A stretch of DNA of 33,756 nucleotides, taken from an uncultured Eubacteriales bacterium. Lineage in GTDB: Bacteria; Bacillota; Clostridia; Oscillospirales; Oscillospiraceae. Numbering within the stretch: the stretch's first letter is position 1; every line of letters starts with the position of its first letter. The stretch lies in assembly GCA_900316335.1 (NCBI GenBank), contig ONCN01000004.1, positions 1-33,756 on the forward strand, in the 5' to 3' direction. Positions 1 through 33,756 of the stretch are shown here, one piece after another. The translations under genes were made by a program, and so were the position numbers. Under the pieces are notes generated by a model. The model ran no database searches. It had not been told where the DNA came from and saw only the letters and a program-made list of their open reading frames with translations.

Positions 1-25
1 AGGTTGAGCCAGAACAGGACAAAAA

Positions 26-63
26 GAAAAACCCCGGAAAACCGCATGGTTCCGGGGTTTTTG
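26..63 (-). terminator. Rho-independent terminator of rplM-rpsI
   Basis: A 12-13 bp hairpin (arms at 27-38 and 50-62, built on AACCCCGGAA) lies just past the rpsI stop codon. Read on the minus strand it is followed by a T-rich run, as expected for an intrinsic terminator ending the ribosomal protein transcript. The A/T flanks on both sides could let it work bidirectionally. Confidence 0.85.
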
Positions 64-81
64 GGCATTTTGAAGTCTCGA

Positions 82-486
82 TCAGCGCTTGCTGAACTGC
101 GGAGCGCGACGGGCGGCCTTGAGACCGTACTTTTTTCTTTCCTTCATTCTGGGGTCACGGGTCAGAAGACCGGCAGCCTTGAGGGTGGCGCGGTTTTCGC
201 CGTTGACCAGAAGCAGGGCGCGGGAGATGCCATGACGGATGGCGCCGGCCTGGCCGGTCACGCCGCCGCCGGTGACGGTGCAGACGATGTCAACCTTGCC
301 GAGGGTCTCGGTGGCGACCAGGGGCTGACGGACGATGAGCTTCAGGGTGTCGAGACCGAAGTAATCGTCGATATCACGGCCGTTGATGGTGATCGAGCCG
401 GTGCCGTTTTCATAGAGGCGAACTCTGGCGACGGAAGCCTTCCGTCTGCCGGTGCCGTATTTGTATTCTCTCTTGCTCTCGTACAT
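82..486 (-). CDS. rpsI: 30S ribosomal protein S9
   Basis: Ribosomal protein uS9 of the small subunit, 134 residues, close to the usual 130. The N-terminal [15 protein letters not shown] block, the central [21 protein letters not shown] segment and the basic tail ending in RRAPQFSKR are all diagnostic; in known ribosomes this tail reaches the P-site tRNA. The gene follows rplM by 14 bases and has its own AGGAGG-type site, so both are translated from one mRNA under the rplM promoter. Nothing is truncated. The tail carries [10 protein letters not shown] where many homologues have GLKKARRAPQ, a minor variation. Confidence 0.98.
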
Positions 487-500
487 TGCTGCTTACCTCC

Positions 501-932
501 TTAGTCCTGGGTCCATTCCACGGGCTTCTGCGCGGCGTTCTTGTGCTCGGCGCCCTTGTACAGCTTCAGACGGGTCATAGCGGTGCGGCCCAAGGCGTTC
601 TTGGGGAGCATGCCCTTGACAGCCAGCTCCATCGCGAAGTCGGAACGGGACTCCATCAGAAGACGGTACTTGGTTTCCTTCAGGCCGCCGATCCAGCCGG
701 AGTGATGCCGGTAGTACTTGTCTTCCAGCTTCTTGCCGGTGAGCACAGCCTTGTCGGTGTTGATGATGATGACGAAATCACCGCAGTCAACGTTGGGGGT
801 GAAATCGACCTTGTGCTTGCCGCGCAGCAGGTTGGCAGCGATGACGGCGGTGCGGCCCAGGGGCTTGCCCGCAGCGTCGATGACGTACCACTTACGCTCC
901 ACGGTTTCTTTCTTTGCCATTGTAGTGGACAT
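501..932 (-). CDS. rplM: 50S ribosomal protein L13
   Basis: Ribosomal protein uL13 of the large subunit, an early assembly protein, 143 residues. Seen: the N-terminal RKWYVIDAAGKPLGRTA block, the DFVIIINTDKAVLTGKK strand and KGMLPKNALGR near the middle, all in family order. The start at 932 gives MSTTMAKKE and sits behind GGAGG; an internal ATG four codons later (920) is also possible, so the first residues are uncertain. First gene of the rplM-rpsI operon, with a strong promoter and a leader hairpin upstream, which in Bacillota is the usual site of autogenous control by L13. Confidence 0.97.
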   Translation of the reverse strand: MSTTMAKKETVERKWYVIDAAGKPLGRTAVIAANLLRGKHKVDFTPNVDCGDFVIIINTDKAVLTGKKLEDKYYRHHSGWIGGLKETKYRLLMESRSDFAMELAVKGMLPKNALGRTAMTRLKLYKGAEHKNAAQKPVEWTQD

Positions 933-983
933 GATGTTTCCTCCGTATGAATGTTATATCACTTTTTTGTTTTGACAAATCAG

Positions 984-1013
984 GCTTTGTGTCGTACAAT
1001 ACCCTCACAAAGC
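984..1013 (-). promoter_or_regulatory. L13-type ribosomal protein leader hairpin
   Basis: The minus-strand leader of rplM contains an 8-bp stem (GCTTTGTG at 1013-1006 pairing with CACAAAGC at 991-984) with a loop of about 14 nucleotides, located between the promoter and the AGGAGG of rplM. Position and form match the L13 leader class known in Bacillota, where L13 is thought to repress its own operon. The sequence shows the hairpin; the regulatory role is inferred from that class. Confidence 0.6.
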
Positions 1014-1019
1014 TCGTTA

Positions 1020-1048
1020 GTTATATCATATGAAAAATCCGTTGTCAA
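1020..1048 (-). promoter_or_regulatory. Sigma-A promoter of rplM-rpsI
   Basis: On the minus strand, a perfect TTGACA -35 box (1048-1043), 17-bp spacer and TATAAC -10 box (1025-1020). Predicted transcription starts near 1013, at the foot of the leader hairpin, which fits the layout of a ribosomal protein operon. Confidence 0.85.
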
Positions 1049-1159
1049 CCAAAATTTCCGGATTTTTTATTTTGCTTCGGAAGAACTTCAATTTTCTCTT
1101 TAAATCTCGTTTTATCTCTTGTTTGCTCGATTTGCAATTTATTTTTGAGGTGATCCAGA

Positions 1160-1894
1160 ATGCAGCGAATGCTGAGCCTTCTGCGCTCGTGCGTGGATGA
1201 TTACGATATGATCGAGTCCGGCGACCGCATTGCCGTGGGCGTGTCGGGCGGAAAGGACTCCTTGACCCTGCTTGTGCTGCTTGCGGCCATGCGGGCGTTT
1301 TACCCCAAGCCCTATACGCTGCACGCCATTTCCGTGGACATGGGCCTGGAGGGGATGGACTTTTCCCCGGTCGAGGCGCTGTGCCGCGAGCTTGACGTGC
1401 CGTTTACGCGCATCCCCACCGAGATCGGCCCGATCCTGTTTGACTATCGCAAGGAGAAGAACCCCTGTTCCTTGTGCGCCAAGATGCGCCGCGGGGCGCT
1501 TGGCCGCGCGATGGGGGAGCTTGATCTGCACAAGATCGCCCTGGGCCACCACTACGACGACGCGGTTGAGACCTTTGTGATGTCTTTGCTGTTTGAAGGG
1601 CGGATCAGTTGCTTCCAGCCCGTGACCTATTTAAGCCGCACCGGGGTCACGCAGATCAGACCCATGCTCTATCTGTCGGAGCAGGCGGTCGCGCACTTTG
1701 CCGAAAAGCAGCAGCTTCCGGTTGTGTATAACCGCTGCCCCGCCGACAAGCACACCAAGCGCGAGGAGGTCAAGGAGCTGGTCTATACGCTCTGCGGCCG
1801 CTACCCGGATCTGAAAACCAAGCTCTTCGGCGCCATGCAGCGCTATCCGCTGCCGGAGTGGGAGGTCAAACACGGGCGCAGACAGCCGCGATAA
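1160..1894 (+). CDS. TtcA-family tRNA thiolase (PP-loop ATPase)
   Basis: Cytoplasmic ATP-pyrophosphatase of the TtcA/TilS group, 244 residues. It has the PP-loop SGGKDS at residues 29-34, a CxxC pair (C103, C106 in CSLCAKMRRG) and a third cysteine at C193 (NRCPAD). Together these match the [4Fe-4S]-binding cysteines of TtcA, which inserts sulfur at cytidine 32 of tRNA. The ALGHHYDDAVET block is also typical. It is somewhat shorter than E. coli TtcA (about 311), the common length of clostridial homologues. The start is set by GAGGTGAT six bases upstream. Substrate is inferred from family; another tRNA sulfur-transfer role is possible. Divergent from rplM; no clear promoter was recognised in the gap. 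Confidence 0.88.
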   Translation: MQRMLSLLRSCVDDYDMIESGDRIAVGVSGGKDSLTLLVLLAAMRAFYPKPYTLHAISVDMGLEGMDFSPVEALCRELDVPFTRIPTEIGPILFDYRKEKNPCSLCAKMRRGALGRAMGELDLHKIALGHHYDDAVETFVMSLLFEGRISCFQPVTYLSRTGVTQIRPMLYLSEQAVAHFAEKQQLPVVYNRCPADKHTKREEVKELVYTLCGRYPDLKTKLFGAMQRYPLPEWEVKHGRRQPR

Positions 1895-1928
1895 GCGCCG
1901 GGTGCGCATTCAATATTGACGTATGATT

Positions 1929-1986
1929 TGCCCCCGTTTGGGTCAAACTACCGGCAGGAGTTTCAGACTTGAATGGGGGCAGTTTT
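1929..1986 (+). promoter_or_regulatory. Structured element / possible terminator over the tepA start
   Basis: TGCCCCC (1929-1935) pairs with GGGGGCA (1975-1981), enclosing a second hairpin GTTTG-GGT-CAAAC (1936-1948) and the GGCAGGAG Shine-Dalgarno sequence (1953-1960). Five T residues follow immediately (1983-1987 region). It could terminate the ttcA transcript, or fold over the ribosome binding site of tepA. No known riboswitch class was recognised. Confidence 0.4.
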
Positions 1987-2707
1987 TATGGATACCACGC
2001 ACACCGAACCCGCCGCGCAGACTGACGCCGGCGTTGACCGGATCCTGGAGCTTGGCAGCGGGATCACCCACGGACCCGAAGGGAGCTTGTATATCCTCAC
2101 CATCATCGGCCAGATCGAGGGCCACCAGATTCTGCCGGACAACGTCAAGACCACCAAATACGAGCACGTGATGCCGCTGCTTGCCGAGATCGAGGAGTCA
2201 GACCAGATCCGCGGCCTGCTGCTTCTTTTGAATACCGTGGGCGGCGATATCGAGGCCGGGCTTGCCATTGCAGAGCTCATTGCAGGCATGGCCAAGCCGA
2301 CGGTCTCGCTGGTTCTGGGTGGGGGACACTCCATCGGCGTGCCGCTGGCGGTGGCGGCAAAGCGCTGCATGATCGCCCCGTCTGCTGGCATGACCATCCA
2401 TCCCGTGCGCATGAGCGGCACCGTGGTGGGCGCGCCCGCGACGTTTCAGTATTTTAACCGCATCCAAAATCAGATCGTGGACTTCGTCTCGGCCCACTCG
2501 CACATCACGCGCGAGGCCTTCTTGTCCTATATGATGGCAACCGGCGAGCTTGCAACCGACGTCGGCACGGTCCTGTACGGCAGGCAGGCGGTAAGCTGCG
2601 GTCTGATCGACCAGCTCGGCGGCCTTCAAGACGCGCTGAGCTGCCTCAGGCAAATGATCCGGGCGGAAAAAGAAAATAGTGGAAATTCCGGCGAGGTTGT
2701 GTTATAA
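1973..2707 (+). CDS. tepA: TepA-type ClpP-family serine protease
   Basis: Membrane-associated or cytoplasmic Clp/TepA-like peptidase, 244 residues. In Bacillus subtilis TepA is linked to degradation of signal peptides and protein export. Seen: the nucleophile motif GGGHSIGVPLA with the catalytic serine at about residue 120, the histidine in MTIHPVR at about 143, and NTVGGDIEAGLAIAE earlier, the usual substrate-binding strand. Two starts are plausible: ATG 1973 behind GGCAGGAG with long spacing, or ATG 1988 behind GGGGG with seven-base spacing, which would drop five residues. Location upstream of the ftsK/spoIIIE gene is the same as in Bacillus and supports the call. A promoter for the next genes lies in its last codons. 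Confidence 0.88.
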   Translation: MGAVFMDTTHTEPAAQTDAGVDRILELGSGITHGPEGSLYILTIIGQIEGHQILPDNVKTTKYEHVMPLLAEIEESDQIRGLLLLLNTVGGDIEAGLAIAELIAGMAKPTVSLVLGGGHSIGVPLAVAAKRCMIAPSAGMTIHPVRMSGTVVGAPATFQYFNRIQNQIVDFVSAHSHITREAFLSYMMATGELATDVGTVLYGRQAVSCGLIDQLGGLQDALSCLRQMIRAEKENSGNSGEVVL

Positions 2708-2708
2708 T
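2680..2708 (+). promoter_or_regulatory. Sigma-A-like promoter before the UppP-like gene
   Basis: TGGAAA (2680-2685), 17-bp spacer and a perfect TATAAT (2703-2708), overlapping the tepA stop codon and 40 bases before the next start codon. It would allow the UppP-like gene and ftsK to be expressed independently of tepA. Confidence 0.55.
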
Positions 2709-2747
2709 ATACGGGTATGACTGTATCCGGCGTTGGAGGAACCTGTT

Positions 2748-3593
2748 ATGACCTTGCTGCAAGCAATCGTTCTTGCCCTGCTCACCGCCCTGGGCGCGTG
2801 TCTGCCGGTCTCCGGCGCGGCGCACTGGAAGATCGCGGAAAAGCTCATGGGCATGAACGCTGCCGATCCCGATCTTCAATTTTATAAAGCGATGGTGTAT
2901 CTGGGCATCCTTCTGGCCTTGCTTGTGTTTTATCGCCGCCAGGTGCTGAGCCTTGTGCGCGAGGCGCTGGTGCTCACCGGCCTTTCCAGACCCTACCGCC
3001 GGAGCAGGGGCGTGCCGCCGGAGCGCAGAGAGCTGATCTTCTTCCTCTTTGCGCTGGTCCCGCTGTTTTTCGCCCTGATCGTGCGCCAGACCCTCTTCAA
3101 GCTCGATCAGAGCGACAATGCCCTGGCCGTGATCGCGGTGCTGCTTGCCCTGTCCGGCACCGTTTTGTTCTTTGCAGACCGCGGCTTTCGCCGCACGCGC
3201 GATCTGAGCCAGATGACCCTGCAAGACGCCGTGATGCTCAGCGTGGGGCAGACCTTCTCAGTCTTTCCCGGCCTGTCGCGCTGCGGCTTGACGCTGTCGG
3301 TGGGCCTGATGATGGGCCTTGACCGCTCGTCTGCGCTCGAGTTTTCGGGCCTGCTCGCCATTGCGGCGTATCTGGGCGCGTTTGTGGTCCAGCTTTTGCA
3401 GGCGGGGTCTCTCGGCGCGCACAGCGTCTCGGCCTGGGTGTGCGTGATGGGCGTCGCTTTGTCGTGCCTGGCATCCTTGGGCGCGCTGCGGTTTTTGACC
3501 GCCATGGCCCGGCGGCACAGGCTGACCGTGTTTTCCTACTGGTCCTGGGGGGCCGGAATCTTTGCTCTGGTTCTGTTTTTGATGTCAGCGTAA
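2748..3593 (+). CDS. Divergent UppP/BacA-like membrane protein
   Basis: Polytopic membrane protein of the undecaprenyl-diphosphatase family, 281 residues (UppP is usually 260-290). Starting at ATG 2748, seven bases after GGAGGA, LPVSGAAH at 19-26 corresponds to the family's LPVSSxGH, and FPGLSRCG (arginine about 178) corresponds to the PGxSRSG phosphate-binding motif. The acidic ExxxE motif that should precede LPVS is absent: the equivalent positions are threonine 13 and alanine 17. Several hydrophobic segments follow. Family membership is clear; ability to recycle undecaprenyl diphosphate for cell wall synthesis is doubtful without those glutamates. Twelve bases before ftsK, so probably cotranscribed with it. 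An in-frame TTG at 2733 is a less likely start because it overlaps the ribosome binding site. Confidence 0.8.
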   Translation: MTLLQAIVLALLTALGACLPVSGAAHWKIAEKLMGMNAADPDLQFYKAMVYLGILLALLVFYRRQVLSLVREALVLTGLSRPYRRSRGVPPERRELIFFLFALVPLFFALIVRQTLFKLDQSDNALAVIAVLLALSGTVLFFADRGFRRTRDLSQMTLQDAVMLSVGQTFSVFPGLSRCGLTLSVGLMMGLDRSSALEFSGLLAIAAYLGAFVVQLLQAGSLGAHSVSAWVCVMGVALSCLASLGALRFLTAMARRHRLTVFSYWSWGAGIFALVLFLMSA

Positions 3594-3605
3594 GGAGTTA
3601 CATAT

Positions 3606-6326
3606 ATGGCTACGAAAAAAGCCCCGTCCAAGGGCAAGTCCGCCGCCAAGAAAAAGGCGGCACCGAAAAAAACACAATCCAAGGCCGCGCCAAAGGGCGA
3701 GGGCCTGTTTTACCAGTTCCGGCGCGAGATCATGGGCGCGCTTTGCCTGCTTTTGGCGCTGTTGATCTTCCTCTCCAGCCTGGATAAGACCAGCGCCCTG
3801 GCAAAGCTCTTTATGGGTCTTGTCGGGGAGACGGGGCTTTACGTTTTGCCCCTGGGCCTGGTTTTATGCTCGGTCGCCCTGTTTTCCCACGGCGACCGGC
3901 CTGTGACCATGCGCATCCTCTGCTCTCTGAGCTTTGCGTTTTTGGTCTCGGCCATCAGCCATCTGGCGCTCAACCGCTCGCAGGCGGAGTGGGGCGCGTC
4001 CGTGCTGCGCCTTTTGTATCTCGAGGGCAAAACCGGCGCGTCCGGCGGCGTGATCGGCGGACTGATCGCAATGCTGTTCAGCATCCTGGGCGGCAAGATC
4101 GCGGCCTGGGCCATCTGTATTCTGCTGCTTCTGATCACCATTCCCGCCTCGCTGAATCTCACGCTCACGGGCCTTCTGCGCGCCATCAACAACCACAGAG
4201 ACGAGCTGCACCGCAAAAAGCGCGAGGAAGAAGAGGAAGAGCCCTACCGCGAGCCGGCCGAGGTCCTGGTCGAGCGCGTGGTGCAGCACAAGCAGGCGCG
4301 CGAGCTGCGCCGGCAGGAGCGCCGCCGCTTTGACTATGATCTGCCCGTGGACGAGCCGGAGCGTACCGTCAAGCCCGCCCGCGAGAAAAAGCCCGCCCAG
4401 CCGGAGCCGGACGAGCCCTGGCCCGAGCCGCCCATCAAAGAGCAGACCCGGCTGGAAACGCCAAAGCCCGCGCAGCGCGACAAGCGCTATCTCGTGGATC
4501 TGCCCGTGGACGAGCCGCCGCTTCTGGACAAGCGCAAGCCGGAGCCGGAAAAGCCCGTGCCCGCCGCCGCGCCGCAAGCTGAGCCGGAGCTGATCCCGGA
4601 GCCAGACGTTGACCCGCTGCCCGCCGCTGAGCAGCAGCCGGCTGTCATGCCCGCGCGCGATCTGATCGCGCCTGTGCAGCCCGAGCCCGCCGAGCCGGAG
4701 CTGCCTGCGCCGCCCGACAAGGAAAAGGTCAAGGCCGCCGACGCCCGCCGCGCCGCCGCCCAGATCACCGCCCAGATCGAGCAGCAGCAGGAGCTGGAGC
4801 TGCCCACCTACGTCTATCCCGACGTGAGCCTGCTGTCTGACGTAAGAGCCGGCTCTGTGGACGCCGCAGCCGAAATGCGGGAAAATACCAAGCGTTTGCA
4901 GGAAAAGCTTGCCTGCTTCAACATCGAGGCCCAGATCGTCAACGTCACCCGCGGCCCGAGCGTCACCATGTATGAGCTCGAGCTTGCCCAGGGCGTGCGT
5001 CTGAGCCGTCTGACCGGCCTTTCCGATGACATCGCGCTCGAGCTCGGCGCCTCCGGCGTTCGCATCTCGGCCATCCCCGACAAAAACTCCATGGTCGGCA
5101 TCGAGGTCCCCAACAAGACCGTGAGCCCCGTCCATATCCGCGAGGTCATCGACTCGGCGGCATTCCGCTCGGCCAAGTCGAAGATATCCTTTGCCGTGGG
5201 CAAGGATATCAACGGCAACGCCATCGTGGGCGATATTGCAAAAATGCCGCACATCCTCATCGCCGGCACCACCGGCTCGGGCAAATCCGTGTGCATGAAC
5301 AGCCTGATCATCTCGCTTTTGTTCAAGGCCACGCCCGAGGAGGTCAAGCTCATCATGGTCGACCCCAAGATGGTCGAGCTTGGCATCTACAACGGCATCC
5401 CGCATCTTTTGATCCCGGTCGTGACCGACCCCAAGAAGGCCGCGGGCGCGCTTCAGTGGGCCGTGACGGAAATGATGCGCCGCTACCGCATGATGTCAGA
5501 CTCCGGCGTGCGTGAGATCGAGTCTTACAACAAGCTTGCCGCGCAGACCGGCGAGAAGCACATGGAAAAGATCGTTGTGGTCATCGACGAGCTGGCTGAC
5601 CTTATGATGGTCGCCGGCAAAGAGGTGGAGGAGTCCATCTGCCGCATCGCCCAGATGGGCCGTGCCGCCGGCGTCCACCTGGTCATCGCCACGCAGCGTC
5701 CGTCCGCCGACGTGATCACGGGCCTGATGAAGGCCAACATCCCGTCGCGCATCGCCTTTGCGGTGTCCTCGGCGATGGAGTCTCGCATCATCCTTGACAC
5801 CATGGGCGCAGAAAAGCTCATTGGCCGCGGCGATATGCTCTTTGCGCCGCTCGGCAAGGGCAAAAAGCGCGTGCAGGGCTGTTTGATCGAAGACAGCGAG
5901 GTCCAGGCGGTCACCGACTTTATCAAGGCCCAGGGCAGCGCGGAATACTCCGACGAGATCCAGCAGCAGATCGAGCTCAGGGCAGCCCAGTCCGGCAAAA
6001 ACGGCGGCTCGTCCGGCTCCGGCGCGCAGAGCGCCCCGGCGGAGTCTGACACGGGCGACGGCGACGAGCTGCTGCCCGCCGCGGTGGAGGTCATTCTCGA
6101 GACCAAGCAGGCCTCCGTCTCCATGCTGCAGCGCCGGCTCAAGCTCGGCTACGCCAGAGCCGCCCGCATCGTCGACGAAATGGAGGAGCGCGGCATCGTC
6201 GGCCCCTTCGAGGGCTCCAAGCCCCGCCAGCTTCTGATCACCAAGGAGCAGTGGGACGCCATGCAAAACGGCGGCGCAGCGCCGACGCAGCCCGACGCCG
6301 AGCCTGTGGAGGATCTGATCGAGTGA
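3606..6326 (+). CDS. ftsK: FtsK/SpoIIIE DNA translocase
   Basis: Septal DNA pump, 906 residues, that moves chromosome ends through the division or sporulation septum. Domains in order: a lysine/alanine-rich N-terminus (1-30), about four membrane segments (35-190), a long charged proline/glutamate-rich linker (200-390) holding two DLPVDEP repeats, the RecA-like motor with Walker A GTTGSGKS at 554-561 and Walker B VVVIDELADL around 657-666, then a winged-helix gamma domain near the end (about 810-875) that reads KOPS/SRS orienting sequences. AAGGAG lies eight bases before the ATG. In an endospore former this protein would serve as SpoIIIE, FtsK or both; the sequence alone does not separate them. 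A strong terminator follows. Confidence 0.95.
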   Translation: MATKKAPSKGKSAAKKKAAPKKTQSKAAPKGEGLFYQFRREIMGALCLLLALLIFLSSLDKTSALAKLFMGLVGETGLYVLPLGLVLCSVALFSHGDRPVTMRILCSLSFAFLVSAISHLALNRSQAEWGASVLRLLYLEGKTGASGGVIGGLIAMLFSILGGKIAAWAICILLLLITIPASLNLTLTGLLRAINNHRDELHRKKREEEEEEPYREPAEVLVERVVQHKQARELRRQERRRFDYDLPVDEPERTVKPAREKKPAQPEPDEPWPEPPIKEQTRLETPKPAQRDKRYLVDLPVDEPPLLDKRKPEPEKPVPAAAPQAEPELIPEPDVDPLPAAEQQPAVMPARDLIAPVQPEPAEPELPAPPDKEKVKAADARRAAAQITAQIEQQQELELPTYVYPDVSLLSDVRAGSVDAAAEMRENTKRLQEKLACFNIEAQIVNVTRGPSVTMYELELAQGVRLSRLTGLSDDIALELGASGVRISAIPDKNSMVGIEVPNKTVSPVHIREVIDSAAFRSAKSKISFAVGKDINGNAIVGDIAKMPHILIAGTTGSGKSVCMNSLIISLLFKATPEEVKLIMVDPKMVELGIYNGIPHLLIPVVTDPKKAAGALQWAVTEMMRRYRMMSDSGVREIESYNKLAAQTGEKHMEKIVVVIDELADLMMVAGKEVEESICRIAQMGRAAGVHLVIATQRPSADVITGLMKANIPSRIAFAVSSAMESRIILDTMGAEKLIGRGDMLFAPLGKGKKRVQGCLIEDSEVQAVTDFIKAQGSAEYSDEIQQQIELRAAQSGKNGGSSGSGAQSAPAESDTGDGDELLPAAVEVILETKQASVSMLQRRLKLGYARAARIVDEMEERGIVGPFEGSKPRQLLITKEQWDAMQNGGAAPTQPDAEPVEDLIE

Positions 6327-6331
6327 TATTG

Positions 6332-6373
6332 TTCCCTCCGGGATCATCTGAGTGGTCCCGGGGGAATTTTTTT
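6332..6373 (+). terminator. Terminator after ftsK
   Basis: A GC-rich hairpin (TTCCCtCCGGGATCA against TGGTCCCGGGGGAA, 6332-6366) followed by seven T residues, starting six bases after the ftsK stop codon. Confidence 0.88.
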
Positions 6374-6374
6374 C

Positions 6375-6403
6375 TTTACTTTCTGATCATTTTGTGATAC
6401 GAT
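6375..6403 (+). promoter_or_regulatory. Candidate promoter of the ECF S-component gene
   Basis: TTTACT (6375-6380), 17-bp spacer and TACGAT (6398-6403); each box matches four of six consensus bases. The predicted leader is short, about 48 bases, and shows no recognisable riboswitch. Confidence 0.45.
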
Positions 6404-6457
6404 GCTCTCGGCGCCGCATCCGACAACAGGGCGGAGCGGCAGCTAGGAGGAAAAACT

Positions 6458-7039
6458 ATGAAGCAATCCAAACTCGGAGCACGCCAACTCGCCGTAGCGG
6501 CGATGCTCACCGCCATCGTCGTGGTTTTGCAGGTTGTGGCCAATTTCATCCAGCCTGTGCCCGGCGTGTCCATCTCTCTGGTTCTGTTGCCCATCGTCGT
6601 GGGCGCGGCGCTGCTTGGCCCCTGGGCCGGCGCGTGGCTGGGCCTTGCCTTTGCCGTGACCGTTCTGGTCTCGGGCGGCGCTACGGCCTTTTTCCCCATC
6701 AGCATGGGCGGCACCTTGATCACCGTCATCGTCAAGGGCGTGCTTGCAGGCTATTGCGCAGGCCTGGTTTACCGGCTTTTGGAGCACAAAAACCAGTACC
6801 TTGCCATCATCTGCGCCGCCATCGTCTGTCCGTGCGTCAACACAGGGCTGTTCCTGGTTGGCTGCCGGCTGTTCTTCTGGCCCACCATCACCCAGTGGGG
6901 ACAGGCCGCCGGCTTTGAAAACGCCGCCGCCTATGCCTTCCTCGGCCTGGCCGGCGTCAACTTCCTGGTGGAGCTTGCCATCAACGTGCTGCTGGCTCCC
7001 GTCATTTTGCGCCTGGTCAATCTGGGCCGCAAATCCTGA
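6458..7039 (+). CDS. ECF transporter S component, substrate unknown
   Basis: Small hydrophobic protein of 193 residues with about six membrane segments, matching the size and pattern of substrate-binding S components of energy-coupling factor vitamin importers. Typical are the N-terminal ARQLAVAAMLTAI segment, a LLPIVVGAALLGPWAGAWLG stretch resembling the common 'llagll.GP..Ga' pattern, and a cationic C-terminus. S components bind a vitamin or metal in the membrane and use a shared EcfA1-EcfA2-EcfT module, which is not in this window. No riboswitch precedes it, so the ligand cannot be guessed. AGGAGG sits seven bases before the ATG. Flanked by terminators on both sides, so it is monocistronic. 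Confidence 0.75.
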   Translation: MKQSKLGARQLAVAAMLTAIVVVLQVVANFIQPVPGVSISLVLLPIVVGAALLGPWAGAWLGLAFAVTVLVSGGATAFFPISMGGTLITVIVKGVLAGYCAGLVYRLLEHKNQYLAIICAAIVCPCVNTGLFLVGCRLFFWPTITQWGQAAGFENAAAYAFLGLAGVNFLVELAINVLLAPVILRLVNLGRKS

Positions 7040-7052
7040 TTTGTTTTCCACA

Positions 7053-7085
7053 GCGCGGCGAGGCTTCTCGCCGCGCGCTTCTTTT
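7053..7085 (+). terminator. Terminator after the ECF S-component gene
   Basis: Ten-base-pair GC stem GCGCGGCGAG / CTCGCCGCGC with a four-base loop (7053-7076), followed by a T-rich tract. Confidence 0.88.
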
Positions 7086-7107
7086 CGTCAAAAACCAAAT
7101 TCTTGTC

Positions 7108-7135
7108 TTGATATTTTGCTGAAAACGGGTATAAT
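7108..7135 (+). promoter_or_regulatory. Sigma-A promoter of the deacetylase gene
   Basis: TTGATA (7108-7113), 16-bp spacer, perfect TATAAT (7130-7135). It leaves a leader of about 100 bases in which GACGAAG (7163-7169) and CTTCGTC (7201-7207) can pair. Confidence 0.8.
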
Positions 7136-7243
7136 AAAGAGTACGCAAATCAGCGCTTTTTTGACGAAGTTTGGTTTTTGGTGCAACCTTTTGCCGCCGT
7201 CTTCGTCTGATACAACAGATCCCAACGGAAGCGAGGTTTCAAT

Positions 7244-8685
7244 ATGGAACAAAGAAAACGTAGATCCTCCCAGAGCCTTCTGGGCTGGCTCATTCCCATT
7301 CTGTCGGTCCTGATCCTGGTCGTCGTTCTCAATCTGGTCAACGAATGGCACTTTGAGATGCGTCTGCTCGACCCGGAAGAGGCCACCATCCAGTGCAAGG
7401 CACCCTATGACGAGCAGGGCGCCGAGTCGCTGCTGGTGGGCCGCCTGTTTATGAAGGACGGATTTGTCCTGCCCGTGCACCAGCAGGGAAAGGTAGACCC
7501 CAACAAGATCGGCGACTACACCGTCACCTACAAGACCAACGTGCTTTGGATGAAGGACGAAAAGACCAAGCTCGTCCACGTGGTCGACACCATCGCCCCC
7601 ACCATCACCCTGGTGCCCGACGAGGCTGAGTATATCCTGCCCGGCACCGAGTATCAGGATCCCGGCTTTACCGCCACCGACAACGTCGACGGCGATCTGA
7701 CGAACTACGTCAAGTCGCACAAAGACGGCAACGTGATCACCTACACCGTGTCTGACAGCGCCGGGCTGTGGTCACGCGCACCATCAACGTGGACGATCCC
7801 ATTGCACCCGTGCTCACCCTGGCAGGGGAGACCAACTATGAGCTTCCCGCCGGCACCGTGTTTGAAGAGCCCGGCTACACCGCCACCGACAACGTAGACG
7901 GCGATCTGACCGCCCGCGTGACCGTCACCGGCGAGGTCAATTCCTTCAAGATCGGGTCGTATGAGCTGACTTACGACGTTGAGGATGCCTATCACAACCA
8001 CGCCACCGCCACCCGTACTGTTGTGGTCAACGCCGTGCGCCAGCCCGACGAGGTCAACCCCGGCGACAAGGTCGTGTATCTCACCTTTGACGACGGCCCC
8101 GGCCAGTACACCGAAGATCTTCTGGCCGTGCTCGACAAGTACAACGTCAAGGTCACCTTCTTCACCTGCGACACCGGCTATGAGGACGTCATCAAAAAAG
8201 AAGCCGAGGCCGGCCACGCCGTTGCCGTCCACTCCGCGTCGCACGACTATGATAAGATCTATGCCAGCGAAGAGGCCTTCTTTGCCGATCTGCAAAAGCA
8301 GAACGACATCATCAAAAACGCGACCGGCTCGTATTCCAACCTGCTGCGCTTCCCCGGCGGCAGCTCCAACACCGTGAGCAACTTCAACCCAGGCATCATG
8401 TCCCGGCTGACCAAAGCGGTGAACGACGCGGGCTTCCAGTACTTTGACTGGAACGTCTCCTCCGGCGACGCCGGCGAGACCACCGACACCGAGCGCGTGT
8501 ATCAAAACATCATCGGCGGCATCCAGGCGAACTCTCCCGGCTACTCCATTGTGCTGCAGCACGACATCAAGGGCTTCTCCGTGGCCGCGGTGGAGAAGGT
8601 CATCCTTTGGGGCCTTGAAAACGGCTACACCTTCCTGCCGCTCGATCTCAACAGCCCCGCCGCCCATCACGGCGTAAACAACTAA
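7244..8685 (+). pseudogene. Polysaccharide deacetylase with Ig-like repeats, frameshifted
   Basis: Reading restored, this is a membrane-anchored cell-surface deacetylase of about 480 residues. Parts in order: a basic N-terminus with one membrane anchor (residues 10-30), two Ig-like repeats of the Cry22Aa/DUF5011 kind (each with GFTATDNVDGDL or GYTATDNVDGDL), then a carbohydrate esterase family 4 domain. All CE4 motifs are present: TFDDGPG, HSASH, RFPGG, FDWNVSSGD and VLQHDI, so the enzyme part should deacetylate peptidoglycan N-acetylglucosamine or a similar polymer. The frame breaks at the GGG of 7763-7765. Adding one G gives SAGAVVTRTINVDD and joins both halves. As written, the first frame runs off into a 217-residue product without the enzyme, and a GTG at 7768 opens the second half without a secretion signal or ribosome binding site. 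Sequencing error, phase variation and real loss are all possible. Confidence 0.85.
7661..7910 (+). repeat. Direct repeat encoding the Ig-like module
   Basis: A 41-base block at 7661-7701 recurs at 7870-7910 with three mismatches; both encode PG(F/Y)TATDNVDGDLT. The offset is 209 bases, one short of 70 codons, which fits a single-base deletion between the copies. Confidence 0.85.
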
Positions 8686-8702
8686 CCCGGCTTCAACGTC
8701 CG

Positions 8703-8734
8703 CCCGGCTCCGATACGGAGCCGGGTCTTTTTTT
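8703..8734 (+). terminator. Terminator after the deacetylase gene
   Basis: Ten-base-pair stem CCCGGCTCCG / CGGAGCCGGG (8703-8725) followed by a seven-T tract. Confidence 0.92.
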
Positions 8735-8786
8735 GCGCATACGCCGCAAAACCCAAGCATAAGCTCGGGCGAAGGGATGTGAGACG

Positions 8787-9188
8787 ATGTATCGTAAGCA
8801 AAAAAGAAGAGGCCGCGGCGCAGGGTGGGGAAGCGCGCTTCTTGCCGGCGCAGGCAGTGTGCTGCTCTCGGCGGCGCTGTGCGCGATCACAGCGATTTTG
8901 GTGTCGCACGGAAGTCTGCCCATCCGGGCCGCGCTCTACGCCGTGCAGGGCATACCGGGACTGTGCGCGTTTGTTGCCTGCCTTATCACCGCCATGCGGG
9001 CAGTGAAACAAAAGCTGTTAAAGGCGCTGCTTTGCTGCGGCGCAGCCGTGCTGCTGCTCTTTGTGCTGGGGCTGCTGCTGCCTGGGCGCGGGCAGGGGAG
9101 CGCAGTGTGGATGCTCATACTGACGCTTCTGCCGGGCCTTTGCGCCGGCATCCTGGGCGCGGCAAGACGCCACCGGGCGCTGCGCTGA
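8787..9188 (+). CDS. Small four-helix membrane protein
   Basis: 133 residues: a short basic N-terminus (KQKRRGRG) and four predicted membrane helices at about 16-40, 46-68, 79-98 and 108-125, ending in a basic tail. Size and topology resemble the TIGR04086 family of small uncharacterised Bacillota membrane proteins, but no diagnostic motif can be pointed to. The ATG is preceded by a weak GAAGGGATGTGAG site. It stands alone between the deacetylase terminator and a long gap. Function is unknown. Confidence 0.7.
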   Translation: MYRKQKRRGRGAGWGSALLAGAGSVLLSAALCAITAILVSHGSLPIRAALYAVQGIPGLCAFVACLITAMRAVKQKLLKALLCCGAAVLLLFVLGLLLPGRGQGSAVWMLILTLLPGLCAGILGAARRHRALR

Positions 9189-9539
9189 GGCTGCTGCACA
9201 CAGCGGCCAATGGGTTGCATATCATAGCATTGTGCGCATTGACAACAGCTTTTCCGCCCCGGCTTTGCCGCGATTTGGCAAGATATGGTAGCCCGGTTGG
9301 GCGCAGGACCCAAAATGTTGTTTTCTGTTCCGTAGTTAACATAAACTAGTAGACATAAAACTTGGCAATAATTCACAAAAATCACAAAAATCCCGAAAAC
9401 CACTTGAATTATAGGCGGTTTTCGATTATATTTACAGGGTAACAATTTGCGCTTTTTCCGGTAAAAATAACGTGACACTACAAATTGTGCCCTGTTTGAT
9501 GATGAACCACAACATTTCGTTTTCACGCAGGGAGGACCT
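9189..9539. other. 351-base gap with one promoter and an inverted repeat
   Basis: No gene was recognised. The first 110 bases are GC-rich like the flanking genes; from about 9310 the sequence turns AT-rich. It holds a tandem TCACAAAAA repeat (about 9373-9390), an 8-bp inverted repeat CGAAAACC/GGTTTTCG (9394-9401 and 9417-9424) and a plus-strand promoter described separately. Short reading frames on the minus strand have no ribosome binding sites and are not credible. Confidence 0.6.
9404..9432 (+). promoter_or_regulatory. Promoter with operator-like inverted repeat
   Basis: TTGAAT (9404-9409), 17-bp spacer, TATATT (9427-9432). The -35 box lies between the arms of the CGAAAACC/GGTTTTCG inverted repeat, so a DNA-binding protein at that repeat would compete with polymerase. 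It would drive the SpoIIM-like gene and xerD. Confidence 0.6.
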
Positions 9540-10043
9540 ATGCATCACGTTGTTTTTGCCGACCATGGCGCGGCTTTGCGCGCGCGCAGAGGCCCGGTTT
9601 TTTTCCTCGCCGTTTCGTGCGGCGCCGTGCTTGGGTGTGCGTGCGCTCTGTGCGCGCCTGCTTCCTGGCCTGTTCGCTCGGCCTTTGAGCTCAGCGCCCG
9701 CTCGGGGCTTCGCATCCTGCTGCCCCTGCTCTTTTTCCCCTGCGCGCTGTATCTTGGCGCACTGCTCTTCGGCTCCGGCTTTGCGGCGGTGCTGCTTGGC
9801 TGCAAGGCCTTTGGGCTCAGCGCCCTGCTTCTGGTACAGCTTCGCTGCGGCGGCCTTTTCGCCGGCGCGCAGACCCTTTTGATGACGCTTCCCTCTCTGG
9901 CCGGCATGCCGGTGTGGATCCTTACGCTCTGCGTTTTAGACGACGGGGCGCAATCATCCGGGTATCGCGCCGCGGCGCTGGCTCTCAATATTCTCATGCT
10001 CGCCCTGTTTCTTGCAGCCGGCTTTCTCCGGCTTTTGGGGTGA
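9540..10043 (+). CDS. SpoIIM-like membrane protein (tentative)
   Basis: 167 residues with about five hydrophobic segments and few charges. In the middle a glycine-rich GFAAVLLGCKAFGLSALLLV segment is followed by a short hydrophilic loop and the hydrophobic stretch LLMTLPSLAGMPVWILTL. This order resembles SpoIIM, a subunit of the engulfment peptidoglycan-hydrolase complex, and B. subtilis places spoIIM close upstream of the xerD gene ripX, as here. It is shorter than SpoIIM (about 210) and no single motif is decisive, so the name is an inference from pattern and neighbourhood. GGGAGGA lies six bases before the ATG. The next gene begins 23 bases downstream, probably cotranscribed. Confidence 0.7.
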   Translation: MHHVVFADHGAALRARRGPVFFLAVSCGAVLGCACALCAPASWPVRSAFELSARSGLRILLPLLFFPCALYLGALLFGSGFAAVLLGCKAFGLSALLLVQLRCGGLFAGAQTLLMTLPSLAGMPVWILTLCVLDDGAQSSGYRAAALALNILMLALFLAAGFLRLLG

Positions 10044-10066
10044 GACGCGATGGTAGGTTGGATACT

Positions 10067-10951
10067 ATGCTTGACTGCTTGGATGAATATGAACAATACT
10101 TACTGAATATCAAAAAGGCCTCTGCCAACACAGTCAGTTCCTACATGCGGGATATCCGCCAGTTCCGGGACTATGTGGCGGAGCTTTTGGACGTGGAGCT
10201 GCCCGAGGTCTCCAAGGATCAGATCTCGGTCTATCTGGCCTACCTCACCAACCACGGCAAATCTCCCGCCACGGTGACAAGAAGCCTTGCCTCGCTGAAG
10301 GGGTTTTACGGCTATCTGATGTCTGAAGGTCTGGTGCAGCAAAACCCCGCCAAGGGTATCACGGTGGTCAAGGCGGAAAAGAAGCTGCCGCAGATCCTCA
10401 CCGGCAAAGAGGTCGAGCTGCTGCTTGAGCAGCCCCAGTGCACCGATATGAAGGGCTACCGCGACAAGGCCATGCTGGAGCTTTTGTATGCCACCGGCAT
10501 CCGCGTGAGCGAGCTGATCAGCCTGGACGTGGACGACGTCAATCTCCCCGCGGGTTTTATCCGCTGCGAGGGCTCGGGCCGCAGCCGCACGATCCCCATG
10601 TACCCGGCCGCGGTCAAGGCGCTGCAAACCTATATGCACGAGATCCGTCCGAACATGGTGGCCGACCCTGCTGAGAGCGCGCTGTTTGTCAACCTCTCCG
10701 GCGAGCGGATGTCCCGGCAGGGCTTCTGGAAGATCATCAAGCACTATCAGCAGACCGCCCACATCGAAAAGGATATCACGCCCCACACCCTGCGACACAG
10801 CTTTGCCGCCCACCTTTTGGAAAACGGCGCGGATCTGCGCTCGATCCAGGAAATGCTGGGCCACAGCGATATCTCCTCCACACAGATCTACACCCAGATC
10901 GTAAAGCAGAACCTCAAGTCTGTATACAACCGCTTCCATCCCAAGGCATAA
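10067..10951 (+). CDS. xerD: XerD-like site-specific tyrosine recombinase
   Basis: Cytoplasmic recombinase of 294 residues, the normal XerD length, that resolves chromosome dimers at dif together with a partner and FtsK. An N-terminal SAM-like domain (LDEYEQYLLNIKKASANTV, 5-23) precedes the catalytic domain with R146 (ATGIRVSEL), H240 and R243 (HTLRHSF), H266 (LGHSD) and nucleophile Y275 (STQIYTQ). The hairpin lysine expected in GKGxKxR is replaced by serine 170 (CEGSGRSRTIP), an oddity. ATG 10067 is chosen because it gives the family N-terminus; TTG 10058 in frame is possible. The ribosome binding site is weak, consistent with coupling to the preceding gene. ftsK is present upstream in the window. 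Confidence 0.9.
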   Translation: MLDCLDEYEQYLLNIKKASANTVSSYMRDIRQFRDYVAELLDVELPEVSKDQISVYLAYLTNHGKSPATVTRSLASLKGFYGYLMSEGLVQQNPAKGITVVKAEKKLPQILTGKEVELLLEQPQCTDMKGYRDKAMLELLYATGIRVSELISLDVDDVNLPAGFIRCEGSGRSRTIPMYPAAVKALQTYMHEIRPNMVADPAESALFVNLSGERMSRQGFWKIIKHYQQTAHIEKDITPHTLRHSFAAHLLENGADLRSIQEMLGHSDISSTQIYTQIVKQNLKSVYNRFHPKA

Positions 10952-10996
10952 TCCGGATCGCAGATTGTACGATGTTCTGAACCCATGAATGTATGG

Positions 10997-11023
10997 CCGG
11001 GCATTGCAAAATGCCCGGTTTTC
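10997..11023 (+). terminator. Terminator after xerD
   Basis: Nine-base-pair stem CCGGGCATT / AATGCCCGG (10997-11005, 11010-11018) followed by TTTTC. Confidence 0.85.
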
Positions 11024-11034
11024 ATATGTTACCA

Positions 11035-11063
11035 TTGCATTTACGTTACACTTATGATATAAT
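11035..11063 (+). promoter_or_regulatory. Promoter of the CapD-like gene
   Basis: TTGCAT (11035-11040), 17-bp spacer and perfect TATAAT (11058-11063), directly after the xerD terminator and about 50 bases before the next start codon. Confidence 0.75.
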
Positions 11064-11115
11064 CCACTAAAGAGACAGATACTTCGGAATACATCAGAAA
11101 GAGACTTCTGCGCCA

Positions 11116-12993
11116 ATGAAACGTCTATTTTCCAATATTTCCCGGCAAAAGGCCTTCCGGATCGGGTTTTTGATGGCGCTCGACGCGCTTTTGATCAACG
11201 CGACCTCGATTTTGGCCATTTTGCTGCAGGAAAATCTGAGCTGGACCAAAATGATGTGGCAGCCCTATATGCACATCCTGGTCCCATACTCGGTGATCAG
11301 CACAATCGTGATCATCGGCATATTCGTCCCCTTCAAGCTATACAACAGCCTGTGGGAATTTGCCGGCGTGGATGAGCTGTTCCACATTGTTGTGGCAGGC
11401 GCCATTGTCAGCATCTTGAAGTTCATCGTCAACTCCATCCCCGGCATCCCGCATTTCCAGGTCAGCTATCCTGTGATCAGCGGTCTTCTGCTTGTGGGTG
11501 CGATTGGCTTGTCCCGCATGGCCTATCGTGTGGCGCGCACGCTGCTTCGCCCTAGCTCTCAACCCGGCAAGGTGCGCACGCTGCTCGTCGGGGCAGGAAA
11601 GGCAGGCGCCATGGCCCTGCGGGAGCTGCAAACCAGCGAGCGCTCGCTCAACGACGTGGTCTGCATTGTAGACGACGACTTTACCAAGCGCGGCAGCTTC
11701 TTGCGCAACATCAAAATCTGCGGCGCCTGCTCGGATATCCCCGCCATCGTCAAGCAGTATAAGATCGACGAAATCATCCTCGCCATTCCCACCGCTACAC
11801 CCGAGCAGCGGCGGCGCATCGTGAGCATCTGCCAGCAGACCCGGTGCCGGCTCAAGACCCTGCCGGGCCTGTTCCAGCTTGCAAACGGCGATATCTCCGT
11901 GCAGAAGATCCGCAGCGTGGACGTGCTCGACCTTTTGGGCCGCGACAGCGTTAAGGTCGATCTGACTGAGATCGCCGCCTACGTCAAGGGCAAGACCGTT
12001 CTGGTCACCGGCGGCGGCGGATCCATCGGCAGCGAGCTGTGCCGCCAGATCGCCAAGCAGGATCCCAAGCGGCTGATCATCTTTGATATCTACGAAAACA
12101 ACGCCTACGACATCCAGCAGGAGCTGGTACGGTCCATGCCGGAGCTGACCCTGGACGTGATCATCGGCTCTGTGCGCGACCGGCCGAAGGTGGAAGAGCT
12201 CTTCTCCGTCTACCAGCCGGATCTTGTCTTCCATGCCGCGGCCCACAAGCACGTGCCGCTGATGGAGAGCAGCCCCAACGAGGCCATCAAAAACAACGTC
12301 TTCGGCACCTACAACGTCGCCTCGGCCGCAGACCGGTTCGGAGCCGAGCGCTTTGTTCTGATCTCCACGGATAAGGCGGTCAACCCCACCAATATCATGG
12401 GCGCCTCCAAGCGGATCTGCGAAATGATCGTCCAGTCCATGTCCACGCGCTCCGCAACCAAGTTTGTCGCCGTGCGCTTTGGCAACGTGCTGGGCTCCAA
12501 CGGCAGCGTCATCCCGCTGTTTAAAAAGCAGATCGCTGACGGCGGCCCTGTCACCGTCACCCACCGGGACGTGATCCGCTACTTTATGACCATCCCCGAG
12601 GCGGTGTCGCTGGTTTTGCAGGCTGCGGCTTTCGCCAGCCGCGGCGAAATCTTCGTGCTCGACATGGGCGAGCCCGTCCGCATCGACGATCTGGCCCGCA
12701 ATATGATCCGCCTGTCCGGGTTTGAACCGGACGTGGACATCAAAATCGTCTATACCGGTCTTCGTCCCGGCGAAAAGCTCTATGAAGAGATGCTGATGAA
12801 GGAAGAGGGCCTTCGCACCACGCAAAACGAGCTGATCCACATCGGCAAGCCGCTGGATATCGACGCTGTCGCCTTTGACGCGCAGCTCAAGTCTTTGTAT
12901 GCCGCGTGCAAAAACAACAGCCCCCGCATCTGCACGCTCGTGGCCGAGATTGTGCCGACCTATCACCCCAGCGCAGAAAAAGTCTCCGTGTAA
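11116..12993 (+). CDS. CapD/FlaA1-type membrane UDP-sugar 4,6-dehydratase
   Basis: 625 residues. Four N-terminal membrane helices (about 15-130) are followed by a first nucleotide-binding domain with VGAGKAGAMALREL (about 158-171), then the catalytic short-chain dehydrogenase domain: TGGGGSIG at 298-305 for NAD(P), AHKHVPLME, STDKAVNPTN from 417, and the catalytic pair M428/K432 (MGASK). Methionine in place of the usual YxxxK tyrosine is normal for the PglF/WbpM/CapD branch, which converts UDP-GlcNAc to the 4-keto-6-deoxy sugar for capsule, glycan or protein glycosylation. No other glycan genes flank it, so the product is unknown. The ATG has only a weak purine-rich site (AGAAAGAGA) upstream. 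Confidence 0.92.
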   Translation: MKRLFSNISRQKAFRIGFLMALDALLINATSILAILLQENLSWTKMMWQPYMHILVPYSVISTIVIIGIFVPFKLYNSLWEFAGVDELFHIVVAGAIVSILKFIVNSIPGIPHFQVSYPVISGLLLVGAIGLSRMAYRVARTLLRPSSQPGKVRTLLVGAGKAGAMALRELQTSERSLNDVVCIVDDDFTKRGSFLRNIKICGACSDIPAIVKQYKIDEIILAIPTATPEQRRRIVSICQQTRCRLKTLPGLFQLANGDISVQKIRSVDVLDLLGRDSVKVDLTEIAAYVKGKTVLVTGGGGSIGSELCRQIAKQDPKRLIIFDIYENNAYDIQQELVRSMPELTLDVIIGSVRDRPKVEELFSVYQPDLVFHAAAHKHVPLMESSPNEAIKNNVFGTYNVASAADRFGAERFVLISTDKAVNPTNIMGASKRICEMIVQSMSTRSATKFVAVRFGNVLGSNGSVIPLFKKQIADGGPVTVTHRDVIRYFMTIPEAVSLVLQAAAFASRGEIFVLDMGEPVRIDDLARNMIRLSGFEPDVDIKIVYTGLRPGEKLYEEMLMKEEGLRTTQNELIHIGKPLDIDAVAFDAQLKSLYAACKNNSPRICTLVAEIVPTYHPSAEKVSV

Positions 12994-12998
12994 TCCCG

Positions 12999-13038
12999 CA
13001 GCCAAGGGAACCGGCGTTGCCGGCCCTTGGCTGTTTTT
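12999..13038. terminator. Bidirectional terminator between capD-like gene and cotJC
   Basis: Ten-base-pair stem CAGCCAAGGG / CCCTTGGCTG (12999-13008, 13024-13033) with T residues after it on the plus strand. It sits between two convergent genes; the plus-strand tract TTTTT is stronger than the minus-strand one. Confidence 0.82.
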
Positions 13039-13040
13039 CG

Positions 13041-13637
13041 TTACCGGTCGAAGGCGGGGTTCATGGCGTAGACGTTCTTTTGATTCAGCCGCTCGCGCAG
13101 GTTCTGGATGGCCTCGCCGAAGCGCTGGAAGTGTACGATCTCCCGCTCGCGGAGGAACTTGATCACGTCGTTTACGTCCGGGTCGTCCGAAAGCCGGAGA
13201 ATGTTGTCATAGGTGACTCTGGCCTTCTGCTCGGCGGCCAGATCCTCGGTCAGATCGGCTATGGGATCGCCCTTGACGGCGATCGACGCCGCGCTGAACG
13301 GGAAGCCCGAGGCCGCCGTGGGATAGACCCCCGCCGTGTGATCCACAAAATACTGCGCAAACCCCGGCGTCTGGATCTGCTCGTCCGAAAGCTTCCGCGT
13401 GAGCTGATGAATGATCGCGCCGACCATTTCAAGATGCCCGAGTTCCTCGCTTCCGATGTCGGTTAACAGCCCCTGCAGCTCGGGGAAGGGCATGGAGTAG
13501 CGCTGGCTGAGATACCGCAGCGACGCGCCGAGCTCGCCGTCGGGGCCGCCGTACTGACTGATGATGATCGAGGCGAGCTTCGGGTTCGGGTTTGCGATCT
13601 TCACCGGGTACTGGAGCTTCTTTTCATATACAAACAT
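13041..13637 (-). CDS. cotJC: Spore coat protein CotJC, manganese-catalase family
   Basis: 198 residues with the ferritin-like four-helix fold of manganese catalases. Metal ligands are visible in SEELGHLEM (ExxH), in AAEQKARVTYDNI and in REREIVHFQRF (E and H). CotJC is a mother-cell protein incorporated into the inner spore coat, with possible peroxide-removing activity. It starts three bases after the cotJAB stop codon with GGAGGA inside the end of that gene, so both are read from one mRNA and probably translationally coupled. Length matches the family; no defects seen. Confidence 0.95.
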   Translation of the reverse strand: MFVYEKKLQYPVKIANPNPKLASIIISQYGGPDGELGASLRYLSQRYSMPFPELQGLLTDIGSEELGHLEMVGAIIHQLTRKLSDEQIQTPGFAQYFVDHTAGVYPTAASGFPFSAASIAVKGDPIADLTEDLAAEQKARVTYDNILRLSDDPDVNDVIKFLREREIVHFQRFGEAIQNLRERLNQKNVYAMNPAFDR

Positions 13638-13640
13638 GGC

Positions 13641-14072
13641 TCAATCCTCCTGCTTATATTCCCAGGGCCAGGGGCCTTGGGTCCAGGTATAGCGTCCGCT
13701 CTGGGCGGCGTCCTTCTGGCACAGGGGGCCATAGGTCTGCTCATAGCGCGCATAGCCGGTTTTGTAGAGCTCCGCATATTCCCGGAAGAGCTCGGTTGCC
13801 TGGGTATCCTCCGGATGGGTGTCCAGATATAATCCAAGCTCTGCAATGGCAAAGTGGAGCGCCTGCAGCTCGTGCATGGGGGTGTCGGGCTTCTCATCCC
13901 GGTTCACCATGCCCAGAAAGGGCAGATCCAGACCCGGAAACAGCGTGCCGCGCACAAGACCCGTCTTTGCGCCGTAGGTGTTAGGGTCATACTGCTGAAA
14001 GGGAACGTAGGGGTTTGCCAATGGCGCCGCGGCGGGCAAAATCCCGCAGCCGGGCCGAAGCTGTTCCTGCAT
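13641..14072 (-). CDS. Fused CotJA-CotJB spore coat protein
   Basis: 143 residues combining two coat proteins that are usually separate genes. Residues about 1-60 are CotJA (ANPYVPFQQYDPNTYG, RGTLFPGLDLPF), and from about 65 onward CotJB (HELQALHFAIAELGLYLDTH, YEQTYGPL, and the typical WTQGPWPWEY end). No stop or restart lies between them. Start at ATG 14072 is set by GGGAGG ten bases upstream. Both proteins are assembled into the coat with CotJC in the mother cell. Because the junction is in frame and both halves are complete, this looks like a genuine fusion rather than an artefact. First gene of the operon with cotJC. Confidence 0.9.
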   Translation of the reverse strand: MQEQLRPGCGILPAAAPLANPYVPFQQYDPNTYGAKTGLVRGTLFPGLDLPFLGMVNRDEKPDTPMHELQALHFAIAELGLYLDTHPEDTQATELFREYAELYKTGYARYEQTYGPLCQKDAAQSGRYTWTQGPWPWEYKQED

Positions 14073-14127
14073 AGATGAAAACCTCCCGGTTTGAAGTGAA
14101 GGCTGCACGCTTCGCCGCCTTCCTGCA

Positions 14128-14156
14128 CATTCTATGCCGCTTCGCCGCAAGGTGAC
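14128..14156 (-). promoter_or_regulatory. Candidate mother-cell sporulation promoter of cotJ
   Basis: On the minus strand CATAGAATG (14136-14128) resembles the SigE/SigK -10 element (CATACAnT or CATAnnnTA), with GTCACC (14156-14151) 14 bases upstream, acceptable for the short SigK -35 (AC). Known cotJ operons are SigE-dependent. The match is partial and the sigma factor cannot be fixed from sequence. Confidence 0.4.
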
Positions 14157-14165
14157 ACAAAGCCG

Positions 14166-14193
14166 TTGAAAATCTGGCAGATTGTGGTATAAT
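14166..14193 (+). promoter_or_regulatory. Sigma-A-like promoter of cwlD-radA
   Basis: TTGAAA (14166-14171), 16-bp spacer, perfect TATAAT (14188-14193), about 50 bases before the cwlD start. It would give vegetative expression, needed for radA. Confidence 0.7.
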
Positions 14194-14246
14194 GAAACAA
14201 GCATACCCCCCGCCGCGGGCGCATAGGCTCGGGTGAGGTGATATGC

Positions 14247-14966
14247 TTGTCATTCTGGAAACGATATTATCCGGTCTACGCCCTGGTCATCGCCGGGGTG
14301 ATCACTGCCGCGCTTTTAGCCGACCGTGCGGTGGACTTTGCCGCCCAGGTCATGGCCCAGAGCCGGAGCGCGCCGCTCGTTTTGGTACTAGATCCCGGCC
14401 ACGGGGGAGAGGACGGCGGCGCAGCCGTGCAGAATCTGACCGAGGCGGAGCTCAATTTGCAGATCGGCCTTCGCCTGCGGGATCTTTGCCGCCTGTGCGG
14501 GATCCCGGTCGTCATGACCCGGCAGGAGGATCGCGCCATCTACAGCCCCGAGGCGCAGACGATCTCGGAAAAGAAGGTCTCCGATCTCAAAAACCGGGTG
14601 AAGCTGGTCGCAGATACCCCCGGCGCGGTACTTTTGAGCATCCACCAAAATATGTACGAGGCGTCAAAGTATCGCGGCGCACAGGTGTTTTTTGCCCCGA
14701 CCGAGGGCAGCCGGGAGCTGGCGGAGCTGATCCAGGGCGCCGTGATCGGCCAGCTTCAGCCGGAAAACCACCGGGCTGTCAAGCCCGCCGGGAGCGTGTA
14801 CCTGCTGCAGCACATTCGCTGCGCGGGCGTTCTGGTGGAATGTGGGTTCCTCTCCAACCCGGAGGAGCGGACCCTTCTGACCCAGGCAGATTATCAGAAA
14901 AAGCTTGCCTGCGCGATTTTGTCCGGCGTGACCGGATACCTGCGGCTTTCGCCGGAGGAAGCATAG
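14247..14966 (+). CDS. cwlD: CwlD-type N-acetylmuramoyl-L-alanine amidase
   Basis: Amidase_3 enzyme with one N-terminal membrane/export segment (YPVYALVIAGVITAALLA). Zinc ligands are visible in LDPGHGGEDGG (histidine), in the following NLTEAELNL glutamate, in SIHQN (histidine) and in the catalytic LVECGFLSN glutamate. CwlD cleaves stem peptides from muramic acid so that muramic-delta-lactam can form in the spore cortex; size (about 239 residues) fits. There is no ATG: TTG 14247 is preferred because GAGGTG lies six bases upstream, while GTG 14238 is in frame but too close to its purine tract. It is followed after 20 bases by radA. An ordinary cell-separation amidase is the alternative. Confidence 0.85.
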   Translation: MSFWKRYYPVYALVIAGVITAALLADRAVDFAAQVMAQSRSAPLVLVLDPGHGGEDGGAAVQNLTEAELNLQIGLRLRDLCRLCGIPVVMTRQEDRAIYSPEAQTISEKKVSDLKNRVKLVADTPGAVLLSIHQNMYEASKYRGAQVFFAPTEGSRELAELIQGAVIGQLQPENHRAVKPAGSVYLLQHIRCAGVLVECGFLSNPEERTLLTQADYQKKLACAILSGVTGYLRLSPEEA

Positions 14967-14986
14967 AAAGAAAAGGAGCCGTCGAT

Positions 14987-16351
14987 ATGGCAAAGGCAAA
15001 AACGATCTATTACTGCACAAGCTGCGGCAACGAGTCGAGCAAATGGATGGGCCGCTGTCCCGCCTGTGGGGAATGGAACACCATGACCGAGCATGTGGAA
15101 AAGCCCGCGGCGCCCGCGCGCGGCGTTGTGCGCGCCGGTGCAGTCGGCGCAAGCCGGCCCAAACGCCTGTCTGAGATCGTCTCCGGGGCCGAGCAGCGCT
15201 TTTCCACCGGCCTGGGGGAGTTGGATCGAGTCTTGGGCGGCGGCGCTGTGAAGGGCTCTCTGGTCCTTGTAGGCGGCGCGCCGGGCATCGGCAAATCTAC
15301 GCTGCTGCTGCAGATCTGTTCGGAGCTTTGCAGGTCGTGGTCTGTTTTGTACGTTTCGGGCGAGGAGAGCGAGAGCCAACTGAAAATGCGCGCCGAGCGT
15401 CTTGAAGTGCGCGAGGAAAACCTGCTGCTCTACGCCCAGACCGAGCTTGACGAGATCTTGGAGGTCGCGCGTGCCGAACAGCCGGATATTCTGATCGTTG
15501 ACTCCATCCAGACTCTCTATTCGGGCGACAACACCTCCACGCCCGGCAGCGTTTCGCAGGTCAAGGACTGCACCATGGCGCTCATGCAGCTATCCAAGCA
15601 GACCGGGATCACCGTGTTCGTCGTGGGCCACGTCAACAAAGAGGGCGCGATCGCAGGCCCGAAGGTTTTGGAGCATATGGTGGACTGCGTGCTCTACTTT
15701 GAGGGCGAGCGCAACGGTCCCTACCGCCTGCTTCGAGCGGAAAAAAACCGCTTTGGCTCCACCAACGAGGTCGGCGTGTTTGAGATGTACGACAAGGGCC
15801 TGCGCGAGATCCCCAATCCATCCCAGATGCTGCTGGCCGGGCGGCCCAAGGGCGCATCCGGCACCTGCGTCGCCTGCGTAATGGAGGGGACAAGACCCCT
15901 GCTTGCCGAGGTCCAGGCGCTTGTGACCAAGAGCTTTTTCAACGTGCCGCGCCGCACCACCGACGGCTTTGACTACAACCGCGCGGCGCTTTTGACCGCG
16001 GTGCTCGAAAAGCGGGGCGGGATGCGTCTGGGCGAGTGCGATATCTATCTCAATGTGATCGGCGGACTGCGCATCGACGAGCCGGGCTCGGATCTGCCGG
16101 TTCTGATCGCCATTGCCTCTTCCTTCCGTGACACCGCTGTGGACGACGGCCTGACCGCCGTGGGGGAGGTGGGTCTGACGGGCGAGATCCGCATGGTATC
16201 CAACCTCGAGCAGCGGCTATCGGAAATCCGACGTCTGGGCTTTACCAAGTGCATCGTGCCGCGCCACGGCACCCAGCGGCTGAGCGTGCCGGAGGGACTG
16301 GAGCTGCTGCGGGTGCGAAATCTGCGTGAGGCCATCGAGATTGCGCTCTGA
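14987..16351 (+). CDS. radA: DNA repair protein RadA
   Basis: RecA-related helicase-like ATPase, 454 residues, that processes branched recombination intermediates. Order: C4 zinc finger (C10, C13, C24, C27 in YYCTSCGNES and GRCPACGEW), Walker A GGAPGIGKS at 96-104, Walker B ILIVDSIQ, the family-specific KNRFG at 253-257, and a Lon-protease-like C-terminal domain (RRTTDGFDYNRAALLTAVLEK, GLTGEIR). Start at ATG 14987 with AAGGAG eight bases before. The same frame stays open back through cwlD, but that stretch is not coding. Length and motifs are complete. Ends at a strong terminator. Confidence 0.96.
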   Translation: MAKAKTIYYCTSCGNESSKWMGRCPACGEWNTMTEHVEKPAAPARGVVRAGAVGASRPKRLSEIVSGAEQRFSTGLGELDRVLGGGAVKGSLVLVGGAPGIGKSTLLLQICSELCRSWSVLYVSGEESESQLKMRAERLEVREENLLLYAQTELDEILEVARAEQPDILIVDSIQTLYSGDNTSTPGSVSQVKDCTMALMQLSKQTGITVFVVGHVNKEGAIAGPKVLEHMVDCVLYFEGERNGPYRLLRAEKNRFGSTNEVGVFEMYDKGLREIPNPSQMLLAGRPKGASGTCVACVMEGTRPLLAEVQALVTKSFFNVPRRTTDGFDYNRAALLTAVLEKRGGMRLGECDIYLNVIGGLRIDEPGSDLPVLIAIASSFRDTAVDDGLTAVGEVGLTGEIRMVSNLEQRLSEIRRLGFTKCIVPRHGTQRLSVPEGLELLRVRNLREAIEIAL

Positions 16352-16355
16352 ACGG

Positions 16356-16399
16356 AAAAAAAGCGTCCGCGGATCCAGACGATCCGCGGACGCTTTTTT
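16356..16399. terminator. Bidirectional terminator after radA
   Basis: Near-perfect palindrome, stem AAAAAAGCGTCCGCGGATC paired across a short loop with its complement (16356-16399), giving a GC hairpin with T runs on both strands. It separates convergent radA and the small surface protein gene. Confidence 0.93.
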
Positions 16400-16409
16400 G
16401 GTCTTGAGA

Positions 16410-16637
16410 TTAGTTTTCCTTGCGCAGCTTGGCGGAAGCCAGGTAAGCGCCGCAAGCACCAACCATCATAACACCGAACACCACCAGGACGTAGTCACCG
16501 GTGCTGGGAGAGGTCTCGCTCTTGTCCGTGTTGGAAGAGGTGGGCTTGGCGGTGGGGCTGCTCTCAGCAAACGCCACAGTGGCCAGGGAGAAAACCAACA
16601 CAACGACCAGGATCAATGCAAACAGTCTTTTCATCAT
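16410..16637 (-). CDS. Miniature sortase-substrate-like surface protein
   Basis: 75 residues in three parts: a signal peptide with probable cleavage after AFA (residues 1-25), a linker of about 20 residues made almost wholly of serine, threonine, proline and lysine, then SPSTGD followed by a hydrophobic helix (YVLVVFGVMMVGACGAYLA) and the basic tail KLRKEN. The last part looks like a cell-wall sorting signal with SPSTG in place of LPXTG; NPxTG and similar variants are known in clostridia. No functional domain remains between the two signals. If sortase does not recognise it, it would simply be a membrane-anchored peptide. Start ATG 16637 or the adjacent ATG 16634; AGGAGG spacing favours the second. 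Strong promoter and terminator make it a free-standing gene. Confidence 0.8.
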   Translation of the reverse strand: MMKRLFALILVVVLVFSLATVAFAESSPTAKPTSSNTDKSETSPSTGDYVLVVFGVMMVGACGAYLASAKLRKEN

Positions 16638-16679
16638 GAATTCCTCCTTGAAACTGGAAGTTCTGATTTTACGGTTATA

Positions 16680-16707
16680 ATTATAGCACAGATTTTCTGT
16701 TTGTAAA
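16680..16707 (-). promoter_or_regulatory. Strong promoter with palindrome in the spacer
   Basis: Minus strand: TTTACA (16707-16702), 16-bp spacer, perfect TATAAT (16685-16680). The spacer is almost filled by the perfect dyad ACAGATTTTCTGT (16688-16700), placed where a repressor or activator would control the promoter. Confidence 0.82.
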
Positions 16708-16759
16708 TAGTTATTTTTGATTTTCTGAACTTTTTTCCGGGCGCGGCAGGGGAGGGGCC

Positions 16760-17833
16760 TTATACCACCATCTCGTAGGGGCCGATCTGGCTGACCGCTA
16801 AATATTGATTCAGTTGGTCCGGCGCATAGACGCCAAGATCCGTCACAACGCCCGTGATCAGCTCCGGCGGCGTGATATCAAACGAGGGATAGTAGCCCTT
16901 CACGCCCGGCGCTGCGGTGCGCACGCCCATGGCCTGCAGCACAAACTCGGGGTCCCGCTGCTCGATGTGGATGCTGGCGCGGTCCGGGTGGCCCTGGTCC
17001 GGCACGCCGGTAACGTAGAAGGGCACGCCGAAGTGCCTGGCGCAGATGGCGATTTGCAGGGTTCCGATCTTGTTGACCACATGCCCGTCCAGACAGATGG
17101 CGTCCGCCGCGCAGGTAAAGACGTCCACGCCCTCGCGCTCAAGCACAAAGGCAGGCATATTGTCCGTGATCACCGTGGTGTCAAAGCCCATTTCGCTGCA
17201 CACGGTGGCCGTCAGGCGCGCGCCCTGGAAGTAGGGTCTGGTCTCGGGGCAGAAGATGCGCAGTGTTTTTCCCTGCTCTTTTGCGCGGCGCAGCATCATG
17301 CCGACGATCGTCTCGCCAAAGCACTGGGTCATCACGGTGCCGTTTTGCGGGATGCGGTCAACCAAATGGCCCGCGATCTGATCCACGCGGCCATAGCGCC
17401 GGTCGTTGGTGCGCACAAGGTGCGCAACGATCGCACGGTCCACCGGCTCGCCGTCGGCAAGCGCGGCCCGGGCTGCCTCCAGACAGCCGCCGGTGATCCT
17501 GGCCATGCGCGATACGGTGGTGGGCCTTGCGTGGGAAATGGTCTCGGCGGCCCTGGTCAGATAGGCAAGCTGCCCGGCCTCGTTCCGATCCCGGCACTCA
17601 AAGGCTGCCAGCGCCATGCCCGCGGCCGCGGCGGTAAACGGGCCGCAGCTTTGCGTTACCATGTCGGTGATGGCCTGCGCGACCTCCTGGTGGGTGCGGC
17701 ATACGACAAATTCGGTTTTGGCCGGGTAGATCCGGCGGTCTAAGATGCGCACCACGCCGTCTTCATACCAAGCGATGTTTTCATAGCGCAGCATAAAGGC
17801 CAGGTCGTGGTCCTGGCGCAGTGTATTGGTCAT
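16760..17833 (-). CDS. MtnA-like aldose-1-phosphate isomerase (eIF2B-alpha family)
   Basis: 357 residues of the family containing methylthioribose-1-phosphate isomerase and ribose-1,5-bisphosphate isomerase. Catalytic cysteine (VMTQCFGET) and aspartate (ITDNMPAFVL) are both present, as is the VVNKIGTLQIAICARHFGVPFYV block. The N-terminal RGAPAIG signature of ordinary MtnA is replaced by SCGPFTA, so the substrate may differ. The gene starts inside the last codons of the upstream deaminase gene (four-base overlap), which indicates translational coupling and a shared pathway: deaminated methylthioadenosine or 5'-deoxyadenosine broken to the sugar-1-phosphate, then isomerised here. Substrate remains inference. 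Confidence 0.82.
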   Translation of the reverse strand: MTNTLRQDHDLAFMLRYENIAWYEDGVVRILDRRIYPAKTEFVVCRTHQEVAQAITDMVTQSCGPFTAAAAGMALAAFECRDRNEAGQLAYLTRAAETISHARPTTVSRMARITGGCLEAARAALADGEPVDRAIVAHLVRTNDRRYGRVDQIAGHLVDRIPQNGTVMTQCFGETIVGMMLRRAKEQGKTLRIFCPETRPYFQGARLTATVCSEMGFDTTVITDNMPAFVLEREGVDVFTCAADAICLDGHVVNKIGTLQIAICARHFGVPFYVTGVPDQGHPDRASIHIEQRDPEFVLQAMGVRTAAPGVKGYYPSFDITPPELITGVVTDLGVYAPDQLNQYLAVSQIGPYEMVV

Positions 17834-19125
17834 TGGTACAGCTCCTTCAAAACCCGGCGGGACTCGAAGCGGATCCGCTCGGCGTCCAGCGTGGTGTACA
17901 CGCCGTTTTCATAGAGTATGTTGCCGTCAACCATGGTCATGCAAACGTCGCTGCCCTGCACGGCGTAGGCGATCATGGCGGGGTAGTCAAGCGCAGGGAT
18001 CAGATGCGGCTTGTCAAAGTCGATGACGGCAAGATCCGCCTTCATGCCAACCTTCAGCTCGCCCGTGTCAGGGCGTCCCTGCAAGCGCGCGCCGTTGCGG
18101 GTCGCCATCTTGAGCAGATCGGCCGGCTTCATAATGGTGGGGTCGCCCGTGTGCCCATTGTGGATGACGGACGCCAGGTGAAGCTCTTCGATCATGTTGA
18201 GATTGTTGTTGGAGGCTGCCCCGTCTGTGCCAAGGGCGACGTTGATCCCCTTGTCCAGCATCTGCTGTACGGGCGCAAAGCCGCTGCCGATCTTCATATT
18301 GCTTGACGGGCAGTGGACCGGGCTGACCTTGCAGGTCTTCATCAGGTCCATATCCGCCTCGGTGACCCAGACACAATGCGCTGCTGTCGTGCGATTGCGG
18401 AAGGTGCCAAGCTCATAAAACAGCCTGGCAGGGGTCTTGCCGTATTTGTCAACGCACGCCTTCTGCTCGCGCGCGGTTTCTGACAGATGGATGTGCATGC
18501 CGGCGCCGCGGGCAAAGCATGCCTCACTGTAGGCGCGGATGGTATCGGGGGTGTTGGTGTATTCCGCGTGGATGCAGAGGTCGATCTTGATCTTGCCGCC
18601 GTTATAGTTGTGGAACTCGTCAAACAGGGCAAGCCCCTCTTTGCAGTCCTGGTTTTGCGCGTAGGGCAGATCCGGCCGGCCCTGCGTGGAGCGGCAGAGA
18701 TTGGCCTTCATCCCGGCGCGGCACAGCGCCTCAATGGTCACGGCGTTGCGGTAGTACATATCCGAAAAGGAGGTCACGCCGCTGGCCAGAAGCTCGAGCA
18801 TGGCAAGCTCGCTTGCCCACCGGATGCCCTCGTCGGTCCACTTGGCCTCGGTGGGGAAGATATAGTCATAGAGCCAGTCGTGTAGGCTGAGGTCCGAGCC
18901 GATGCCGCGCAAAAACACCATCGGGCAGTGGCAGTGGCAGTTGATCAGCCCGGGAATGATCAGTTTTCCGCTCAGATCCTTTTGTTCGTCGTACTCCTCC
19001 TGCGGCGGCGTTGCAGACAGATAGCAAATGGTATCGCCGTCAATGCCGAGATAGGCGTTTTTCAGAGTTTTCCATTCTTCCCCGACCAGGGTGAGGATAT
19101 CCGCGTGCTTGAGTAATCGCTTCAT
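17830..19125 (-). CDS. mtaD: MTA/SAH/5'-deoxyadenosine deaminase
   Basis: Cytoplasmic zinc amidohydrolase of 431 residues. Metal-binding HxH is in INCHCHCPM, then HAEYT, HIHLSE and the aspartate of GTDGAASNNNLNM, in the usual order. Early LRGIGSDLSLHDWL matches the MtaD/DadD group, which deaminates 5'-methylthioadenosine, S-adenosylhomocysteine or 5'-deoxyadenosine to the inosine derivatives. Start ATG 19125 has GAGGGA upstream. It is translationally coupled to the mtnA-like gene, supporting a role in salvage of radical-SAM and polyamine by-products. Related guanine-deaminase-like or SsnA enzymes are the main alternative. Confidence 0.86.
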   Translation of the reverse strand: MKRLLKHADILTLVGEEWKTLKNAYLGIDGDTICYLSATPPQEEYDEQKDLSGKLIIPGLINCHCHCPMVFLRGIGSDLSLHDWLYDYIFPTEAKWTDEGIRWASELAMLELLASGVTSFSDMYYRNAVTIEALCRAGMKANLCRSTQGRPDLPYAQNQDCKEGLALFDEFHNYNGGKIKIDLCIHAEYTNTPDTIRAYSEACFARGAGMHIHLSETAREQKACVDKYGKTPARLFYELGTFRNRTTAAHCVWVTEADMDLMKTCKVSPVHCPSSNMKIGSGFAPVQQMLDKGINVALGTDGAASNNNLNMIEELHLASVIHNGHTGDPTIMKPADLLKMATRNGARLQGRPDTGELKVGMKADLAVIDFDKPHLIPALDYPAMIAYAVQGSDVCMTMVDGNILYENGVYTTLDAERIRFESRRVLKELYQ

Positions 19126-19180
19126 GTCAATCCCTCGCTTTGCGCTCAGTTGTACTTCAGATTGTGCGTTCTTTCTGGAT

Positions 19181-19209
19181 ATTATACAAAATTGACAAGC
19201 GGAAGTCAA
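19181..19209 (-). promoter_or_regulatory. Sigma-A promoter of the deaminase-isomerase operon
   Basis: Minus strand: TTGACT (19209-19204), 17-bp spacer, perfect TATAAT (19186-19181). About 55 bases before the deaminase start. Confidence 0.87.
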
Positions 19210-19268
19210 TCCTTCTGACCGCTTTTGTGAAAATCTGTCACTGTGCTGCCCGTTTTGTGAAATAACGG

Positions 19269-19297
19269 TTGCTTTTTGCCGCAAACGGGGATATACT
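19269..19297 (+). promoter_or_regulatory. Promoter of the capA-like gene
   Basis: TTGCTT (19269-19274), 17-bp spacer, TATACT (19292-19297), about 30 bases before the ATG; divergent from the deaminase promoter. Confidence 0.65.
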
Positions 19298-19328
19298 GAA
19301 GCAAACAGCCGTATAAGGAGGGCAAGCG

Positions 19329-20576
19329 ATGGAAACGCAGCAGCACAGCCGCGCGCAGCGGCGCAGGCAGGCAAAGCGGCAGTGGATCCTGCAGTGGGTC
19401 AAGTTTGTCGCCATGGTGAGCTCCACGATCTTGGTGATCGTCCTTGTGTTTGTGCTCATCCATACCATCCGCACAAGCCGCGCTGCACCTGAGCCGACCG
19501 AACCGCCTGTGACCACCCAGGCGCCCACAGAGTCAGAAACCGTGGATGTGAACCGGCTCGACCCGTCTGCGCGCACGCCGATCGAAAGCGTGGACATTCT
19601 GGCTTTGGGCGACAATCTTATGCACAACACCGTGATGTGGGCCGGACAGACGGACGACGGCTATGATTTTACGCCCATGTACCGCTACGTCCGCGACGAC
19701 GTCGCCGCGGCGGATCTGGCCTGCATCAACCAGGAGACCATCTATATCACAGATCCCGAGGAGTATACCAATTATCCGGAGTTCGGCGGACCGGTGCAGA
19801 TCGGTGAGGCCCTGGCAGAAACAGGGTTTGACATTGTGACCCATGCCACCAACCACTGTCTGGACAAGGGAAGCCGCGGCATCCTTGACACCGTGGCCTT
19901 CTGGAAGACCCACCCGGAGGTGACGTATCTCGGCATCCACGACAGCCAGCAGGACCACGATACCCTGCGCGTGGTGACCAAAAACGGCATCCGCATCGCC
20001 CTGCTCAACTACACCTACGGCACCAACGCAGGTCTGCCGGAGAAGGACTATATGGTGGACTATCTCTGGGACGAGGAGGAGATCGCAAAGGATATCGAAC
20101 GCGCCGCCGCAGAGTCGGACTTTATCCTGGTTTTTCCCCATTGGGGAACCGAAAACACCTTTGAGCCGGATGCAAAGCAGCTCTCCTGGGCGCAGTTCTT
20201 TGCAGACCACGGCGTCGGGGCCGTCATCGGCTGCCATACGCACACGCTGCAGCCTGTGACCGAGATCACAGGGAAAGACGGCAACAAAATGCCCGTGTTC
20301 TGGTCGCTGGGGAACTTCATCTCGCACATGGCCGAGGCGCAAAACATGCTCGGCGGCATGGCAAGGCTCACCGTCAGCCGGGATGAATACGGCGTGTACG
20401 TCAGCCGGTACAGCTTGGAGCCGACCGTGACCTACGCCTCGCACGAGGGCGGAAAATGGGCCTTCTGCGGCATGAAGCTGACCGACTACACCGACGAGAT
20501 GGCAAGGACCCATCTCATTGACGGCACGAGTCCAGACGAGATGAAGACATTATCTGAGTCCATCCTGCACCCATAA
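19329..20576 (+). CDS. CapA-family (PGA_cap) membrane-anchored protein
   Basis: 415 residues. A basic N-terminus and one membrane helix (about 25-47) are followed by a threonine/proline/glutamate spacer and a calcineurin-like PGA_cap domain. Metallophosphatase-type motifs are visible: ALGDNLMHN, ATNHCLDKG, VFPHWGTE and IGCHTHTLQ. Family members are named after the poly-gamma-glutamate capsule protein CapA, but most copies in gut clostridia lack capB/capC neighbours, as here, and their substrate is unknown. Outside-facing location is inferred from the anchor. AAGGAGGG lies eight bases before the ATG. Own promoter; a single-gene unit. Confidence 0.88.
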   Translation: METQQHSRAQRRRQAKRQWILQWVKFVAMVSSTILVIVLVFVLIHTIRTSRAAPEPTEPPVTTQAPTESETVDVNRLDPSARTPIESVDILALGDNLMHNTVMWAGQTDDGYDFTPMYRYVRDDVAAADLACINQETIYITDPEEYTNYPEFGGPVQIGEALAETGFDIVTHATNHCLDKGSRGILDTVAFWKTHPEVTYLGIHDSQQDHDTLRVVTKNGIRIALLNYTYGTNAGLPEKDYMVDYLWDEEEIAKDIERAAAESDFILVFPHWGTENTFEPDAKQLSWAQFFADHGVGAVIGCHTHTLQPVTEITGKDGNKMPVFWSLGNFISHMAEAQNMLGGMARLTVSRDEYGVYVSRYSLEPTVTYASHEGGKWAFCGMKLTDYTDEMARTHLIDGTSPDEMKTLSESILHP

Positions 20577-20610
20577 AAAACCGGCGCCCGCTTGCACAAA
20601 CGGGCGCCGG
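20574..20610 (-). terminator. Terminator of the SARP-like regulator gene
   Basis: Ten-base-pair stem CCGGCGCCCG / CGGGCGCCGG (20581-20610). On the minus strand it is followed by six T residues, so it ends the regulator transcript. On the plus strand there is no T tract. Confidence 0.85.
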
Positions 20611-20621
20611 CCTGCGTTATT

Positions 20622-21416
20622 TCAGAGTCTTTGGAACTTGCCTTTGGTTTCCAGGTTGATCCAGGTGGATTCCGCCCAGTCGTACTGGCGCATGTACTCG
20701 CCCTGGTAGGCGTCGATGCCGGATGGCAGCCCCTTGAGCCAGTCAAAGTAGTCGCAGGGGATCCAGTCCGGGATCAGACCCATCGAGCCCCGGCGGCGGA
20801 TCAGACACTGGCCCAAGCCAAGGCGCTCGAGCGTGTCCTTCAGATCCTTTCGGATCTGCTTGAAGTAGTTGGACCGGTCCGTTTCGCCGCCCCAGAGGAT
20901 GGTGACCAGCGTGTCGCTCTCCACCACGGAGCCGCGGCGGTCGATGAGATAGGCGAACAGCTCCTTTGTCTTCTGGTAGCGGAAGAGCACGGGCCTGCCG
21001 TTGAAGAAGACCTCAAAGTCGCCAAAGCAGCGGACAAACAGCCCGTCTTGGTTTTCCCGAACGGGATAGCGCAGATCGTCCAGCTCCTCCTGCAGGTTCT
21101 CTTCGCTCAGGGGCAGGAGCACGTAGCCAGAGGCGTGGATGCTGATTGCCTTCTGGGCCAGGCTGTCGTCGGGAGCTGTAAAGATGAGATTAAGCTCAGG
21201 CCGCAGCCGCTTCATTCGCTGGGCCAGCCGAAGGCTGTTCGGCTCTTCAAGGTCTGTACCCATGATCGCAATGCTCACCGGCTGTGAGCGGATCAGATCC
21301 AGCACCTGTTGCGGATCCTGATCGGTCTCGACCTGGGCCTGCGGCAGCAAACGCCGCACAAGCTCTGCGTCATGCGCCAGGCGCTCGGGATCCTTCTGCG
21401 CAACAATGACCATCAT
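20622..21416 (-). CDS. Pseudo-receiver/SARP-like transcription regulator
   Basis: 264 residues. Residues 1-115 have the pattern of a response-regulator receiver but lack its chemistry: the phosphoacceptor position is glycine 53 (IMGTDLEEPN) and the conserved lysine before proline is leucine (GYVLLPLS). Residues about 128-215 form an OmpR/SARP-like winged helix (FGDFEVFFNGRPVLFRYQKT, KELFAYLIDRRG, LWGG, QIRKDLKDTLERLG), followed by a short piece resembling the start of a bacterial transcription activation domain (DWIPCDYFDWLKG). It should bind DNA without phosphorylation. GGAGGG lies eight bases before ATG 21416. Its upstream region is the invertible promoter segment, so its expression is probably switched on and off. 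Target genes unknown. Confidence 0.83.
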   Translation of the reverse strand: MMVIVAQKDPERLAHDAELVRRLLPQAQVETDQDPQQVLDLIRSQPVSIAIMGTDLEEPNSLRLAQRMKRLRPELNLIFTAPDDSLAQKAISIHASGYVLLPLSEENLQEELDDLRYPVRENQDGLFVRCFGDFEVFFNGRPVLFRYQKTKELFAYLIDRRGSVVESDTLVTILWGGETDRSNYFKQIRKDLKDTLERLGLGQCLIRRRGSMGLIPDWIPCDYFDWLKGLPSGIDAYQGEYMRQYDWAESTWINLETKGKFQRL

Positions 21417-21477
21417 ATCGGTAACCCTCCATCTGATTGTGGATTATCCCGAGCAGGATCGCCTCATGTGGTCTGCA

Positions 21478-21498
21478 ACATAATCAATATTATGTAGT
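21478..21498 (+). repeat. Left inverted repeat of the promoter switch
   Basis: A 21-bp sequence whose first 18 bases are the dyad ACATAATCAATATTATGT (7-bp arms, asymmetric CAAT centre) followed by AGT. It is identical to the reverse complement of 21774-21794. The AGT end faces the segment. It lies 62 bases upstream of the SARP-like regulator start. Confidence 0.92.
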
Positions 21499-21525
21499 AA
21501 AGATAGGTTATAAAAGAAAGACAAC

Positions 21526-21537
21526 CTACTCAGGTAG
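21526..21537. promoter_or_regulatory. Palindrome at the predicted start of the switch transcript
   Basis: CTAC-TCAG-GTAG spans the predicted +1 (about 21535) of the minus-strand promoter. A neighbouring inverted repeat TAGGTT (21504-21509) / AACCTA (21523-21528) shares bases with it, so the leader could adopt two exclusive hairpins. May be an operator or a leader structure. Confidence 0.35.
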
Positions 21538-21541
21538 TACC

Positions 21542-21570
21542 ATTTTATCACTTAAATACGCTTTTTGCAA
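21542..21570 (-). promoter_or_regulatory. Sigma-A promoter inside the invertible segment
   Basis: Minus strand: TTGCAA (21570-21565), 17-bp spacer, TAAAAT (21547-21542), five of six matches in the -10 box. Directed at the SARP-like gene through the left inverted repeat. No promoter of similar quality reads the other way in the segment. Confidence 0.72.
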
Positions 21571-21626
21571 CAAAAAAACATGGAAAGAAACAATTGGATA
21601 TACTGTGAATACATACAAAAACGCAA

Positions 21627-21663
21627 GGAAAAATAGCCCTGCTCGATGAATGCGTGCAGGGCT
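21627..21663 (-). terminator. Insulating terminator inside the invertible segment
   Basis: Eight-base-pair stem AGCCCTGC / GCAGGGCT (21635-21642, 21656-21663) with a 13-base loop. On the minus strand it is followed by ATTTTTCC. It stops read-through from the recombinase side before the switch promoter. Confidence 0.7.
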
Positions 21664-21773
21664 GGTCGTTCGATACTATTCCAAGTAAGCCATATGTTTA
21701 CTAATGTACACTATAGTTACACTGTTTTTTTGAAAAAATGACCTCCCGGACGTCGTTTTCGGATTTTCAGTTC

Positions 21774-21794
21774 ACTACATAATATTGATTATGT
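21774..21794 (-). repeat. Right inverted repeat of the promoter switch
   Basis: Exact reverse complement of the left repeat. With the next three bases (to 21797) it forms a longer dyad with 10-bp arms around ATTG. The recombinase stop codon (21791-21789) lies inside it. Confidence 0.92.
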
Positions 21795-22679
21795 AGTATT
21801 GATTTCTTTCCAAGTGCACAAGTTCATCTGCTCAAGAAGGCGGCGGTGTTCGCGACCGGAGGATTGGATATGTATTCGCGTGGTATCCAGGCTGCTGTGC
21901 CCGAGGATGTCTGCAAGCTTGGACAGATCATGTGCCATCGCGTAGAAGGTCCGCGCAAACAGGTGGCGCAGGTTGTGCGGGAAGACCTTCCGCGGGTCGA
22001 CCTGGGCGACCTGACAAAGCGCCTTCATCTGCCGCCAGATGTTGCTGCGGCAAAGCGGCTTTCCGGTTTTTGTCACAAATACGCTGCCTTTCTTCATGCC
22101 CCGGGCCCGCAAATAAGCGGTCAGGGTGTTTTGCAGCTTTTTCGGCAAAAAGATCGTCCGGGTCTTGCCCTTGAGCACGACCACAGCCGTCCCGGTGCGC
22201 ACAGCCTCTACCGTGATATAGGGCAGCTCGCTCACGCGGATGCCGGTAGCGCAGATCGTTTGCAGGATCAGACCCAGCCTTGCGTCCTTCTGCCTCTGTG
22301 CCGCCCGGATGAGCCTTTGGTACTCCGCCCGGCTCAGCTCACGCTCCTCCCGGCTGAAAAACTGCCGCTGGATGCGAAGGCTGTGCGCCCGGCAGTCCTC
22401 CCAGCCGCAATAGCGGAAAAAGCTGTTGAGACTGGATAACATCGAGTTTACGCTTGCGTTGTTGTAGCCCTGGCAAACCAGCGCCTGCCGAAAGGCTGCG
22501 GTTCGCTCCCGACTGGCTTCTTGGCCGTCGAGAAATCTGGCGTACGTTCGCAGGTCTCGCAAATACTTCTGTTGTGTGTTTTGACTTTTTTCCTCGTCCT
22601 GAAGCCAGGCCTGATAGGCCCGGAGCACGTCTTCGGTGACAAGTCGTTTTGGGATTGATGCCATGGTTTGCACGTTCAT
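21789..22679 (-). CDS. Tyrosine recombinase of the promoter switch, nucleophile replaced
   Basis: 296 residues of the phage-integrase/XerC-D type. A SAM-like core-binding domain (about 15-95) precedes the catalytic domain with R148 (ATGIRVSEL), the LKGKTRTI hairpin (K170/K172), H235 and R238 (HNLRHLF) and H261 (LGHSS). In the final motif TTRIHIQSSG the nucleophile position, residue 270, is histidine (CAT, 21872-21870) instead of tyrosine, a single T-to-C change from TAT. The rest of the protein is intact. Start ATG 22679 follows AAGGAG by five bases. No convincing promoter lies between the trmO terminator and the gene, so expression may depend on read-through. Position beside the inverted repeats indicates it is the cognate invertase. 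Confidence 0.9.
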   Translation of the reverse strand: MNVQTMASIPKRLVTEDVLRAYQAWLQDEEKSQNTQQKYLRDLRTYARFLDGQEASRERTAAFRQALVCQGYNNASVNSMLSSLNSFFRYCGWEDCRAHSLRIQRQFFSREERELSRAEYQRLIRAAQRQKDARLGLILQTICATGIRVSELPYITVEAVRTGTAVVVLKGKTRTIFLPKKLQNTLTAYLRARGMKKGSVFVTKTGKPLCRSNIWRQMKALCQVAQVDPRKVFPHNLRHLFARTFYAMAHDLSKLADILGHSSLDTTRIHIQSSGREHRRLLEQMNLCTWKEINTT

Positions 22680-22721
22680 GGGGTCTCCTTTCTTTTCGGG
22701 GTCTGTTTGTGAGGCGGGAAC

Positions 22722-22763
22722 AAAAAGAAGCTCTCTCGTTCGGGAGAAAGCTTCTCTTTTTTT
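22722..22763 (-). terminator. Terminator of trmO
   Basis: Twelve-base-pair stem with one G-T pair (AGAAGCTCTCTC / GAGAAAGCTTCT, 22726-22737 and 22744-22755), T runs on both strands. On the minus strand it immediately follows the trmO stop. Confidence 0.82.
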
Positions 22764-23442
22764 ACAGCTTCTTGATCGCAACGACGTGCAGGGTGTCGTC
22801 GCGGACGGTAAATCGGATATCCTGGTCGCCAAAGGTCATGGTATAGACCCGCTCGGGGTCGTTTTGGTATGGCGGTCTGGGATCCAGCCGCAAAACGCCC
22901 ATCAAAGACGCCCGCTTCTCCGGCGGGACCTGCTCCAGCAGGGGAGCAGGGAAGTCCAGCGCAAGCGGCTGCGGCGCCTCGGCAGCAAAGCCGCCTGCGG
23001 CGTCTTGTATGACGTCGGCATAGGGAAGATAGGGCTTGATATCAAAGATGGGCGTGCCGTTCATCAGATCTGCGCCGCTGACTTCGAGCACCGGGCCCAG
23101 CTCCGGCAGGGTTTGCACGGTCTCCAGCCGGACGCAGGACAGGCCTAAGGCGTTTGGCCGGAACGGAGAGCGGGTGGCAAAGACGCCGAGCCTGCGGTTT
23201 CCGCCCAGACGAGGCGGACGCACCGTGGCGGACCATTTTCCCGCCGGGACCTCAGAAAAGCCCCAAATCAGCCAGAGGTGCGAAAAGCCCTCGATGCCGC
23301 GCAGCGCCTCCGGATCGCGGTACTCGCCCTCAAAGACGATCCTCGAGCGCAGCGCGGGAACAAGGCCGCTCTGACGCGGAACGCCGAATTTTGTGGTATA
23401 ATCGTTTTCGATCCGTGCGATGGACCGGATCATCTGCTCCAT
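22762..23442 (-). CDS. trmO: TrmO-type tRNA methyltransferase (TsaA/YaeB family)
   Basis: 226 residues. TrmO methylates the N6-threonylcarbamoyl group of adenosine 37 in some threonine tRNAs using S-adenosylmethionine. Family blocks are clear: KFGVPRQSGL near the N-terminus, PPRLGGNRRLGVFATRSPFR then NALGLS in the middle, and GTPIFDIKPYLPYAD, followed by a C-terminal domain with RLDPRPPYQ. Start ATG 23442 has AGGAGG about nine bases upstream. Has its own promoter and terminator, so a single-gene unit divergent from the two-component genes. Confidence 0.92.
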   Translation of the reverse strand: MEQMIRSIARIENDYTTKFGVPRQSGLVPALRSRIVFEGEYRDPEALRGIEGFSHLWLIWGFSEVPAGKWSATVRPPRLGGNRRLGVFATRSPFRPNALGLSCVRLETVQTLPELGPVLEVSGADLMNGTPIFDIKPYLPYADVIQDAAGGFAAEAPQPLALDFPAPLLEQVPPEKRASLMGVLRLDPRPPYQNDPERVYTMTFGDQDIRFTVRDDTLHVVAIKKL

Positions 23443-23479
23443 AGCGGTCTGCCTCCTGTTTTTGGGTGCTATTGTTCCC

Positions 23480-23507
23480 ATTTTACCGAAACCGGCAGGA
23501 AAGTCAA
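23480..23507 (-). promoter_or_regulatory. Sigma-A promoter of trmO
   Basis: Minus strand: TTGACT (23507-23502), 16-bp spacer, TAAAAT (23485-23480), about 35 bases before the start codon. Confidence 0.82.
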
Positions 23508-23565
23508 GCCCTAAAAACATCGCAGGCCGCACTTGCGCACGCAAATAGTTTTTTCCGGGCCGTAC

Positions 23566-23594
23566 TTGTCAAATTCAGAGAGGTGTTGTATAAT
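23566..23594 (+). promoter_or_regulatory. Sigma-A promoter of the two-component operon
   Basis: TTGTCA (23566-23571), 17-bp spacer, perfect TATAAT (23589-23594), about 55 bases before the response regulator start. Confidence 0.87.
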
Positions 23595-23650
23595 AGGTTT
23601 TACAAGCTATTGGTCCCGGTCGATCAGACCGCTGCTTAAAAGGAGTCGCT

Positions 23651-24334
23651 ATGTATCGTATTTTAATCTGTGACGATGACAAAGACATACTCTCTGCCCT
23701 GCGGATCTTTCTGACTACCGAGGGCTATACTGTTGTTTCCGCCGAAACCGGCGCGCAGGCGCTGGATATCCTGCAAAACATGGAGATCCACCTGGTCCTG
23801 CTCGACGTGATGATGCCGGAGCTTGACGGGCTGAGCACGCTCAAGGCGCTGCGCGAGTGGTCCAACATCCCGGTGATCCTGCTCACCGCCAAATCCGAGG
23901 AGGATAAGGTCGAGGGCCTGGGCCTTGGCGCCGACGACTATATCTGCAAGCCCTTCAGCAACGCCGAGCTTTTGGCCAGGGTCCGGTCGCAGCTTCGCCG
24001 CTATTTGCAGCTTGGCTGCGGGGTGCCGCACAATAAGCAGCATGTGATCGGCGCGATTCGTCTTGACGACGACACCAAGCAGGTCCACGTAGACGGCGAG
24101 CCTGTGTCCTTGACGCCGTTGGAGTATGATATTCTGCTTCTTTTGATGCAAAACCCCAATATGGTGTTCTCTCCGAAGGAGATCTACCGCATCGTCTGGA
24201 AGGAGACGCCGATGGGGGCGGAAAACGCTGTGGCGGTCCACATCCGCCACATCCGGGAGAAGATCGAGATCGATCCTGCGGAGCCCCGCTATCTCAAGGT
24301 GGTCTGGGGCAAGGGCTATAAGATCCAGGCCTGA
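23651..24334 (+). CDS. OmpR/VanR-type response regulator
   Basis: 227 residues, complete. Receiver domain with acidic D8/D9, phosphoacceptor D52 (LVLLDVMMPELDG), threonine in LLTAKSEED and lysine 100 (YICKPFS), followed by an OmpR-type winged helix (SLTPLEYDILLLLMQNP, AVAVHIRHIREKIE, VVWGKGYKIQA). It is a phosphorylation-controlled DNA-binding regulator paired with the downstream kinase, similar in arrangement to VanR-VanS. AAGGAG precedes the ATG. A hairpin AGCGCAA-GCA-TTGCGCT (24334-24350) directly follows the coding region and may tune expression of the kinase. Signal and targets unknown. Confidence 0.94.
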   Translation: MYRILICDDDKDILSALRIFLTTEGYTVVSAETGAQALDILQNMEIHLVLLDVMMPELDGLSTLKALREWSNIPVILLTAKSEEDKVEGLGLGADDYICKPFSNAELLARVRSQLRRYLQLGCGVPHNKQHVIGAIRLDDDTKQVHVDGEPVSLTPLEYDILLLLMQNPNMVFSPKEIYRIVWKETPMGAENAVAVHIRHIREKIEIDPAEPRYLKVVWGKGYKIQA

Positions 24335-24426
24335 GCGCAAGCATTGCGCTGTCAAACACTCGGCGGGTCGCCGTATCTGCGGCGGTCCGCCCTGCGTTTA
24401 AGTTCAGACGAAAGGGGAGAGGTCCT

Positions 24427-26481
24427 ATCAGAACGCTTCTGTCCAACACTGCCGCCAAAACTGTGGCTGTGATTCTGCTGATTTTGTTTGTTGCCTGCGG
24501 AACCATGAGTAGTATGAGCCTTTTTACGCTTCTTGACCAGCGCGCCTTTACCGACAACGGCAAGGAGCTGCGGGAAAACGTTTTGCAGGATCTGCTCTGG
24601 GACGACGTCGAGCGGATCCATACCCTCGCCGATTACAGCGAGGATCTTCGCCCCGGCAGCATGCGCAGCGTTCATCTGAAAAAAGAGCTCGATCTGTGGT
24701 TTGACCCGCACGAGAGCAATCTGCGCTACACCATCACCGATGAAACCGGGGCCGTTCTGTATCAAAACGAATTCGTCTCACCGCAGACTGCCATGCTCTC
24801 CACCGTCCAGACGGTTTACAACAACGACGCCACGCACACCATCAGCCAGACCGTTCAGTCGATCGATGCAGCCAGACAGTTTGAAGCGCGCTGCACCGCC
24901 GAGCTGCAGCCGGATCAGGAGATCTACGACGTCTCCTGGGAATGGCAGAACGATCGGGATCTGACGGTTTTTGTTCGCTATTATGAGACGCAGCGTTACT
25001 ATGTAGATGTATCCGTTGTCCAGCCGCTGACGGCGCATGACAAGTATTTCTATGCCGAGATCCTCGTGGGCTTTTTGCTGCGCCACCGATATTCGATGAT
25101 CCTCTCCTCCGCGCTGAGCCTTGGGGTCGTGATCCTGCTTCTGCTCTATCTTGTGCGCGCCGCGGGCCATCAGAGGGACCTTGCGTCCGTGCAGGAAAAC
25201 TTCTTTGACCGTATCCCGTTTGATCTGTTCCTGCTGCTGATCATCGGTCTGATCTACTGCTCCGGCAGGCTGCTCAACAGCCCCTACCTGGCTAGAAACT
25301 TCTATCTGCCGGAGTATCTGTCCTATCTTCTGGTCTTCCTGCTCGTCATGCTTCTGCACGCGGGGCTGTACCTGTGGCTGATCCTCAGCTTTGCTACGCG
25401 CTGCAAAACAGGCCGCCTGCTGCGCAACACCATTCTGGCCCGCGCCGGCAAACGCCTTGTTTCGTATCTGCGCTTTGTGGAGGATAAGCTTCCCGCCATC
25501 TGGCGCGGGATCCTGCTGTTTGTACTGATCACGGTTTTGGAGGGCGCCATGGTCTTCCTGGCCTCCAGAAAAGCCCTCATGCTCATTTGGGTTTTGGAAA
25601 AGCTTGTTTTGCTGCCCGTGTTTGTTTTGGCCCTGTTGAACCTTCACACCCTTGAGAAGGGCAGCCAGGCGCTCAACGACGGGAGCTATGACAGCAAAAT
25701 CAGTCTGCGCGGCATGCTGCCCGGCCTCCGCCGTCATGCAGAAAACCTCAACGGCATCAGCCGCGGCATGCAGAGCGTGCTGGAAAAGAACACCCGCAGC
25801 GAGCGCATGAAGGCGGAGCTCATCACCAACGTCTCGCACGACATCAAAACGCCCTTGACCTCCATCATCAACTACGTCAATCTGCTGCAGCGCGAGGATA
25901 TTACCCCGCAGGAGCGCGAGGAGTATCTGCAGGTTCTGGACCGGCAGTCCTCGCGGATGAAAAAGCTGATTGTCGATCTGGTCGAGGCGTCCAAGGCCTC
26001 CACCGGCAACACCCCGGTCAAGCCGGAGCCCACCGATATCAACCTGCTTCTGACACAGGCGGCAGGGGAGTATGAGGATCGCATGTCTGCACACGCTTTG
26101 ACGCTTTCTTGTGACCTTGCAGAGCAAAGCCCGCAGATCCTGGCGGATCCCAAGCTTTTGTGGCGGGTGCTGGACAACCTTTTGAACAATGCGCTCAAAT
26201 ACTCTCAGCCTGCAACCCGCGTGTATCTGTCTACCCGCGTCTTGGGCGACAAGGTGGAGATCATCTTCCGAAACGTCTCGTCCCAGCCGCTGAATATCGC
26301 GCCGGAGGAGCTTTTGGCCCGCTTTGTGCGCGGAAGGGAGAACCTGAATACCGAGGGCAGCGGCCTTGGCTTGTCTATCGCGCAAAACCTCACCGCGCTG
26401 CAGGGCGGCACCTTCCAGGTGGATATCGACGGCGACCTGTTCAAGGTGACGCTGGGCTATGACCTGCTGCCCGCGCAATGA
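24427..26481 (+). CDS. Multi-pass sensor histidine kinase with ATC start
   Basis: 684 residues if started at ATC 24427. An N-terminal helix is followed by an extracytoplasmic sensor region (about 45-205), then several membrane helices (about 215-245, 260-280, 295-325, 355-400) and a kinase core: H471 in NVSHDIKTPLTSI, N-box LLNNALKYS, and G-box GSGLGLSIAQNL. A normal SD (AGGGGAGAGG, 24413-24422) sits just before ATC, which begins the typical IRTLLSNTAAK kinase N-terminus. The first standard start, GTG 24463, has no ribosome binding site and would cut 12 residues. So either a non-AUG start or a mutated ATG. Partner of the preceding response regulator. Confidence 0.9.
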   Translation: MRTLLSNTAAKTVAVILLILFVACGTMSSMSLFTLLDQRAFTDNGKELRENVLQDLLWDDVERIHTLADYSEDLRPGSMRSVHLKKELDLWFDPHESNLRYTITDETGAVLYQNEFVSPQTAMLSTVQTVYNNDATHTISQTVQSIDAARQFEARCTAELQPDQEIYDVSWEWQNDRDLTVFVRYYETQRYYVDVSVVQPLTAHDKYFYAEILVGFLLRHRYSMILSSALSLGVVILLLLYLVRAAGHQRDLASVQENFFDRIPFDLFLLLIIGLIYCSGRLLNSPYLARNFYLPEYLSYLLVFLLVMLLHAGLYLWLILSFATRCKTGRLLRNTILARAGKRLVSYLRFVEDKLPAIWRGILLFVLITVLEGAMVFLASRKALMLIWVLEKLVLLPVFVLALLNLHTLEKGSQALNDGSYDSKISLRGMLPGLRRHAENLNGISRGMQSVLEKNTRSERMKAELITNVSHDIKTPLTSIINYVNLLQREDITPQEREEYLQVLDRQSSRMKKLIVDLVEASKASTGNTPVKPEPTDINLLLTQAAGEYEDRMSAHALTLSCDLAEQSPQILADPKLLWRVLDNLLNNALKYSQPATRVYLSTRVLGDKVEIIFRNVSSQPLNIAPEELLARFVRGRENLNTEGSGLGLSIAQNLTALQGGTFQVDIDGDLFKVTLGYDLLPAQ

Positions 26482-26494
26482 CGCTGCGGCGTAT

Positions 26495-26851
26495 TTACGC
26501 TTTGTCCCGGCTTGAAAAGAGCAAGGCAGCCAGCAGGGCGAAAAAGACCGCCGCCGTCACGCCGCCGGCGCAGGCCGTCAGTCCGCCGGTGAGCATCCCA
26601 AGCGCGCCCGTGCGGTCCACGGCTTCACGCACGCCGCGCGCAAGCGCGTGGCCAAACCCGGTGAGCGGTACCGTCGCCCCGGCCCCTGCAAAGTCGGCAA
26701 GCGGTCCATACAGCCCCACGGCGCTGAGTACAGCACCCGCCGTCACATAGCCCACCAGAATCCGCGCAGGGGTCAGGGCCGTCTTGTCCAGCAAAAGCTG
26801 GCCGATCAGACACAGCGCGCCACCAACCAAAAACGCCTTGAGATAGATCAT
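26495..26851 (-). CDS. spoVAE: Stage V sporulation protein AE
   Basis: 118 residues, hydrophobic, with about four membrane helices. The highly conserved GQLLLDKTALTPARILVGYV segment and the AGAGATVPLTGFGHALARGV segment identify SpoVAE (the membrane SpoVAEb form). It is part of the inner spore membrane channel that takes up dipicolinic acid during sporulation and releases it at germination. Start codon overlaps the spoVAD stop by four bases (ATGA), so translation is coupled. Its end faces the sensor kinase gene with no clear terminator in the 13-base gap. Confidence 0.94.
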   Translation of the reverse strand: MIYLKAFLVGGALCLIGQLLLDKTALTPARILVGYVTAGAVLSAVGLYGPLADFAGAGATVPLTGFGHALARGVREAVDRTGALGMLTGGLTACAGGVTAAVFFALLAALLFSSRDKA

Positions 26852-27873
26852 GCTTTCGCCTCCTGTCGTTCGATGACCACCGCGTGACAGATTGCGGGCA
26901 CAGACCGCTTTTGCTGCACCGAGACCGGCGAGAGCAGCGCCCCCGTGCCGCAAAACAGCAGACGCCGGATGCGGCCGGCCCGAAGCCGGCGCAGAAGATC
27001 CGCGCACAGCACCACCGCGCTGCAGCCACAGCCCGAGCCGCCGCAGTGCGTGTCCTGGCGGTTTGGATCGTAGATCAGAACGCCGCAGTCCTGATAGCGC
27101 CCGCCCAGTTCAACCCCGTCCCGGCGAAAGAGTGCCTCGACCATCGCCTTGCCGAGCTTGCCAAGATCTCCCGTGGCGATGAGGTCATAGTCCTCCACGG
27201 TGCGTCCGGTGTCGCGCAGGTGTGCCCGGATGGTGTCATAGGCTGCAAAGGCCATGGCCGCGCCCATGTTGTTGGCGTCCTTGATGCCCTTGTCCCGCAC
27301 GGTGCCGACGGTCGCCATCGGGATCACCGGCCCTTCGCCCTGCGGCTCCACCAGCACCGCGCCGGCGCCGGTCACGGTCCACTGCGCGGTCGGGGTGCGC
27401 TGCCCGCCGTAGCCCAGCGGGAAGCGATACTGCCGCTCAGACGCTGCAAAGTGGGATGACGTGAGCGCGGCTGCGCGTCTTGCATAGCCCGCGTTTACAA
27501 ACGCGCCGGACAGCAGCAGCGCCTCAGCCATCGTCGAGCAGGCGCCATACAGCCCCAGGGAGGGAAGCCCCGTATTGCGCAGAAAAAAGCTGGAGCCGAT
27601 GCACTGGTTCAGAAGATCCCCGGAAAAGACCAGATCCACCTCGTCCTTGCCGATCTCCCGCTTTTGCAAAAGCCGCTGCATGGCAAGCGCCTGCAGCCGC
27701 GATTCCGCACGCTCCCATGTCGATGCGCCGAGCTTCGTTTGCTTTGCGGTCAGATCAAAGCTTGCGCCAAGCGGACCCTCGGCCTCTTTTTTCCCTGCGA
27801 CCGAGGCCCAGGCTGTGATCACGGGCGATCGCCGGAAGATCAGCGTCTGACCCATTCTTTCCACATTTGGCAC
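26848..27873 (-). CDS. spoVAD: Stage V sporulation protein AD
   Basis: 341 residues, the normal length (B. subtilis 338). SpoVAD has a thiolase-like fold and binds dipicolinic acid on the spore inner membrane for uptake by the SpoVA channel. Seen: the GPLGASFD block, SGDLLNQCIGSSFF, LYGACSTMAEAL, SSHFAASERQYRFPLGYGGQ, TVTGAGAVLV and the GGSGCGCSA segment. Start is GTG 27873, seven bases after GGAGG and about 18 bases after the predicted SigG start site; ATG 27855 is an internal alternative. Followed by coupled spoVAE. spoVAC, which usually lies directly upstream, is not here. Confidence 0.95.
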   Translation of the reverse strand: MPNVERMGQTLIFRRSPVITAWASVAGKKEAEGPLGASFDLTAKQTKLGASTWERAESRLQALAMQRLLQKREIGKDEVDLVFSGDLLNQCIGSSFFLRNTGLPSLGLYGACSTMAEALLLSGAFVNAGYARRAAALTSSHFAASERQYRFPLGYGGQRTPTAQWTVTGAGAVLVEPQGEGPVIPMATVGTVRDKGIKDANNMGAAMAFAAYDTIRAHLRDTGRTVEDYDLIATGDLGKLGKAMVEALFRRDGVELGGRYQDCGVLIYDPNRQDTHCGGSGCGCSAVVLCADLLRRLRAGRIRRLLFCGTGALLSPVSVQQKRSVPAICHAVVIERQEAKA

Positions 27874-27897
27874 GACATCGCCTCCCATCGTTTTGCT

Positions 27898-27927
27898 TAG
27901 TATGCTCCGATCCGACGGCATTTATGC
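27898..27927 (-). promoter_or_regulatory. SigG forespore promoter of spoVAD-spoVAE
   Basis: Minus strand: GCATA -35 (27927-27923) fits the gHATR consensus, 18-bp spacer, and CATACTA -10 (27904-27898) fits CATWHTA at every position. Known spoVA operons are SigG-dependent, so sequence and function agree. Directly downstream of the NlpC gene terminator. Confidence 0.85.
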
Positions 27928-27965
27928 AAAAAAAGCCCTCGATCCGAACCGGGTTCGGATCGAGG
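27928..27965 (-). terminator. Terminator of the NlpC/P60 gene
   Basis: Thirteen-base-pair stem CCTCGATCCGAAC / GTTCGGATCGAGG (27937-27949, 27953-27965). On the minus strand it is followed by seven T residues. Confidence 0.93.
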
Positions 27966-27981
27966 ACCTTTTTTACAGCAA

Positions 27982-28977
27982 TCAGCCAAGGCGTCTGCCG
28001 CAGATGAAGCGGGAAGAGTAGTAGTCCATATCCAGGCTGGTGATGACCACGCCGGAGCGGGTGTTGGCCGCATGGACGAACTTGCCGTTGCCGATGTAGA
28101 TGCCGGCGTGCGTTGCGCGCTCGGAGGAGGAGTAGGTCCGCTCAAACAGGACGATATCGCCGGGGCGAAGATCACCGCGGCTCACGTAGGAGCCGGCGCT
28201 GAGCTGGTCGTTGGCGGTACGGCCGATGGAGTAACCAAACTGTCTTGCCACGTAGTAGACAAGACCGGAGCAGTCAAAGCCCTGAGAGGGGGAAGCGCCG
28301 CCGTATACATAGCTGTAGCCGACAAACTGCTGCGCGTAAGACGCCATCTGCTCGCCCAGGCTGCCGTCGCCGGAGCTGGAAGAGCTGGAAGAAGCGGACG
28401 AGGAAGAGGAGGAAGACGAGGAGGAAGAGGAGGAAGAAGTAGAAGCGTTTTCCTTGTAGGTGTTGCCAGAGCTGCCTGCGTTTTCATAGGGCTTTTCCAG
28501 CAGGGTCAGAAGGTCGCTGCGAACATAGCCGATGTTGCCGTTGTAGGAGACCTTGTACCAGGTGCAGTTAAAGCCAATGATGAAGCAGGTCTCGCCCTTG
28601 GGGGCCTGCGCCACAATGTCGGTGTCGGTGCCGGGACCCTTGCGCACGTTGGTGGAAGAGTCGAAGGAGGCATAGCCGATCTTGACGTTTTCCCGTTCCT
28701 TCACGGTAATGTAATCCTTGTGCATATAGCCGATATCCAGGTTGTAATTGACCAGATACCAATCGCCGACCTCGCGGATGATGATCACCGCGTCGTTGCG
28801 GGAGGCGGTGCTGATGATCTCACTGTCGGTGGAGGCAGCGGATCTGAGCCGGAGAGAGCCGGCGTCCACGATGCCGATCCCGGTCTTGAGCTCGGTGGCG
28901 TCAGCGGTGATGGTGATGGCAGCCAAGGCCACAACAAGAATCGCCAGAACGATCAGAGTTCGATAAATCCGTTTCAT
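27982..28977 (-). CDS. Secreted SH3-NlpC/P60 peptidoglycan endopeptidase
   Basis: 331 residues. A signal peptide (IYRTLIVLAILVVALAAI, cleavage near TADA) is followed by two bacterial SH3 domains (about 30-95 and 98-165), a serine-rich linker of about 35 residues almost entirely serine, and an NlpC/P60 catalytic domain. Catalytic cysteine is in FDCSGLVYY and histidine in THAGIYIGNGKFVHA. Such enzymes cut D-Glu-mesoDAP links in the cell wall; the SH3 domains bind it. Start ATG 28977 has GCGAGGG upstream. The same start region is duplicated in inverted orientation at 29434-29461. It may share the promoter of the 96-residue gene just upstream. Confidence 0.93.
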   Translation of the reverse strand: MKRIYRTLIVLAILVVALAAITITADATELKTGIGIVDAGSLRLRSAASTDSEIISTASRNDAVIIIREVGDWYLVNYNLDIGYMHKDYITVKERENVKIGYASFDSSTNVRKGPGTDTDIVAQAPKGETCFIIGFNCTWYKVSYNGNIGYVRSDLLTLLEKPYENAGSSGNTYKENASTSSSSSSSSSSSSSSASSSSSSSGDGSLGEQMASYAQQFVGYSYVYGGASPSQGFDCSGLVYYVARQFGYSIGRTANDQLSAGSYVSRGDLRPGDIVLFERTYSSSERATHAGIYIGNGKFVHAANTRSGVVITSLDMDYYSSRFICGRRLG

Positions 28978-29000
28978 ATGTATTACCCTCGCTTTCAGGA
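28972..29000 (-). repeat. Inverted duplication, copy at the NlpC gene start
   Basis: The ribosome binding and start region of the NlpC gene. Reading on the minus strand, TCCTGAAAGCGAGGG is exactly repeated on the plus strand at 29434-29448, and CATATGAAA follows both. About 26 of 29 bases agree with one gap. Confidence 0.8.
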
Positions 29001-29001
29001 A

Positions 29002-29292
29002 TTACTTGGACGACAGCGCTCTTTCGAGCCAGACACAACCCACGTCAAGGGCTGTGTAGAAGCCGTCCTTCTCGCTTTTTTTCACGACCCGCTCTCTGGG
29101 ACGAACGGTCTGATCGGTGAGCTGAAGCTGAACCGAAACCTTCGTGGAGAGCTTGAGATCCTTGAAATCTTTGGACTCCAGAACCTGTAAAATCACAATG
29201 TATTTATCGGCCATAGAGCCGTAATATACGATGTTGTCTTTTCTCATCAGAGGATGGCCTTTGTACATCAGGCCATCTTTTTGATCTGCCAT
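29002..29292 (-). CDS. Unrecognised 96-residue protein
   Basis: 96 residues, charged, no signal peptide or membrane helix. Segments: a short N-terminus (DQKDGLMYKGHPLMRKDN), a hydrophobic strand (KYIVILQVLES) and a lysine-rich middle (KDFKDLKLSTKVSVQLQL). No family was recognised. A textbook promoter and TAGGAGG support it as a real gene. It ends 24 bases before the NlpC gene start with no terminator, so the two are probably one transcript. Inverted copies of the NlpC start region lie on both sides. Function unknown; a small cytosolic protein is all that can be said. Confidence 0.82.
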   Translation of the reverse strand: MADQKDGLMYKGHPLMRKDNIVYYGSMADKYIVILQVLESKDFKDLKLSTKVSVQLQLTDQTVRPRERVVKKSEKDGFYTALDVGCVWLERALSSK

Positions 29293-29321
29293 GACGGTAC
29301 CTCCTAAGAAAATGTAACCAA

Positions 29322-29350
29322 ATTGTAATATATTGAAACGGATTTGTCAA
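29322..29350 (-). promoter_or_regulatory. Sigma-A promoter of the 96-residue gene and nlpC
   Basis: Minus strand: perfect TTGACA (29350-29345), 17-bp spacer, TACAAT (29327-29322). Just upstream lies the inverted repeat CCTAATT/AATTAGG (about 29354-29381), a possible operator. Confidence 0.85.
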
Positions 29351-29433
29351 CCCCTAATTGCAAAAAAACACAAAATTAGGCGTTAAATGGGAAAAATACG
29401 TCACAATTTGGCCCGAATGCTGGGGAAAACAGG

Positions 29434-29461
29434 TCCTGAAAGCGAGGGGAACCATATGAAA
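29434..29461 (+). repeat. Inverted duplication, orphan copy of the NlpC gene start
   Basis: Plus-strand copy of the NlpC RBS and ATG region. Here the ATG is followed by AAA TTG TAA, so no protein results. Inverted TCACAATTTG (29401-29410) and CAAATTGTGA (29468-29477) repeats flank it. Probable remnant of a duplication or one arm of a rearranging segment. Confidence 0.75.
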
Positions 29462-29545
29462 TTGTAACAAATTGTGAAAGACACAAAGAACGGGACCCCG
29501 CATTGGCCGGATCACAGCCGCCGCGAGGCCCCGCCCTTTGCAGGA

Positions 29546-29791
29546 TCAATCGAACAGATAATGTTCCACAAGGTCCTGCAGCAGCTCGTCCCGATCTACC
29601 TTGCAGATCAGAGCGCGGGCGTTGTTGTGGTTGGTGATATAGGTCGGATCTTCGGACAGAAGATACCCGACGATCTGGTTGATGGGGTTATACCCCTTTT
29701 CCGTCAGGGAGGTGTAGACAGAGGTGAGGATTTGCTTCATCTCGTTGTTGTCGTCCTGCCCAACGCGGAACTTGATGGTATTGTCTTCCAT
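29546..29791 (-). CDS. ireB: IreB-family regulatory phosphoprotein (UPF0297)
   Basis: 81 residues, complete. The [10 protein letters not shown] start, [32 protein letters not shown] core (positions about 22-53) and [16 protein letters not shown] identify IreB/YrzL. In Enterococcus IreB is phosphorylated by the membrane kinase IreK at threonines and controls cephalosporin resistance. Threonines near residues 23, 28 and 51 are present; which are modified is not visible. AAAGGAGGG precedes the ATG. The usual neighbours yqgF and the DUF1292 gene are missing downstream, so this is a stand-alone copy with its own promoter. Confidence 0.94.
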
Positions 29792-29847
29792 TGGAAAATC
29801 CCTCCTTTGATCAAAGTGGTGTATGACCTCTCCGCCACAGTATAATC

Positions 29848-29876
29848 ATCATACCCGATTTTTATGAGCTTGTAAA
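29848..29876 (-). promoter_or_regulatory. Sigma-A promoter of ireB
   Basis: Minus strand: TTTACA (29876-29871), 17-bp spacer, TATGAT (29853-29848), about 55 bases before the ireB start. Confidence 0.83.
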
Positions 29877-29903
29877 GGGCGAATTTGGTTTTTTGTAAAT
29901 TTT

Positions 29904-32285
29904 TTACCGTCTGACGGCCTGCAGCTCGCGCAGCAGCGCGTCGAGGATCTTCTCCATGGCGGGGTCCAGATCCTTGTCGGTGAGCGTGCGGTCGTCTGCG
30001 CGGAAGGTGAGGGAGAAGGCCACGCTCTTCATGCCCGGCAAAATGCCCACGCCGCGGTAGATGTCGAAGAGCTTGACCTCGCGCAGAAGCTTGCCGCCGG
30101 CCTTGGCAATACAGGCCTCAAGCTGACCGACCGTAACCTTTTCGGCGCACACCAGCGCAAGGTCTCGGGAGGTGGCGGGGTACTTGGGCAGCGGATGATA
30201 GGTGCGGTCCTCGTCGAGCACCGTGAGCAGCTCTGTAAAGCTCAGCTCGCATGCGTAGACCTCGGCGTCGATGTCGTAGTTGCGGGCGACAAGCGGATGG
30301 ATCTGGCCCAGAAGGCCGATGGTCTTGCCGTCGATCTCAAGCGCGGCGCAGCGGCCGGGATGGAAGGTCGGATCGGTGGAAACAGCCTTGAATTCGGGCT
30401 TCTTCGTGTTCAGTGCGCGGCAGATGGCCTCCACAGCGCCCTTGAGCGTGAAGAAATCGCCCTCGCCGTAGCTGCCCAAAACCAGCATCTTGGGCTCATA
30501 GGGAAGCGCCTCGCCCTCGACAGGCAGATAAATCTTTGCGAGCTCATAAAGCTTAACAGACTTGTTGTGGTAAGCGCTGTTGCGCGCCAGGATCTCCAGC
30601 ATGGAGGGCAGGGCAGTGGTGCGCAGGACCGAGGTATCCTCGCCCAGGGGGTTGAGGATGCGGACCTGATTGCGTCTGGGATCGTCCTTGGGCATACGGA
30701 TCAGATCGCAGCTTGAAGGAGAGCCGAAGGAGTAGGTGATGATCTCGCTGTAGCCCATGGCTCTGGCTGCGGCGCCGGTCTTGTTTTCCTGCTTCTGCTC
30801 AAAGCTGTAGCCGCCGCGGGTGGTCGCACCGCGCATCAGGGTGGTGGGGATCTCGTTGTAGCCGTAGAAGCGGCCCACCTCCTCGGCAATGTCGGCCATC
30901 CGTCTGAGATCCGGCCGCCAGGAGGGGACCTGGATCACGCCGTCCACGACCGGAACCTGCTCGCGGCGCAGATACTCGATCATATCGGCCTCGGAGATCT
31001 GCGTGCCGAGCAGCGCGTTGATCTTATCCGGCTCAAGGGGCAGGGAATAGGGCTCGGGGATCTCGTTGAGAATGTCGATCACGCCGTCCAAAACCTCGCC
31101 GGCGCCAAGCAGCTCCACGAGCTCACATGCGCGGTTTACCGCAGGCAGGGTCAGCATGGGGTCGATGTTCTTTTCAAACTTGCCCGACGCATCGGTGCGC
31201 ATGCCGAGCGCCAGCGCGGTCTTGCGGATGGAGGTGCCGTCAAAGTTGGCGGACTCGAAGACCACGTCCACGGTGTCGTCCACGATCTCGGAGTTTTCGC
31301 CGCCCATGATACCGGCAAGGCCCACAGGGCGGGTCTCATCGGCGATGACCAGCATATCTGGGGTCAGCTTTCTCACGGTCCCGTCGAGCGTGACAAGCTC
31401 CCGATCCTCACCTGCGCGGCGCACGACGATCTTGCCGCCCTTGACGTAACGGTAGTCAAATGCGTGCATGGGCTGGCCGTATTCGATCATGACGTAATTC
31501 GTGATGTCCACGATGTTGTTGATGGGGCGCACGCCGGCGGAGCGCAGACGCTGACGCATCCACTTGGGGGAGGGCGCAATCTTCACGTTGCGCACCATCC
31601 GGGCGGAGTAGCGCTTGCACAGGTCGGGGTCCGGGGTCTCCACGTCCAGAAGGTCGGTGAGCACGCCGGGGCCGCCGCCCTTGACCACGGGCTCATGGAG
31701 CTTGAGTGGCTTGTTGAAGGCGGCCGCGGTCTCGCGGGCAAGGCCGATCAGGCTGTAGCAGTCGGGCCGGTTGTTGGTAATCTCAAACTCCACGATGCTG
31801 TCGTCGTTGCCGATGACCTCATTGATGTCCTGGCCCACGTGCACGCCCTCGTCGTTGAGGATCCAGATGCCGTCGGCGTAAGCCTCGGGGCAGTCGTTCT
31901 GGGTCAGGCCCAGCTCTGCAAACGAGCAGAGCATACCGTTGGAAACCACGCCGCGCAGCTTGCCCTTGGTGATGTGCACGCCGCCGGCAAGCCAGGAGTT
32001 GTGCAGCGCCGCGGGAACCAGGTCGCCCTCGTGGACGTTCTGCGCGCCGGTGACGATCTGCACAGGCTCAGACTCGCCCACGTCGATCTGGCACACCCAC
32101 ATATGGTCGGAATTCTCATGGCGGACGATGGAGAGCACCTTGCCCACCTTGACGTTTTTGATCTCCTCATCCAGACGGGTGGTGGTTTCCACCTTCTGGC
32201 CGGCAATGGTCATGATCTCGTCATACTCCCGGTCGGTGGCCTGGATGTCAACAAATTCTTGGAGCCATTTTCTGGAAAGATTCAT
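29904..32285 (-). CDS. pheT: Phenylalanyl-tRNA synthetase beta subunit
   Basis: 793 residues, normal length. Order: an N-terminal MNLSRKWLQEFVDI region, an EMAP/OB-type tRNA-binding domain (about 40-150), the B3/B4 editing domain (around 200-370, with FEITNNRPDCYSLIGLAR just before it), B5 domain, a catalytic-like core and the C-terminal FDX-ACB anticodon-binding domain (FTELLTVLDEDRTYHPLPKYP onward). With PheS it forms an alpha2beta2 enzyme that charges tRNA-Phe and edits mischarged tyrosine. The gene lies 12 bases after pheS with its own AGGAGG site; both are under the T-box. Confidence 0.97.
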   Translation of the reverse strand: MNLSRKWLQEFVDIQATDREYDEIMTIAGQKVETTTRLDEEIKNVKVGKVLSIVRHENSDHMWVCQIDVGESEPVQIVTGAQNVHEGDLVPAALHNSWLAGGVHITKGKLRGVVSNGMLCSFAELGLTQNDCPEAYADGIWILNDEGVHVGQDINEVIGNDDSIVEFEITNNRPDCYSLIGLARETAAAFNKPLKLHEPVVKGGGPGVLTDLLDVETPDPDLCKRYSARMVRNVKIAPSPKWMRQRLRSAGVRPINNIVDITNYVMIEYGQPMHAFDYRYVKGGKIVVRRAGEDRELVTLDGTVRKLTPDMLVIADETRPVGLAGIMGGENSEIVDDTVDVVFESANFDGTSIRKTALALGMRTDASGKFEKNIDPMLTLPAVNRACELVELLGAGEVLDGVIDILNEIPEPYSLPLEPDKINALLGTQISEADMIEYLRREQVPVVDGVIQVPSWRPDLRRMADIAEEVGRFYGYNEIPTTLMRGATTRGGYSFEQKQENKTGAAARAMGYSEIITYSFGSPSSCDLIRMPKDDPRRNQVRILNPLGEDTSVLRTTALPSMLEILARNSAYHNKSVKLYELAKIYLPVEGEALPYEPKMLVLGSYGEGDFFTLKGAVEAICRALNTKKPEFKAVSTDPTFHPGRCAALEIDGKTIGLLGQIHPLVARNYDIDAEVYACELSFTELLTVLDEDRTYHPLPKYPATSRDLALVCAEKVTVGQLEACIAKAGGKLLREVKLFDIYRGVGILPGMKSVAFSLTFRADDRTLTDKDLDPAMEKILDALLRELQAVRR

Positions 32286-32297
32286 ATCGCTACCTCC

Positions 32298-33326
32298 TTA
32301 GAACTGCCGCAGGAAGCGGATGTCGTTTTCAAAGATCAGCCGCAGATCGGAGATCTGGAAGCGGCGCATGGCCATGCGCTCCAGACCGATGCCGAAGGCA
32401 AAGCCGGAATAGACCTCGGGGTCAATGCCGCAGACCTCCAGCACCTTGGGATGAACCATACCGGCGCCCAAAAGCTCGATCCAGCCCTCGCCCTTGCAGG
32501 TGGGGCAGCCTGCGCCGTGGCACTTGAAGCACTGCACGTCCAGCTCACAGCTCGGCTCGGTGAAGGGGAAGTGGTGAGGACGGAAGCGCACCACGCTGTC
32601 TTCGCCGTAAAGCGATTTGACCAGCGTTTCCAGCGTGCCCTTGAGATCCGCCATGGTGATGCCCTTGTCGATCACCAGACCCTCGATCTGGTGGAACATG
32701 GGCGAGTGCGTGGCGTCTACCTCGTCCTTGCGGAACACGCGGCCCGGCGCCAGGATGCGGATCGGCGGATGCTGGATGGCCTCCATCGCCCGGATCTGCA
32801 TGGGAGAGGTCTGCGTGCGCAAAAGAACGGAGCTGTCTTCCTTTAAATAGAAGGTGTCGGACCAATCTCTGGCGGGATGGCCCTCTTCGGTGTTGAGCTT
32901 GGTGAAGTTGTACTCTGCAAGCTCGACCTCGGGGCCCTCCAGGATCTGGAAGCCCATGCCGATAAAGATCTCCTTGGTCTCCTCCAGCGCGATGTTCATG
33001 GGGTGACGGTGGCCCAGGCTGACCTGCTCGCCGGGGATGGTCACGTCCACAGCCTCGGCCTCGAGCTTTGCCTGCAAAGCCAGGGCGGCCAGCTCCTGCC
33101 GACGCTGGTCCAGGCAAGCCTCAATCGAGGCGCGAACACTGTTGGCCATCTGACCCATAACAGGCCGCTCCTCGGCGGAGAGCTTGCCCATGGTCTTCAA
33201 AACGGCGGTCAGCTCGCCCTTTTTGCCCAGGATCTTGACCCGCAGCGCCTCGAGCTCAGAGGTGTCGGCAGCCTGCTCCAGAGCAGCCATGGCTTGCGCT
33301 TTGATACGTTCCAATTGCTCTTTCAT
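32298..33326 (-). CDS. pheS: Phenylalanyl-tRNA synthetase alpha subunit
   Basis: 342 residues, the catalytic subunit. N-terminal coiled-coil arm (1-90) followed by the class II aminoacyl-tRNA synthetase core: GHRHPMNIALEE, GMGFQILEGPEVE, RTQTSPMQIRAME, the motif-2 region GRVFRKDEVDATHSPMFHQIEG, and motif 3 GFAFGIGLERMAM. A cysteine-rich insert (CFKCHGAGCPTC) near residue 265 is common in bacterial PheS and probably binds zinc. Start ATG 33326 is preceded by AAGGAG. First gene of the operon, behind the T-box riboswitch. The protein charges tRNA-Phe with phenylalanine using ATP. Confidence 0.97.
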   Translation of the reverse strand: MKEQLERIKAQAMAALEQAADTSELEALRVKILGKKGELTAVLKTMGKLSAEERPVMGQMANSVRASIEACLDQRRQELAALALQAKLEAEAVDVTIPGEQVSLGHRHPMNIALEETKEIFIGMGFQILEGPEVELAEYNFTKLNTEEGHPARDWSDTFYLKEDSSVLLRTQTSPMQIRAMEAIQHPPIRILAPGRVFRKDEVDATHSPMFHQIEGLVIDKGITMADLKGTLETLVKSLYGEDSVVRFRPHHFPFTEPSCELDVQCFKCHGAGCPTCKGEGWIELLGAGMVHPKVLEVCGIDPEVYSGFAFGIGLERMAMRRFQISDLRLIFENDIRFLRQF

Positions 33327-33360
33327 GGTTGTGTGTATCTCCTTACCAATAAATGATTTC

Positions 33361-33607
33361 AAAAAAAACGCCCTTCGTCCGATAGGGGACGAAAGACGAC
33401 GCTTCCGCGGTACCACCCGCAATTCGCCGTTAGGCGCGCTTGAGAGCCTTAACGCGGCCGCACGGCGAAGCCTACTGACCCTCACGGGTGTTCTGCCTCG
33501 CAGCTCCCGGGGGAAGGCCCTGGCAGGCGGGATGGGCGCTTGCACCAACCGCGCCTTCTCTGTACTCCCGTGATCTGTCGGACGACCCGTTCACAGCATT
33601 TCACAAC
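33361..33607 (-). ncRNA. T-box riboswitch, phenylalanine-specific
   Basis: Minus-strand leader of about 247 bases. The diagnostic T-box sequence GGGTGGTACCGCG (inside 33420-33401) pairs with the 3' end of uncharged tRNA. A terminator hairpin follows (CTTTCGTCC / GGACGAAGG, about 33398-33370) with eight T residues. In Stem I the AG-bulge area (GGGAGTACAGAG), GGTTGGTGCAAG and GGAGCTG are recognisable. A TTC triplet at 33515-33513, just before CCCCCGGGAGCTG, would be the phenylalanine specifier. Uncharged tRNA-Phe should prevent termination and switch on pheST. Confidence 0.93.
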
Positions 33608-33613
33608 GGAGTT

Positions 33614-33642
33614 ACTATATCATAGCTTTCTGGATTTTGCAA
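33614..33642 (-). promoter_or_regulatory. Sigma-A promoter of the pheST T-box leader
   Basis: Minus strand: TTGCAA (33642-33637), 17-bp spacer, TATAGT (33619-33614). Predicted start near 33607 at the 5' end of Stem I. Confidence 0.75.
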
Positions 33643-33756
33643 GGTTTATTTTTGCCATTGTCGGTGTCAAGTTGTTGTAGGAAAAAAAGATGTACCTCAA
33701 AATGGTCTAAGAGCGTTGAACAATGGCGTGACCTTGTTTTGCCGGGCGGGGAACGC

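Follow-up and report, generated by a model that had tools for sequence, protein, structure and literature searches.

A perfect inverted repeat pair lies between a recombinase gene and a regulator gene

The window, by which we mean the whole analysed stretch of 33,756 nucleotides, contains a short AT-rich segment that is bounded by inverted repeats, with a tyrosine recombinase gene on one side and a regulator gene on the other. The features of this locus are listed below.

19375 to 22761, no strand: stretch holding a PGA_cap gene, the regulator, the inverton and the recombinase; two genomes of the genus (L313, L314) have amidohydrolase and trmO without it in between
20622 to 21416, minus strand: regulator, a degenerate receiver followed by an OmpR-type winged-helix-like C-terminal part; ATG at 21416, preceded by a GGAGG ribosome site
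21478 to 21498, no strand: left inverted repeat, target side; 18-bp dyad ACATAAT-CAAT-ATTATGT at 21478-21495; site consensus from 113 related loci
21499 to 21773, no strand: predicted invertible segment, 275 bp, in the ON orientation (promoter towards the regulator)
21542 to 21570, minus strand: putative sigma-A promoter, TTGCAA-17-TAAAAT
about 21663 to 21635, minus strand: predicted intrinsic terminator between recombinase and promoter; hairpin of -16 kcal/mol (z -4.3) with a T run after it
21774 to 21794, no strand: right inverted repeat, recombinase side; dyad ACATAAT-ATTG-ATTATGT at 21777-21794; contains the recombinase stop codon
21789 to 22679, minus strand: Xer-related tyrosine recombinase, member of an inverton family in Clostridia; first Met at 22679
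21870 to 21872, minus strand: CAT codon, encoding His where the catalytic nucleophile is expected

Read along the minus strand, the order is recombinase gene, terminator, promoter, left repeat and regulator. The two repeats are identical over all 21 bp and 275 bp apart; shuffling the window 100 times gave longest inverted repeats of 17 bp at most (mean 12.7 bp). An earlier note on this DNA had described these repeats and a recombinase gene ending inside the right one, and both observations hold. The same dyad occurs in each repeat, with an asymmetric four-base centre. The stop codon of the recombinase (TAA, 21789-21791) falls within the right repeat, in its outer arm, so inversion would leave the recombinase unchanged.

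The earlier note had also proposed a leftward terminator and a sigma-A promoter aimed at the regulator. The hairpin supports the terminator. A lone promoter match in the segment is not above chance (1 found versus 1.5 expected); the promoter call is supported because its position recurs across related loci, its -10 end lying 44 bp short of the 22-bp exit site, a distance in the most frequent class among family members.

Beyond these two, no further perfect copy of the site was found in the window's own genome. An Rfam search gave no match, and the flank-site junction was not found by exact search of viral contigs. A second inverted repeat pair of 15 bp occurs in the window (28986-29000 and 29434-29448), enclosing a short minus-strand open reading frame (29002-29292) with no recombinase adjoining.

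Related recombinases are followed by paired sites of the same form

Relatives of the recombinase with about 44-57% amino acid identity occur across Clostridia. Among 400 genomes of the taxonomic family, 109 encode one, the window's own being counted, and so do hundreds of GTDB stretches. The relatives in genome and viral contigs came from a search with an alignment as query, a single-protein search having found none. Past the recombinase stop lie paired dyads with the consensus ACAtAAT-NNNN-ATTaTGT, a median of 11 bp beyond the stop and with a median spacing of 260 bp. Strict matched pairs were present at 52 loci of the own-family set and at 66 of 82 other loci, compared to 1 of 465 shuffles and none of 82 control stretches lying 1.2-2.1 kb further on; roughly 40% of the own-family loci had no detectable pair near the recombinase.

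The four-base centre varies between loci yet matches in inverse within a locus. When pairs were picked by their arms alone (n = 97), the centres matched in inverse in 96 and directly in none, the constraint to be expected if strand exchange at two sites inverts the intervening DNA. The reading of the dyads as recombinase core sites, first made from their asymmetric centres, is thereby strengthened. Inverted sites with matching asymmetric centres around a promoter, as expected of an inverton, are thus found here. Comparison of more than 100 related loci strongly supports this cassette type as a genuine invertible promoter.

Some members of the family depart from the simple arrangement. At six loci (L068, L077, L081, L095, L127, L260) the recombinase adjoins another recombinase-like protein with about 30% identity to it, and in the three of these that were read through (L095, L127, L260) the second protein is missing the catalytic motifs and the tyrosine, a recurrent catalytically dead partner. 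Three loci (L075, L072, L067) have at least three family sites each, which could also allow segments to be cut out or inverted piecemeal. Family members are present as well on contigs called viral (L249-L262), where the gene that follows at L249 resembles a DNA methyltransferase gene.

Promoters in the family point mostly towards the recombinase

Orientation was called with a hand-made promoter score and a shuffled threshold. The family promoter is close to TTGcaw-17-TATAAT, and its distance inwards from the exit site is mostly 33-38 or 44-47 bp. By this score the promoter points to the target (ON) at 14 loci and to the recombinase (OFF) at 53, with none or both at a further 45. The OFF excess in the assemblies, 53 versus 14, has a binomial p of 2e-6. 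On the recombinase tree each ON is a separate change (14, against a shuffled-label mean of 13).

Inversion itself left a trace at one pair of orthologous loci. L180 and L184 have recombinases with 83% identity, and their segments align with 70% identity over 236 positions only if one is reversed (otherwise 54% over 164), so that an orthologous segment stands in opposite directions in two species. Both orientations are therefore found among the relatives, while the window is assembled in the ON orientation. At 7 of 80 GTDB loci the contig breaks off no more than 100 bp from the 3' end of the recombinase gene, and at none does it break off that close to the 5' end; such breaks are expected if the assembler encountered both orientations. 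Two near-identical pairs (L091/L092 and L130/L144) each share one orientation and are uninformative on flipping.

The distances from promoter to site cluster at about 24, 35, 45 and 56 bp, roughly one helical turn apart. This spacing suggests phasing between promoter and site.

The recombinase of the window has histidine in place of the catalytic tyrosine

In tyrosine recombinases the tyrosine is the covalent nucleophile. Its position in the window's enzyme was assigned by alignment to XerD and is occupied by histidine, a feature that the earlier note missed. An active enzyme of this class is expected to have Arg, His/Arg, His and the nucleophile Tyr; in the window's enzyme the remaining catalytic positions that were checked are conserved (R, H, R, H) and the reading frame is intact. 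Tyrosine is present at this position in 194 of 196 aligned sequences. Since the window's enzyme deviates at only one of 66 near-invariant columns, this one, general decay was rejected. Identity as XerC or XerD by the NCBIfam equivalogs was rejected too (120.0 versus 335.15 bits for XerC and 128.8 versus 329.6 for XerD).

The sole other histidine among the 196 members is at L100, which shows one site and no partner, with the target gene following directly; any link between the Tyr-to-His change and loss of a segment depends on this one other locus. The histidine codon is one transition away from a tyrosine codon (at 21872, G on the plus strand gives His and A would give Tyr), and it could stem from misassembly or from a minority allele. 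No second member of the family was found in the window's genome.

The regulator resembles an orphan and the cassette is absent elsewhere in the genus

The receiver of the regulator (P0002) has glycine in place of the phospho-acceptor Asp, has lost the acidic pair and has leucine in place of the conserved Lys, and so is without the residues of a phosphorylated response regulator. These residues are kept in L297, L299, L300 and other relatives. The earlier description of a pseudo-receiver/SARP regulator is borne out in its first half. A SARP needs an OmpR-type DNA-binding domain together with a BTAD domain; Trans_reg_C matched weakly (E 0.0097) and BTAD gave no match, which leaves SARP unproven and usable only as a loose label.

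Two orthologues in the genus (L297, L298), 50% identical to the regulator, are followed by a gene that reads by eye like a membrane kinase, and neither the recombinase nor upstream repeats were found beside them. Because its receiver residues are lost and these orthologues precede a kinase-like protein without recombinase or repeats, the window's regulator looks like an orphan, whose level rather than its phosphorylation would carry information.

Amidohydrolase and trmO flank the stretch from 19375 to 22761 in the window and are adjacent in two genomes of the genus (G263 and G252). The stretch would thus have been gained in the window's genome or lost in these two. In the other searched genomes of the genus the recombinase is absent, with only Xer-like matches near 30%. 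The conservation of the repeats between relatives, to which the earlier note attached weight, extends across the recombinase family and does not extend to the window's own genus, where the cassette is absent.

The cassette is probably frozen in the ON orientation

We read the locus as a genuine promoter-inversion cassette that was assembled ON and is probably frozen ON in the window's genome, with a probability of about 0.65. The cassette would be self-contained, the Xer-related recombinase gene abutting inverted sites around a promoter and a terminator. Recombination at the dyads would turn the promoter either towards the downstream gene (ON) or towards the recombinase 3' end (OFF). In its present orientation the segment would transcribe the orphan pseudo-receiver regulator, and freezing would make that expression constitutive. 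In the OFF orientation the promoter would read antisense into the recombinase with no terminator between, and it could be conjectured that this provides feedback. Freezing is probable because the nucleophile is replaced and the genome has no other family member; as the repeats are still perfect, any loss of switching would be recent.

The claim of freezing rests on one base. An alternative is that the promoter is still phase-variable and the regulator bet-hedged, as originally proposed, if the histidine was introduced by assembly or belongs to a minority allele, or if another recombinase flips the segment in trans. The perfect repeats, the intact remaining near-invariant columns and a cassette type that is clearly invertible all speak for this. 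On the other hand, the assembly does have histidine at the nucleophile and a second family member is lacking. Further integrase-family genes exist in the genome and could in principle use the sites, but no comparable inverted-site pair was found beside any of them. We therefore regard continued switching as unlikely, though it is the chief competitor. The original proposal of an invertible promoter that switches the regulator thus stands for the type of cassette, while switching in the window's genome at present is doubtful.

It is far less probable that the histidine-bearing enzyme still works on its sites, alone or in a mixed complex. Its intact reading frame and its R, H, R, H residues would permit this, but the missing residue is the nucleophile, it is kept almost throughout the family and the one other member with histidine shows a single site. 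Least probable of all, to the point that we give it almost no weight, is that the repeats serve as operators, or as RNA hairpins where two transcription units end. The palindrome does resemble an operator, and as RNA the dyad could form a weak hairpin (-3.3 kcal/mol); neither role accounts for centres that differ by locus yet match in inverse within it, or for an orthologous segment found inverted.

A wider reading, which goes beyond the frozen cassette and which we offer only tentatively, is that the recombinases and their own invertons form a large Clostridia family, undescribed in the open literature and horizontally gained. Its promoters would be helically phased at the spacings given above, and the antisense direction of the OFF promoter would be a built-in bias towards OFF. 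Loss of the nucleophile would domesticate such a switch to a fixed promoter, and the window may have been caught just after freezing ON before a phosphorylation-independent regulator. The family accounts for more than 100 promoter switches in mostly uncultured gut Clostridia of animals, aimed at surface proteins and regulators; with recognisable sites and a recombinase for each, their switching states should be readable from metagenomes. A switch frozen by one catalytic residue would, if true, be a natural case of phase variation given up. The OFF excess raises the question of what biases the flip.

Regulators are recurrent targets of invertible promoters

The earlier note knew of no described switch upstream of a regulator of this kind. 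As an inverton target it is neither unique to the window nor new, because related cassettes also precede regulators and cases in C. difficile have been described. Signalling genes lie near inversions in Clostridia (PMC5903667), the signal-transduction operon CmrRST lies behind an invertible element (PMC6837544) and the c-di-GMP phosphodiesterase PdcB behind an invertible promoter (PMC9286219). Within the family, L065 precedes a histidine kinase and a response regulator that is 34-38% identical to the window's, and L091 a receiver-GGDEF protein followed by a PilZ protein. Other regulator targets are a LytTR response regulator (L132), a GGDEF-EAL protein (L230) and, as second gene, a BTAD regulator (L260).

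The cmr switch (Cdi6), which depends on RecV, resembles the window in that an invertible element stands upstream of signal-transduction genes, and a single inversion affects a regulator together with the genes it controls (PMC6837544, PMC5903667). It differs in that RecV acts on several genomic switches and a c-di-GMP riboswitch adds control, whereas in the window one recombinase, without its tyrosine, adjoins its own site pair and the regulator is without a phosphorylation site. The pdcB switch (Cdi2) is, like the family, an invertible promoter for a signalling protein (PMC9286219), as the relatives L091 and L230 illustrate with their GGDEF/EAL targets; unlike the family, it is a 174 bp element that is bounded by imperfect repeats of 19 bp and lies 840 bp upstream of its gene, and its recombinase was not identified. 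Cdi7 is alike in arrangement: this invertible site lies near a recombinase (CDR20291_3416) and is unaffected by RecV (PMC5903667). A PhaseFinder survey of gut communities describes invertible elements in Firmicutes_A whose repeat motifs differ by group (groups 139 and 125; PMC11892184).

Most downstream genes in the family look, as judged by eye, like large secreted or surface proteins. At eight loci (L112, L113, L117, L136, L137, L138, L161 and L238) a protein with zinc-ribbon-like motifs (VWWRC..GH.W) is encoded between the inverton and the surface-protein gene.
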